Shown here: positions 1 through 51,862 of the stretch, one piece after another
Layout of the letters: each line of letters begins with the position of its first letter
Numbering within the stretch: the stretch's first letter is position 1
NCBI GenBank assembly: GCA_028716745.1
Contig: JAQUPE010000001.1
Location: forward strand, 94,203-146,064
Direction: 5' to 3'
DNA: 51,862 nt
DNA from: Minisyncoccota bacterium
GTDB taxonomy: Bacteria > Patescibacteriota > Minisyncoccia > UBA6257 > 02-FULL-45-10c
Notes under the pieces: generated by a model
Databases searched by the model: none
What the model was told of the DNA's origin: nothing
What the model saw: the letters and a program-made list of their open reading frames with translations, nothing else
Translations under genes and position numbers: made by a program

Positions 1-1875
1 GTTACTATTGTCAGGAGAATAGACAGAGATGGAATTTCTCAATATTTTTTGAATAAATCCGAAATTCGTTTAAAGGACATAGTTGAATTTTTTGCCAAGG
101 CCCGTTTGGGAACCAGGGGGTTGGCGATTATAAATCAGGGAGAAAGCGATTTATTTGTAAAAGCCTCTCCTCAGCAGAGGAGAGAGATGATTGAGGAAAT
201 TTTGGGACTGAGGCAATATCAGTTAAAAAAACACGAAGCGGAAAGAAAACTAAAAAACACGACCATTAACGCTGAAAAGGTAAAAGCTATGGTGGAGGAA
301 ATTGCTCCGCACTTAAGATTTTTGAAACGTCAAGCATCCAAGTGGGAAAAGCTTTCTGATATAGAAAAGGATTTGAAAGACTCCGAAGATATTTATTTTA
401 GGAATAAATTTAAAGAAATAAATGAGGGGCTGGAAAAATTTAATCCCAAAATAAACGAGATAGATCAGAAAAATTCCGAGAAGGCAAAAGAGCTTAGGGA
501 ATTGCAGGTGGTTTTAGAAAAAATAGAAAAAGGACAGCCCCAGCAGCAGCAATCTCATTTTGGAGATATCCGTTCAAAAAGGGAGCAGCTATTATCCCAG
601 CGTTCGATTTTAGAAAAAGAGCTTGGAAAATTGGAGGCCAAATTGGAATTTATTTCCGCGCCGTCGGAAGGAAAAGTTATTGTGGTGGAGCCGGCGTTTT
701 TGGAAGAAGTAAAAAAAGATATTAAAAACATTATTCAAGAAAGCGATTTGGGCGCCGTCCATAATTTGCTTAATAATTTATTGGCAAAAATAGACAAATC
801 TCTTGGTTTTGAGGAGAAAAAAGAAAATCCGGAACTGGCGGAAATAGAAAAAACTAAAAATGAATTAACGGGCAAATTAGAGGCTATTTCAAAGGAATTT
901 AATGATTTATCCACATTGGAATCGGAATCAACCGGCAGCTTGGAGAAATTTAACGTTGAATTTAAAAAGGCGTTTGAAGATGTAGAAAATAAAAAGGATG
1001 AAATATCTGTTTTAGAATCGGAAAAAAATAGGCTTCTTTTAGAGATAGAAAGGTTTAATTTAAAAATGCAGGACCTTGAAATGCAGGCAGGCCAGGCGGG
1101 AAGAAATATGTCGGATTTTAAAATAGGTTTGGAGAACGTCGCCCCCATAGGCGATTTAATGGAGCTGGAAAGAAAAATGCTTAAATTAAGAGCTGAAATA
1201 GCGGGTATTGGGGAGATAGATCAAGCGCTGATAACCGAGGCAAAAGAAACAGAAACTCGCCACAATTTCTTGTCTAGCCAGCTAGCGGATTTGGAAAAGG
1301 CCACAAAAGATTTGGATGCTTTAATAAAAGAGTTGGATCAAAAAATACACAATGATTTTACGGCGGCGCTTAAAAAAATAAATGAAGAATTCGAAAAGTT
1401 TTTTGATTTGATGTTTGGCGGGGGCAGGGCAAAGATGAGGCTTGAAGAACCGGAAAAAGAAAAGCCGGAAACGGAAAACGAAAATGCGGAAAAAGAAATA
1501 AAAGCGGAAACTGAAGAAGACGAAACCGAGCAGGTTGAACTTGGAATAGAAATAGATCTAAGTTTGCCAAGAAAAAAAATAAAAGGATTAGAAATGCTTT
1601 CGGGAGGAGAAAAAAGCTTGGTGTCTATTGCGGCGTTATTTGCTTTGATTTCCGTCAGCCCTCCGCCGTTCTTGGTTTTAGACGAGGTTGATGCCGCCTT
1701 GGATGAAAAAAATACCCGCAGGTTTGCCGAAGTAATTAAGAATTTTTCAAAAAAGACGCAGTTTTTAATAGTTACTCATAACCGCGCTACTATGGAGTCC
1801 TCAGACATACTATATGGAGTAACAATGGAAGAAGATGGCGTGTCTAAAGTGCTGTCTTTAAAATTAGAGGGTTAA
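1..1875 (+). CDS. smc: SMC-family chromosome segregation ATPase, 5'-truncated by window edge
   Basis: Frame is open from base 1 (VTIVRRIDRDGISQYFLNKSEIRLKDI). SMC motifs: QGESDLFVKASPQQRREMIEEILGLRQYQLKKHEAERKL, signature LSGGEKSLVSIAALFAL, Walker B FLVLDEVDAALDEKNTRRF, D-loop/THNRATMESSDILYGVTMEEDGVSKV. Confidence 0.93.
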   Translation, partial: VTIVRRIDRDGISQYFLNKSEIRLKDIVEFFAKARLGTRGLAIINQGESDLFVKASPQQRREMIEEILGLRQYQLKKHEAERKLKNTTINAEKVKAMVEEIAPHLRFLKRQASKWEKLSDIEKDLKDSEDIYFRNKFKEINEGLEKFNPKINEIDQKNSEKAKELRELQVVLEKIEKGQPQQQQSHFGDIRSKREQLLSQRSILEKELGKLEAKLEFISAPSEGKVIVVEPAFLEEVKKDIKNIIQESDLGAVHNLLNNLLAKIDKSLGFEEKKENPELAEIEKTKNELTGKLEAISKEFNDLSTLESESTGSLEKFNVEFKKAFEDVENKKDEISVLESEKNRLLLEIERFNLKMQDLEMQAGQAGRNMSDFKIGLENVAPIGDLMELERKMLKLRAEIAGIGEIDQALITEAKETETRHNFLSSQLADLEKATKDLDALIKELDQKIHNDFTAALKKINEEFEKFFDLMFGGGRAKMRLEEPEKEKPETENENAEKEIKAETEEDETEQVELGIEIDLSLPRKKIKGLEMLSGGEKSLVSIAALFALISVSPPPFLVLDEVDAALDEKNTRRFAEVIKNFSKKTQFLIVTHNRATMESSDILYGVTMEEDGVSKVLSLKLEG

Positions 1876-1977
1876 ATATAAAATTTTTAGCACTGGCTAT
1901 TGAATAAGTTTTTCTTTTATTGCTATATTGTTAGCATAGTTTTAATTTAACAACTACATATTGAAAGGAGAGCGCAA

Positions 1978-2406
1978 ATGGTTCCATATATTGCGGCCGT
2001 CAGAAGGAAAGATTTTAGAAAAGCGGCCCTCACTTTAAATGAAGAGAGGGACGAGTTGTACAAAAGAAAGGCATTTCTGGAAGAACAGTGGACCGAATCC
2101 ATGAAGAAAACCGGGTATAACGAATGCGGAGAAAAATGCCGGTTTTTCAGGAAAAGAAAATGCGCGACATTCGGAAGAATGTGCATTCTCTTGGCTTCGG
2201 CTTCTACAACTGGCGGAAAGGTATCCGTACAGCAGTATTACGAGCAAAAGGGCCAGCTGCTATTTCAAATGGAAATTGTCAGTCCGATTGACGAATTTGG
2301 AAACAGGCAGCGCGTGGAAAGAGAATTGAAGAAAGTTCGCGAAGACATAAGCAAGGTAGAAGAAAAACTTATGGTAGTCGCGGGTTCGGCAAGTTTAGAG
2401 AAATAA
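1978..2406 (+). CDS. Hypothetical protein (142 aa, charged, Cys-containing)
   Basis: Strong SD (gaaaggag) upstream of ATG, candidate promoter TTGAAT-18-TATATT at about 1900-1930, terminator directly after stop. Confidence 0.75.
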   Translation: MVPYIAAVRRKDFRKAALTLNEERDELYKRKAFLEEQWTESMKKTGYNECGEKCRFFRKRKCATFGRMCILLASASTTGGKVSVQQYYEQKGQLLFQMEIVSPIDEFGNRQRVERELKKVREDISKVEEKLMVVAGSASLEK

Positions 2407-2408
2407 TG

Positions 2409-2440
2409 GGGGCCAATTTGTAAAAGGCCCTCTTTTTTGT
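2409..2440 (+). terminator. Rho-independent terminator
   Basis: GGGGGCC-aatttgtaaaa-GGCCCTC followed by TTTTTT. Confidence 0.75.
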
Positions 2441-2481
2441 TAAAGTTTTTATTAGTTATTTCAAATAGTGGGAGGTAATAA

Positions 2482-2883
2482 ATGTTCAGCAATGGCAAGC
2501 TTGTAGAGATGTTGAAGAGGGCGAGGGTGGATCTGAGAATTTTGGAGGACAAAAGGATTTTTATCAAAACGAGGCTGGAAACGGCCTATCGGACGGGGGA
2601 GCTCGCTGAGAAAATAAAGGCGAGAGATGCCCTGGGAGTTGTCAGAAACGGCATAAACATAAAGGCCGCAGAGATAAGGGGGATCAAAAGAGCAATGAGG
2701 GGAAAAAGCGAAATTCCCTTTGTAGACGAAGTTAACTTCAAGATCAGGCTTTCCGAATCCATCGCTTCAATGGGAATTGAGGATGCCAGGAGGAAGATGG
2801 AGCAAAAAAGAATCGGAAAACCGGCCGTGGATGAAACTGTCTTCAAAAAAAGGTTAAGCGAATCCATCGCTTCACTGGACTAG
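2482..2883 (+). CDS. Hypothetical protein (133 aa) with internal repeat
   Basis: SD-like gtgggaggtaataaATG; repeat VDEVNFKIRLSESIASM / VDETVFKKRLSESIASL; terminator follows. Confidence 0.7.
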   Translation: MFSNGKLVEMLKRARVDLRILEDKRIFIKTRLETAYRTGELAEKIKARDALGVVRNGINIKAAEIRGIKRAMRGKSEIPFVDEVNFKIRLSESIASMGIEDARRKMEQKRIGKPAVDETVFKKRLSESIASLD

Positions 2884-2905
2884 TTTTTGTCGCATTTATT
2901 ATCAA

Positions 2906-2938
2906 GGGGAGGCCCAGCGTAGGGGTCTCTTTTTTTGT
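2906..2938 (+). terminator. Rho-independent terminator
   Basis: GAGGCCC-agcgta-GGGGTCTC stem followed by TTTTTTT. Confidence 0.65.
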
Positions 2939-2970
2939 TTTATTTTAGCGTCTAATATATATTTTAAATT

Positions 2971-4002
2971 ATGAATAACAAGAAAGTTTTTGTTGGAATG
3001 TCCGGCGGAGTTGATTCGTCCGTTGCCGCGGCACTGCTCAAAAAAGACTATGATGTTACGGGAGTTTATATAAAGGGTTACAACATCGACGGATGTTATG
3101 AGGGAGATGTTAATGACGCGCGTAAAGCAGCGGAGGTTTTGGGTATTCCATTTTATGTTTTTGATATGGAAAAAGAATATAAAGATAAAGTGGTCAAATA
3201 TATGATTTCCGGATATAAAAAGGGAATTACGCCCAATCCCGATGTGATGTGCAATAAAGAAATAAAATTCGGTTTGTTTTTGGCTAAGGCGCTGAAAATG
3301 GGCGCGGATTATATCGCGACAGGGCACTATGTGAAATTGAAAAATGGAAAGTTGTATCAAGCAAAAGACAAAAACAAAGACCAGTCATATTTTCTTTGGA
3401 CTTTAACTCAAAAACAATTAAGGCATTGTTTATTTCCGGTTGGCGACATAGTAAAGCCGGAAGTCAGAAAATTGGCCCAGAAATATAAATTACCGAACGC
3501 CGATAAAAAAGATTCGCAGGGAGTTTGTTTTTTGGGGAAAATCGGAATGAAAGGATTTTTGGAAAAATATATTCCGCCCAAAAATGGGATTGTCGTAAAT
3601 ACTAAAGGGGAAATAGTGGGCGAGCACGATGGTGTGCAATTTTATACCATCGGCCAGCGCCATGGCTTGCGGCTCGGCAAAAGAAATGCCGATAATGCCA
3701 AGCCGTATTTTGTGGCGGAAAAAGATGTTAAATCAAACGCGATTTTGGTAGCTGAAGGCGAAAACAATCCGGCGCTTTATAAAAAAGAAGTTGAAATTAC
3801 AGATACTAATTGGATAAGCGATAAACCTAAAAACGGCCAAAGGGTGATGATGCGGGTTCGTTATCGCCAGCCGCTTTTTGAAGCTGTTATTAAAGGCAAA
3901 AAAGTTGTTTTTTCTAAACCGCAAAAATTCGTGGCTCAAGGGCAATCAGCGGTTTTATACACAAAATCGGGAGAAATGCTGGGGGGAGGAGTTATAATTT
4001 GA
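2971..4002 (+). CDS. mnmA: tRNA-specific 2-thiouridylase MnmA
   Basis: SGGVDSSVAAALLKK PP-loop, NPDVMCNKEIKFG, GHYVKL, QSYFLW, VCFLG, GQRHGL motifs. Confidence 0.96.
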   Translation: MNNKKVFVGMSGGVDSSVAAALLKKDYDVTGVYIKGYNIDGCYEGDVNDARKAAEVLGIPFYVFDMEKEYKDKVVKYMISGYKKGITPNPDVMCNKEIKFGLFLAKALKMGADYIATGHYVKLKNGKLYQAKDKNKDQSYFLWTLTQKQLRHCLFPVGDIVKPEVRKLAQKYKLPNADKKDSQGVCFLGKIGMKGFLEKYIPPKNGIVVNTKGEIVGEHDGVQFYTIGQRHGLRLGKRNADNAKPYFVAEKDVKSNAILVAEGENNPALYKKEVEITDTNWISDKPKNGQRVMMRVRYRQPLFEAVIKGKKVVFSKPQKFVAQGQSAVLYTKSGEMLGGGVII

Positions 4003-4304
4003 TAATGCCCGTTTATAATATTGCTTTTTATGTTTGTGTGTTTTTTCTTGTCGGAGTTTTAATAATTAGTATTTTTAGCAATGTTTTAATGGTCGCTTTG
4101 GCGGCTTTTTTAATTTCTGTCTGTCTAGTCGTTTATAAAAAATACATTTTTGCGTTGTTATTTTTATTTGTAATAGTCGGAGCTTTTTATTCTCAGATTT
4201 TTAATAAAATTCAAAACAGCGCCAATGTGCCTTTCGGCGCATCGGAATTCAGCGGAGTGATAATTAAGATTGCTCAGGGTGATACCAAACAAGATATAAT
4301 TTGA
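3999..4304 (+). CDS. N-terminal fragment of ComEC/Rec2 (TM segments plus start of DUF4131-like region)
   Basis: Hydrophobic N-terminus then FSGVIIKIAQGDTKQDII; continues in the -1 frame in the next ORF. Confidence 0.6.
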   Translation: MIMPVYNIAFYVCVFFLVGVLIISIFSNVLMVALAAFLISVCLVVYKKYIFALLFLFVIVGAFYSQIFNKIQNSANVPFGASEFSGVIIKIAQGDTKQDII

Positions 4305-5431
4305 ATTTGCAAAAACCATATTCAGGGAGGGTTAAATTGATCGCGCAACGCTATCCGAGTTTTGCTTACGGTGATTTGGTAAAAATTAAAGGCAATATTC
4401 AAAAACCGCCGCCGGAATCAGAAAATTATTATGCTAAAGAGGGAGTTCTGGGAATTGTTGGTTTTCCTCAAATTGAATTGATTAAATCTAGACAGGGTAA
4501 TCCAGTTAAAGAGGCGCTTTTAAGTTTTAGAAATAAAATAATCAGTATATTCAAACAGGTTTTGCCGTCGGAAAAAGCCGCGTTTATGGCCGGATTAACT
4601 ATCGGCGCGCGGGAAGATTTTTCCAAAGAATTAACAGAGAATATGAAACAAAGCGGTACTACTCATTTGGTTGCGCTTTCCGGCTATAACATTTCAATAA
4701 TTGCTATTGCGGTAATGGCGATTTTGGGCGGATTTTTGTCGCATCAATTATCTTTTTATTTTGCCACGGCAATAATCGTTTTATTCGTTTTAATGACCGG
4801 GGCTGAGGCGTCCGTGGTAAGGGCAGCGATAATGGGTATAATTGCGCTTTTATCTACGCATGCCCAGCGCATATATAGTCTGCGAAATGCCATCGTTATA
4901 GCCGCATTTTTAATGATTTTATTTAATCCCAATGTTTTGGTTTTTGATGTTGGATTTCAATTGTCCTTTTTGGCCTTATTGGGAATTGTTTATTTGGCTC
5001 CAGTTATTAAAAATTTATTTAAAATTGAAACACCGGGATTCCTCGGCTGGAAAGAAAATTTGACTCAAACATTGTCGGCCCAGTTATTTGTTTTGCCTTT
5101 ACTTATAAGCGTTTTTGGATTTTTTTCTTTATCTTCAATTTTTGCCAATATCTTAATTTTAGGAGTGGTACCGCTGGCAATGGGCTTGGGATTTATTATG
5201 GCTGGATTAGGACTTATTTCGATATTTTTGGCAAAAATGATCGGCTTAATTGCGAGCATAATTTTGTCTTATATGCTTTTTATTATTGATTTATTTTCGC
5301 ATCTATCTTTGCCTATTCCCATCCTGACCGGACAGGTAAAATCTTTTGGCATCATCTTTGCAATAGGGTATTACGCAATTTTAATTTGGCTTATTATTAA
5401 ATATAAGGGAAATGAAGAACGGCGCATTTAA
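4301..5431 (+). CDS. ComEC/Rec2 family competence channel, main part
   Basis: YPSFAYGDLVKIKGNIQKPPPESENYYAKEGVLGIV, MAGLTIGARED, GTTHLVALSGYNISII, EASVVRAAIMGIIALLS. Starts at TTG overlapping the previous stop (TTGA). Confidence 0.88.
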   Translation: MNLQKPYSGRVKLIAQRYPSFAYGDLVKIKGNIQKPPPESENYYAKEGVLGIVGFPQIELIKSRQGNPVKEALLSFRNKIISIFKQVLPSEKAAFMAGLTIGAREDFSKELTENMKQSGTTHLVALSGYNISIIAIAVMAILGGFLSHQLSFYFATAIIVLFVLMTGAEASVVRAAIMGIIALLSTHAQRIYSLRNAIVIAAFLMILFNPNVLVFDVGFQLSFLALLGIVYLAPVIKNLFKIETPGFLGWKENLTQTLSAQLFVLPLLISVFGFFSLSSIFANILILGVVPLAMGLGFIMAGLGLISIFLAKMIGLIASIILSYMLFIIDLFSHLSLPIPILTGQVKSFGIIFAIGYYAILIWLIIKYKGNEERRI

Positions 5432-6269
5432 AATAATTTTAGGATTTATAGTTGCGATTGATTTGGCAATTTGGTATTTAATTTTAACGCCCTCGACGGC
5501 TGGAGGCTCGGTATTATATTTTCTCAATGTCGGCCAGGGAGATTCCACGTTGGCTATCTTGCCGGGCGGCCTGCCCGGCCAGGGGGTAAAAGCATTAATT
5601 GACGGCGGGCCGGCAAATGGGCTGGCAAAGAAAAATTTAGAAGAAATTCTGCCTATAAATGACAGATATATTGATTTAGTTTTGATATCTCATCCGCAAA
5701 CCGATCACATGGGCGGATTGCCCGATATTTTTAAAAACTATAAAATTGGCGCAGTTATTACTAACGGCGAGATCAGCGAAAATAGCGTTTGGCAGGAAAT
5801 GCAGAAAATCATTAAAGAAAATAATATCCCGCAAATTGTTTTAGCGGCGGAAGATAAAATTAAATTTAATAATGCCAAAATAGACATTTTATCTCCGAAC
5901 GGAGGGGCTGCAAGCGTAAATGATTCGGGACTAGTTGAGCTATTGGATATAAATGGCGCAAAGGCATTATTTACCGCAGATGTCAGCGCCGAAACAGAAA
6001 AATATTTGGCTGATAAATACGATTTAAACGTAGATATATTAAAAGTAAGCCATCATGGTTCTAAATTTTCTTCAGCCGCAAGTTTTTTAAGCAAGATTAC
6101 GCCCGCGATATCGATAATAGAAGTAGGCAAAAACAGCTATGGGCATCCAACCGGGGACGTGCTGAGCCGACTGGCAGACATTGACTCGCAAATTTTCCGG
6201 ACCGATCAAGACGGAATTATAAAAATTGATTTCAAAAACGAAAAATTAACCATCTCCACTCTAAAATAA
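5412..6269 (+). CDS. MBL-fold hydrolase, ComEC C-terminal-domain-like
   Basis: FLNVGQGDSTLAILPGG, LISHPQTDHMGGL, LKVSHHGSKFSS, VGKNSYGHPTGDVLSRL; N-terminal TM. Confidence 0.9.
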   Translation: MKNGAFKIILGFIVAIDLAIWYLILTPSTAGGSVLYFLNVGQGDSTLAILPGGLPGQGVKALIDGGPANGLAKKNLEEILPINDRYIDLVLISHPQTDHMGGLPDIFKNYKIGAVITNGEISENSVWQEMQKIIKENNIPQIVLAAEDKIKFNNAKIDILSPNGGAASVNDSGLVELLDINGAKALFTADVSAETEKYLADKYDLNVDILKVSHHGSKFSSAASFLSKITPAISIIEVGKNSYGHPTGDVLSRLADIDSQIFRTDQDGIIKIDFKNEKLTISTLK

Positions 6270-6281
6270 CCAAAAACAAAC

Positions 6282-6319
6282 CTGTATATTATATGTTACA
6301 ATTATCATATAATATACAA
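6282..6319. repeat. 38-bp palindromic intergenic element, copy 1
   Basis: ctGTATATTATATG-ttacaattat-CATATAATATACaa, perfect 12-bp arms; near-identical to reverse complement of 14011-14048. Confidence 0.8.
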
Positions 6320-6360
6320 CTTAGAATTTGGGGATTTGAGATGAATTAATAAGTAATGAT

Positions 6361-6390
6361 TTGAAAATATTACAAAAATTGTGATATTAT
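6361..6390 (+). promoter_or_regulatory. Candidate aspS promoter with inverted repeat in spacer
   Basis: TTGAAA (6361)-18-TATTAT (6385); IR AATATTACAA-aaa-TTGTGATATT at 6366-6388 (9/10). Confidence 0.5.
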
Positions 6391-6405
6391 TTACGTATTC
6401 TATTT

Positions 6406-7818
6406 ATGCGAACTTATATCGCCGACATAGTTAATAACGAAGGTAAAAAGGTGGAACTGACGGGCTGGGTGAATATCCGCCGCGACCACGGGAAAATTAT
6501 TTTTATCGATCTTAGGGATAAATCCGGCATGTGCCAGGTTGTTTTTATTTCCAAGCCTGCCGATGTATATGAAAAGGCGACAAAACTCCGTTCTGAGTGG
6601 GTAGTAAAAATTTCCGGCCAGGTTAATAAGAGGCCGGCCAATATGGTGAATCCGGATATTATTACCGGAGAGTATGAATTGTTGGCGGACGGGCTGGAAA
6701 TTATAAACGAAGCAAAAACTCCGCCTTTTGATTTGCAGACCGACGGATATGAAATCGGAGAAGACGTAAGGATGAAATATCGCTATTTGGATTTGCGCAG
6801 GCCAAGAATGAAGAGAATTTTGGAAAATCGTTTTAAAACAATAAAGTTTATGCGCGACTTTTTGGCGGATAAGGGCTTTACCGAAGTAGAAACTCCGGTT
6901 CTTGGAAAATCTACGCCTGAAGGAGCGCGTGATTATCTGGTGCCTTCAAGAGTTTATCCGGGGAATTTTTATGCGCTTCCGCAATCTCCTCAGCAATATA
7001 AGCAGCTTTTAATGGTTGCCGGTTTGGAAAAATATTTTCAAGTAGTTAAGTGTTTCAGAGATGAAGATACAAGAGGCGACAGGCAGCCGGAATTTACTCA
7101 ACTGGATATAGAAATGAGTTTTACTTCCGAAGAGGAAGTTTTGAGCCTGATTGAAGAATTATATTTGAGCTTAGTTAAAAAATTATATCCGGAGAAGAAA
7201 CTTAAACTTGATAAATACGGCAAGATTATCCGCATGCCTTATAAAGAGGCAATGGAAAAATATAATAGCGATAAGCCGGATATTCGCGACGACAAAAACG
7301 ATCCCAATGAATTAGCTTTCTTATTTGTGGTTGATTTTCCTATGTTCGAATGGAAGGAAACCGAAAAGAGATGGGACGCAGTCCATCATCCATTTACAAT
7401 GCCCAAAGTTGACGGTGTGGAAGATTTTAAAAATAAATTTAAAGCGGATCCGGCGGCTATCCAGGCCTTTCAATACGATTTTGTTTTAAATGGATATGAA
7501 ATTGCCGGCGGTTCGATTAGAATTCATGATCCGGCTTTATTACAATCGGTATTTGAAGCTATGGGCAATAAGCCCGCAGATGTTAAAGAGAAATTTGGCC
7601 ACATGCTGGAGGCTTTTGAATATGGCGTGCCTCCGCATGGCGGAATAGCTCCTGGCATAGACAGATTTGTGATGATTATGGAAAATGCCCCGAATATCAG
7701 GGAAGTTATTGCATTTCCGAAAACCGGAGATGGCAGAGATCTGATGATGGGCGCGCCAAGCGATGTCGATAAAAAACAGCTAGCCGAATTAAAATTAGAA
7801 ATTAAAAAGAAAAAATAA
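6406..7818 (+). CDS. aspS: Aspartyl-tRNA synthetase, bacterial type apparently lacking the GAD insertion
   Basis: ELTGWVNIRRDHGKIIFIDLRD, FRDEDTRGDRQPEFTQLDIEMSF, VVDFPMFEW, HHPFTMP, GIAPGIDRFVMIM. Confidence 0.95.
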   Translation: MRTYIADIVNNEGKKVELTGWVNIRRDHGKIIFIDLRDKSGMCQVVFISKPADVYEKATKLRSEWVVKISGQVNKRPANMVNPDIITGEYELLADGLEIINEAKTPPFDLQTDGYEIGEDVRMKYRYLDLRRPRMKRILENRFKTIKFMRDFLADKGFTEVETPVLGKSTPEGARDYLVPSRVYPGNFYALPQSPQQYKQLLMVAGLEKYFQVVKCFRDEDTRGDRQPEFTQLDIEMSFTSEEEVLSLIEELYLSLVKKLYPEKKLKLDKYGKIIRMPYKEAMEKYNSDKPDIRDDKNDPNELAFLFVVDFPMFEWKETEKRWDAVHHPFTMPKVDGVEDFKNKFKADPAAIQAFQYDFVLNGYEIAGGSIRIHDPALLQSVFEAMGNKPADVKEKFGHMLEAFEYGVPPHGGIAPGIDRFVMIMENAPNIREVIAFPKTGDGRDLMMGAPSDVDKKQLAELKLEIKKKK

Positions 7819-7819
7819 T

Positions 7820-8413
7820 ATGTTTAAAAAACTTAAAGAAGAAAGAACATTAGTAATGGTAAAGCCGGACGGAGTAAAAAGAGGATTGGTTGGAGAAATT
7901 GTAAAACGCATTGAACAGCGAGGGTTAAAATTAATCGCTCTTGAAATGTTTCAGGCCACAAAAGAAGATATAGAAAAGCATTATTCTACTTCTGAAGAAA
8001 ATTTGAAAAATATGGGCGGGAAGCTGGTATCAACTTGCGAGAAATATAATATCGATATGATAAAAGAGTTTGGAACTTCTGATCCGGTCAAATTAGGAGC
8101 GCTGGTCCATAGCTGGCTGGGAGAGTATTTAACTTCAGGCCCTATGGTAAAAATGGTTGTTCAGGGAATTCTTGCCGTGGAGATGGTGAGAAAATTGGCT
8201 GGAAACACGATGCCAGCTCAAGCAGAAATGGGAACAATTCGCGGAGATTTTTCGGTTGATTCTGGAATTATTGCTAATACACAGAGAAGGGCAGTTAGAA
8301 ATGTTGTTCATGCCTCAGGAAATGTTGCGGAAGCTGAATTTGAAATAGGCCTTTGGTTTAAATCGGATGAAATTCATAGTTATAAGAGAGCGGAGGAGGA
8401 GATAATGTTTTAA
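7820..8413 (+). CDS. ndk: Nucleoside diphosphate kinase, enlarged (197 aa)
   Basis: ERTLVMVKPDGVKRGLVGEIVKRIEQRGLKLIA; MGTIRGDFSVD; RNVVHASGN active-site His. Confidence 0.93.
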   Translation: MFKKLKEERTLVMVKPDGVKRGLVGEIVKRIEQRGLKLIALEMFQATKEDIEKHYSTSEENLKNMGGKLVSTCEKYNIDMIKEFGTSDPVKLGALVHSWLGEYLTSGPMVKMVVQGILAVEMVRKLAGNTMPAQAEMGTIRGDFSVDSGIIANTQRRAVRNVVHASGNVAEAEFEIGLWFKSDEIHSYKRAEEEIMF

Positions 8414-8495
8414 GGGGAAAAAGCGTTATAAAATCTATTGACTTCTATTCACTTTTAAGACGTTTCTTTTATTATTGCGATGTTATAATTAAATT

Positions 8496-8650
8496 GAAAT
8501 CCCGTCTCGGTTTCCTGATTAGTCTATTGTTAAAGGGAGAACAAATTGAATCAGGCCGTGGCTTGTTTCTGAGTTCACCCACCTAAAATTTAGCAGGGAC
8601 TTACGAGCGGGATTTTTGTTTCAAAAACACTTTAAGAAGGTGTTTTTTGT
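8496..8650 (+). ncRNA. Structured small RNA, candidate 6S RNA
   Basis: TATAAT at 8484-8489; closing stem AAATCCCG(8497)/CGGGATTT(8608) continuing CTCG/CGAG after one bulge; internal CCTGATT/AATCAGG stem; gttcacccacct tract; downstream terminator hairpin AAACAC..GTGTTTTTT; no ORF. Confidence 0.5.
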
Positions 8651-8688
8651 TTGAATCATAATAAAAATTTATGTATTCTTAATTATCA

Positions 8689-8759
8689 CGGACTGTATTA
8701 TAACGGTAGTATATGCCCTTGGGGTGGGCACGACCCGGGTTCAACTCCCGGCAGTCCGA
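8689..8759 (+). tRNA. tRNA-Pro(GGG)
   Basis: Acceptor CGGACTG/CAGTCCG, anticodon arm TGCCC-TTGGGGT-GGGCA (GGG), T arm CCGGG-TTCAACT-CCCGG, C1:G72/A73 typical of bacterial tRNA-Pro; CCA not encoded. Confidence 0.93.
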
Positions 8760-8769
8760 CAGATTAAAT

Positions 8770-8797
8770 AAAAAAACCGCTACTTAGCGGATTTTTT
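8770..8797. terminator. Bidirectional terminator hairpin overlapping rpmB stop
   Basis: AAAAAA-CCGC-tactta-GCGG-ATTTTTT. Confidence 0.6.
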
Positions 8798-8995
8798 AGT
8801 TTTAGAAGCTGCAGATTCTTTTAATCTTCTCTTGCATTTAACGCAAGCCTTAACTCTGCCGGATTTACCCGGAATTGTTGCCCATTGGAGATTGGCTTGT
8901 TTTCTGCTCCAGTTGGTAGGATTATAATTACCCCTAAGAAGCTTTCTGGTGCCTCCCATTATGTAGCTTTTTTTGCAAATCGCGCATTTCCTCAT
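8780..8995 (-). CDS. rpmB: 50S ribosomal protein L28
   Basis: MRKCAICKKSYIMGG...NLQWATIPGKSGRVKACVKCKRRLKE. Confidence 0.82.
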   Translation of the reverse strand: MRKCAICKKSYIMGGTRKLLRGNYNPTNWSRKQANLQWATIPGKSGRVKACVKCKRRLKESAASKTKKSAK

Positions 8996-9082
8996 AGTGT
9001 TTTTATACTATATGAAAGTATTTAAGAAATCAAGTCATAAAAGGTTTTTTATTTTTGAGCCGTGTTATATTAAACTATTGTT

Positions 9083-10816
9083 ATGAATGACACAGCCCAG
9101 CAAGTAAAGGAAAAACTGGATATAGTGGATTTTTTGAAGCAGTATATGGAAGTTAAGCCGGCGGGCAAAAACTTCAAAGCTAACTGCCCATTTCACAAGG
9201 AAAAAACTCCTTCTTTTATGATTTCTCCGGAAAGGCAGACTTGGCATTGTTTTGGCAGCTGCAGCGAGGGAGGTGACATCATCAAGTTTTTGATGAAATA
9301 TGAAAATCTGGAATTTTATGATGCCTTGAAAATATTGGCGGAAAAAGCAGGCATAGAAATAAGGCAGTCCGGCGACAAAGATTTCAGAGCTCACAATATC
9401 TTATATTCAATAATGGGTTCGGCTAAAGATTTTTTTAAGAATAGCTTAAAGTCTTCCGAAAAAGTAAAAAACTATTTAAAGGAAAGGGGATTAAAAAACG
9501 AAACAATAGAGGAGTTTGAATTGGGACTTGCGCCGGATGAGCCGGATTTGATGACCCGCCATCTTTTGGGCCTTGGATATAATATTACGGATTTAGAAAA
9601 AGCCGGATTAATTTTAAAAACAGAAAGAGGAACTTATTGGGACAGGTATCGCGGAAGGCTTATTTTTCCTATTTTTAATCATGTTGGAAAAGTAGTCGGA
9701 TTTGCGGGAAGAGTTTTACCTGGGGCTAGAGAGGATATTGCTAAATATGTAAATAGTCCCGAAACTCCGATTTATCAAAAATCCAGAATTTTATACGGTT
9801 TTCATAAAACAAAAAATGATGTTAGGGAAGAAAAAACGGCGGTCTTGGTTGAGGGTTATATGGATTTTTTGATGGCTTGGCAGGATGGGGTTAAAAATAT
9901 AGTTGCTGTTTCCGGTACGGCTTTGACGGCAGAACACCTAAAAGCATTAAGAAGATTAGCCGACGAGGTGGTTTTGGCGTTTGATGCTGATGAGGCCGGC
10001 CAAGCAGCTGCCGAAAGAAGCATAGATGCATCGGCAGCGTTTGATTTCACTGTTAAAGTATTGGTAATAGAAGACGATAAATTCAAAGATCCGGCAGATG
10101 TAGCAAAAGATAAGCCTGGATTTTTGAAAGAATTAGTTAAAAATGCCAAGCCGGCGATGGATTATTATTTTTATAAATATTTTACAAATAGATTCTTTAC
10201 GGAAAATCAGGGCATAAAAGAGAAAAAGCAAAATATCAGAGTTTTGCTTTCCAAGATTAAAAAAATATCCAGTCCGGTAGAACGCCAGCATTGGATTAAG
10301 GAGCTGGCAACACTGACTTATTTGGACGAAAAAGTTTTGGCCGAAGAAATGGGATCCATAAAAGAAGATGAGTCTCAAGAGGCTGAGGCTTCGACTGGAA
10401 CAGAAAATATTTCTAAAATAATTTTAAGAAAAGACTTAATAGCTCAGCGCCTTTTGGGAATTGCTTTAAATGGCACAAATGAAGAATTTAAAAAACAGCT
10501 CGAAAAAGAAATTGAATATTTGCCCGAGCATTACAGGGATATTTTAAGCGGTAATAAAAAAGCCGATTTGGAAGACATTATGGGTTTGATAGGACTGCGT
10601 TTCAGCATGGAAAATGCTGATATAGCGGAACAGGAATTAAAAAGAGAATTTCAGGCATTGCTTATAGAATTAAAGATGGAATATTTAAAAGAAGAACAAA
10701 AGAAATCCAGGGAGCTTATGCATAAGCTTGATGAGAAGGGTGATAAGGAGGCCTATGAAAAGGAAACTAAGCGGTTTGACAGTATTAGCCGGGAGATACA
10801 TAATCTTAAAAGATGA
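9083..10816 (+). CDS. dnaG: DNA primase
   Basis: CPFHKEKTPSFMISPERQTWHCFGSCSEGGDIIKFLM zinc finger; VEGYMDFLMAWQDG TOPRIM; AFDADEAGQAAAERS. Confidence 0.97.
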   Translation: MNDTAQQVKEKLDIVDFLKQYMEVKPAGKNFKANCPFHKEKTPSFMISPERQTWHCFGSCSEGGDIIKFLMKYENLEFYDALKILAEKAGIEIRQSGDKDFRAHNILYSIMGSAKDFFKNSLKSSEKVKNYLKERGLKNETIEEFELGLAPDEPDLMTRHLLGLGYNITDLEKAGLILKTERGTYWDRYRGRLIFPIFNHVGKVVGFAGRVLPGAREDIAKYVNSPETPIYQKSRILYGFHKTKNDVREEKTAVLVEGYMDFLMAWQDGVKNIVAVSGTALTAEHLKALRRLADEVVLAFDADEAGQAAAERSIDASAAFDFTVKVLVIEDDKFKDPADVAKDKPGFLKELVKNAKPAMDYYFYKYFTNRFFTENQGIKEKKQNIRVLLSKIKKISSPVERQHWIKELATLTYLDEKVLAEEMGSIKEDESQEAEASTGTENISKIILRKDLIAQRLLGIALNGTNEEFKKQLEKEIEYLPEHYRDILSGNKKADLEDIMGLIGLRFSMENADIAEQELKREFQALLIELKMEYLKEEQKKSRELMHKLDEKGDKEAYEKETKRFDSISREIHNLKR

Positions 10817-10913
10817 GTTTTTTGAAGGAAAATTGTAACTTTAGGCCGTTTTGTTCGTTGTATGTAACGATTGGCTATTTTGCCTCTTAATTTAATATCT
10901 ATTTGAAAATATT

Positions 10914-10931
10914 CCCCGCGAGGGGTTTTGT
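10914..10931 (+). terminator. Terminator-like hairpin between dnaG and rpoD
   Basis: CCCC-gcga-GGGG followed by TTTTG. Confidence 0.55.
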
Positions 10932-10946
10932 CGTTTATTGTCCTTT

Positions 10947-12101
10947 ATGAAAAAAAACAAAAAAAAGACTTTAAATAAGAAAACAAAAAAGGGAATTAAG
11001 AAAAATCCAAAAAAGATTTCGCCAAAAAGTCAGGTGGAAGATTTAGCTTTGGAAGATTTAATAAATCGCGGACGCGGACGCGGGTTTGTTACGGACACAG
11101 AGGTCCTGCATTTTTTCCCAAGAATCGAAGACAATGTTGATATGCTGGATGAAATTTATGGCCGTCTTGAACAATCAAACATAAAAGTTATTGAAACAAG
11201 CCAGCTTATAGAATTACCGAAAGAGGAAATAAGCGACAAAGAGCTGTTATCGGCTACTTCTATAGAAGGAGATCTTTCCGACTCTGTTCAGATGTATCTT
11301 AAAGAAATTGGAAGAACGCCATTATTAACTTCTAATGAAGAAAAAGAATTAGCTAAACGAGTAGAAAAAGGAGACAAAGAGGCTCGCAACAGATTTATAC
11401 AGGCAAACTTGAGGTTAGTGGTTTCTATTGCTAAGCGTTATGTAAATCGTTCTCCTAATTTGGGAATTTTGGATTTAGCCCAGGAAGGAAATATAGGATT
11501 ATCCCGCGCCGTTGATAAATTTGATTATCGGCGCGGTTTTAAATTTTCAACCTATGCAACTTGGTGGATTAGGCAGGCGATTACCAGGGCCTTGGCAGAT
11601 CAGTCCAGAACCATTAGAATACCTGTTCATATGGTGGAGACCATATCCAAGTACTCTCAATTTAAGCGGAAATTGACTCAAGAACTTGGCAGGGATCCCT
11701 TGCCGGAAGAGATTTCCGTAGAGATGGGAGTACCGGTAGAAAAGATCCATCATATTCAAAAAATATCGCAGGACGTTGTTTCGCTTGAAGCGCCTGTTGG
11801 AGACGAAGACGAGGATTCTACTATTTCGGAATTTATTCCGGATGAGAAAAATCTTAGCCCGTCCCAGACAGCTTCTCAGACATTGCTTAAAGAGCAAATC
11901 AGAAAAATAATGGTTGATTTAAGCGAAAGAGAGCAGAAAATTTTAAGAATGCGTTTCGGTCTGGAAGACGGCGTAACCCATACATTAGAGGAAGTTGGAA
12001 AGGAATTTGGCGTAACGCGCGAAAGAATCCGTCAAATTGAGGCTAAGGCGCTAGTTAGGATAAAATCACACGAAAGAGCATTTCTAATAGAAGGTTATTA
12101 A
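10947..12101 (+). CDS. rpoD: RNA polymerase sigma-70 factor
   Basis: [76 protein letters not shown]...[15 protein letters not shown] can also begin at TTG 10938. Confidence 0.97.
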
Positions 12102-12104
12102 ATT

Positions 12105-13340
12105 ATGACTAAGCTTTTATTAAAAACGTTATTTGTTTTTGCCGTAATAAATCCGGGCTCTTTTAACTTGGCCATAGCGGCAGATTCCCAGCAGGACGGA
12201 ACAGCTGTTTCTAAGCCTTTGCTTTTGCCAACCAACCCTCTTTATTTCTTGAAGGAATGGAAAAGAGAAACTCAAAAGGCTTTTACTTTCAATCAAAATA
12301 AAAAGATTGATTTGGATATTAATACGGTAAATGAAAAAATAATAGAACTTATAAAATTGGATAATATTAAATCCGAATTTGTTTCCGCTAAAATTACAAA
12401 GAAAATGGAAACTCTGGAGCAGGAAATAGTTGATTTAGGAGTGCAAATTCTTTCCAAAACAGAATCAGCGAGCCTTTTCCATGATCGTATTATAAAAATG
12501 TTCGGAGATTTTAATAATTATTTTAGAAACGAGCTTCGCGCGGCTGAAATTCTTTATAGAATTAAAAATCAGCTATCGGAAGACTACGGAAATAGGGTTG
12601 GGGGATTTGAAGAAAGATTTTTAATTAGTTTTGGCAACGAAACTGAAAATAGCGATTTTTTAAAAAACATTCCAAATGTTTTAAATCAGCTAATTCTTGG
12701 AAAAAGAGAAAAGATTAATTTTATAGATGAATTAAGAGAGGCTTTTGCCGAAGGCGATGTTAAAAATGTTTTGGGAATGACCAGACAGGAAATTTTAGAA
12801 AAAGCCAGCGAGGATGGAAATATCAATAAGCCTGATGCTCAAAATATGATTGATGGTGCCGAAAAAGCGGTTGAAAATTTAGCCGATAAAATGAAAGAGA
12901 GAGCGATGCCTAAAAGTAATTTGATTAAGGACTTATATTCTAAGGCATCGTTTAATTTAACTGAGGCAAAAAATATGCTTCAGATTTTTAATGATAAAGA
13001 AGCTTTTTCGCAGGCATCAATCGCTGAGGCAGCCGCCAAAACAGCTTTGGTTCAAATAGTAAAAATAAAGTCCGATGAAAGTTTTAGCTTTAAGCAGGAT
13101 ATTAAGGATATAAAAGGAGAATATGATGCCTTAATAAACACGGTTAATTCAAAAGATTTAAATGCAGAAAAAGCTCCTTATTTATTCGATATTTTGACTC
13201 AAAACGAGAAGTTATTGGTTAAATTATCAGACATTTTAAATAAGGGCTCTAAATTTGATTTTGACGTGATGGTAATGGCGGTAAGACAGACGAAATCTTT
13301 ATTCTTTAAAGCGGAACAAGAATTAGAAAACTTTAATTAA
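12105..13340 (+). CDS. Secreted protein with DUF5667-like N-terminal region
   Basis: Signal peptide, then PTNPLYFLKEWKRETQKAFTFNQNKKIDLDINTVNEKIIEL. Confidence 0.65.
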   Translation: MTKLLLKTLFVFAVINPGSFNLAIAADSQQDGTAVSKPLLLPTNPLYFLKEWKRETQKAFTFNQNKKIDLDINTVNEKIIELIKLDNIKSEFVSAKITKKMETLEQEIVDLGVQILSKTESASLFHDRIIKMFGDFNNYFRNELRAAEILYRIKNQLSEDYGNRVGGFEERFLISFGNETENSDFLKNIPNVLNQLILGKREKINFIDELREAFAEGDVKNVLGMTRQEILEKASEDGNINKPDAQNMIDGAEKAVENLADKMKERAMPKSNLIKDLYSKASFNLTEAKNMLQIFNDKEAFSQASIAEAAAKTALVQIVKIKSDESFSFKQDIKDIKGEYDALINTVNSKDLNAEKAPYLFDILTQNEKLLVKLSDILNKGSKFDFDVMVMAVRQTKSLFFKAEQELENFN

Positions 13341-13341
13341 A

Positions 13342-14007
13342 GTGCCGGATATTTATCGTGAAAAATGGGGCAAATTTTTAAGAAGGATTTGGCCCTTTCG
13401 TTTTATTCCTTTCGTTGATTTTGTTTTGGTTGCTGGATCTTTGGCAACGGGAAATGTAAAGGAGTCGTCTGATTTTGACGTAATAATCGGGGTAAGACAG
13501 GGGAGAATATTCAGCGCAAGGCTATTTTGTTATTTTGTTTTTGGAATTTTAGGATGGAGAAAGGGGAAAAAAGATAAGATTGGAAAAGATAAATTTTGTT
13601 TTAATCATTTTGTAGCTCCTAAGGCATTTCGTTTATCTCCTCCTTATAACGAATATTGGGCAAATTTGTATTTATCACTGATACCGGTTTATGGCGATAA
13701 AAAATTAATACAAAATTTCTTTGACGAGAATATAGATTGGCTGGGAAAAAGACGAAGCCTTGCCGATGATTTTGTAAATATTCAGCATCATAAGAATATA
13801 TTCAAGCTATTTTTTCAAACAGTTTTATCAGGATTTGTCGGTAATTGGCTGGAGAAGAAATTTAAAAATATTCAAATAAAAAGAATTGAGGAGGCAATGA
13901 ATTCAGAAACGGGATATAAACCAAGAATTATTTATAATGATAACGAACTGGAATTTCATCCGGACACCAGGCGGATAGAAGAAATGTTAAATAATAGCCA
14001 AAAATAA
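13342..14007 (+). CDS. Nucleotidyltransferase-domain protein
   Basis: GTG start; FVLVAGSLATGNVKESSDFDVIIGV resembles GSxxxG...SDxD. Confidence 0.75.
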   Translation: MPDIYREKWGKFLRRIWPFRFIPFVDFVLVAGSLATGNVKESSDFDVIIGVRQGRIFSARLFCYFVFGILGWRKGKKDKIGKDKFCFNHFVAPKAFRLSPPYNEYWANLYLSLIPVYGDKKLIQNFFDENIDWLGKRRSLADDFVNIQHHKNIFKLFFQTVLSGFVGNWLEKKFKNIQIKRIEEAMNSETGYKPRIIYNDNELEFHPDTRRIEEMLNNSQK

Positions 14008-14010
14008 AAG

Positions 14011-14048
14011 CTGTATAGTATATGATAATTGTAACTTATAATATACAG
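14011..14048. repeat. 38-bp palindromic intergenic element, copy 2 (inverted relative to copy 1)
   Basis: ctgtatagtatatg-ataattgtaa-cttataatatacag; reverse complement matches 6282-6319 with three mismatches. Confidence 0.8.
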
Positions 14049-14077
14049 GTTTTGGGGAGGCATGGAGGGGTTGGGTA

Positions 14078-14104
14078 TTGGCACTCATTGCTATGGACTG
14101 CCAG
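14078..14104 (+). promoter_or_regulatory. CIRCE-like (HrcA) operator upstream of groESL
   Basis: TTGGCACTC-N9-GACTGCCAG against consensus TTAGCACTC-N9-GAGTGCTAA; exact 9-nt spacing; directly upstream of groES. Confidence 0.7.
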
Positions 14105-14142
14105 GCATTAAGTCGTTATTATAGTTATATAAATAAAATCTT

Positions 14143-14430
14143 ATGAATTTAAAACCATTAAATGACAATGTTTTCTTGGAGCCGTTAGAGGAGGAAAAGG
14201 TTACTAAATCCGGCATAGTTATTCCGGATACGGCGGAAAAAGAAAAGCCGATGAAGGGCAGAATTTTAGCGGCAGGCCCCGGCAGGATTGACGACAAGGG
14301 AAGCCGTATTCCGATGTCCGTTAAAGTCGGAGATTTGGTTTTATTTAAAAAATACAGCGAAACAGAAGTTGAGCTTGAGAGCAAGAAATATTTAATCGTA
14401 GAAGAAAAAGATATTATAGCTACTATTTAA
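14143..14430 (+). CDS. groES: Co-chaperonin GroES
   Basis: LKPLNDNVFLEPLEEEKVTKSGIVIPDTAEKEKPMKGRILAAGPG. Confidence 0.97.
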   Translation: MNLKPLNDNVFLEPLEEEKVTKSGIVIPDTAEKEKPMKGRILAAGPGRIDDKGSRIPMSVKVGDLVLFKKYSETEVELESKKYLIVEEKDIIATI

Positions 14431-14431
14431 T

Positions 14432-16081
14432 ATGTCCAAACAAATTTTATTCAGCGGGGAAGCCCGCGAAGCGTTAAAAAGAGGAATAGATAAGCTGGCC
14501 GAGGCAGTCAGGGTAACTTTGGGCCCTCGCGGAAGAGCAGTTGTTATAGAAAAGGGTTATGGAACTCCGCAGGTCACTTTTGACGGCGTTACTGTTGCCA
14601 AAGAAGTGGTGCTGGAAGATAAGTTTGAAAATCTTGGAGCGGATTTAGTAAAACAGGCTGCGGAAAAAACCAATGATAATGTCGGAGATGGAACTACATC
14701 CTCCGTTGTTTTGGCACATGCGATGATAGATGAAGGAGAAAAAATTATTAGGGAAAAATCTGTGAATGTTATTCGTTTGGCTCAGGAGCTTGAAAAGACC
14801 AGTGAGCAAATCGTCAGAATTTTAGAAGATCAAAAAGAAATAATAATAGGAGATCGCAGAAAAATTCAGGAAGTGGCGACGCTTTCTTCTAAAAATCAGG
14901 AAATCGGAAAACTAATAGCCGAAGTCATGGAGGGAGTCGGAGGAAATGGAGTTGTTTCCATAGAAGATTCAAATACCATCAGTAATTCTTATGAAATAGT
15001 TGAGGGAATGCAATTTGATAGAGGATATATTTCTCCCTACATGGTAACTAATACAGAAAAAATGGAGTCTGTTTTGGAAAATCCTTATATTTTAGTAACC
15101 GATAAAAAAATTTCTTCTATCCAGGAGCTTTTGCCTCTTTTGGAAAAATTGATTCAGGCGGGAAGGAAGGAATTGATGATTATAGCCGAAGAAGTTGAGG
15201 GAGAGGCCTTAACTACTTTAATACTTAATAAAATCAGAGGAATTTTCAGTGTTTTGGCCATTAAGGCTCCAGGATTTGGCGATAGAAGAAAGGAAATGCT
15301 GCAAGACGTTTGCGTTATTACCGGCGCGCAGTTTATTTCGGAAGAGCTTGGCCGCAAGCTTGATTCTGTAGTTATCACAGATTTAGGCCAGGCACATCGC
15401 GTTGTTTCCAATAAAGATAATACAACTATCGTCGGAGGTAAGGGAGATAAAGCTGAAATAGAAAAAAGAATTACCCAGCTTAAGGCGCAATTGAAAAAAA
15501 CCGAATCTGGATTTGATAAGGAAAAATTACAGGAACGTCTAGGTAAATTAGCCGGGGGCGTAGCCGTAATCAAAGTTGGCGCTCCGACGGAATCTACTCA
15601 AAAAGAATTGAAGCAAAGAGTAGAGGATGCCGTTTCTGCAACTCGCGCGGCAATGGAAGAAGGAATAGTTCCCGGCGGAGGAATTGCGCTTTTTAATGCT
15701 TGTAAACATATAAAAGAAAATCCGATTAAAGGAGAGATCTCTATTTTTCAAGCAGCTCAAATGATTTTATTAAAAGCCGTAAAGGCTCCTCTTAGGGCTA
15801 TTATAGAAAACAGCGGCGCTCAGCCTGATAAAATTATGGAAAAATTAATGGAAATGAGAGAAGATACCATAAATGACTGGTCTGGATTTAATGCTGTCAC
15901 AAATGAAATTTGCGATTTAAAAAAGACAGGAATAATAGATCCCTTAAAGGTGGTCAAAACATCTTTTTTGAATGCTGTTTCTGTAGCATCCAATTATCTG
16001 ACTATCGGGGCTGCTTTAACTGAAAAGCCAGAACCGAAAGATAAGCATGAGCATGGGATGCCGGAGGGAATAGGATATTAA
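14432..16081 (+). CDS. groEL: Chaperonin GroEL
   Basis: VTLGPRGRAVVIEKGYGTPQVTFDGVTVAKEV, NDNVGDGTTSSVVLAHAMI, VEEGIVPGGG-type motif; C-terminus EHGMPEGIGY. Confidence 0.97.
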   Translation: MSKQILFSGEAREALKRGIDKLAEAVRVTLGPRGRAVVIEKGYGTPQVTFDGVTVAKEVVLEDKFENLGADLVKQAAEKTNDNVGDGTTSSVVLAHAMIDEGEKIIREKSVNVIRLAQELEKTSEQIVRILEDQKEIIIGDRRKIQEVATLSSKNQEIGKLIAEVMEGVGGNGVVSIEDSNTISNSYEIVEGMQFDRGYISPYMVTNTEKMESVLENPYILVTDKKISSIQELLPLLEKLIQAGRKELMIIAEEVEGEALTTLILNKIRGIFSVLAIKAPGFGDRRKEMLQDVCVITGAQFISEELGRKLDSVVITDLGQAHRVVSNKDNTTIVGGKGDKAEIEKRITQLKAQLKKTESGFDKEKLQERLGKLAGGVAVIKVGAPTESTQKELKQRVEDAVSATRAAMEEGIVPGGGIALFNACKHIKENPIKGEISIFQAAQMILLKAVKAPLRAIIENSGAQPDKIMEKLMEMREDTINDWSGFNAVTNEICDLKKTGIIDPLKVVKTSFLNAVSVASNYLTIGAALTEKPEPKDKHEHGMPEGIGY

Positions 16082-16106
16082 TTTTTAAAAATTCAATTAT
16101 GTTTTA

Positions 16107-16127
16107 GGCGCCCTAGGGCGCTTTTTT
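16107..16127 (+). terminator. groESL terminator
   Basis: Perfect palindrome GCGCCCTAGGGCGC followed by TTTTTT. Confidence 0.85.
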
Positions 16128-16145
16128 GTGCTAAAATATTGTTGA

Positions 16146-17168
16146 ATGAATAAAATAATCAAGAAAATTCTTGCCGAAAGAAGCTATCTAACCGGAAAAT
16201 ATTGCCTTCCGCCGGAATTTTTGAGCCTAATAATAACTTTTAAATGCAATTTTCAGTGCCAATCTTGTTCTATTTGGAAAAAGAAAGAGTTTGATGAATT
16301 AACCGAAGAGGATTGGCTGAAAATTATTCAAGACTTAAAGGGTGTATTTGAAAAAAATACTTTTGTGGAAATAAATGGGGGAGAGCCGCTTATTGAAAAA
16401 GATTTAATTTTAACCTTAATAAAAGAGCTTAAAAAACATTTTAATAACGTGGCGTTGAATTCTAATGGTTTATTAATGAACGAAAAGATGATTAGCGAGC
16501 TAGAAAATACAGGATTAGATATAGTGAAGGTTTCTTTTTATAGCCTGGAAGAGAGTATTCATAATTTTTTGAGAGGAAATCCGCTGGCATATAATAATGC
16601 GTTGAATGCATTGAAGCTATTGTCTAAAAGTAAAATTAAGTCGGAGGTTGGCATTTTAATTACTTCAAAAAATATTAAAGATTTGCCGGAATTAATCGGC
16701 TATCTTAATTCTCTAAATAATACGTCGATAATTTTACAGCCTCTTGATGAAAGCGTTGAATCTCCTGAATCAAAAAATAAGGATATTAATGAGTTGCCGG
16801 ATACGCTATGGCCAAAAAAAGAAGAAGTCAATTTCTTTTTTGACTGGATTTTAAATAATCGCAAGAATATTAAAAATTCTATAAGCAGCATAAAGGCAAT
16901 TGAAAAATATTATCTTGATCCCCAAAGCTCTTTAAGCCGCAGATGTTTTGCCGGGCAGAAGAATTTTGTTGTTTATCCCAATGGCGATGCGGCTATGTGC
17001 TTTAAGGGAGAAAAAATCGGAAATCTTAAAAAAGAGAGCGTTCACGAAATTCTTTTCGGATCTAATGCAATAAGAGAGAGAAAATATATCAATCATTGTC
17101 GGAAATATTGCCGTATTATCGGATGTAACTTTGCCAGGGGGCTAAAGGAGATTATTAAAGGTAAATAA
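16146..17168 (+). CDS. Radical SAM protein with SPASM-like C-terminus
   Basis: ITFKCNFQCQSCSIW (CX3CX2C), EINGGEPL, C-terminal Cys cluster RRCFAGQKNFVVYPNGDAAMC...HCRKYCRIIGC. Confidence 0.9.
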   Translation: MNKIIKKILAERSYLTGKYCLPPEFLSLIITFKCNFQCQSCSIWKKKEFDELTEEDWLKIIQDLKGVFEKNTFVEINGGEPLIEKDLILTLIKELKKHFNNVALNSNGLLMNEKMISELENTGLDIVKVSFYSLEESIHNFLRGNPLAYNNALNALKLLSKSKIKSEVGILITSKNIKDLPELIGYLNSLNNTSIILQPLDESVESPESKNKDINELPDTLWPKKEEVNFFFDWILNNRKNIKNSISSIKAIEKYYLDPQSSLSRRCFAGQKNFVVYPNGDAAMCFKGEKIGNLKKESVHEILFGSNAIRERKYINHCRKYCRIIGCNFARGLKEIIKGK

Positions 17169-17261
17169 TAGGATAATTCAACTTACCTTTACTTGGGCGC
17201 TTTTTTTATCTTGCATATGTTATATACTCAAATAGTCGTTAATTAATAAAAATTTATAAAA

Positions 17262-17813
17262 ATGTCATTAATAACAGTTATATTAATCATCGTAGCAGTG
17301 GCAGCGCTTTGGCTTATCGCCACTTTTAATGGATTAATAAGATCGCGCAATAGAGTGAAAGAATCCTGGGCGGATATCGATGTTCAGTTAAAACGCAGAT
17401 ATGATTTAATCCCAAATTTAGTGGAAGCGGTTAAGGGCTACATGAAGCATGAAGCCGGAGTTTTTGAAAAAGTAACCTTGGCGCGTACTGCGGCCATGGG
17501 AGTTCAGGGGAAGGTTGAAAAAGCTAAAGCAGAAAATGCGCTGGGCAGCACTCTTAAAAGTTTATTTGCTGTTTCTGAAAATTATCCGGATTTAAAAGCT
17601 AATACTAATTTCTTGCAGCTCCAGCAGGAATTGGCTGATACCGAAAATAAAATTCAGGCAGCGCGCCGTTTTTACAACGGAAATGTATTGGACTTCAACA
17701 CTAAGATCCAGGTTTTTCCGACAAATATGATTGCCGGAATGCTTAGTTTCTCAAAAGAAGAATTTTTTGAAGCTCAGGGAGCCGAGAGAGAAAACGTTCA
17801 AGTTAAATTTTAA
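17262..17813 (+). CDS. lemA: LemA family protein
   Basis: TFNGLIRSRNRVKESWADIDVQLKRRYDLIPNLVEAVKGY; ENKIQAARRFYNGNVLDFNTKIQVFPTNMIA. Confidence 0.95.
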   Translation: MSLITVILIIVAVAALWLIATFNGLIRSRNRVKESWADIDVQLKRRYDLIPNLVEAVKGYMKHEAGVFEKVTLARTAAMGVQGKVEKAKAENALGSTLKSLFAVSENYPDLKANTNFLQLQQELADTENKIQAARRFYNGNVLDFNTKIQVFPTNMIAGMLSFSKEEFFEAQGAERENVQVKF

Positions 17814-17819
17814 AATTAA

Positions 17820-18710
17820 ATGACAACGTTATATACACACAAGGATTCCAACATCCGGAAGACTTGGATGCTAATTACGGTTTTTTTGGTATTGATAATA
17901 GGAGTGGGATATTTTTTATCTTACTACTATAACAATGAGGGGATTTTAATAATCGCTCTTATTTTTAGCATCGGGTCTAGCATTAGCAGTTATTGGTTTT
18001 CGGATAAAATTGTTTTAGCAATGTGCCGAGCCATTCCGGTAAAAAGAGAAGAGTATTTTGATCTTTATAATATTGTGGAAAATTTATCCATTACTGCAGG
18101 ACTGCCAATGCCTAAGGTTTATATTATTGAGGAAAAAGCACCCAATGCTTTTGCTACAGGCAGAGATCCTAAACACGCAGTTGTCGCGGTAACAAGAGGG
18201 CTGCTTAATAAGCTGGACAGAACCGAGCTAGAAGGAGTAATAGCGCACGAGATGTCTCATATAGGCAATCGGGATATATTGATTTCTACGGTTATTGTTG
18301 TTTTAGCGGGAATAGTAGTAACTGCTTCTAATATTTTTTTCCATATGGGCTTTGGCGGAAAAAGGGATAGGGAAAGATCCGGGGGGATTTTAATAATCAT
18401 TGGAATAGTAGCCATGATTTTGGCGCCGATTGCGGCAACATTGATTAAGCTGGCAATTTCCAGAAAGAGAGAATTTCTTGCCGATGCCTCAGGCGCGCTT
18501 TTAACCCGTTATCCCGAAGGATTGGCCAGCGCCTTGATTAAAATTTCTTCAGATCCAACACCGATGAAGGTTGCCAATAACGCCACGGCGCATTTATGGC
18601 TCGATGATCCTTTTAAGGCAGAGCAAAAAACTTCTTTTTTTCATAAGATTTTTATGACTCATCCTCCGATAGAGGAAAGAATCAAGGCGTTAAGAGATAT
18701 TCCCGCCTAA
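17820..18710 (+). CDS. htpX: HtpX-like M48 zinc metalloprotease
   Basis: MPKVYIIEEKAPNAFATGRDPKHAVVAVTRGLL; HEMSHIGNRDI; SRKREFLADASGA; FMTHPPIEERI. Confidence 0.95.
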   Translation: MTTLYTHKDSNIRKTWMLITVFLVLIIGVGYFLSYYYNNEGILIIALIFSIGSSISSYWFSDKIVLAMCRAIPVKREEYFDLYNIVENLSITAGLPMPKVYIIEEKAPNAFATGRDPKHAVVAVTRGLLNKLDRTELEGVIAHEMSHIGNRDILISTVIVVLAGIVVTASNIFFHMGFGGKRDRERSGGILIIIGIVAMILAPIAATLIKLAISRKREFLADASGALLTRYPEGLASALIKISSDPTPMKVANNATAHLWLDDPFKAEQKTSFFHKIFMTHPPIEERIKALRDIPA

Positions 18711-19357
18711 ATTTTTCTTGCGATAATTCCACACCTCGAGAGATTTGCGGGAAAGTGTCTTTCAGAAAAGGGGATAATCGAAACCTTATATCCCTCATTT
18801 TCAATAAGTTTTTTTATTTTTTTTAGGGGCATAATTGGATAATTATATTGAGAACCAATAAATTTTCCTAAAAATTTGTCGTTCATTTCTATGTCTATAA
18901 AGTAACCACCCGGTTTGATTAGATTTAATAATTTTTTAATAGTTTCGGGTTGATTTTTTGAATAACCAATAACACCTCCAGCGCAAACAACATCAAAAGA
19001 TTGTGGATTTAAATGAGACACAGAATTATTCAAAGATTTAAACTCATCCGGAGTAGTTATATCAGATAAACCAACAGAGATTCGGTTATTATCAACACCC
19101 TGTTTTTTAAAATTTTTGATTAATTCTTTCAAAGAATTTTCTTCGATGTCTGTTGCCAGCAATGTTGATTTAGGGAATCTTTTTAGTAAGTGAAGCCCTA
19201 TGGCCCCATTCCCACAGCCAACCTCCAATATTTTAATATCATTTTGACAATCAAAATCAGTTTCTTTCAAGAAATTATCAATTCCTCTTTCAACGCCAAG
19301 AATTTTTGAAAATACGCCGTATATTCCTGTTTCGTATAATTTTTTTGAAAGTTTCAT
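18707..19357 (-). CDS. Class I SAM-dependent methyltransferase
   Basis: ILEVGCGNGAIGLHLLKRFPKSTLLATDIEENSL; FDVVCAGGVIGYSKN. Confidence 0.88.
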   Translation of the reverse strand: MKLSKKLYETGIYGVFSKILGVERGIDNFLKETDFDCQNDIKILEVGCGNGAIGLHLLKRFPKSTLLATDIEENSLKELIKNFKKQGVDNNRISVGLSDITTPDEFKSLNNSVSHLNPQSFDVVCAGGVIGYSKNQPETIKKLLNLIKPGGYFIDIEMNDKFLGKFIGSQYNYPIMPLKKIKKLIENEGYKVSIIPFSERHFPANLSRCGIIARKI

Positions 19358-19779
19358 TATTGTTTTTTACGATTAGCTTTTAGAAAATAATAGAAGAAAA
19401 GCCATCTTTTAACCGGCATTCCGGATAAATGATGATGGATTATATCGCATAATATATGAAAACAAAAACCAATAAGAATCAGTAATAACGGTGGATACCA
19501 AAATGTTAAAAGCGCCAAAATAATATTAAACTCAACGGTATGGAAAATATATACCGTATTTTTAAAAGCATTGTCCGGATTTTCCCGATATATTTTATTG
19601 GTGTTTTTTATTAAAAATTTAATCTTTTGCCAAGTAAATGCCTTTTCTGTAATCAATTGATGAATATGGTCGCTATCAATTACTACAGAGGCAATCATCG
19701 GAATAACAATATTTTCACCCAAGACGGGGAGCAGGGGCAACAAAATTAAACTTGAAGCTATGTGTTCAGAGAAGCGCAT
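19357..19779 (-). CDS. Small membrane protein, possible membrane-bound metal-dependent hydrolase
   Basis: Hydrophobic with VIDSDHIHQL and CFHILCDIIHHHLSG His/Asp clusters. Confidence 0.55.
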   Translation of the reverse strand: MRFSEHIASSLILLPLLPVLGENIVIPMIASVVIDSDHIHQLITEKAFTWQKIKFLIKNTNKIYRENPDNAFKNTVYIFHTVEFNIILALLTFWYPPLLLILIGFCFHILCDIIHHHLSGMPVKRWLFFYYFLKANRKKQ

Positions 19780-19853
19780 ATTATTAATTATAGTTTAGCA
19801 AGGTTTCCCTAATTTGATAATATTCCATAAAAATATTAATATAAATCCATTAA

Positions 19854-19943
19854 GGAGGCGTCGCATAGTGGTCTAGTGCGCTTGCTTGGAAAGCAAGTTT
19901 TCCCGAAAGGGGATCAGAGGTTCGAATCCTCTCGCCTCCGCCA
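19854..19943 (+). tRNA. tRNA-Ser(GGA)
   Basis: Acceptor GGAGGCG/CGCCTCC, anticodon arm CTTGC-TTGGAAA-GCAAG, long variable arm, T loop TTCGAAT, encoded CCA. Confidence 0.95.
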
Positions 19944-19951
19944 AAATTTAT

Positions 19952-19975
19952 AAACACCTTTATGGTGTTTTTAAA
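19952..19975 (+). terminator. Terminator after tRNA-Ser
   Basis: AAACACC-tttat-GGTGTTTTT. Confidence 0.65.
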
Positions 19976-20047
19976 TTTTTCGAATGAGGATTTGAATGGG
20001 GATAGAATTGGTTTGCTATACTTAAAATAATTATAGAAATATTATTA

Positions 20048-20554
20048 ATGGAAATACCTAAGCGCAGATCGGATAAATTCAGAAAATTGCAGGATGACGG
20101 CCCGATTCATCTTACAAAAGAAGGATTCAGGCTTTTAAAAGAAAAACTTGAGCATCTTAAAAGTATTCAGCCCGCTCTCATTACCCGAACAAAGCAGGCA
20201 GCTGAATGCGGGGATAGATCGGATAACGATGAATATAAGGAAGCAAAAATGCTTTTGCGCCGCACGCAAGGACAGATTTTAAATATCGAATATCAAATTA
20301 AGCGAGTCGTGGTAATTGATTCCGGCCCGAATATTTCCGGTAAGGTTCAAATCGGCTCCACTGTTATATTAGAAACAAATGGAACTCGCAAAACATTCCA
20401 AATTCTTGGTTCTCATGAGTCAGATCCGTCTAATGGACGCATTTCATTCAAGTCTCCGCTTGGCGCTGCGCTTATAGATCATAAAAAAGGCGATACAGTA
20501 ACGGTTGAGACAAAAGGCGGTTCTCAAAAATATTTTATTCTTGAGGTTAAATAA
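20048..20554 (+). CDS. GreA/GreB-family transcription factor paralog
   Basis: IHLTKEGFRLLKEKLEHLK; AAECGDRSDNDEYKEAK tip; SGKVQIGSTV; SFKSPLGAALIDHKKGDTVTVE. Confidence 0.85.
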   Translation: MEIPKRRSDKFRKLQDDGPIHLTKEGFRLLKEKLEHLKSIQPALITRTKQAAECGDRSDNDEYKEAKMLLRRTQGQILNIEYQIKRVVVIDSGPNISGKVQIGSTVILETNGTRKTFQILGSHESDPSNGRISFKSPLGAALIDHKKGDTVTVETKGGSQKYFILEVK

Positions 20555-20595
20555 TTCTTGATTAAAATCCCTCGATTGTTACTTTGGGCAAAAAA

Positions 20596-20711
20596 AGACG
20601 CCCCGGGTTGTTCCCATAGGCGCCTCCTAGAAGTTGCTCCGGGCTTGTCCCATAAGCAACGCTCTAGACGTCATTCCGGAAATTACCCCGGGTTGTTCCC
20701 ATAGGTTTTCC
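20596..20711 (-). repeat. Three tandem hairpins with near-identical 16-nt nested loop; distal one is a terminator
   Basis: Minus-strand loops TATGGGAACAACCCGG, TATGGGACAAGCCCGG, TATGGGAACAACCCGG enclosed by three different complementary stems; the distal hairpin is followed by U7. Confidence 0.8.
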
Positions 20712-20725
20712 AGAATTATTTTCTC

Positions 20726-21160
20726 TTAGGCAGGAGATGGCTTAGGCTGGAGCAGCGACAAGTCTTTGATTGCCTCCCAGGTTATGCCGCTGGTGAATTT
20801 CCAGGATCTGATCTTTGTTCCCGGCTGATGGATGAATAATCCTATCGGTAACGTATCCACGTTCATCTTCCGATACTCCTCGTAGTCCTTTTGAGAAACT
20901 ATCGAGAAAGTATTGTAGTTGAGGCGGTCGTAAAGGATTATGTCTCCGGGCTTGATCTCCCTTTTGTTTTTCCAGGCGATCGGGCCGAACTTCGTGCGCA
21001 CATAAGCCTTTCTCTCGTTTCGGTCCCTCCACCATTCGTCCGGAACAGGATAGAAGCTGAGACTGCTTACTACTTCGACATGTTCCAGCCATTCAATGTT
21101 TAACGACTTGAACAGCCTCTCGCGTTCTTCCGGGTTTGCCGGAATTTCGAATTCCTCCAT
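20726..21160 (-). CDS. Hypothetical protein (144 aa)
   Basis: SD aaggag upstream of ATG; candidate promoter TTGACA-18-CATTAT at 21239-21210 (minus); GC-richer codons. Confidence 0.75.
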   Translation of the reverse strand: MEEFEIPANPEERERLFKSLNIEWLEHVEVVSSLSFYPVPDEWWRDRNERKAYVRTKFGPIAWKNKREIKPGDIILYDRLNYNTFSIVSQKDYEEYRKMNVDTLPIGLFIHQPGTKIRSWKFTSGITWEAIKDLSLLQPKPSPA

Positions 21161-21268
21161 TAGCCATTCTCCTTATGTTTTGGATTTTTTTGCTTGAAAA
21201 ATACTACCTATAATGTAAAGGATTTCTGTTTTTTGTCAATAATTTTTTATGTTATTATTTTAATAAAT

Positions 21269-22189
21269 ATGTCTTTAATAAATCGCTGGAAAATTTTAAC
21301 CTTAACATTTTTGGTTATAAGCGGCGTTGCGGTTGGCTGGATTATTTTTGGAACGTCTAAAAATAGTGCCTCCAATCCCTATCCGTTAATAGATATTTCA
21401 CGTAATTTCATTCCGCAGAACGATTTTATCGTCAATATTCAGCCGCTTCGTGAACAACTGCAAAAAATAGTCGAAGACAATGGGAAAGACAATATATCCA
21501 TTTATTTTGAATTTTTGAACACGGGCGCAAACATCCAAATCAATAATGAATTGCGTTTTTATCCGGCAAGTCTTATAAAAATACCGAGTGTTTTAGTGAC
21601 CATGAAAAAAATAGAAAATGGGGATTGGAATTTGAATAATGAACTGATTCTTTTTGAGACGGACAAAGATTCCCGTTATGGCGAACTTTATAAATATCCT
21701 GTCGGAAGCATATTTACGATAGAGAAATTACTTAAAATCCTCTTGATAGATTCCGACAATACCGCCCACAAAATTTTAAAAAGAAATCTTACGGATGAGG
21801 AATTTGAAAAATTGCAAAAAGGAATAGGATTAGACGAACTTTTTGATGAAAATTACAAAATTTCCGCCAAAGAATACTCCCGCCTTTTCAGGTCTCTTTA
21901 TACTTCCAGTTTTCTGAAAAGGGAATATTCCCAACAAATTTTATCATGGCTGACAGAAACTCCATTTAATAATTTTCTTGCTTCCGGATTGCCGAAGGAC
22001 ATTATTTTTTCTCATAAAATTGGAGAAGACAATAAAGGAAATAATTACCTGGATTCAGGAATAGTTTATTTGTTCAACCGCCCATACCTTCTTACAACAA
22101 TGATTAAAGAATGCAACAAAGAAAAAGCCGAAGAAATAATGAAAAATGTTTCTCGGGCGGCATACGATTACATAAAAAATTATGAATAA
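21269..22189 (+). CDS. Class A beta-lactamase-fold serine hydrolase, membrane anchored
   Basis: SxxK in YPASLIKIPSVL, SDN in IDSDNTAHKIL, KTG-like HKIGEDNKGNNYLDSGIVY; N-terminal TM. Start reassigned from 21194 to ATG 21269. Confidence 0.8.
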   Translation: MSLINRWKILTLTFLVISGVAVGWIIFGTSKNSASNPYPLIDISRNFIPQNDFIVNIQPLREQLQKIVEDNGKDNISIYFEFLNTGANIQINNELRFYPASLIKIPSVLVTMKKIENGDWNLNNELILFETDKDSRYGELYKYPVGSIFTIEKLLKILLIDSDNTAHKILKRNLTDEEFEKLQKGIGLDELFDENYKISAKEYSRLFRSLYTSSFLKREYSQQILSWLTETPFNNFLASGLPKDIIFSHKIGEDNKGNNYLDSGIVYLFNRPYLLTTMIKECNKEKAEEIMKNVSRAAYDYIKNYE

Positions 22190-23999
22190 AGAACCAAGGT
22201 GGCATTTTTTTATCAAAGTTTTAACGATTTATATAATTGTTGTCAGTAATTTATTTTTTGGATTTCCGGTTGATTACCTGATTCAGTCTTGGAACGAATC
22301 AAAGATAGTGGATAATTTGTATTGGGCGCTTAAAGACCCCAAAACCGATAGGGAAAGAGGAATTGTGCCGAAAGTGGTTAAAGAGATTTTTGCTGCCAAC
22401 GTGGCGATAGATAACAATATCAACACCACTGATACCTCGAACAACAGCACCTCGCCCGACGTGGTTTTTACGAGCGTTTCCAATGGTTACGCGTTTTACA
22501 GAGACAGTGCCGGTGATTGCAGATATAGCAAGACCATTGACGGTGGAGATACTTGGGGTGCTGGCGTCAGAGTGGATTCGGTGAATACATCGGATTGCCT
22601 AGCTGTCGCCGTCTGGTATGACCAATGGACTCCGGGTGATACTACCGGAACATATATTCATATTGCGACCATAGATAGCGGAGTTGATGATACTTATTAC
22701 ACGAGGTTGGATACTTCTAATGATTCTCTTTCAACAACAGTTTTGGGGACTACGCAATCCGGAACGTTGGCTGCTGGCACAAATCTGGTTTCTATCACAA
22801 AGGGCACCAATGGCTATCTTTATATGACGACTAACGACGCTTCGGACAGCTGGATTGTAAGATGTACAGGTTCTTGTACCACGGCTTCAAACTGGGCAGA
22901 AATAACCAGTCCATATACATTGACTAACGACTGGCCGCTTTTGATGCCGCTTGCCTCGGGAAATATAATGGTTATCCGGATGGAGCTTGCCGGCAACGAT
23001 TATGATTACAATATTTGGAACGGTTCGGTTTGGAGCGGTTGGACCACGATAGGCACAACGGCGGGGGAAAATACTACTTATGATGGCCATTTTGGTGCCA
23101 CGCTGGATAAAACAACGAACAATATCTATCTTGCTTATGTAACGGATAACAGTACTTTGGGAACAAACGATGATATCCGAACAGCGGTTTATTCCAGCGG
23201 TTCATGGACTTTAAAAACCGATGTTTTGACGAATGACACGAAAGGAATTACTAACGCAAAAATTTCTTTTGATCAGAATACGGGCAATATTTATGTTATT
23301 TACAGTGCTAGAACTACGGTAGGCACTTCTTCTACGGCCAATATCTATTGGAAAAAATCAACCGACGGAATGGCAAGCTGGGGAAGCGAAAATCAATTAA
23401 ATGACGATCCTGACAATATTTACGGCGGCGGAAATACAAACATTATGTCCGACAGTAGAATTTACGCGACCTGGAAGAGAGTTTCTTTAGATGATTTATA
23501 CGGAGATACAATTGTAAATTTTTCAGCCACAGTAAGTTGTAATACGGATATTTCTTCCACAAATTTTAATTCTTTAACAATAGATTCAATTAGTACAGCT
23601 TCTTCTAATGCCGTCACAACATCTTCTTGCACATATTCCGGAGGTTGTACTTTATATGTAAAGGATAGCGGAGACACTACTAGTCCGGGATTATATAAAT
23701 CAGCTTCTCCCACAGATTTAATTTTATCTTCAACCGCTACTTTGATTGCCGGAACGGAAGGCTATGGAATTCAGGCGAGCGTTTCGGGAGGTAGCGGCAG
23801 CGCTCTTACAGTAAGCGCTACTTATGATAAAAGCAGTAATAATGTCGGGGGATTAAGCTTAACCAATGCTACTCTGGCAAATTCCACAGGGTCTTATACC
23901 GATAGGGCAGTTACAGTTGTTCATAAGGCTGCGGTAAGTTATTTAACTACCGCCGGCAGCTACAGCGATACAATTACATACAGCTGTGTTGGTAACTAA
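22182..23999 (+). CDS. Large surface/secreted protein: BNR/sialidase-like repeats plus C-terminal pilin/SCPU-like domain
   Basis: N-terminal TM; repeated GDTWG, GSVWSGWT, STDGMASWGSEN motifs; C-terminal about 160 aa paralogous to 24108-24713. Confidence 0.7.
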   Translation: MNKEPRWHFFIKVLTIYIIVVSNLFFGFPVDYLIQSWNESKIVDNLYWALKDPKTDRERGIVPKVVKEIFAANVAIDNNINTTDTSNNSTSPDVVFTSVSNGYAFYRDSAGDCRYSKTIDGGDTWGAGVRVDSVNTSDCLAVAVWYDQWTPGDTTGTYIHIATIDSGVDDTYYTRLDTSNDSLSTTVLGTTQSGTLAAGTNLVSITKGTNGYLYMTTNDASDSWIVRCTGSCTTASNWAEITSPYTLTNDWPLLMPLASGNIMVIRMELAGNDYDYNIWNGSVWSGWTTIGTTAGENTTYDGHFGATLDKTTNNIYLAYVTDNSTLGTNDDIRTAVYSSGSWTLKTDVLTNDTKGITNAKISFDQNTGNIYVIYSARTTVGTSSTANIYWKKSTDGMASWGSENQLNDDPDNIYGGGNTNIMSDSRIYATWKRVSLDDLYGDTIVNFSATVSCNTDISSTNFNSLTIDSISTASSNAVTTSSCTYSGGCTLYVKDSGDTTSPGLYKSASPTDLILSSTATLIAGTEGYGIQASVSGGSGSALTVSATYDKSSNNVGGLSLTNATLANSTGSYTDRAVTVVHKAAVSYLTTAGSYSDTITYSCVGN

Positions 24000-24107
24000 T
24001 TTATAATTGAAATAAATTAAAGTTATTAACATAGCTATAATTAATTAAACAAGTTATAATACTAACATTATAAAAATTAAAAAGGTCCCAAGATTTAAAT
24101 AAAAAAT

Positions 24108-24713
24108 ATGTCAGCACAATTAGTTTTTTCTAATAAAAAATTAGCAGTCGGTTTAATCGCTATAGCAATTATCTTTGTCGGATATTTAGCTCTTGATATG
24201 GTAAGTGGTTCGGATGTTACCGTGAGCGCAACCGTATCTACCAGCGTCAGCTGCAATACAGATATAACAGAAACCGCGTTTGGAACATTATCAGTAAGCT
24301 CCATTACTACTGCGACCACCGATGCTTCAACGACAATGTCCTGCAACTATGCCGCCGGATGCACATTAACTATTCAAGACAGCGGAAGCGGAAGTAATCC
24401 AGGATTATGGAACTCGGCGAATTCGTATTTAATTGCTTCAGCGGATGCGACTCTTGCAGTCGGAGTTGAAGGATATGGAATTCAAGTTTCTGCTGCCCCA
24501 GCCGGATACGGAGACACATTAACTCTTTCTACTACCTATGATAAAACCGGAAATGTGGTTGGCGGACTTTTAAGAACTGCCACTACTTTGGCATCTACGG
24601 ATTCTCCAACAAGCGGAAGAACTGCCAAGGTTGTACATAAAGCATCTATTAGCGGTTTAACTACTGCCGGAACTTACGCGGACACTATTACTTACGGCTG
24701 TACCGGTAACTAA
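24108..24713 (+). CDS. Secreted/anchored beta-sandwich protein (pilin or spore-coat-U-like)
   Basis: N-terminal hydrophobic segment, VSATVSTSVSCNTDITETAFGTLSV..., C-terminal GLTTAGTYADTITYGCTGN. Confidence 0.65.
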   Translation: MSAQLVFSNKKLAVGLIAIAIIFVGYLALDMVSGSDVTVSATVSTSVSCNTDITETAFGTLSVSSITTATTDASTTMSCNYAAGCTLTIQDSGSGSNPGLWNSANSYLIASADATLAVGVEGYGIQVSAAPAGYGDTLTLSTTYDKTGNVVGGLLRTATTLASTDSPTSGRTAKVVHKASISGLTTAGTYADTITYGCTGN

Positions 24714-24750
24714 AATTAAAAAGGCAATTTAATTCCGCTTTTATAAAAAC

Positions 24751-25791
24751 ATGAGAAAATTGTTGTTATCTTTCATTATCGGATTTTTGGCACTGCCATT
24801 TTTTTCTCATGCAATTACCGTGGGACCGGTAAGAATGGAATACTCGGTTAATCCGGGAGATATCGTTAAAGGAGAAATGCTTTTAAAAAATGAAGGAGGC
24901 GGTTCAAGAATTTTTTATCCAAATTTAGAAAAGTTTTTTGAGGAAAACGGCCAAAAAGTTTTTTCCGGAGAGGAAAGCGAAATATCTAAATGGATAAAAA
25001 CGGCAAAATCTGTCGCTTTAAAACCGGACGAACAAAAAATAATTCCTTTTTCTATCGAAGTTCCAGCGGATGCTTCTCCCGGCGGACACTTTGCCGTAAT
25101 GTGGTGGGGTAATGTTGCTCCAAATTCCGAAAAAGCAGATCAAGTCGGAGTTAATACCAGAGCTGGAATTCTCGTATATCTGACCGTTTCCGGCAATACT
25201 ATAGAATCTGGAAATATAGGCGAAATAAGAACGAATTATCCTAAAAGCATAATAAACAAGCTTCCTGTCAATTTTGTAATTTCTTTTGAAAATAAAGGAA
25301 ATGTTATTTTAAAACCGTTTGGAGAACTTGTTATTAAAAATTTTTTTGGAGTTACCAAGGGTATTTTAAGGGTTAATGATAAGGGGCTTATTGTAATGCC
25401 CAATGACAAGAAGAATCTTGAGACTGAATGGAATTCTGATTTTGCTTTTGGGCCATACAAGGCCACGGCTAACTTGGTTTTGGGCAAAGATAATCAAAGA
25501 ATTGAAAAAAGTATTTGGGTTTATGTGTTTCCTACAAAAATAGTTATCGGCATAGTTTCTGTTATATCGCTGATAATTATGGCCATAATCATAAAAGTAA
25601 TCATCAAAATTATCTCTTTAATTAAAAGAAATAATAAAAAGAAAAAAGCGGCAAAAGCAGCGAAAAAAAAGGCCAAGAAAAGAAAAATTGCTAAGAAAAA
25701 TATTGTTCAGGAAATAAAGGTTCCGGAAATTTTAGAAATCAAAGAAGAACCGCAAAAATCCAATGAACAAGAAGAAAATCAACAGCAATAA
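24751..25791 (+). CDS. Secreted, membrane-anchored DUF916/chaperone-like protein
   Basis: Signal peptide; VGPVRMEYSVNPGDIVKGEMLLKNEG, ISKWIKTAKSVALKPDEQKIIPFSIEVPADASPGGHFAVMWWGN; C-terminal TM and Lys-rich tail. Confidence 0.7.
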   Translation: MRKLLLSFIIGFLALPFFSHAITVGPVRMEYSVNPGDIVKGEMLLKNEGGGSRIFYPNLEKFFEENGQKVFSGEESEISKWIKTAKSVALKPDEQKIIPFSIEVPADASPGGHFAVMWWGNVAPNSEKADQVGVNTRAGILVYLTVSGNTIESGNIGEIRTNYPKSIINKLPVNFVISFENKGNVILKPFGELVIKNFFGVTKGILRVNDKGLIVMPNDKKNLETEWNSDFAFGPYKATANLVLGKDNQRIEKSIWVYVFPTKIVIGIVSVISLIIMAIIIKVIIKIISLIKRNNKKKKAAKAAKKKAKKRKIAKKNIVQEIKVPEILEIKEEPQKSNEQEENQQQ

Positions 25792-26779
25792 AAATCTATT
25801 TTTTCTGGGATTCATTTTTTTTCTGATATTTGCAGTATCTTCTGCGGAAAAAACCTACTCAAATTCAGTCGATGTAACTGCAACGGTTTCTTCAACCACC
25901 ACCCCTCCTGTTCTTTATTGCGGAGATAATTCTTGTAATAACAATGAAACTTGCAGCAGCTGCCCAAGAGATTGCGGAGCTTGTCCAACGGGCGGAAGCG
26001 GGGGAAGCAATAGCGATAATTCTCCCTCCGTATCAACGCCACCGCCGGTTATTATCACTCAAGCTACTTTTAAAGGAAGGGCATATCCCAGCAGTGACGT
26101 TAAGCTTGTTAAGGACGGCGTAGCGGTGGCATCAACAAAATCTGGACCGGATGCTAATTTTGAAATTTCCGTTTCAGGCCTTTCCTCCGGATCCTATATG
26201 TTCGGACTCTGGGCAGAGGATCAAAAAGGAAATCGTTCACTCACAAATACTTTTAATGTATCCGTTACGGCGGGTATTTCCACCACAGTAAGCGGAATTT
26301 TTCTCCCCCCAACAATAAATTTGGATAAATCCGAAGTTAAGAGAGGGGATATCTTGAATATTTTTGGGCAGACTGTTCCGGAAGCGGAGGTAGCGCTGTT
26401 TATTAATTCAAACGAAGAGCTTGTTAAAAGAACCACCGCTGATGATTCCGGATCGTGGCTATATAAATTTGATACTTCGGAAATAGAGCAGGGAAGCCAT
26501 ACCACAAAGGCTAGGTCGGCAAAAAATGGAAATTTTTCCATGAATTCTCAAACAATATCTTTCAAGGTTGGATCAAAAAGCGTTTTAGAAGAAGTTGCCA
26601 AGAAACCGGGAACGGAAAAAATAGATTTAAATGGCGATCAAAGGGTAAATATAGTGGAGTTTTCCATAGCAGCCTATTGGTATAAAAGAACCTCTCCGCC
26701 TGCTTCCGTAGATTTAAATAATGACGGCAAAGTTAACCTGGTGGATTTCAGCATAATGGCGTATTATTGGACGGGTTAA
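25763..26779 (+). CDS. Secreted protein with Cys-rich motif, Ig-like domains and C-terminal type I dockerin-like repeats
   Basis: CGDNSCNNNETCSSCPRDCGAC; DLNGDQRVNIVEFSIAAYWY and DLNNDGKVNLVDFSIMAYYW duplicated Ca-binding repeats at C-terminus. Confidence 0.82.
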   Translation: MNKKKINSNKNLFFLGFIFFLIFAVSSAEKTYSNSVDVTATVSSTTTPPVLYCGDNSCNNNETCSSCPRDCGACPTGGSGGSNSDNSPSVSTPPPVIITQATFKGRAYPSSDVKLVKDGVAVASTKSGPDANFEISVSGLSSGSYMFGLWAEDQKGNRSLTNTFNVSVTAGISTTVSGIFLPPTINLDKSEVKRGDILNIFGQTVPEAEVALFINSNEELVKRTTADDSGSWLYKFDTSEIEQGSHTTKARSAKNGNFSMNSQTISFKVGSKSVLEEVAKKPGTEKIDLNGDQRVNIVEFSIAAYWYKRTSPPASVDLNNDGKVNLVDFSIMAYYWTG

Positions 26780-26788
26780 AATAAAAAT

Positions 26789-27664
26789 ATGAATAATATT
26801 AAAAAAACATTTATTTCTCTTTCTGTTTTATTGGCGGCTTCCATATGTCTGGCAGCGGAAATTAAAATATCCGGAAATTCGGAAATTAAAATAGGCAGCC
26901 AATCCGAGATCAATATTAATATTGATACGCAATATCAAAATATTAATGCCGTAGAGGGAAATATAATATTTCCCGATTCTGTTTTAAAATTAAAAGAAAT
27001 AAAAACCGGCTTGTCCATTATTAATTTTTGGGTAGAACAGCCAAAAATATCCTCTTCGGGAAATATCCGTTTTTCGGGGATAATTCCAGGCGGATATCAG
27101 GGAAATGGGAGCAATATATTGTCTTTGATTTTTGAAGCAAAAGAATTGGGAATGGCCTCCTCTGTTCAGCGAATAATAAAAATTGAAAATTTAAAAATAT
27201 TGCTTAATGACGGCAAGGGAACTTTAGCCGAGGCAAAAACAAATGACTTCAGATTTTCTATATCAAAAAATACGACTGATATCCAAAATACCGACTTAGA
27301 AAATAATTTGCATAAAGATATTGCCTCTCCGGAATTATTCGAACCAGTATTATCTAAAAATCAAAATATTTTTGCCGGAAAATATTTTTTGGTCTTCACA
27401 ACTCAAGATAAGGGGTCGGGGATAGATCATTATGAGGTTAAGGAGGGCGAGGAAGATTTTGTTGTTGCAGAAACCCCTTACTTAATAAAAGATCAAAATT
27501 TAAAAAGCAGAATATTTGTAAAGGCAATTGATAAAGAGGGCAATGAAATAACCGTTGAATATTCTCCTAAAAAACTTTGGTATTTGAACTATTGGTTATA
27601 TATTATAATAATCATAGGCATAGTCGGAGCTGTTTTTATAACAAAAAAATCGCATAAAAAATAA
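26789..27664 (+). CDS. Cohesin-like domain protein with C-terminal TM anchor
   Basis: IKIGSQSEININIDTQYQNINAVEGNIIFPDSVLKLKEI...IRFSGIIPGGYQGNGSNILSLIFEAK...LLNDGKG; TM LYIIIIIGIVGAVFI then KKSHKK. Confidence 0.75.
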   Translation: MNNIKKTFISLSVLLAASICLAAEIKISGNSEIKIGSQSEININIDTQYQNINAVEGNIIFPDSVLKLKEIKTGLSIINFWVEQPKISSSGNIRFSGIIPGGYQGNGSNILSLIFEAKELGMASSVQRIIKIENLKILLNDGKGTLAEAKTNDFRFSISKNTTDIQNTDLENNLHKDIASPELFEPVLSKNQNIFAGKYFLVFTTQDKGSGIDHYEVKEGEEDFVVAETPYLIKDQNLKSRIFVKAIDKEGNEITVEYSPKKLWYLNYWLYIIIIIGIVGAVFITKKSHKK

Positions 27665-29431
27665 ATGAGAAAGTCTTTCTATACATTTTTAGCCGTCTTT
27701 TTATTTTCATTTTTTGCTGTTTTTGCCGGACAAGCCAGCGCGAGCAGCGCATCTCTTTATTTTTCTCCTTCGGCAAAGACCGTTAGCGTAGGCGATTCTT
27801 TTTCTATTGCCGTATATGTTTCAAGCCTTGACCAACCGATAAACGCCGCATCAGGAGTTATTTCTTTTCCGCAAGACAAGGTTCAGGTCTCTTCAATATC
27901 AAAAACAGGTTCTATCTTTTCTTTGTGGGCGCAAGAACCAGTCTTCTCGAATGATGACGGCACGATAAATTTTGAAGGAGTTGTTTTAAATCCCGGTTTT
28001 TCCGGTTCGGCCGGAAAAGTCATAACGATTAATTTTAAGGCAAAAACCATAGGCAGCGATTCAATTTCTTTTTCTTCTGGTTCTGTTTTAGCTAATGACG
28101 GAAAAGGAACTAATATATTGGAAGATTTGGGAAGTGCCGATTTAAATATTAAAGCCATTATTTCGGCTCCGGCAACGGAAGAAACGCTAACTACTCAGCA
28201 AGAAGAACAGGTAATCATATCAACCGCCGAATCTATTCCTTCTGCGCCAATAATTAGTTCTTCTACTCATCCGGATCAAAACAAATGGTATAGCCAAAAT
28301 AACCCCGTATTTTCATGGGAAATCACCTCCGATATTACATCTGTAAAAATAAAATATGATAAAAAACCATCTTCTTTGCCGACAATTTTATATAAAACCC
28401 CCATTTCAGAGAAACAGCTTAATGATATTTCGGACGGCATTTGGTATTTTCACGCTCAGCTTTGCAATAAATACGGCTGTGGAAAAACTTCTCATTACAG
28501 ATTTAAAATAGATACCGAAAAACCAAAACCGCTTTTAATAGAGTTTATTGACGGATTGGAAACAACAAATCCAAAACCTACCGTAGTTTTTAATACCACG
28601 GATGACTTATCGGGAATTGATTATTATCAAATTAAAATAGGAGAAGGCAGCCCATTTATCCTTTCCGCAAGTTCAACAGTAAAAAGCAATCCTTTTACAT
28701 TGCCGCTGCAAGACTTGGGACAGCATATAATATTAGTTGAAGCCTTTGATGAGGCGGGTAATTATATTTCTGATTATAAAAAATTTATAATAGAGCCATT
28801 GTCTTCTCCGATAATTACGGAATATCCAAAAAACTTGAAAAGCGGCGAGGCACTGATAATTAAAGGAACCTCTTCTTATCCAGAGGCGCAAATTAACGTC
28901 TGGCTTTTAAAAGATAAAACTGAAGTAGTAAAACAATCAATTACCAGCGATCAAAACGGCAATTTTATTTTTACACCGGAAAAAAATCTTGAACCAGGAT
29001 TATATAAGCTTGTGGCTACAGTCAGCAATGAACGTGGCGAAAAAAGCTCTTTATCCGACGAGATACTTATTAATGTAGAACAATCAGCCATTATAAGACT
29101 GGGGTCCATTACTGTAAAATCCCTCGCTATAACAGCGGCGGTAATTCTATTTATTATTTTCGTAATTTTCATAATTTGCTATAGCTATCGCAAAATCAGC
29201 GGCCTTAAAAGAAAATTTAAGAAAAAAATTAATGACACCGAAGAATCTATTCATGAAGAATTCGGATCTCTTAAAGAAGAATTGATGGATCAAATTAAAG
29301 TATTGGAAAAAGTTAAAAAATGCCAAGAAATTTCAGAAGAAGAAGGAATTATATTGAAGCGCCTTAAAAAGAATATCGACGATGTTGAAAAGAGAATCAA
29401 GAAAGAAATAATTGAAATTGAAGATAAATAA
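27665..29431 (+). CDS. Cohesin-like domain + Ig-like domains + TM + cytoplasmic coiled coil
   Basis: KTVSVGDSFSIAVYVSSLDQPINAASGVISFPQDKVQV...INFEGVVLNPGFSGSAGKVITINFKAK...LANDGKG; TM AVILFIIFVIFIICY; charged coiled-coil tail. Confidence 0.8.
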   Translation: MRKSFYTFLAVFLFSFFAVFAGQASASSASLYFSPSAKTVSVGDSFSIAVYVSSLDQPINAASGVISFPQDKVQVSSISKTGSIFSLWAQEPVFSNDDGTINFEGVVLNPGFSGSAGKVITINFKAKTIGSDSISFSSGSVLANDGKGTNILEDLGSADLNIKAIISAPATEETLTTQQEEQVIISTAESIPSAPIISSSTHPDQNKWYSQNNPVFSWEITSDITSVKIKYDKKPSSLPTILYKTPISEKQLNDISDGIWYFHAQLCNKYGCGKTSHYRFKIDTEKPKPLLIEFIDGLETTNPKPTVVFNTTDDLSGIDYYQIKIGEGSPFILSASSTVKSNPFTLPLQDLGQHIILVEAFDEAGNYISDYKKFIIEPLSSPIITEYPKNLKSGEALIIKGTSSYPEAQINVWLLKDKTEVVKQSITSDQNGNFIFTPEKNLEPGLYKLVATVSNERGEKSSLSDEILINVEQSAIIRLGSITVKSLAITAAVILFIIFVIFIICYSYRKISGLKRKFKKKINDTEESIHEEFGSLKEELMDQIKVLEKVKKCQEISEEEGIILKRLKKNIDDVEKRIKKEIIEIEDK

Positions 29432-29434
29432 TCT

Positions 29435-30085
29435 ATGAATGAATTAACTATCCTTATTTTTCAGATAATCGTTTTGATTTTTTCTTCCGTAATTCATGAA
29501 ATTTCTCACGGCGTAATGGCTTATAAGCTAGGGGACGATACGGCAAAAAGAATGGGCCGGCTCACATTAAACCCCCTTAAACACTTGGATTTCTTCGGTT
29601 CTCTTCTTTTACCTCTTTTATTTATAATTTCCGGAAGCAAATTTATTTTGGGCGGGGCAAAGCCGGTTCCTTACAATCCATTAAATTTAAAAAACCCTAA
29701 AAAAGATTCCGCTCTTATATCTCTTGGCGGGCCGCTGAGCAATTTAATTCTCGCAGTTATTTTTGGAGTTATTATCCAATTAGTAGCTCCATTTTTAAAT
29801 TTAAAAGAGCTGGGAATGGGGACCTCGTTGCTTCTTCTTTTAAATATAATTGTTTTTATAAACGTTCTTCTTGCGGTTTTTAATTTAATGCCGATTCCGC
29901 CGCTGGACGGATCTAAAATTCTATTTTCATTTTTACCGGATAAATATCTCGCTCTACAAAATCGATTGGAGCAATCGGGGATGTTTATATTGCTTATATT
30001 CATATTTTTCGGCGGATTTGTTGTTATCTTTCCGATAACAAAAATCATTTTTTATCTTCTGGTAGGTAAGTGGGCGGCGCTCTAA
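29435..30085 (+). CDS. Site-2 protease (M50) family membrane metalloprotease
   Basis: SSVIHEISHGVMAYKLGDDTAKRMGRLTLNPLKHLD; FNLMPIPPLDGSKIL. Confidence 0.92.
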   Translation: MNELTILIFQIIVLIFSSVIHEISHGVMAYKLGDDTAKRMGRLTLNPLKHLDFFGSLLLPLLFIISGSKFILGGAKPVPYNPLNLKNPKKDSALISLGGPLSNLILAVIFGVIIQLVAPFLNLKELGMGTSLLLLLNIIVFINVLLAVFNLMPIPPLDGSKILFSFLPDKYLALQNRLEQSGMFILLIFIFFGGFVVIFPITKIIFYLLVGKWAAL

Positions 30086-30103
30086 TTTATAAAAAGAGCG
30101 GGA

Positions 30104-30131
30104 TTGACGACTATTTGTAAAATAGTATAGA
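30104..30131 (+). promoter_or_regulatory. str operon promoter with palindromic spacer
   Basis: TTGACG (30104)-16-TATAGA (30126); ACTATTT-gta-AAATAGT at 30110-30126. Confidence 0.6.
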
Positions 30132-30148
30132 ATATTAAACATCTGTAT

Positions 30149-30562
30149 ATGCCAACAATCAGACAATTATTAAAAAAGGGGAGAGCCCCAAAATCGTTTA
30201 AATCTAAATCGCCGGCCCTCCAGCGTTATTTTAACTATATTCAAAACAAGCCGATTAAGGTTGCATCGCCTTTTAAAAGAGGTGTTTGCTTGAAAGTTTT
30301 TACCACCACTCCTAAAAAACCGAACTCTGCCTTGAGAAAGGTAGCGCGTGTTCGTTTAACCAATGGAATGGAAGTCACCGCTTATATTCCGGGAGAAGGA
30401 CATAATTTACAGGAGCACTCTGTTGTAATAATCCGCGGAGGCAGGGTAAAAGATTTGCCTGGTGTTCGCTATCATATAGTAAGAGGAATGATGGATACTT
30501 CCGGAGTTGAATCCAGAAAACAGCAAAGATCAAAGTATGGAGCTAAAAGGCCTAAGGCATAA
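30149..30562 (+). CDS. rpsL: 30S ribosomal protein S12
   Basis: [12 protein letters not shown]...[58 protein letters not shown]. Confidence 0.98.
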
Positions 30563-30578
30563 ATAAAAATTTAAATTC

Positions 30579-31046
30579 ATGCGTAAAAAAAGAAATTATA
30601 CAAGGGAACGCAAGCCCGATACAAAGTTTAAAAGCATCGTTACCGAGCGCTTTATTAACTATTTAATGGAAGACGGAAAGAAAGCCGTGGCGGAGAAAAT
30701 TATGTATGACGCTTTTGATATTATAAAAAAACAAACCAAAGAAGAGCCTTTATCGGTTTTTGAAAAGGCCTTAGAAAATGTTTCTCCATTAGTCGAAGTT
30801 GCTTCTAAAAGAATCGGCGGCGCCAACTATCAAGTTCCGCGAGAAGTCAGACCGGAAAGAAAATTCATGCTTGCAGCGCGCTGGCTTATCCAAGCCGCAA
30901 GAAATAAAAAAGGAAAGGCTATGTCGGAAAAACTTTCCGAAGAATTGATGTTGGCCGCCAAAAACGAAGGTACGGCCATCAAGAAGAAATTAGATACTCA
31001 CAGAATGGCGGAAGCAAACAGAGCATTCGCACATTTCAGCCGCTAA
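30579..31046 (+). CDS. rpsG: 30S ribosomal protein S7
   Basis: [49 protein letters not shown]. Confidence 0.97.
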
Positions 31047-31050
31047 ATTT

Positions 31051-33153
31051 ATGCCTAGACAGTATCCCTTAGAAAAAGTCAGAGATATCGGCGTTGTCGC
31101 GCACATCGATGCCGGAAAAACAACCACTTCCGAGCGTATTCTTTTTTATACCGGAGTTTCCCATAAAATCGGCGAAGTTCACGAAGGAGAAGCCATAATG
31201 GACTGGATGGAACAGGAAAGAGAAAGGGGGATTACTATTACTTCTGCCGCTACAACTTGTTTTTGGGTTCCAACTTATGCCAAGGGAGATAAAAAGTTTG
31301 AACATCGCATAAACCTCATTGATACTCCAGGGCATATCGACTTTACTGTTGAAGTTAAAAGATCTTTGCGCGTACTCGACGGCGCAGTTGTCGTATTCGA
31401 CGGAGTTTCTGGAGTGGAACCTCAGTCTGAAACAAACTGGCGCTATGCCGACGAATATAATGTTCCAAGAATCTGCTTCATTAACAAAATGGACAGATTG
31501 GGTGCAAGTTTTGAAAATAGCTTTAAATCAATTCAGGAAAAATTAAATCCTTACGCAGTTGCGATTCAGATGCCTATCGGATCAGAAAGCAATTTTGAAG
31601 GAGTTGTTGATTTGTTGAAGATGAAAGCCTTCCGATTTGAAGGAGAAAGAGGAGAAAAAATCATTGAATCTGAAATTCCGGAAAATTTGGCAAGCGAAGC
31701 AAAGAAGCTCCGCCACGATCTTATAGAAAAAATCGTCGAGCAAGACGATAAATTAATGTCCGAATATCTTGAAGGAAAAGAGCCCTCTCTCGAAGATTTA
31801 AAAAGAGTTTTGCGCGCTGCAACCTTGAAGGTAAAGCTTATTCCTGTTTTAACCGGATCTTCTTTAAAAAACAAAGGAGTTCAGTTGATGTTAGATGCGG
31901 TTATTGATTATTTGCCGTCTCCACTAGACATGCCGCCAACCAAAGCAATTAATGTTGCCACCGGAGAAAATGTTGGACTCACGCCAGACGATAATGCACC
32001 GCTGGCTGCTTTAGCATTTAAAATTGCCAGCGATCCTTTTGTGGGAAGCCTTACATATTTCCGCGTATATTCCGGCACAATGAAAAAAGGCAGTTATATT
32101 TTAAATAGCAATAAAGATAATAAAGAAAGGGTTGGCCGAATAGTCCGCATGCATGCCAATCAGAGAGAGGAAATCGACGAAATTTATGCCGGAGATTTGG
32201 GCGCTATTGTAGGACTTAAAAATACCACTACGGGAGACGCATTATGCGATCCAGAGCATCCGATTCTTTTGGAGAAAATTTTGTTCCCAACTCCAGTTAT
32301 TTCTATTAAAATCGAACCAAAAACTAAAGCTGACCAAGAAAAAATGGGTATGGCCTTGCGCCGTCTTGGAGAAGAAGATCCTACATTTAAAGTCAGCGGA
32401 GATCCGGAAACAGGAGAAACAATTATTGCCGGAATGGGTGAATTACACTTGGATGTTTTAGTAGAAAGAATGAAAAGGGAATTCGGCGTATCTTCCAATG
32501 TAGGAAGGCCGCAAGTTGCCTATAGAGAAACAATCAGACAAGAAGCAGAAGCTGAAGGAAAATATATCAAACAGTCCGGCGGACGCGGACAATATGGACA
32601 CGTTAGGCTCAGAATCGAACCTCTGGAACGCAGCAAAGGATTTGAATTTGTTAATGCAATTAAAGGGGGCTCTATTCCTCAGGAATTTATTCCGGCAATT
32701 GAAAAGGGAATAAGAGAATCTTTAGAAAAAGGCGTTGTTGCCGGATTTACGGTAACCGATGTCCGCGTTACTCTTTATGACGGATCTTTCCACGAAGTTG
32801 ACTCTTCGGAAGCAGCGTTTAAGATTGCCGGATCCATGGCTTTCCAGGAGGCGGCAAAAAGAGCCAAGCCTGTTATTTTGGAACCGATAATGAAAATTCA
32901 AATTATTGTTCCATCTGAATTCATGGGCGATGTGACCGGAGATTTGAATTCTAAGCGCGGAAAGATCGAAGCTATGAATGACAGAATGAATGTGAAAATA
33001 ATCGACGTTAAGGTTCCACTGTCTGAAATGTTCGGATATGCCACTTCATTGCGTTCGATGTCACAGGGGAGAGGATCTTTCAATATGGAATTTGATCATT
33101 ATGCAGAAACGCCTAATAACGTTGCGCAGCAGATAATCGAAGGCAAAAAATAA
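31051..33153 (+). CDS. fusA: Elongation factor G
   Basis: [58 protein letters not shown]. Confidence 0.98.
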
Positions 33154-33358
33154 ACCGAAAGTTTTGGCCATAAAATTATCAGCGAAACGCTTGATAAGAA
33201 ATATATCAAAAACTATTTTTCAAAACCGGAGAACAAAGCCAAGAAAAAGTATAAAGAAATCTTAAATTCTATAAAAACTCTTATTTCCAGAAAAAATAAG
33301 GAAAAGTAGCTCTATTTAAGGGGAAAAGGCGTTTTGAGCTTATTAACACAAATGGCGC

Positions 33359-33386
33359 TTGACACAAATGCCGTTTTTCGTATAAA
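33359..33386 (+). promoter_or_regulatory. tuf promoter
   Basis: TTGACA (33359)-16-TATAAA (33381). Confidence 0.7.
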
Positions 33387-33446
33387 ATCGATGTATTGTC
33401 GAAAAATATCAAATAAGTAAAAAGTAATAAAAAATAACATAAAATT

Positions 33447-34646
33447 ATGGCAGAGAAAGAAAAGTTTGAGAGGTCTAAACCTCACGTAAACGTCGGAACA
33501 ATTGGACACGTAGACCACGGCAAAACTACATTGACCGCGGCTATTACCCATGTCCTCTTTATGAAGGGCTTGGCCAAAAAGGAAGAGGGTATTGATCAAA
33601 TCGATAATGCTCCTGAAGAAAAAGCCAGAGGTATTACTATCGCTTTGCACCATTCCGAATATGAATCTGAAAAGCGTCACTATGCGCACATCGACGCGCC
33701 AGGACACGCTGACTATATTAAGAACATGATCACTGGAGCCGCCCAGATGGACGGAGCCATATTGGTAGTATCTGCTGCTGACGGCCCGATGCCTCAGACC
33801 AGAGAACACATTTTGCTTGCTCGTCAGGTAGGCGTGCCGGCATTGGTTGTATTTTTGAACAAGACAGACATGGTAGATGATCCGGAAATGATTGACTTGG
33901 TTGAGTCTGAAGTTCGCGAACTTTTGAAGAAACAAGAATATCCTGGAGATACCACTCCGATTATTCGCGGTTCAGCCGTAAAAGCTTTGGCTGCAAAATC
34001 TGCCGATGATCCGGATGCTAAACCAATTTTAGATTTGGTAAAGGCCTTAGACGAATTTATTCCTGATCCTGTTCGCGATACCAGCAAACCGTTCTTAATG
34101 CCTATTGAAGATATCTTCACTATTGAAGGAAGAGGAACTGTTGTTACTGGAAGAATAGAAAGAGGACAAATTAAAATAAACGAAGAAGTTGAAATCGTCG
34201 GATTAAAGCCGACCCAAAAAACAGTTATTACCGGTATTGAAATGTTCAATAAATTGCTCGACGAAGGAAAAGCCGGAGATAACGTTGGAATTCTCTTGCG
34301 CGGACTTAAGAAAGAAGACGTTGAACGCGGACAGGTTATTGTTAAACCAGGAAGCGTTACTCCGCATACCGAATTTACAGCTGAAGTTTACGTCTTGAAT
34401 AAAGAGGAAGGCGGACGTCATACCCCATTCTTTAAAGGATATAAACCGCAATTCTATATTAGAACCACAGATGTTACAGGCGAAGTTATTTTGCCAGCCG
34501 GAACCGAAATGGTAATGCCAGGCGACACAATAACATTTGAAGTAAAATTGATTGCTCCAGTTGCGTTGGAAGAAAAACAGAAGTTTGCCATCAGAGAGGG
34601 AGGCAAGACCGTAGGAGCCGGAGTGGTAACTAAAATTACCAAGTAA
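33447..34646 (+). CDS. tuf: Elongation factor Tu
   Basis: [74 protein letters not shown]. Confidence 0.99.
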
Positions 34647-34653
34647 GTAGTCA

Positions 34654-34684
34654 ACCAGAGGCGCAAAACGTCTCTTTGGTTTTT
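34654..34684 (+). terminator. Terminator/attenuator between tuf and rpsJ
   Basis: ACCAGAGGCG-caaaa-CGTCTCTTTGGT hairpin followed by TTTT. Confidence 0.65.
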
Positions 34685-34693
34685 AAAAAGATA

Positions 34694-35020
34694 ATGACAA
34701 AAAAAGACATTGAAAAAGAAAAATTAAGATTGAAGGTTCAGGCGTATGACCACAAGCTGATTGACGTTTCTTGCCGCCAAATAATCGAGGTGGCAAAACG
34801 ACAGGATGCCGAAGTTATAGGCCCGATGCCTTTGCCGACGGAGGTTAAACACTACACAGTGAATCGTTCAACCTTTGTGCACAAAAATTCGAGAGAACAA
34901 TTTGAGCTTAAAGCTCATAAGAGGCTAATAGACATCCTGAACCCGACTCAAGCCCTAATCGAATCTCTGTCGACATTAAATCTACCTTCCGGGGTAGACA
35001 TCGAGATAAAGATGGTCTAA
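34694..35020 (+). CDS. rpsJ: 30S ribosomal protein S10
   Basis: LRLKVQAYDHKLIDVSCRQI; GPMPLPTEVKHYTVNRSTFVHKNSREQFELKAHKRLIDI. Confidence 0.96.
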   Translation: MTKKDIEKEKLRLKVQAYDHKLIDVSCRQIIEVAKRQDAEVIGPMPLPTEVKHYTVNRSTFVHKNSREQFELKAHKRLIDILNPTQALIESLSTLNLPSGVDIEIKMV

Positions 35021-35043
35021 AGAGATTAGCCGATTAATTAAAA

Positions 35044-35075
35044 AATAATTCGAGGCTATCTCGGATTATTTTTTT
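35044..35075 (+). terminator. Terminator/attenuator between rpsJ and rplC
   Basis: AATAAT-t-CGAG-gctat-CTCG-g-ATTATT then TTTTT. Confidence 0.75.
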
Positions 35076-35089
35076 CTAATTTAAAAATC

Positions 35090-35518
35090 ATGATCAAAAT
35101 TTCAGGTAAAAAATTTAAAATGACCCAGATTTTCAAAGAAAATGACGTGTTGCCAATCACGATTATTAAGCTTGATAAGAAAGAAGATTTGGATTCATTT
35201 AAAGAAACTGATTTAGTAACCGTAACCGGCACTACCAAAGGACATGGTTTCCAGGGCGTTGTTAAAAGATGGAGCTTTGCCGGCGGTCCTCAGACCCACG
35301 GACAAAAAAATCGTCTTAGGGCGCCTGGTTCTATCAGCGCAACCGCGCCGCAAAGAGTTCCTCCGGGAAGAAAAATGGCAGGAAGAATGGGCGGAGCCCA
35401 AAAAACAATCAAAAATTTGAGAATAGCCAATATAAATAAAGAAGGCGGCGAGCTTTCTTTGATTGGATCTGTTCCGGGAACAAGAGGCGGAAAAGTTACT
35501 ATGAAAATCAATAAATAA
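35090..35518 (+). CDS. rplC: 50S ribosomal protein L3, reduced (142 aa)
   Basis: KISGKKFKMTQIF; VTGTTKGHGFQGVVKRWSFAGGPQTHGQKNRLRAPGSI; GRKMAGRMGG. Confidence 0.95.
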   Translation: MIKISGKKFKMTQIFKENDVLPITIIKLDKKEDLDSFKETDLVTVTGTTKGHGFQGVVKRWSFAGGPQTHGQKNRLRAPGSISATAPQRVPPGRKMAGRMGGAQKTIKNLRIANINKEGGELSLIGSVPGTRGGKVTMKINK

Positions 35519-35520
35519 AT

Positions 35521-36132
35521 ATGTCCAAAGTAAAAATCTACAACTTAAAAGGAAAAGAAACCGGAGAGGCTCAATTGCCGAAATCTTTGGATGTAAAATT
35601 TAATCCGGAATTAATACAGCAAGTTGTCCAAACTATTGCCGCTAATTTGCGTCCGACTGTTGCCCATACAAAAACAAGAGAAGAGGTTAGGGGAGGAGGC
35701 AAAAAACCGTGGAAACAAAAAGGAACTGGACGCGCAAGACATGGATCAATAAGATCTCCATTATGGAAAGGAGGCGGCGTAAGCTTTGGCCCAAGAAGCG
35801 AAAGAGATTATTCCAAAAAAGTAAATCATAAAATGTCTAAGCTTGCGTTAGCCAGCGCATTGGCTCAAAAAGCCGTGGATGGTGAATTTAAAATTATAGA
35901 TTCGCTTGATTTAGAAAATAATAAAACAAAAATACTCGCGGAAACTGTAAGAAAAATTTCCGGAACCAGGTCTATTTTATTGGTAATTCCGAAAGAAGCT
36001 AAAAATGTTTTTATGGCTGCCAAAAATTTAGCCAGAGTAACAACCGTATTTGGAAGAGAGCTTAATGCTTATGAAATAATGAAAAACAAGGAAGTTTTAA
36101 TGGATAAAAAAGTATTTGAATCATATGAATAA
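35521..36132 (+). CDS. rplD: 50S ribosomal protein L4
   Basis: RPTVAHTKTREEVRGGGKKPWKQKGTGRARHGSIRSPLWKGGGVSFGP. Confidence 0.97.
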   Translation: MSKVKIYNLKGKETGEAQLPKSLDVKFNPELIQQVVQTIAANLRPTVAHTKTREEVRGGGKKPWKQKGTGRARHGSIRSPLWKGGGVSFGPRSERDYSKKVNHKMSKLALASALAQKAVDGEFKIIDSLDLENNKTKILAETVRKISGTRSILLVIPKEAKNVFMAAKNLARVTTVFGRELNAYEIMKNKEVLMDKKVFESYE

Positions 36133-36403
36133 ATTTTTAATCAAAAAACCAATAATAGCCGAAAAGGCGATTAAGATGAGCGCGCTCGGAAAATATGTTT
36201 TTATGGTAGCTTCCGAAGCTACTCTTCCGGAAATCAAAAAAATAGTTGAAAAAACTTATAATGTTAAGATTATAAAATCTAACGTTATAAATGTTAAAAG
36301 CAAAAAAAGAAGAATCGGCAGATCTATAAGCATAAAGCCGGGATATAAAAAGGTAATCGTAACCTTGAAACAAGGCCAAAAATTGGATATATTACCACAA
36401 TAA
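36125..36403 (+). CDS. rplW: 50S ribosomal protein L23
   Basis: IKKPIIAEKAIKMSALGKYVFMVASEATLPEIKKIVEKTYNVKI; ATG at 36125 overlaps rplD end. Confidence 0.94.
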   Translation: MNKFLIKKPIIAEKAIKMSALGKYVFMVASEATLPEIKKIVEKTYNVKIIKSNVINVKSKKRRIGRSISIKPGYKKVIVTLKQGQKLDILPQ

Positions 36404-36421
36404 TAAATTTTAGCTAAAACT

Positions 36422-37249
36422 ATGAAATCATTTAGACCAACAACTCCCAGCAGAAGACATATGACCGTAATTGAATATAAGAAACTGCTTACCAAAACAG
36501 GTCCTTTTAAGGCTCTGACAATGAACATCCAAAAGGCAGCCGGCAGAAACAATCAGGGAGTTATTACTATGAGGCATCAAGGCGGCGGAAATAAGCAAAC
36601 CTACAGAATGGTTGATTTTCGTCAGGATAAATTTGATATTTCCGGAAGAGTGGAAACCTTAGAATACGATCCATATAGATCTGCTTTTATAGCTTTGGTT
36701 TGCTATAAAGACGGAGAAAGAAGATATATTCTCGCTCCTAAAGACCTAAAAGTAGGCGATGAAATAATAACTTCTCCAGCCGCACCTTTGAAAGTTGGAA
36801 ATAGAGTAAGGCTGATAAATATTCCTATCGGTTATTTGGTTTACAATATTGAATTATTGCCTAGCACTGGAGGAAAATTAGCCCGTTCAGCCGGCGCTTA
36901 TGCTGAAGTTCTCGGTTATGAAGGAGAATACTCTACTTTAAAATTAAGCTCTGGCGAAGTAAGAAAAGTTAAAACAGATTGCTATGCTTCTATTGGACAA
37001 GTTTCCAATCCTGATCACAATTTAGTTACTATCGGAAAAGCAGGACGTTCCCGTCATATGGGAATTCGTCCGACAGTTCGTGGTAAGGTTATGAATCCTT
37101 GCGACCATCCATACGGAGGCGGAGAAGGAAGAACGCAGAGAGGAACAAAGAGACCGAAAGATATTTGGGGTAATATTACCGGTGGAAGGAAAACACGCAA
37201 GAAAAAGAAATGGTCAAGCGTGTTAATAATTAAGAGAAGAAAGAAATAA
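36422..37249 (+). CDS. rplB: 50S ribosomal protein L2
   Basis: [68 protein letters not shown]. Confidence 0.97.
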
Positions 37250-37250
37250 T

Positions 37251-37583
37251 ATGTCTAGAAGCTCTAAAAAGGGTCCTTATGTAGATCCAAAATTACTGAA
37301 AAAAATTGCCAAAATGAAACCGGGAACAAAAACGGTTATTAAGACTTGGTCCAGAGCTTCTGAAGTTGCTCCTGAAATGGTTGGACATACTTTTGCAATT
37401 CACAATGGAAAGAATTTTATAGAAATTATCATAAAAGAAGAAATGATCGGCCGCAGATTGGGAGAATTTGCTCCTACTCGCAGATTTACCAAACATGGAG
37501 GCAAGATGCAGAGAGAATTAGAGGCCTCGCAAGCCGCAGGAGCCGCAGCCGCTCCAGCGCCTTCAGCGCCGGCAAAAAAATAA
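37251..37583 (+). CDS. rpsS: 30S ribosomal protein S19 with Ala/Pro-rich tail
   Basis: [44 protein letters not shown]. Confidence 0.96.
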
Positions 37584-37589
37584 TAATAT

Positions 37590-38102
37590 ATGAATAAAGA
37601 AATCGTAAAATTGAATTATTTGCACATGGCACCTCGTAAGGTTAGGTCTGTTGCCAACCTTTTGAGAGGACTGACCGTGAATGAAGCCGAAGCCCAGCTT
37701 TTGGCTTTTAGCCGTCGTCCCGTAACTCCGCTTTTAAAGCTATTAAGATCCGCCGTGGCTAATGCCGTTCATAATAAAAAAATGAATCCGAATAATTTAA
37801 TAGTTGAAAGCGTTATGGTAAATCAGGGACCGGCCCTTAAAAGATTTTTGCCGCGCGCCCAGGGAAGAGCCACTCCTATTTTAAAAAGAATGAGCCATGT
37901 AATATTGACCTTAGTTGAAGTTAAAAAGGAATCAACTCCGAGATTCAATATAATTTCCAAGAAGCCTAAGAAAGCTAAAAAGGCTAAGGCTGGAAAAGCC
38001 AAACCGAAGGCTCAAAATGAAAAAGAAAATATTATTTCTTCCGAAAAGAAAAAAGAAAAGGCCGGATTTCTTAGAAAGATTTTTAACAGGAAAAGTATTT
38101 AA
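37590..38102 (+). CDS. rplV: 50S ribosomal protein L22 with Lys-rich C-terminal extension
   Basis: LNYLHMAPRKVRSVANLLRGLTVNEAEAQL; AQGRATPILKRMSHVILTLVE. Confidence 0.96.
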   Translation: MNKEIVKLNYLHMAPRKVRSVANLLRGLTVNEAEAQLLAFSRRPVTPLLKLLRSAVANAVHNKKMNPNNLIVESVMVNQGPALKRFLPRAQGRATPILKRMSHVILTLVEVKKESTPRFNIISKKPKKAKKAKAGKAKPKAQNEKENIISSEKKKEKAGFLRKIFNRKSI

Positions 38103-38110
38103 TCAAAACT

Positions 38111-38770
38111 ATGGGAAATAAAATAAGACCTGATTCATTCAGGCTGGGAGTAATCAAAAATTGGAATTCAAGGTGGTATACGAAAAAAGGCTACAAGAAC
38201 AATCTTGAAGAGGATGTTTTTATTAGAAAAATAATCAAAGAAAAGATAAGCGCAGCCGGAATAGATAAAATAGAAATAGAAAAAAATAACGCCAATTATA
38301 GGATACTCATTAAAGTTTCCCGCCCAGGATTGGTTATTGGAAGGGGAGGAAAGGGAGTAGAGGAATTAAGAGATTTATTGGAAGAAGGTCTAGCCAAAAT
38401 TTTGAATAAAAGAAATATTAAGACAAAAATTAATATCAATTTAAATATAGAAGAAATCAAAAGAACAGAAGTTTCTGCCAATGTTATTGCTTATAGCATT
38501 GCCATGGATTTGGAAAAAAGAATGCCATATAGGAGAACAATGAAGAAATATTTGATACAAATCATGCAGAATAAAGATGTGGAGGGAGCAAAAATAAAAT
38601 TCTCCGGAAGATTAGACGGAAACGAAATTTCACGCCGCGAATGGCTCCACAAAGGAAAATTGCCGATGCAAACATTAAGAGCAAATATAGATTATGGAGA
38701 AGGTACCGCCTTTTGCACATATGGAGCAATCGGAATAAAAGTCTGGATTTATAAAGGGCTTATTATATAA
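38111..38770 (+). CDS. rpsC: 30S ribosomal protein S3
   Basis: MGNKIRPDSFRLGVIKNWNSRWYTKKGYKN; VIGRGGKGVEELRD. Confidence 0.97.
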   Translation: MGNKIRPDSFRLGVIKNWNSRWYTKKGYKNNLEEDVFIRKIIKEKISAAGIDKIEIEKNNANYRILIKVSRPGLVIGRGGKGVEELRDLLEEGLAKILNKRNIKTKININLNIEEIKRTEVSANVIAYSIAMDLEKRMPYRRTMKKYLIQIMQNKDVEGAKIKFSGRLDGNEISRREWLHKGKLPMQTLRANIDYGEGTAFCTYGAIGIKVWIYKGLII

Positions 38771-38779
38771 ATAAAAATT

Positions 38780-39190
38780 ATGTTAATTCCTAAAAAAGTA
38801 AAACATAGAAAATGGCATAAGGGCAGATCATTGAAACGCAAGATTGAAACTCGCGGAATATTTTTGTCCTATGGAAATTTTGGATTAAAAGCCGTTGAAT
38901 GCGGATGGGTAAATTCCCGCCAAATAGAAGCGGCCAGAAGAACCATCAGCAACTTTATTAAAAGAGAAGGAAAAGTTTGGATAAGAATTTTCCCCGATAA
39001 GCCGATAACCAAAAAGCCTGCAGAAGTAACAATGGGAGGAGGAAAGGGAGATGTGGATCACTATGTATTTCCTGTCAGACAAGGAAGAATTTTATTCGAA
39101 ATGGACGGCGTCGCAGCCGATGTTGCTGAACAAGCATTAAGGTTGGCAGGTCATAAATTACCGGTTAAAACCAAAGTAGTATCAAAATAA
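38780..39190 (+). CDS. rplP: 50S ribosomal protein L16
   Basis: [54 protein letters not shown]. Confidence 0.97.
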
Positions 39191-39192
39191 TT

Positions 39193-39384
39193 ATGAAAAG
39201 CAAAGAATTGGAACAATTGAAAAATAAGTCTGCTCAGGAATTATCCGTTGAGTTGGCAAAAGATCTGGAAAAGCTCTGGACTCTTCAGATAGATTTGAAA
39301 GCCGGAAAATCAAACAACGTTAAAGGTATTAGGGGCTTAAAAAAAGATATTGCCAGAATTAAAACCCTTATTAATAAAAAATAA
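39193..39384 (+). CDS. rpmC: 50S ribosomal protein L29
   Basis: Small basic protein in the canonical position between rplP and rps[17 protein letters not shown]. Confidence 0.88.
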
Positions 39385-39386
39385 TT

Positions 39387-39635
39387 ATGACCAAAGAAAC
39401 AAAACAAAATAGAAAATTAGAAGGAACTGTCGTTTCAGATAAAATGATGAAAACAGTTGTTGTTTCGGTTGAAAGGATGAAGCAAAATCAGAAATATAAG
39501 AAATATTTCAAAGTCACGAAGAAATTCAAGGCCCATGATGAAAAAGGAGAGTATCACACCGGAGACAAAGTTATTATTCAAGAATGCAGGCCATTATCAA
39601 AAGAAAAAAGATGGATAGTAATAGGTAAAAAATAA
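39387..39635 (+). CDS. rpsQ: 30S ribosomal protein S17
   Basis: [62 protein letters not shown]. Confidence 0.96.
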
Positions 39636-39639
39636 AAAT

Positions 39640-40008
39640 ATGTTACAAGAACGATCATTATTAAAAGTTGCAGATAATAGCGGAGCTAAAATAATCCGCT
39701 GTTTTCGCGTACTCGGCGGATGCCGCAAACGCTATGCCGAAATAGGAGATGTTATTATCGCTTCGGTTCAAAAAGCCGAACCAAGAAAAGCCTTGAAGAA
39801 AAAGGATGTTGTTAAAGCCGTAATAGTAAGGCAAAGAAAAGCTATCCGCCGCAGCGACGGATCATATCTCCGCTTTGATGAAAATGCAGCAGTTTTAATA
39901 GATGAAAAGGGCGAACCAAAAGCAACACGCGTATTCGGACCATTGCCCAGAGAAATAAGGGAGCGCGGATATGAAACTATCTTTACAATGGCTGAAGAAG
40001 TGGTATAA
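39640..40008 (+). CDS. rplN: 50S ribosomal protein L14
   Basis: MLQERSLLKVADNSGAKIIRCFRVLGG; FDENAAVLIDEKGEPKATRVFGPLPREIRE. Confidence 0.97.
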   Translation: MLQERSLLKVADNSGAKIIRCFRVLGGCRKRYAEIGDVIIASVQKAEPRKALKKKDVVKAVIVRQRKAIRRSDGSYLRFDENAAVLIDEKGEPKATRVFGPLPREIRERGYETIFTMAEEVV

Positions 40009-40012
40009 ATCT

Positions 40013-40318
40013 ATGGATATCAAAAAGAACGATATAGTTAAAATAATAATAGGAAAAGACAAAGGCAAAGAAGGCAAAGTCTTGGATATTGATGCCAAAA
40101 AGGGCAAGGTTTTAGTTGAAGGACTGAATGTCTATAAAAAGCATAAGCGGCCGAAAAAGCAGGGAGAAAAAGGAGAAATCATTAATCTTCCAAGATCAAT
40201 GGAAGCTTCCAATGTAATGATAAAGTGCCCGAACTGCGGAAAACCGACAAGAATCAGCCACAAAGTAACCGGAAAGGTAAAATCAAGGCATTGCAAGAAA
40301 TGCAAAGGACCGTTTTAA
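40013..40318 (+). CDS. rplX: 50S ribosomal protein L24
   Basis: IKKNDIVKIIIGKDKGKEGKVLDIDAKKGKVLVEGLNVYKKHKRP; ATG 40013 preferred to 39971. Confidence 0.95.
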   Translation: MDIKKNDIVKIIIGKDKGKEGKVLDIDAKKGKVLVEGLNVYKKHKRPKKQGEKGEIINLPRSMEASNVMIKCPNCGKPTRISHKVTGKVKSRHCKKCKGPF

Positions 40319-40331
40319 ATAAACAAACAAA

Positions 40332-40808
40332 ATGTTAGAAAATAAATTAGAAAAAATAGTGGTCAATGTAGGAGTAGGCAGGCTTTCAACACAAGTCGGC
40401 TTTGACGACAAAATATTGCCTGAAATAACAAAAGAATTATCAACTATTACCGGACAAAGACCATCCCAGAGAAAAGCGACTAAATCAATCGCCGGATTTA
40501 AATTAAGACAGGGAACAACTGTCGGATTAAAAACCACTCTTAGAAGCAAAAAAATGGATGGTTTTTTCAAGAAATTTTTTAACATAGTGCTTCCTCGCGT
40601 AAGAGATTTTCGCGGAATAGATTCAAACTCAGTTGATAAAAACGGAAATTTGAGCATAGGATTAAAAGATTATTTGGTGTTTCCGGAAGTAAGCGCGGAA
40701 ATTGCAAAGATTAATTTTGGATTGGAAATAACATTAGTTCCTGCTATCAAAAAAAGAGAGTCAGCGATGGCTTTATATAAAAAATTAGGAGTTCCATTTA
40801 AGAAATAA
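40332..40808 (+). CDS. rplE: 50S ribosomal protein L5
   Basis: [56 protein letters not shown]. Confidence 0.96.
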
Positions 40809-40809
40809 C

Positions 40810-40995
40810 ATGGCAAAAACATCAGTAATAGCCAGATCGGCTAAAAAACCAAAATATTCATCCCGCATCGTCAGACGCTGCTTTAAATGCGGAAGAAAAA
40901 GAGGCTATATGAGAAAATTCGGCGTTTGCCGTATTTGCTTCAGAGAATTGGCCGGTCGCGGAGAAATCCCAGGAGTTAAAAAAACAAGTTGGTAA
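40810..40995 (+). CDS. rpsZ: 30S ribosomal protein S14, zinc type
   Basis: [39 protein letters not shown]. Confidence 0.97.
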
Positions 40996-40997
40996 TT

Positions 40998-41375
40998 ATG
41001 AAAAACATTTTAGAATCATTAATTAGAATAAAAAACGCCCAGGCGGTTAAGAAAGAAACCGTCAAGTTAAATTTCTCAAAAATGGGGATGTCTATTTTGG
41101 AACTTTTAAAGAAACACGGATATTTAGATGCCGTTAAAAATGTTACCAAGAAAAATATGGAGGTAAAGTTAAAATATAAAAACGGGATAGGGGTTATACA
41201 CGGCATCAAGATTTTAAGCAGGCCTTCAAGAAATCTGTATATAGGATACAAAGAGATCAGGCCTGTTAAGCAGGGATTTGGGCTATTGGTGCTTTCCACT
41301 CCAAAGGGAATTATAGATGGCAAAACAGCTAAAAAATCTAAAATGGGCGGACAAATATTATTCGAAATCTGGTAA
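40998..41375 (+). CDS. rpsH: 30S ribosomal protein S8
   Basis: LESLIRIKNAQAVKKETVKLNFSKM; SRPSRNLYIGYKEI; LVLSTPKGIIDGKTA. Confidence 0.95.
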   Translation: MKNILESLIRIKNAQAVKKETVKLNFSKMGMSILELLKKHGYLDAVKNVTKKNMEVKLKYKNGIGVIHGIKILSRPSRNLYIGYKEIRPVKQGFGLLVLSTPKGIIDGKTAKKSKMGGQILFEIW

Positions 41376-41394
41376 TCTATATTAATATAAAAAT

Positions 41395-41961
41395 ATGAGT
41401 AAAATAGGCAAAAAACCAATAGTTATACCCGAAGGAATAGAGGTGAAAATCACCGATGGGGTTTTAGAATTTTCTGCCAAAGGAAAAAAGGATGTTCTAA
41501 AAGTTAATATGTTGCCTAACGTTGAAGTTAAAAATGAGGAAGGTAAATTAGTTTTTTCCATAAAAAACGACAAAAATATTCAAACCAGAGCAAATTGGGG
41601 AACTATCAGAGCCTTGGCTCAAAATGCCATAGTGGGCCTAATGGAAGGATATAAGAAAATTTTGGATCTCCAGGGCGTTGGTTTCCGCGCAACAATGGAA
41701 GGAAAGACTCTTGTTTTAAATATTGGATTTTCTCATCCGATTAAAGTAAATATTCCCGAGGGACTTCTCGTCTCTGTAGAAAAAAATACAGCCGTAACAA
41801 TTTCTGGAATTGATAAAGGATTAGTTGGAGAGGTAGCGGCAAAAATTCGCGCTATGAAAAAGCCGAATCCTTATCTCGGAACCGGAATACGCTATAGAGA
41901 TGAAGTCATTAAGAAAAAAGCCGGGAAGAAAGCTGCAGCAGCGGCTGGAGGAGCGGCATAA
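41395..41961 (+). CDS. rplF: 50S ribosomal protein L6
   Basis: MSKIGKKPIVIPEGIEVKI; QGVGFRATMEGKTLVLNIGFSHPI; KKPNPYLGTGIRYRDEVIKKKAGK. Confidence 0.97.
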   Translation: MSKIGKKPIVIPEGIEVKITDGVLEFSAKGKKDVLKVNMLPNVEVKNEEGKLVFSIKNDKNIQTRANWGTIRALAQNAIVGLMEGYKKILDLQGVGFRATMEGKTLVLNIGFSHPIKVNIPEGLLVSVEKNTAVTISGIDKGLVGEVAAKIRAMKKPNPYLGTGIRYRDEVIKKKAGKKAAAAAGGAA

Positions 41962-41974
41962 TATTTTATAAAAA

Positions 41975-42328
41975 ATGAAAAATATAATAATAAAAAATAA
42001 AAAAGAGGAAAGAAGAAGGAAGAGAAATCGCGCTAGAATTTTTGGTACCGCAGAAAAACCAAGGCTTTCCGTATTTAGAAGCAATAAGCAGACTTATGTT
42101 CAGTTAATTGATGATGTAAAAGGAAATACTTTGGTATCTGCTTCTACAAAAGAAATAAAGAGCAAGGGAGCTAAAGCTATTAAAGCAAAAGAATTGGGAG
42201 AATTATTGGCCCAGAAAGCAAAGAAGGCCAACATCAGCCAGGCAGTATTTAACAAAGGTCCGTATGCTTATCATGGACGCGTAAAAGCTATCGCCGAAAG
42301 CGCTCGTGAACAGGGATTAAAAATATAA
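41975..42328 (+). CDS. rplR: 50S ribosomal protein L18
   Basis: RARIFGTAEKPRLSVFRSNKQTYVQLIDDVKGNTLVSAST; YHGRVKAIAESAREQGLKI. Confidence 0.96.
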   Translation: MKNIIIKNKKEERRRKRNRARIFGTAEKPRLSVFRSNKQTYVQLIDDVKGNTLVSASTKEIKSKGAKAIKAKELGELLAQKAKKANISQAVFNKGPYAYHGRVKAIAESAREQGLKI

Positions 42329-42337
42329 AATAAAATT

Positions 42338-42814
42338 ATGGAAGAAAGAAGATCAAGAAACCAAAAATTTGCGCCAAAGGGAGACGGCTTAAAAGAGCGC
42401 CTTCTTGATTTGCGCAGGGTTACCCGCGTTGTCGCAGGAGGAAAAAGATTCCGCTTTAGAGCCACTCTGATTGTAGGCGATGAAAGAGGATTGGTTGGAG
42501 TAGGGCTCGGAAAAGGCTTGGATGTTCAAGCTTCTTTGGAAAAAGCCAAGAATAACGCCCGTAAAAATATGCTTAAAATTGATTTGAAAGACAGAACTAT
42601 TGCCCACGAAATAGAAGCAAAATTCAGCGCAGCTCACGTCATAATAAAACCGGCCGTAAAAGGACACGGATTAAAGGCAGGCGGCGCAGTCCGAGTAGTT
42701 CTTTCATTGGCTGGAGTAAAAGACGCAACAGCAAAATGCTTGGGCAGAACCCCAAATAAATTAACCAATGCGTTGGCTACAATGAAAGCTTTGGAACAAT
42801 TAAAACAATATTAA
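42338..42814 (+). CDS. rpsE: 30S ribosomal protein S5
   Basis: RVTRVVAGGKRFRFRATLIVGDERGLVGVGLGKGLDV; AHVIIKPAVKGHGLKAGGAVRVVLSLAGV. Confidence 0.97.
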   Translation: MEERRSRNQKFAPKGDGLKERLLDLRRVTRVVAGGKRFRFRATLIVGDERGLVGVGLGKGLDVQASLEKAKNNARKNMLKIDLKDRTIAHEIEAKFSAAHVIIKPAVKGHGLKAGGAVRVVLSLAGVKDATAKCLGRTPNKLTNALATMKALEQLKQY

Positions 42815-42816
42815 AC

Positions 42817-43233
42817 ATGCAATTAAATCAATTAAAACTTAAAAACAAGAGAAAGAAAGGAAGAAGAGTGGGAAGGGGAGGTTGCAAAGGAAAAACCTGC
42901 GGACGCGGAACAAAAGGACAAAAAGCGCGCGCTGGCCATCGTATTCGTCCGGCCGAACGTGATTTTTTGATAAGAATTCCGAAAAAACGCGGCTATCGCA
43001 ATAAATCTCTTGAGGCGAAAAATATCGTTATAAATGTCGGGGAACTGGAAAAGCTTGTTTCCGAAAAAACAATTACCAAGCAAATTTTGGCTAAAATATT
43101 AAATATAGATCCTTCCGTCAATATAAAAATATTAGGAGGAGGCGAGGTCAAAAAAGCTTTCGAAATAGAAGGAATAACTGTTTCTAAAAGTGCTAAAGAA
43201 AAAATAGAAAAAGCAAAAGGTGTGATAAAATAA
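42817..43233 (+). CDS. rplO: 50S ribosomal protein L15
   Basis: KRKKGRRVGRGGCKGKTCGRGTKGQKARAG. Confidence 0.95.
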   Translation: MQLNQLKLKNKRKKGRRVGRGGCKGKTCGRGTKGQKARAGHRIRPAERDFLIRIPKKRGYRNKSLEAKNIVINVGELEKLVSEKTITKQILAKILNIDPSVNIKILGGGEVKKAFEIEGITVSKSAKEKIEKAKGVIK

Positions 43234-43242
43234 AAACATCTA

Positions 43243-44508
43243 ATGGAAAAGCTTATCTCGGTTTTTAAAACTCCCGATCTAAGGAAAAAAGTTCTCATAA
43301 TAGGAGGCATTCTTCTCGTTACCAGAATTTTTTCCATAATCCCAATACCGGGAATCGATTTTGCCAGGCTAAAAATGTTTTTAGAATCCAACCAGATGTT
43401 TGGATTTTTGGATATTTTCTCCGGAGGAGCTCTTAGCAATCTGTCTATCGCAATGTTAGGCGTCAGCCCTTATATCACCGCCACCATCATAATGCAGATG
43501 CTTACTATGATTTTTCCGTCCTTAAAAGAAATTTATTACGAGCAGGGAGAAATAGGACGCGCAAAATTCAATCGCTTATCAAGATATCTAACGGTTCCGC
43601 TGGCCTTCTTGCAAGGATTCAGCTTTTTAAATCTTTTGAAATCCCAGCAAATTTTAGGGGCTCTTTCAATGTTCGATATCATCAGAAACGTGATTATTAT
43701 TACAGCCGGATCAATGGTCTTGATGTGGCTGGGAGAATTAATCAGCGAACAAAAATTGGGTAATGGAGTATCTCTGATAATCTTTGCGGGCATTGTCAGC
43801 CGATTGCCGCAAATTGCCCAGTCATTCTTCTTAAATTATTCTCCAAGTGCGCTATTAACCTATGCTGTATTCGCGGTACTCAGCGTTATTGTCATTGCGG
43901 GAGTTGTATTTATAAACGAAGGAGAAAGAAAAGTTCCCGTATCTTATTCAAAAAGAATCAGGGGCAATAAAGTATATGGCGGAGTATCTTCTTATTTGCC
44001 GTTAAAAGTTAACCAAGCCGGAGTTATCCCGATAATCTTTGCTATCTCCATTTTAATGTTTCCTCAATTTATAGCTCAGGCCTCGGCTTTAATTTCTCCC
44101 GACTTGGCAATACAACTAAGCGCCTTGGTTAATAAATTTTTAGCAAATAGCATTTTATATTCAGGATTTTATTTTGCAATGGTAGTAGTTTTCACTTATT
44201 TCTATACCGCCATTACGTTTGATCCTGCGGAAATTTCCAAAAATCTTCAAAGAAACGGGGGATTTATTCCGGGCATCCGCCCAGGAGAACCGTCCGGACT
44301 GTATTTAAAGCAAGTTCTTAATAGAATAACTTTATTCGGAGCCTTATTCTTGGGCTTAATAGCCATATTGCCGCACTTAACGCAAATTTTTACAGGCATA
44401 CAATCTTTAACCATTGGAGGAACATCCCTCTTAATCGTTGTTTCCGTCGCATTGGAAGTAATGAAACAAATAGATTCGCAATTGGCGCTTAGAGAATACG
44501 AGATATAA
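43243..44508 (+). CDS. secY: Preprotein translocase subunit SecY
   Basis: IPIPGIDFARL; ISPYITATIIMQML-like VSPYITATIIMQMLTMIFPSLKE; GVIPIIFA; NGGFIPGIRPG. Confidence 0.97.
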   Translation: MEKLISVFKTPDLRKKVLIIGGILLVTRIFSIIPIPGIDFARLKMFLESNQMFGFLDIFSGGALSNLSIAMLGVSPYITATIIMQMLTMIFPSLKEIYYEQGEIGRAKFNRLSRYLTVPLAFLQGFSFLNLLKSQQILGALSMFDIIRNVIIITAGSMVLMWLGELISEQKLGNGVSLIIFAGIVSRLPQIAQSFFLNYSPSALLTYAVFAVLSVIVIAGVVFINEGERKVPVSYSKRIRGNKVYGGVSSYLPLKVNQAGVIPIIFAISILMFPQFIAQASALISPDLAIQLSALVNKFLANSILYSGFYFAMVVVFTYFYTAITFDPAEISKNLQRNGGFIPGIRPGEPSGLYLKQVLNRITLFGALFLGLIAILPHLTQIFTGIQSLTIGGTSLLIVVSVALEVMKQIDSQLALREYEI

Positions 44509-44534
44509 AATCAATAAATTCACACTCATTCATC

Positions 44535-44563
44535 TAAATCCGCCGGTCTGGCGGATTTATTTC
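44535..44563 (+). terminator. Terminator-like hairpin after secY
   Basis: AATCCGCC-ggtct-GGCGGATTTATTT. Confidence 0.6.
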
Positions 44564-44592
44564 AAATAGTTTATTTGTTATCATTTATATAT

Positions 44593-45270
44593 ATGAAGAA
44601 AGCAATTATAATTTTTGGAGCGCCGGGATCCGGAAAGGGGACTCAAACATATCTTTTAGGAGCAATAAAGGGCTTTTTTAATTTTGATACCGGAAGATAT
44701 ATAGAACAAACGATATACGACCCGGCTAATAAAAATAATAAAATTATCCAACGAGAAAAGAAAAACTTTGAAACAGGCAAATTATGTACGCCTTCTTGGG
44801 CCAGCGCCATTGTTAATAAAAAGGCTGCTCAACTGGCAAAAACTGGCATGGATGTAACTTTTACCGGCTCGCCAAGAACTATGTTCGAAGCATTTGGCGG
44901 CTCCGGCAATAACGGTTTTATTAAAACGCTGGAAAGAGTCTATGGCAGAAAAAATACAATTTTTTTAACCCTTAACGTATCTCCCAAAACATCTATATAT
45001 AGAAACAGCAATAGAAGAATTTGCTCGCTATGCTCCGTATCGATTATTTATAAGAAAAACTCTCCCTCTACCTGCCCAATCTGCAATTCTCCAACAAAAA
45101 AGAGAACACTGGATAAGCCGGAAATCATAAAAGTCCGCCTTGATGAATACCACAACAGAACTCAGCCAATCTTTAAAAAACTTAAATCTATGGGCCACAA
45201 GATAAATCTTATCAACGGCGAACAACCCCCGTACAAAGTTTTCAAAGATATTTTGTCAAAAATAAAATGA
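44593..45270 (+). CDS. adk: Adenylate kinase-like nucleoside monophosphate kinase, Zn-type lid
   Basis: IIIFGAPGSGKGTQTYLL P-loop; CSLCSVSIIYKKNSPSTCPIC lid; canonical secY-adk-map location; GSPRT replaces the usual GFPRT. Confidence 0.85.
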   Translation: MKKAIIIFGAPGSGKGTQTYLLGAIKGFFNFDTGRYIEQTIYDPANKNNKIIQREKKNFETGKLCTPSWASAIVNKKAAQLAKTGMDVTFTGSPRTMFEAFGGSGNNGFIKTLERVYGRKNTIFLTLNVSPKTSIYRNSNRRICSLCSVSIIYKKNSPSTCPICNSPTKKRTLDKPEIIKVRLDEYHNRTQPIFKKLKSMGHKINLINGEQPPYKVFKDILSKIK

Positions 45271-46019
45271 TAAAAACCAAGGAACAGATAACAAAAATCA
45301 GAATTGCCGGAAAAATTCTCGCAAAGACAGCAAAAGAAATAAAAAATAAAATTGACGTCGGAGTATCTTTAAAAGAAATAGACAAACAAGTTCGGCAATT
45401 AATAAAGGGGGCTGGGGCTAAACCAGCCTTTTTAGGTTATCAGCCTCACGGTGCCGATAGGCCTTTTCCGGCGGCAATTTGCGCATCTTTAAATGAAGTT
45501 GTTGTCCATGGAATTCCTGATGATTATAAATTAAAATCCGGAGATTTATTAAAACTTGATTTTGGAGTTGATTATCAGGGAGGAATTGCCGACGGAGCAT
45601 TTACTATTGGAATAGGAAAAATTTCTGATAAACAAAATCGTTTAATGGAAGCAACTCAGCAGGCATTGATAGCCGGCATTAAAGAATGCAAGCCCGGAAA
45701 AAAACTAGGGGATATCGGATGGGCAATAAATAATTATGTAACTAAGCATAATTTTAAAGTTATAAAAGGACTCTGCGGACATGGAGTAGGCACAAACCTC
45801 CATGAAGAGCCGTCTGTGTTTAATGAGGGCCAAAAAAACACCGGATTAGACCTTCGGGAAGGCATGGTTTTAGCCCTTGAGCCTATGGTAAGCGCCGGCA
45901 GCCCCTTTATAATAAAGACTGAGCAAGACAGCTACGCCACAGAGGACGGAAGCCTGACGGCCCATTTTGAACACACCGTTCTAATAACCAATGGGAAGCC
46001 TGAGATATTAACAAAATAG
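45267..46019 (+). CDS. map: Type I methionine aminopeptidase
   Basis: CASLNEVVVHGIPDDYKLKSGDLLKLDFGVDYQGGIADGAFT; GHGVGTNLHEEPSVFN; HFEHTVLIT. Confidence 0.97.
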   Translation: MIKTKEQITKIRIAGKILAKTAKEIKNKIDVGVSLKEIDKQVRQLIKGAGAKPAFLGYQPHGADRPFPAAICASLNEVVVHGIPDDYKLKSGDLLKLDFGVDYQGGIADGAFTIGIGKISDKQNRLMEATQQALIAGIKECKPGKKLGDIGWAINNYVTKHNFKVIKGLCGHGVGTNLHEEPSVFNEGQKNTGLDLREGMVLALEPMVSAGSPFIIKTEQDSYATEDGSLTAHFEHTVLITNGKPEILTK

Positions 46020-46049
46020 ACAATTTACTGTAAAATATCACATACATTT

Positions 46050-46781
46050 ATGACACACCCATTTTTATCGATTATCATTCCGGCCTATAACGAGGCCAAG
46101 CGCTTGCCAATGACGCTTATAGATATTGATAAGCACCTAAAAGATCAAGACTTTACTTACGAAATTATCGTAGTCAATGACGGATCTAAAGACGAAACGG
46201 CGGACGTAGTTAATAGATTTTTGTCTTTAATAGATCATTTGAAATTAATTGATAATAAGCATAATAGTGGAAAAGGAGCTGTGGTCAGACAGGGGATGCT
46301 GGAAGCAAAAGGAAAGTGGAGATTGTTTATGGACGCAGACAACTCAACCTCGATAGTAGAATTTAATAAAATGATTCCTTATTTCCAGAATTACCAAGTA
46401 GTGATAGCGGACAGAGACCTGAAAGAATCCAGATTAATTCCTCCTCAGCCATGGTATAAAAGAGTTTTAGGAAATTTCGGCAATTTAATAATTCAAATAT
46501 TGTTATTGCCGGGCATCTGGGATACGCAGTGCGGATTCAAATGTTTTTCGGAAGAAGCTGTTCAAAAAATATTTTCTGTCTCAAAAATTGACCGTTGGGG
46601 ATTCGATGTAGAAGCATTGGCCCTCGCGAAAAAGTTAGGTTATAAAATAAAAAGAATACCGATTTTCTGGGTAAACGATATAAGGTCTCACGTAAAACTT
46701 AGCGCTTATCTGGAAGTTTTCAAAGAAGTTTTTAAAATTCGTTGGTGGTTGTGGAAAGGAGATTATAAATTAAATAAATAA
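46050..46781 (+). CDS. Glycosyltransferase family 2 (dolichyl-phosphate sugar synthase-like)
   Basis: LSIIIPAYNEAKRLPMTL; IIVVNDGSKDET; GKGAVVRQGMLEAKGKWRLFMDADNSTSI. Confidence 0.92.
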   Translation: MTHPFLSIIIPAYNEAKRLPMTLIDIDKHLKDQDFTYEIIVVNDGSKDETADVVNRFLSLIDHLKLIDNKHNSGKGAVVRQGMLEAKGKWRLFMDADNSTSIVEFNKMIPYFQNYQVVIADRDLKESRLIPPQPWYKRVLGNFGNLIIQILLLPGIWDTQCGFKCFSEEAVQKIFSVSKIDRWGFDVEALALAKKLGYKIKRIPIFWVNDIRSHVKLSAYLEVFKEVFKIRWWLWKGDYKLNK

Positions 46782-46785
46782 AATT

Positions 46786-47244
46786 ATGGAAAAACAATAT
46801 TTCTCGAAAGAAAAATTAGAACAATTAAAAAATGAGCTCGATGAATTAAAGACTGTGAAACGGGTTGAAATTGCTGAAAAGTTGCTGCGCGCCAAAGAGC
46901 TGGGCGATCTCTCCGAAAACTCCGAATATTTTGAAGCCAGAGAAGAACAGGCCAGAATGGAAGGAAGAATTTTTGAACTGGAAGAAATGCTACGGAATGT
47001 AGAAGTCATTAAAAAGAAAGCGACATCTACTTCTGTTCAAATAGGTTCTACCATAGAAGTAGAGAAGGGGGGTAAAAAAATAGAATTTACGATTGTGGGG
47101 TCAACTGAAGCCAATCCGGATAAAGGCATGATTTCCAACGAGTCTCCTCTAGGAAAGGCATTTTTGAACAAAAAGGCAGGGGAAAAAGCCCTGGTTACCA
47201 CTCCCGGCGGACAAGTTGAATATAGTATAATTACGATAAAGTAA
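46786..47244 (+). CDS. greA: Transcription elongation factor GreA
   Basis: AKELGDLSENSEYFEAREEQARMEGRIFELEEML; SPLGKAFLNKKAGEKALVTTPGG. Confidence 0.96.
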   Translation: MEKQYFSKEKLEQLKNELDELKTVKRVEIAEKLLRAKELGDLSENSEYFEAREEQARMEGRIFELEEMLRNVEVIKKKATSTSVQIGSTIEVEKGGKKIEFTIVGSTEANPDKGMISNESPLGKAFLNKKAGEKALVTTPGGQVEYSIITIK

Positions 47245-47253
47245 TTCACATTT

Positions 47254-48585
47254 ATGATAGAAGACATTATTAATGAACGGCTTAAAAAGCGGGATAACCT
47301 CGTTAGGGCCGGCTATAATGTTTATCCAAGCCATGTTAATAGACAATATCTCATCGGAGATATTTTAAAGCATTTTACCCTTTGGTCCTTATTCAAAAAA
47401 AATGTTTCTGCGGGCGGAAGAATAATGGGGATGCGCAATCAAGGAAGCATTATTTTTCTTGATTTGAAAGATGAAAGCGGGAATATTCAAATAGTTATTC
47501 TTAAAAAACAAGTTAGCGATTTTAACTTGTTAAAAGAAAATTTAGACATCGGCGACTTTATAATTTCCGAAGGAACTCTTTTTACCACCAAGGCTGGCGA
47601 AAAAAGCATTAAGTCTAAAAATATTTTATTCGCCACAAAAAGCTTAAGGCCGCTGCCGTCTGTTTGGCATGGACTTAAAGATGTAGAAGAAAGATTCAGG
47701 AAAAGATATCTCGATTTGATTTTAAATAAAGAAATAAAAGAAAAATTAGTTTCACGTTCAAATATAATTTCTACCATCCGCCAAACCTTAAATTGTGAAG
47801 GATTTTTAGAAGTAGAAACCCCGATGCTTCAGCCGTTGTCCGGAGGAGCTACCGCCAGGCCTTTTAAGACACATCACAACGCCTTAGACATGGATCTCTA
47901 CTTAAGAATCGCTCCAGAATTGTATTTAAAGAGGCTTTTGGTAGGAGGGCTGGAAAAGGTATATGAAATCGGCAGAAGCTTCAGAAACGAAGGAATGGAC
48001 CGCGATCATAATCCTGAATTTACAACCCTGGAACTCTATTGGGCTTATCAGGACTATAATGGCTTAATGGAATTTGTCAGAAAGCTTCTCGGCCAGTGGA
48101 TTCCGGGAAACTGGAAAACCATTACTTTTTCCGAACTGATTAAAAAAACATCCGATGAAATTAAAAAAATGAAGGTTGAAAAATTAGACGCCCTTTATAA
48201 AGAAGAGCGCGCTAAAATAACCGAACCGATTTTTGTAATTGATTATCCCGAAGTAATAATGCCCCTCGCTAAATACAAACAAAATGATCCGGTTCTAACC
48301 GAAAGTTTTCAATTGATTGCCAATGGAGCCGAATTAATGAAAGGGTTTTCCGAAATGAACGACCCCGCAGCTCAAAGAGAGCAAATGCAAAGGCAAGAAA
48401 AAGAATTTCGCGGAGGCAACGAAGAGGCATCCCGCCTAGATGAAGATTTTCTTGAGGCGCTGGAATATGGCATGCCTCCGGCAGCCGGTTTAGGAATCGG
48501 CATCGACAGGCTGACGGCTTATATAACAAAATCCCATGCCTTAAAAGAAATTATTATTTTCCCAACATTAAAACCAAAAGAATAA
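47254..48585 (+). CDS. lysS: Lysyl-tRNA synthetase, class II
   Basis: AGGRIMGMRNQGSIIFLDLKDESGNIQ; RYLDLILN; LEVETPMLQPLSGGATARPFKTHHNALDMDLYLRIAPELYLKRLLVGGLEKVYEIGRSFRNEGMDRDHNPEFT. Confidence 0.97.
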   Translation: MIEDIINERLKKRDNLVRAGYNVYPSHVNRQYLIGDILKHFTLWSLFKKNVSAGGRIMGMRNQGSIIFLDLKDESGNIQIVILKKQVSDFNLLKENLDIGDFIISEGTLFTTKAGEKSIKSKNILFATKSLRPLPSVWHGLKDVEERFRKRYLDLILNKEIKEKLVSRSNIISTIRQTLNCEGFLEVETPMLQPLSGGATARPFKTHHNALDMDLYLRIAPELYLKRLLVGGLEKVYEIGRSFRNEGMDRDHNPEFTTLELYWAYQDYNGLMEFVRKLLGQWIPGNWKTITFSELIKKTSDEIKKMKVEKLDALYKEERAKITEPIFVIDYPEVIMPLAKYKQNDPVLTESFQLIANGAELMKGFSEMNDPAAQREQMQRQEKEFRGGNEEASRLDEDFLEALEYGMPPAAGLGIGIDRLTAYITKSHALKEIIIFPTLKPKE

Positions 48586-48598
48586 TTTAAATAAAAAT

Positions 48599-49828
48599 AT
48601 GTTAGATATAAATTTAATTCGAACAAATCCCGAACTGGTTAAAAAGGGAATAGGGGCTAAAAACGCCAATGTATCTCTAGTAGATAATTTTTTGGAATTA
48701 GATAAAAAATGGAGAGATTTAACCAAAAAAGTTGATGATTTGCGTTCTGAACAGAAAAAGCTTGGTAAAGAAGATAAAGAAAAAGGATCTAAAATAAAAG
48801 CAGAATTGAAAGGATTGGATGAAAATCTTTCGGAGCTTGAAAAAATGCGCGATGAAGTTTTGATGCAAATGCCTAATTTACCGATGCCCTCAGCCCCTAT
48901 TGCTAAAGATGAAAAAGGCAATAAAGTCATAAAAGAAGTCGGCAAAAAGCCGGAAATTAAAAATCCTAAAGATTATTTCACCCTGGCTCTAGACCTAGAC
49001 CTAATAGATACAGAAAGAGCCGCTAAAGTCTCCGGAAGCAGGTTTGGATATATTAAAGGCGCCGCCGCTATGCTGGAATTTGCACTTATAGATTTAGCGA
49101 TGAAAACCCTCGTTAAAGAAGGGTTTACTCCTGTAATTCCTCCTGTTTTGGTAAATGAAAAATCAATGAGAGCTATGGGATATATGGAGCGGGGAGCGGA
49201 TGAAATATATCACTTGCCGGTAGATAATCTTTATTTGGTTGGAACTTCCGAACAATCTGTCGGCCCGATGCACCAAGGAGAAGTTTTGGCTGGTTTACCT
49301 AAAAAATATATTTCATTTTCAACCTGCTTCAGACGCGAAGCTGGATCGTATGGAAAAGATACAAAAGGAATTTTGAGAGTTCATCAATTCAATAAAATGG
49401 AAATGTTTATTTTCTGCGAACCGCAAAAATCAGAGGAAATGCACAAATACCTTCTTTCTTTGGAAGAAAAGCTGATGCAGGCGCTGGAATTGCCTTATAG
49501 AGTAATTGATACTTGCACAGGAGATTTAGGAGATCCTGCAGCGGCAAAATATGACATAGAAGCTTGGATGCCCGGCCAAAACGGCGGAAAGGGGGAGTAT
49601 CGCGAAACCCATTCAACCTCGAACACCACCGATTTTCAAGCGCGCAGATTGGGAATTAAATATAAAAATGCGGAAGGTAAATCTGAGTTTGTTCATATGT
49701 TAAACGGCACGGCATTTTCCGAGCGCCCGATTCTGGCAATAATTGAAAATTATCAGACCGAAAAGGGGACTATCTTGGTTCCTAAAATTCTTCAAGATTA
49801 CTTGGGCATTAAGGAAATCACCAAATAG
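48599..49828 (+). CDS. serS: Seryl-tRNA synthetase
   Basis: MLDINLIRTNPELVKKGI; GTSEQSVGPMHQGEVL; CFRREAGSYGKDTKGILRVHQFNKMEMF; TSNTTDFQARRLGIKYK. Confidence 0.97.
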   Translation: MLDINLIRTNPELVKKGIGAKNANVSLVDNFLELDKKWRDLTKKVDDLRSEQKKLGKEDKEKGSKIKAELKGLDENLSELEKMRDEVLMQMPNLPMPSAPIAKDEKGNKVIKEVGKKPEIKNPKDYFTLALDLDLIDTERAAKVSGSRFGYIKGAAAMLEFALIDLAMKTLVKEGFTPVIPPVLVNEKSMRAMGYMERGADEIYHLPVDNLYLVGTSEQSVGPMHQGEVLAGLPKKYISFSTCFRREAGSYGKDTKGILRVHQFNKMEMFIFCEPQKSEEMHKYLLSLEEKLMQALELPYRVIDTCTGDLGDPAAAKYDIEAWMPGQNGGKGEYRETHSTSNTTDFQARRLGIKYKNAEGKSEFVHMLNGTAFSERPILAIIENYQTEKGTILVPKILQDYLGIKEITK

Positions 49829-49845
49829 GCTCCGCAATTAAAAAA

Positions 49846-50628
49846 ATGCGGGTATATTCCAGTCATAATCAAATCTACATAAGCAAAAAAAAGAGACCTT
49901 CCAAAATTAAGCTTTTTTTGTGGTTTCTTTTTGCAGGCCTGGCAATTATAGGCCTAGTTTATTTATTGGTATATTCGCCGATATTTCAAATAAAAAACTT
50001 TAAAATAACCGGCAATGAACGCACCCCCAATGAATTAGTGATAACTATTTTAAAATCTTTTTCTTTATCAAATAAATTAAATTCTGTTTTAAGCGACAAT
50101 AATATAATCGTCTGGCCAAGCGGAGAGATTAAAATAAATCAGACAATAATTTCTAGAGCAATTATTTCCAAAAACTGGTTCAGCCGAACAATAAGCATCA
50201 AGGTGGAAGAGAGGCAAAAATTCGCAATTTGGTGCCTTTCAGGCGGCGATTGCTACTGGATAGACAAAGAGGGGGTTGTTTTCGATAAGGCGCCCCTAAC
50301 AGAGGGAGGATTGATTCTCGCCGTACAAGACTTAAAAAATAACAGCATAACCCTGGGAGAAAAGGCTCTGGAAGAAAGATTTATAAATAATCTTCTTGCT
50401 GCTCTAAAAAATTCTCAAAGCTTAGGATTTTCCATTAATGGATTCGAATATGATAAAGAACTGCAGGAAATAAAAATGACTACTTATGGAGGGCCGTATA
50501 TCTTATTTAGCGTCCGTTTTGATCCGTCTTCCAATATAAATGCATTGATAAAATTATTAAAAGAAAGCCAGAAAAATTCCAAGTATTTCGACTTAAGGAT
50601 AGAAAATAAAATATTTATAGGAAATTAA
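49846..50628 (+). CDS. FtsQ-type POTRA-domain membrane protein
   Basis: Single N-terminal TM then FQIKNFKITGNERTPNELVITIL; ISIKVEERQKFAIW. Confidence 0.7.
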   Translation: MRVYSSHNQIYISKKKRPSKIKLFLWFLFAGLAIIGLVYLLVYSPIFQIKNFKITGNERTPNELVITILKSFSLSNKLNSVLSDNNIIVWPSGEIKINQTIISRAIISKNWFSRTISIKVEERQKFAIWCLSGGDCYWIDKEGVVFDKAPLTEGGLILAVQDLKNNSITLGEKALEERFINNLLAALKNSQSLGFSINGFEYDKELQEIKMTTYGGPYILFSVRFDPSSNINALIKLLKESQKNSKYFDLRIENKIFIGN

Positions 50629-50629
50629 A

Positions 50630-50655
50630 AAATACCCGCAAGGGCATTTTTGTTT
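50630..50655 (+). terminator. Terminator-like hairpin
   Basis: AAATACCC-gcaa-GGGCATTTTT. Confidence 0.55.
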
Positions 50656-50661
50656 ATATGA

Positions 50662-50847
50662 TTAATGACAATTACAGGAATTTTTAATGATTATAGTCAA
50701 TATATAAATACATACGCCTAAAATCATACTGGCAAAAATTACTCCGCATATAAATCCCGAAAGCGAACTGGCAATAGAACGGCCAATCTTGAATTTATAA
50801 ACGTAATGCTTGCACTGCAACGCAAACTGTTTTAGAAAATCTACCAT
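50662..50847 (-). CDS. Small TM protein (61 aa), hypothetical
   Basis: Short ORF with one hydrophobic segment in an otherwise empty intergenic space. Confidence 0.4.
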   Translation of the reverse strand: MVDFLKQFALQCKHYVYKFKIGRSIASSLSGFICGVIFASMILGVCIYILTIIIKNSCNCH

Positions 50848-50915
50848 ATTTTTATTGTAGCATAATCATTTTCTAAACATTATCCACCATAAAACTTCTT
50901 TGATATAATATACTA

Positions 50916-51113
50916 ATGGAATGCCAAAAAAATAAAAACTTAAAAACATGCCCGTGCACATATCCCAATTGCCCCAGAAAGGGGATTTGTTGCGAATGCG
51001 TCAAATACCATCTTAAAAACAAAGAACTGCCGGGGTGCTGCTTCTCTAAAGAGGCAGAAAAGACCTATGATCGTTCGTTTGAAATGTTCATTAAAGATAA
51101 AAAATTAAAATAA
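50916..51113 (+). CDS. Small Cys-rich protein, DUF6485-like
   Basis: CPCTYPNCPRKGICCECVKYHLKNKELPGCCF; TATAAT 7 nt before the ATG. Confidence 0.75.
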   Translation: MECQKNKNLKTCPCTYPNCPRKGICCECVKYHLKNKELPGCCFSKEAEKTYDRSFEMFIKDKKLK

Positions 51114-51114
51114 A

Positions 51115-51783
51115 GTGTCTGATTTAAAAAAGATTATCTCCGAGCTGCGTTCCCACGCTAATCCTAAATGCGTGCAGGGAATGGCTAGATTTGGAATTAA
51201 TCCGAAAAATACCCTAGGCGTAGATGTTCCGACATTGCAAAAAATAGCAAAACAAATCGGAAAAAATCACGATCTCGCCATAAAGCTCTGGAACTCTAAA
51301 ATCCATGAAGCAAGAATACTGGCTGCGCTAATTGAAAATCCAAAACTGACAACCCCTGCTCAAATGGAAAAATGGGCGAAAGAATTTGATTCCTGGGATG
51401 TTTGCGACCAAGTTTGCATGCGTATTTTTGATAAAACTCCCGTTGCTTATTTAAAAGCCGCGAAATGGTCTAAACAATCAAAAGAATTTGTTAAAAGAGC
51501 CGGATTTGCCCTAATAGCATCATTGGCAATTCACGACAAAAAAGCTAAAAACGAAGATTTTTTGAAATTCTTTCCAACAATTAAAGCCCAATCAACCGAC
51601 CCTAGAAACTATGTGCGGAAGGCTGTTAACTGGGCCCTCAGGCAAATAGGGAAGCGAAACCCCGCATTGAGAATAAAAGCAATAAAGTTAGCGAAAGAAA
51701 TAGAAAAAATAAATTCTAAATCCGCTAAATGGATAGCAAAAGATGCAATAAGAGAACTTCAGCAAAAGAAATTTAAAAAATAA
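51115..51783 (+). CDS. AlkD-like DNA alkylation repair protein
   Basis: GTG start; HEAT-like repeats; WDVCDQVC, FVKRAGFALIASLAIHDKKA, DPRNYVRKAVNWALRQIGKRNPAL. Confidence 0.9.
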   Translation: MSDLKKIISELRSHANPKCVQGMARFGINPKNTLGVDVPTLQKIAKQIGKNHDLAIKLWNSKIHEARILAALIENPKLTTPAQMEKWAKEFDSWDVCDQVCMRIFDKTPVAYLKAAKWSKQSKEFVKRAGFALIASLAIHDKKAKNEDFLKFFPTIKAQSTDPRNYVRKAVNWALRQIGKRNPALRIKAIKLAKEIEKINSKSAKWIAKDAIRELQQKKFKK

Positions 51784-51788
51784 TTCAA

Positions 51789-51862
51789 CTAATCCTTTTC
51801 GTATACCAGTCCCGGCGGGAGAGTACCGTTTTTAAGATTAAGTATATGTCGCACAATATATC
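51789..51862 (-). CDS. C-terminal end of a minus-strand CDS cut by the window edge
   Basis: Open frame to window edge on minus strand: ...YIVRHILNLKNGTLPPGLVYEKD*; family not identifiable. Confidence 0.35.
   Translation of the reverse strand, partial: YIVRHILNLKNGTLPPGLVYEKD

Follow-up and report, generated by a model that had tools for sequence, protein, structure and literature searches.

Three tandem hairpins with near-identical tips in the 3′ UTR of a patescibacterial ORFan

Introduction

We considered a stretch of 51,862 nucleotides from the genome of a Minisyncoccota bacterium (contig JAQUPE010000001.1; hereafter the window, whose numbering is used for all coordinates unless another locus is named), in which three tandem hairpins with near-identical tips follow a gene on the minus strand. 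The question raised by this locus is whether the repeated tip is a site read by some partner or whether the three hairpins are together an mRNA end, and, in either case, how hairpins with different stems came to share a tip. RNA regulation in Patescibacteria is little known, and the array, if it did bind a regulator, would give these bacteria a rare case of control at the RNA level.

Position and structure of the array

All three hairpins are present on the minus strand, letter for letter as a first-pass annotation of the sequence had written them. Hairpin 1 (UUCUGGAAAACC-core-GGUAAUUUCCGGAA) is at 20674..20715 with its core at 20688-20703, hairpin 2 (CUAGAGCGUUGCU-core-AGCAACUUCUAG) at 20627..20667 with its core at 20639-20654, and hairpin 3 (AGGCGCC-core-GGCGUCU), which is the stem of a predicted intrinsic terminator, at 20596..20625 with its core at 20603-20618; a U7 tract lies directly 3′ of this last stem (20590..20596, minus strand). 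Folded alone, the three have energies of -17.8, -19.1 and -18.2 kcal/mol, respectively. Their 16-nt cores are TATGGGAACAACCCGG, TATGGGACAAGCCCGG and TATGGGAACAACCCGG, constant except for a 5-nt loop (identities among the copies of 16/16 and 13/16), and hairpins 1 and 3 are identical across 20 nt (CC-core-GG). The outer stems differ in sequence and their arms are paired in all three hairpins, as the first-pass annotation had it; the hairpins are, however, longer than it described, and the stem of hairpin 1 is imperfect (GGAAA-A-CC against GG-UAA-UUUCC). What it called a shared 16-nt loop does exist as a near-identical core, but it is mostly helix: a U-G pair, a bulged A, a second U-G pair, three G-C pairs, with the GGG paired in every copy, and a pentaloop (AACAA or ACAAG).

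The array does not belong to the 3′ region of the open reading frame, where it had been placed, but to the 3′ UTR: the ORF, a genus-restricted ORFan of 144 aa (20726..21160, minus strand), ends before it, and the array begins 10 nt past the stop codon. It occupies the gap between two convergent genes, the ORFan and a GreA/GreB-type transcription elongation factor gene on the plus strand (20048..20554; PF01272, 6.1e-24; PF03449, 2.2e-15). On the minus strand neither hairpin 1 nor hairpin 2 has a U tract, the next letters being UGACGUC and GAGGCGC. Read on the plus strand, hairpin 1 precedes UUAUUUUCUCUU, a sequence that might contribute to ending the greA-type transcript; this site is absent from the list of our terminator scan. 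The same simple consensus scan missed hairpin 3 with its U7, probably owing to the bulge.

The ORFan gave no family with a meaningful score in Pfam, NCBIfam or PHROGs and its protein no phage match, and the DNA had no match in plasmids or phages. Among all the genomes searched the gene was found in just two species, this one and a sister species of the same genus (G015), with one further weak match in the class search. The AlphaFold model (pLDDT 44) is too poor to judge. A promoter-like TTGACA with a -10-like site lies at 21210..21239 (minus strand), called from its consensus match alone; TTGACAAAAAAC is common to the G015 orthologue. The ORFan has a GC content of 0.49 against 0.40 for the genome, and its GC3 of 0.63 puts it in the top 2% among ORFs of 90 aa or more; a GC-rich group of this kind (GC3 > 0.5), perhaps of acquired genes, comprises about 8% of ORFs. 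A distant, paralogue-like relative in G015 (L019:2052-2435, 28% identical) is followed by a plain terminator.

Folding of the transcript

The 147-nt stretch that holds the array folds on the minus strand with -59.4 kcal/mol (z -5.0), and none of 200 shuffled sequences did equally well. The plus strand reaches -43.6 kcal/mol (z -2.3), in a different shape, and it loses the G-U pairs, which are 10 of the 46 pairs across the three hairpins. This advantage of the minus strand, together with the 10 G-U pairs, points to a structure of the ORFan RNA and not to a DNA palindrome, in agreement with the RNA-level structure first proposed. By fold energy this is the strongest 3′ flank among the 569 genes with a G015 orthologue (mean -26.3, sd 7.8) and the seventh strongest locus of 50,386 windows of 130 nt taken on both strands. 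Chance is ruled out as an explanation of the array.

Comparison with the sister species

The one orthologous locus found is that of G015, at which the ORFan protein is 65% identical and the third codon position is identical in 67 of the 93 codons for the same residue. There are two hairpins in its 3′ UTR. The loop of the first, CCGGAAAUA..UAUUUCCGG, is unrelated; the second is a terminator, GGCGCCCATGGATTCAATCCTGGGCGC-U7. This terminator can be aligned with hairpin 3 without a gap; one pair is changed on both sides (G-C to A-U), three are changed on one side, and the cores are identical at 10/16 positions. With its GC-rich stem and U7, hairpin 3 is terminator-like, as had been suggested for the last copy. 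Hairpin 2 has no counterpart at the G015 locus. Hairpin 1 probably corresponds to the first G015 hairpin, which is in the same position, has a similar stem and matches it at about 13 bases; if the two are homologous, the G015 hairpin is without the core. On these alignments the terminator alone, of the two G015 hairpins, is clearly related to the array.

As a benchmark for this conservation we took 57 pairs of orthologous genes from the two species and called their terminators with one detector. The identity of 0.69 between hairpin 3 and its G015 counterpart comes about 25th among these 57 pairs; hairpin 3 is as well conserved as an ordinary terminator, and no better than the terminators of other orthologous genes. 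Past the ORFan terminator, G015 has a second small GC-rich ORF (L018:2363-2572, minus strand) with a strong Shine-Dalgarno-like site and no PHROGs family.

Search for further copies

The pattern TATGGGN{3,8}CCCGG has three matches in the whole genome of 660,737 bases, all of them in the array, and Rfam 15 returned nothing relevant at either gathering or permissive thresholds. We built a covariance model (R1) from four hairpins, the three described here and the G015 terminator. It detected no further array in 17 genomes of the family, 387 of the class and 382 of the phylum; these samples overlap, and the class and phylum samples were scored with stricter filters, under which G015 itself went unreported in both. 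The best other match (32.8 bits, in genome G639) was a single plain terminator with a different core, ACCGCCTTCGGGTAAAACCCGGGGCGGT-U5 or longer. The weak matches of the model were rejected as relatives, being ordinary or unrelated hairpins. In the 17 family genomes and in 245 genomes of the order the core pattern gave, outside the window, scattered single matches in about the number expected by chance, and the loose family pattern read backwards gave matches of a similar order. The three further matches in the order genomes were all outside stem-loops with paired flanks. We also scanned the genome for further hairpins with a common tip; under an arm rule stricter than hairpin 1 itself satisfies, only parS sites came up.

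For a conserved RNA family one looks for orthologues and covariation in several genomes, and what we found is one orthologue of one hairpin. The pair count over the four hairpins looks significant, and we discarded it as evidence, three of the four hairpins not being orthologous. The first-pass annotation had proposed an RNA element under structural selection and suggested Rfam and a covariance model as the check. Neither array nor covariation appeared in the family, class and phylum samples, there is no Rfam family, and the sole orthologous locus is without the array; these searches give no support to a conserved RNA element.

Origin of the shared tips

The copies within this species are closer to each other than hairpin 3 is to its orthologue, so the cores have probably been copied recently in this lineage; with an old, selected binding site the orthologue would be expected to be about as similar as the copies, and the reverse is seen. 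Hairpins 1 and 2 would then probably carry recent local copies of the terminator tip, an order of events that rests on one comparison, the gene being known from only two species. The unit that was copied would span 16-20 nt, and the stems outside it are unrelated in sequence. Precisely, the apical 16-20 nt of hairpin 3 would have spread into hairpins 1 and 2 by a short duplication or by template switching in replication, which is a published route for making and mending hairpins (PMC8794818). No template-switch points could be reconstructed here, and the copying of a loop into unrelated stems is unusual, which counts against this account.

The stems of the three hairpins appear to have separate origins. 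Stems of separate origin that differ and yet pair, and likewise the covariation among the four hairpins, are not evidence of a common structure. The stems had been called compensating; their descent from one stem is not shown, and stems that differ and pair are not by that an evolutionary compensation. The array illustrates that pairing stems which flank an invariant tip can mimic covariation without being homologous, and that loops can be homogenised between adjacent hairpins inside one species.

Function of the array

We consider it likely that the array is an intrinsic terminator behind two hairpins that stabilise the 3′ end, its tip having been copied locally into both. Hairpin 3 with its U7 would be an ordinary Rho-independent terminator, common to the sister species and predicted to be used. 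Judged by what is generally known of bacterial 3′ UTRs, a stable 3′ end is the likeliest role: the stacked hairpins would make termination more reliable and keep 3′-5′ exonucleases off the end of the mRNA. They would also separate the ORFan transcript from the convergent greA-type gene, as a backup against read-through. Read-through between convergent genes, as well as small RNAs derived from 3′ UTRs, has been reviewed (PMC7821165). It is improbable that a dedicated factor reads the tip sequence, and the array as a whole is a real, mostly ordinary and unusually strong mRNA end.

Like Rho-independent terminators, including tandem ones, the array has a GC-rich stem and U7 directly past a gene, also at the orthologous locus, and it shows the bulge and small-loop outline of other terminators in these genomes; unlike them, it has two more hairpins without U tracts upstream, which share the tip. 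Terminators that are built alike, with a bulge, a short helix and a small loop, but differ in sequence occur in this genome (L049) and in G639. This outline, a stem, often a 1-nt bulge, a short helix and a small loop, was seen at unrelated genes (L049:10151, plus strand; L069; G639:C1:148214-148245), and it may be widespread among the terminators of these genomes.

Alternative explanations

The first-pass annotation had also suggested a protein- or RNA-binding array or an independent ncRNA, neither of which is indicated by the data above. In the former, the hairpin with its bulged A, GGG/CCC helix and pentaloop would be a recognition site present three times, for a regulator that binds in several copies and might be the ORFan protein itself or a sponge-like target. 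A core that is constant but for the 5-nt loop, on stems that differ, is what such a site would look like, and a bulged A is a typical feature of hairpins that are bound specifically, the operators of RNA phages among them. The array resembles operators of the MS2 and PP7 type in having a bulged A under a short helix and a small loop, and differs from them in sequence and helix length; we know of no coat-protein-like partner for these hairpins. The site is, however, not kept in G015, whose first hairpin has an unrelated loop and whose terminator core is changed at 6/16 positions, and neither the rest of this genome nor the sampled relatives contain a copy. The sponge RNAs CsrB and RsmZ also have several hairpins with a repeated tip, but in our array the G run is paired, there is no unpaired GGA in the loops and, as far as seen, it is not a separate RNA gene; moreover, the CsrA family (PF02599) is absent from both this genome and G015. 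We regard this explanation as unlikely. Species-specific acquisition would also account for the missing relatives. A narrower form of the idea seems to us slightly less probable still: that the three bulged-A hairpins are a young array peculiar to this species, and that a dedicated regulator, which might be the ORFan protein, binds them and thereby governs how the ORFan mRNA decays or is processed.

Of the same low probability as the binding array is a small RNA derived from the 3′ UTR, whether processed out of the mRNA or transcribed from a promoter of its own, with its end at U7. The array is compact, stable, about 120 nt long and ends in a terminator, and small RNAs of this kind are known in other bacteria (PMC7821165); but we found no promoter-like site on the minus strand between the region of the ORF start and the array, and the sequence is neither conserved nor matched by an Rfam family.

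Three insertions of a mobile DNA palindrome of the REP or MITE kind (the first-pass annotation had also raised a DNA-level mobile repeat) would explain a near-identical core at three adjacent places with different flanks, but this is very improbable: all three copies in the genome are here and none elsewhere, which refutes a dispersed element, the strong strand asymmetry of the fold and the G-U pairs are not expected of DNA palindromes, and copy 3 is at an orthologous terminator. With the REP/BIME palindromes of enterobacterial 3′ UTRs, whose hairpins are thought to guard mRNA against 3′-5′ decay, the array has in common stable hairpins downstream of a stop codon; it differs from them in being undispersed, with three copies at a single place, and in that the stems are not common to the copies.

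Dispersed palindromes and parS-type sites

The scan for tip-sharing hairpins led to six perfect parS-type sites, TGTTTCACGTGAAACA, in this genome (G000:C12 18465-18716, locus L036), spaced about 39-50 bp apart; several of them are lengthened by flanking dyads, e.g. TAGATAATTGTTTCACGTGAAACAATTATCTA. A separate AT-rich palindrome of ~38 nt, in the window at ~6278-6325, is dispersed over about 15 sites in this genome, with sequences like TTGTATATTATATGATAATTGTAACATATAATATACAA (G000 loci L023, L024, L026, L029, L030, L035, L040, L049-L053 and L055). The same palindrome occurs in G015 at about 12 nearly identical sites (TTGTATAGTATATGCTAATATTAGCATATACTATACAA; loci L083, L084, L089, L096, L097, L108, L115, L123 and L126), each species having its own homogenised version.

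Follow-up and report, generated by a model that had tools for sequence, protein, structure and literature searches.

How Patescibacteria hold on to their hosts is an open question on which a six-gene operon bears, carried in a 51,862-nucleotide stretch of Minisyncoccota DNA (the window). The source bacterium, a member of the Patescibacteria (CPR) with a genome of ~0.66 Mb, is tiny and probably host-dependent, and the locus raises the question of what its secreted and membrane-anchored products build at the cell surface. ORF checking recovered, with unchanged coordinates, the six co-directional genes of the original prediction (P1 to P6), all on the + strand, as are all features given below in window positions. 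P1 (22182–23999; 605 aa) is the secreted large subunit, P2 (24108–24713; 201 aa) is a small pilin-like subunit, and P3 (24751–25791; 346 aa) is a WxLIP (DUF916)-like protein composed of two Ig-like domains, a C-terminal transmembrane helix (TM) and a Lys-rich cytoplasmic tail. The secreted P4 (25763–26779; 338 aa) has a Cys-rich segment and a pair of bacterial Ig-like domains, and its C-terminus is a dockerin. P5 (coh1; 26789–27664; 291 aa) comprises a signal peptide, a cohesin domain, an Ig-like stalk and a C-terminal TM, and P6 (coh2; 27665–29431; 588 aa) a signal peptide, a cohesin, Ig-like stalk domains, a TM and a cytoplasmic tail. The P3 and P4 genes overlap by 29 bp, P4 and P5 are separated by 9 bp, and the P6 start follows the P5 stop immediately. 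A scan for promoters and terminators returned counts no higher than chance. Single C-terminal TM anchors are present in P3 (25537–25593) and, as predicted, in P5 (27584–27640) and P6 (29123–29179), and absent from P4.

The P4 C-terminus is, judged by its sequence, a genuine type I dockerin module (26606–26776; 57 aa), with two repeats (26624–26683 and 26711–26770) that both carry the Ca-ligand pattern, in agreement with the earlier assignment. Whole P4 matches PF00404 above the cut-off (E = 1.7e-5), the 57-aa module alone matches it at 4e-7, and the PDB 2y3n dockerin is matched at 4e-9; all dockerin family members (34/34) match PF00404. The N-terminal cohesin domains of P5 (26849–27277) and P6 (27725–28165) needed a profile route because Pfam PF00963 missed the window's own cohesins, single-sequence searches giving no match in P5, P6 or their genome. 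Among the 48 members of the collected cohesin family, each an ORF with one cohesin domain, PF00963 matches 29 (best 7e-11), and the family profile has a cellulosome cohesin as its top PDB match (3e-5). Foldseek comparison of the AlphaFold model of the P5 N-domain returned only cohesins as matches 1–17 (best 9.6e-10). The family profile and this model place the predicted cohesin-like domains with cohesins; generic Ig or CBM folds, which HMM and structure comparison might have revealed, were not the outcome. Behind its TM, P6 continues into the anticipated coiled-coil-like cytoplasmic tail, which is conserved in relatives. Loci L052–L056 of Goldiibacteriota/Desantisbacteria were set aside: their similarity to P6 is confined to its repeated Ig-like stalk and does not extend to the cohesin.

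A survey of 145 Patescibacteria genomes revealed the cohesin family in 55, the dockerin family in 43 and both in 38 (hypergeometric p 2e-16, phylogeny not corrected for). At 43 of 87 dockerin sites, the same strand carries a cohesin gene directly downstream, no more than 1.5 kb away, and none of the 87 sites in the 145 genomes has a downstream cohesin on the opposite strand. Since this dockerin-to-cohesin order recurs in 31 of the 145 genomes, the adjacency is not due to chance, and the synteny proposed as a check is conserved. Accidental proximity of unrelated β-sandwich surface genes that do not interact functionally is highly improbable: beyond the usual caution on adjacency nothing speaks for it, and the directed adjacency and co-occurrence across the phylum, the gene overlap and the near-zero spacing all argue against it. 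A dockerin–cohesin read-through model reached a pTM of 0.84 with confident relative placement, although it is a single-chain fusion (in which proximity favours contact) that drew on only ~10 paired rows and lacks a negative control; pLDDT is ~95 in both domains and 61 in the linker. By our own estimate, a freely floating dockerin would leave the 143-residue cohesin alone to limit pTM to near 0.65. Binding of the P4 dockerin to P5/P6 is probable, and it may depend on Ca2+. To the extent that they could be run, the refutation checks set out with the original prediction came out in its favour.

Cohesin and dockerin are cellulosome families, and for the cohesin/dockerin set that Ca. Shapirobacterales expresses, a cellulosome or the degradation of host polysaccharides has been suggested (PMC9123182). 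The modules described here resemble type I cellulosome modules and non-cellulosomal pairs in their PF00963 and PF00404 membership, their C-terminal two-repeat Ca-type dockerin and their surface-anchored cohesin. They depart from both in carrying a single cohesin on each TM-anchored protein, in lacking enzymes and multi-cohesin scaffoldins, in the side-by-side genes in dockerin-to-cohesin order and in distinct motifs, DFSIxxYYW in the dockerin and SIxxxWVxxP in the cohesin. No CAZyme or glycoside hydrolase domain was found in P1–P6 or in the ten dockerin proteins scanned (P4 and nine others), and no multi-cohesin scaffoldin is present here. A cellulosome was therefore rejected, as the original prediction had expected, and a minimal cellulosome or host-polysaccharide-degrading complex of the kind suggested in PMC9123182 has very little probability. 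The survey likewise argues against taking CPR cohesin/dockerin transcripts as cellulosomes.

The dockerin–cohesin pair could instead serve as general surface anchoring in place of sortase, with membrane cohesins tethering any dockerin protein and P1–P3 forming a separate, neighbouring adhesin cluster. Consistent with such a role, sortase (PF04203) was not found in the genome, a second locus of the same genome encodes a 1241-aa TIG/fn3 protein with a dockerin followed by a coh2-type cohesin and no P1–P3, at loci L066, L067 and L071 of relatives the cohesin follows very large proteins that end in a dockerin, and some genomes contain up to 12 dockerin sites. Against it, the P3 and P4 genes overlap in the window, and 10 of the best 21 dockerin sites, or about half, have a WxLIP-like gene ≤4 kb upstream of a short dockerin protein of the P4 type. 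We regard this alternative as rather unlikely as an account of the locus. Phylum-wide, the dockerin-to-cohesin gene order suggests a general way to hold adhesive proteins on the Patescibacteria surface.

P3, called DUF916-like at the outset, is by homology a WxLIP relative: PF06030 (WxLIP_PGBD) matches all members of its family (20/20), PF11797 matches two of the 20, and PDB EfmWxLIP1 is matched at 5e-7 over almost the entire ectodomain, with P3 by itself under the WxLIP Pfam cut-off. WxLIP-like genes occur in 78 of the 145 genomes, more than cohesins do. P1 carries BNR/sialidase-like repeats (approx. 23181–23411; BNR_2 at 2.9e-6, just under the cut-off) and, as foreseen, ends in the domain of P2 (23502–23996; 52% identity). 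The pair of large and small subunits is found in eight of the nine genomes having the family, the source genome included. This arrangement recalls the Firmicutes WxL cluster, composed of small WxL, large WxL and WxLIP (DUF916+DUF3324) proteins (PMC10599100), in its membrane WxLIP homologue and in a large and a small subunit that share their C-terminal domain, the large one having an adhesive part at its N-terminus. It differs in the dockerin and cohesin genes downstream of P1–P3 and in a subunit domain that does not match WxL. The original prediction had identified the parts of this upstream half but under-called the whole, a WxL-cluster-like P1-P2-P3 unit with a donor-strand-type small subunit.

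The three-gene layout and the WxLIP homology would also fit a true WxL-type cluster, in which P1 and P2 bind peptidoglycan via their common C-terminal domain without polymerising and P3 stabilises them. The Pfam WxL families match none of 16 members of the P1/P2 domain family, however, the best 50 Foldseek matches of P2 contain no WxL domain, and a donor-strand-like extension is conserved in the small subunit only; together these make a WxL-type cluster improbable. P2 is organised as a signal/TM segment, this extension and a β-sandwich. In the extension SDVTVSATVSTSVS (24210–24251), a candidate donor strand, hydrophobic residues alternate strictly (shuffle p = 0.001), and most of it is low-confidence (unstructured) in the predicted model. 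The alternation is present in small subunits and absent from large ones (Mann-Whitney p = 0.001), and P1 has no such extension ahead of its pilin-like domain. On the pilin/SCPU-like label given to P2, three members weakly match SCPU (0.005) and Csu/Fim/Pap pilins recur among the Foldseek matches of the P2 model (best E 0.03 to 0.05); all these matches are sub-significant.

Three filament systems offer comparisons. The likeness to archaic chaperone-usher pili (CsuA/B, CsuE; SCPU PF05229) includes the hints of a pilin-like fold, a two-part tip-like subunit, an Ig-like partner and an N-terminal extension that is restricted to the rod-type subunit. The matches to these pili are, however, sub-significant, an outer membrane is not expected, the usher (PF00577) was not found in the genome, and the Ig-like partner, P3, is a TM-anchored WxLIP relative. 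With the CPR Pam pilus, P2 and about half its relatives share a weak match to the NF058581 pilin C domain (2e-5 to 1e-3), which scores far below the curated cut-off (21 vs 55 bits); PamT (NF058579) has no match in the genome, and NF058580 proved to be an unrelated lipase family. The archaeal thread filament, which assembles by donor strands on a cell lacking an outer membrane and for which no usher has been identified (PMC9715654), shows no homology as far as tested and lacks cohesin and dockerin. Its existence means that the proposed donor-strand mechanism is possible, and we give a donor-strand fibre or adhesin from P1–P3 an even chance.

Built on the observed domain identities, topology, gene coupling and phylum-wide dockerin-to-cohesin synteny, the reading towards which we lean slightly is a surface-adhesion operon, in which a WxL-cluster-like P1–P3 fibre is coupled with a Ca-type cohesin-dockerin lock of P4–P6. 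The membrane-anchored, WxLIP/chaperone-like P3 would hold the incomplete β-sandwich of the pilin-type subunits, and P2 subunits would form a chain in which each inserts its alternating N-terminal extension into the one that follows. P1, combining a BNR adhesive domain and a pilin domain without the extension, would cap the fibre as tip adhesin. The membrane cohesins P5 and P6 would catch the secreted P4 by its dockerin, so that the Ig-domain arm of P4 would be presented on the cell surface, or tethered there, next to the fibre and perhaps touching it. A physical link between the P1–P3 and P4–P6 parts is tentative, falling somewhat short of an even bet, and attachment to host cells as the function of the operon stands about level with its negation. 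That the locus represents a class of Patescibacteria donor-strand pilus without usher or sortase, assembled by a membrane WxLIP-type chaperone on cells lacking an outer membrane and held to the cell through a cohesin-dockerin lock that has a cytoplasmic coiled-coil output, is doubtful.

CPR cohesins and dockerins and a Pam pilus family of CPR are on record, and two papers touch briefly on dockerins or cohesins of these bacteria; the P1–P6 combination seems not to have been described in the literature covered, a set that excluded preprints and most subscription papers. It would provide a candidate WxLIP-based fibre outside Firmicutes. SEML1_0315, a dockerin protein of an epibiont, was classed as essential and interpreted as perhaps targeting glycans (PMC10633639). 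Our survey suggests a different role, in which dockerin proteins would often be held by a neighbour-encoded cohesin; that epibiont, being genetically tractable, would allow a direct test. Against the coupled reading, the P1–P3 part and the dockerin–cohesin part also occur apart, at the second locus of the source genome and in a same-genus relative that has dockerin and cohesin without P1/P2.

The six plus-strand ORFs of the surface-protein block (P1-P6, 22182-29431) are all present as the original prediction gave them. They encode a large BNR-like subunit (P1), a small pilin-like subunit (P2), a WxLIP (DUF916)-like membrane protein (P3), a secreted dockerin protein (P4), and two TM-anchored cohesin proteins (P5, coh1; P6, coh2). 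The window comes from contig 1 of a genome of 660,737 bp that is 98% complete; just past the block come a gene for an M50 protease and the rpsL-rpsG-fusA-tuf cluster. From P3 through P6, the genes are tightly spaced: P3 and P4 overlap by 29 bp, 9 bp separate P4 from P5, and the P6 start follows the P5 stop immediately. By simple hydropathy, every product has a signal peptide or N-terminal anchor; P3, P5, and P6 each carry one C-terminal TM segment, and P4 has none. A gene at 21194-22189 (+), overlapping the P1 start by 8 bp and possibly in the same operon, encodes an N-terminally membrane-anchored class A beta-lactamase-fold protein (PF13354, 1.1e-35); it falls far under curated beta-lactamase cut-offs, so resistance is not claimed.

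Of 145 genomes spread over Patescibacteria, 55 carry the cohesin family and 43 the dockerin family; 38 have both (association p = 2e-16, ignoring shared ancestry), with matches spanning many family-level groups. A same-strand cohesin lies directly downstream, within 1.5 kb, at 43 of 87 dockerin sites (31 genomes), and an opposite-strand cohesin within that distance at none of the 87. Named relatives of P6 come mostly from Parcubacteria, Magasanikbacteria, Nealsonbacteria, Portnoybacteria, and other Patescibacteria MAGs, which places the source organism in the Patescibacteria (CPR). P4 and P5 share one frame, and read-through of the P4 stop yields a natural dockerin-cohesin fusion. Modeled as a single chain, with paired rows drawn from nine relatives that share this in-frame arrangement, this fusion reaches pLDDT 91 (both domains ~95, linker ~61) and pTM 0.84, a value that would be unlikely for domains without a defined relative placement.

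The predicted C-terminal dockerin of P4 matches PF00404 above the family cut-off. All 34 homologous modules also match that family, with Ca ligands and a DFSIxxYYW-type motif kept in both repeats; the family profile matches cellulosomal dockerins in the PDB (4e-9). A dual binding mode is known from clostridia, and the near-identical repeats would permit it here. Scanned singly, P5 and P6 give no Pfam cohesin call; PF00963 matches 29 of the 48 family members, and the family has cellulosome cohesins among its PDB matches. The AlphaFold model bears out the cohesin assignment of the P5 N-domain: its first 17 structural matches are all cohesins (6kgc_A, 9.6e-10), and its nine main strands follow the expected order. 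Known cohesins bind dockerin through sheet 8-3-6-5. By our reading, the invariant Asn 33 and Trp 61 fall on main strands three and five, which in known cohesins are part of this sheet. Many coh2 proteins from different genomes keep the cytoplasmic tail seen in P6 (29180-29428; ~80 aa, coiled-coil-like), through which the proposed surface lock may connect to a partner in the cytoplasm.

The P1-P2-P3 trio has the layout that defines the WxL cluster (PMC10599100). WxLIP_PGBD is matched by all 20 P3-family members, and the solved EfmWxLIP1 structure covers nearly the whole ectodomain (5e-7). P1 and P2 do share a C-terminal domain (52% identity), which Pfam does not call WxL; within its family, three members weakly match SCPU and eight the NCBIfam CPR Pam pilin domain, all below cut-off. 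In the P2 model (pLDDT 89), ~21 N-terminal residues are unstructured, and the chaperone-usher pilins CsuA/B (probability 0.91), CsuE, FimG, PapA, and FimA recur among the best structural matches, none significant by E-value. Hydrophobic/polar alternation of this extension is present in small subunits (mean contrast 3.8, n=10) and absent from large ones (1.3, n=6; p=0.001), the sequence pattern expected for rod pilins versus tip adhesins. Both subunits are paired in 8/9 genomes having the family, including this one, where neither sortase nor usher is detectable.

Cohesin and dockerin domains expressed in Ca. Shapirobacterales were interpreted as a cellulosome (PMC9123182). In P4 and nine further dockerin proteins, domain scans found Ig, fn3, TIG, and MG2-like domains and no enzymes, making a cellulosome unlikely here, as originally predicted. 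The block is best read as a cohesin-dockerin surface lock that would work beside a WxL-like, possibly donor-strand, adhesive fibre; host attachment is a plausible role, given the Patescibacteria lifestyle. One dockerin protein is essential in a cultivated epibiont (PMC10633639). Cohesin/dockerin domains in CPR and the NCBI-curated CPR Pam pilus family are known; open-licence papers yielded no description of the dockerin-cohesin synteny or the combined P1-P6 operon, so we count it as an apparently new form of known systems.

Two architectures recur. Type A runs from pilin-like genes through WxLIP-like, short dockerin protein, and coh1 to one or several coh2 (e.g. L037, L042, L047, L049, L058, L059, L062, L063, L072); in type B, a large surface protein ending in dockerin precedes the cohesin(s) (e.g. 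L057, L065, L066, L071). In the phylum survey, 10 of the best 21 dockerin sites lie no more than 4 kb downstream of a WxLIP-like gene. The putative lock is therefore modular, serving both P1-P3-type clusters and large stand-alone proteins. The second cohesin-dockerin locus of this genome (L057, G000:C6:28000-40979; 7512-12978) encodes a 1241-aa TIG-repeat/fn3 protein with a terminal dockerin, then a coh2-type protein; nearby, 3283-4560 (-) fuses a type IV pilin-like N-terminus (N_methyl) to a lectin-like Laminin_G_3 domain. At L067 (G004:C1, 3-6674), a 2,223-aa protein with 13 macroglobulin-type MG2 domains ends in the same dockerin, followed by both cohesins. Tandem coh2-type genes follow one dockerin gene, or coh1 where the contig begins there, at L036, L038, L042, L044, L045, L047, L048, and L049, which suggests several display positions or partner specificities. 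Some genomes of the phylum (G129, G130, G156) carry 6-12 dockerin sites, in clusters of ~450-950 aa proteins, possibly a larger dockerin-displayed repertoire.
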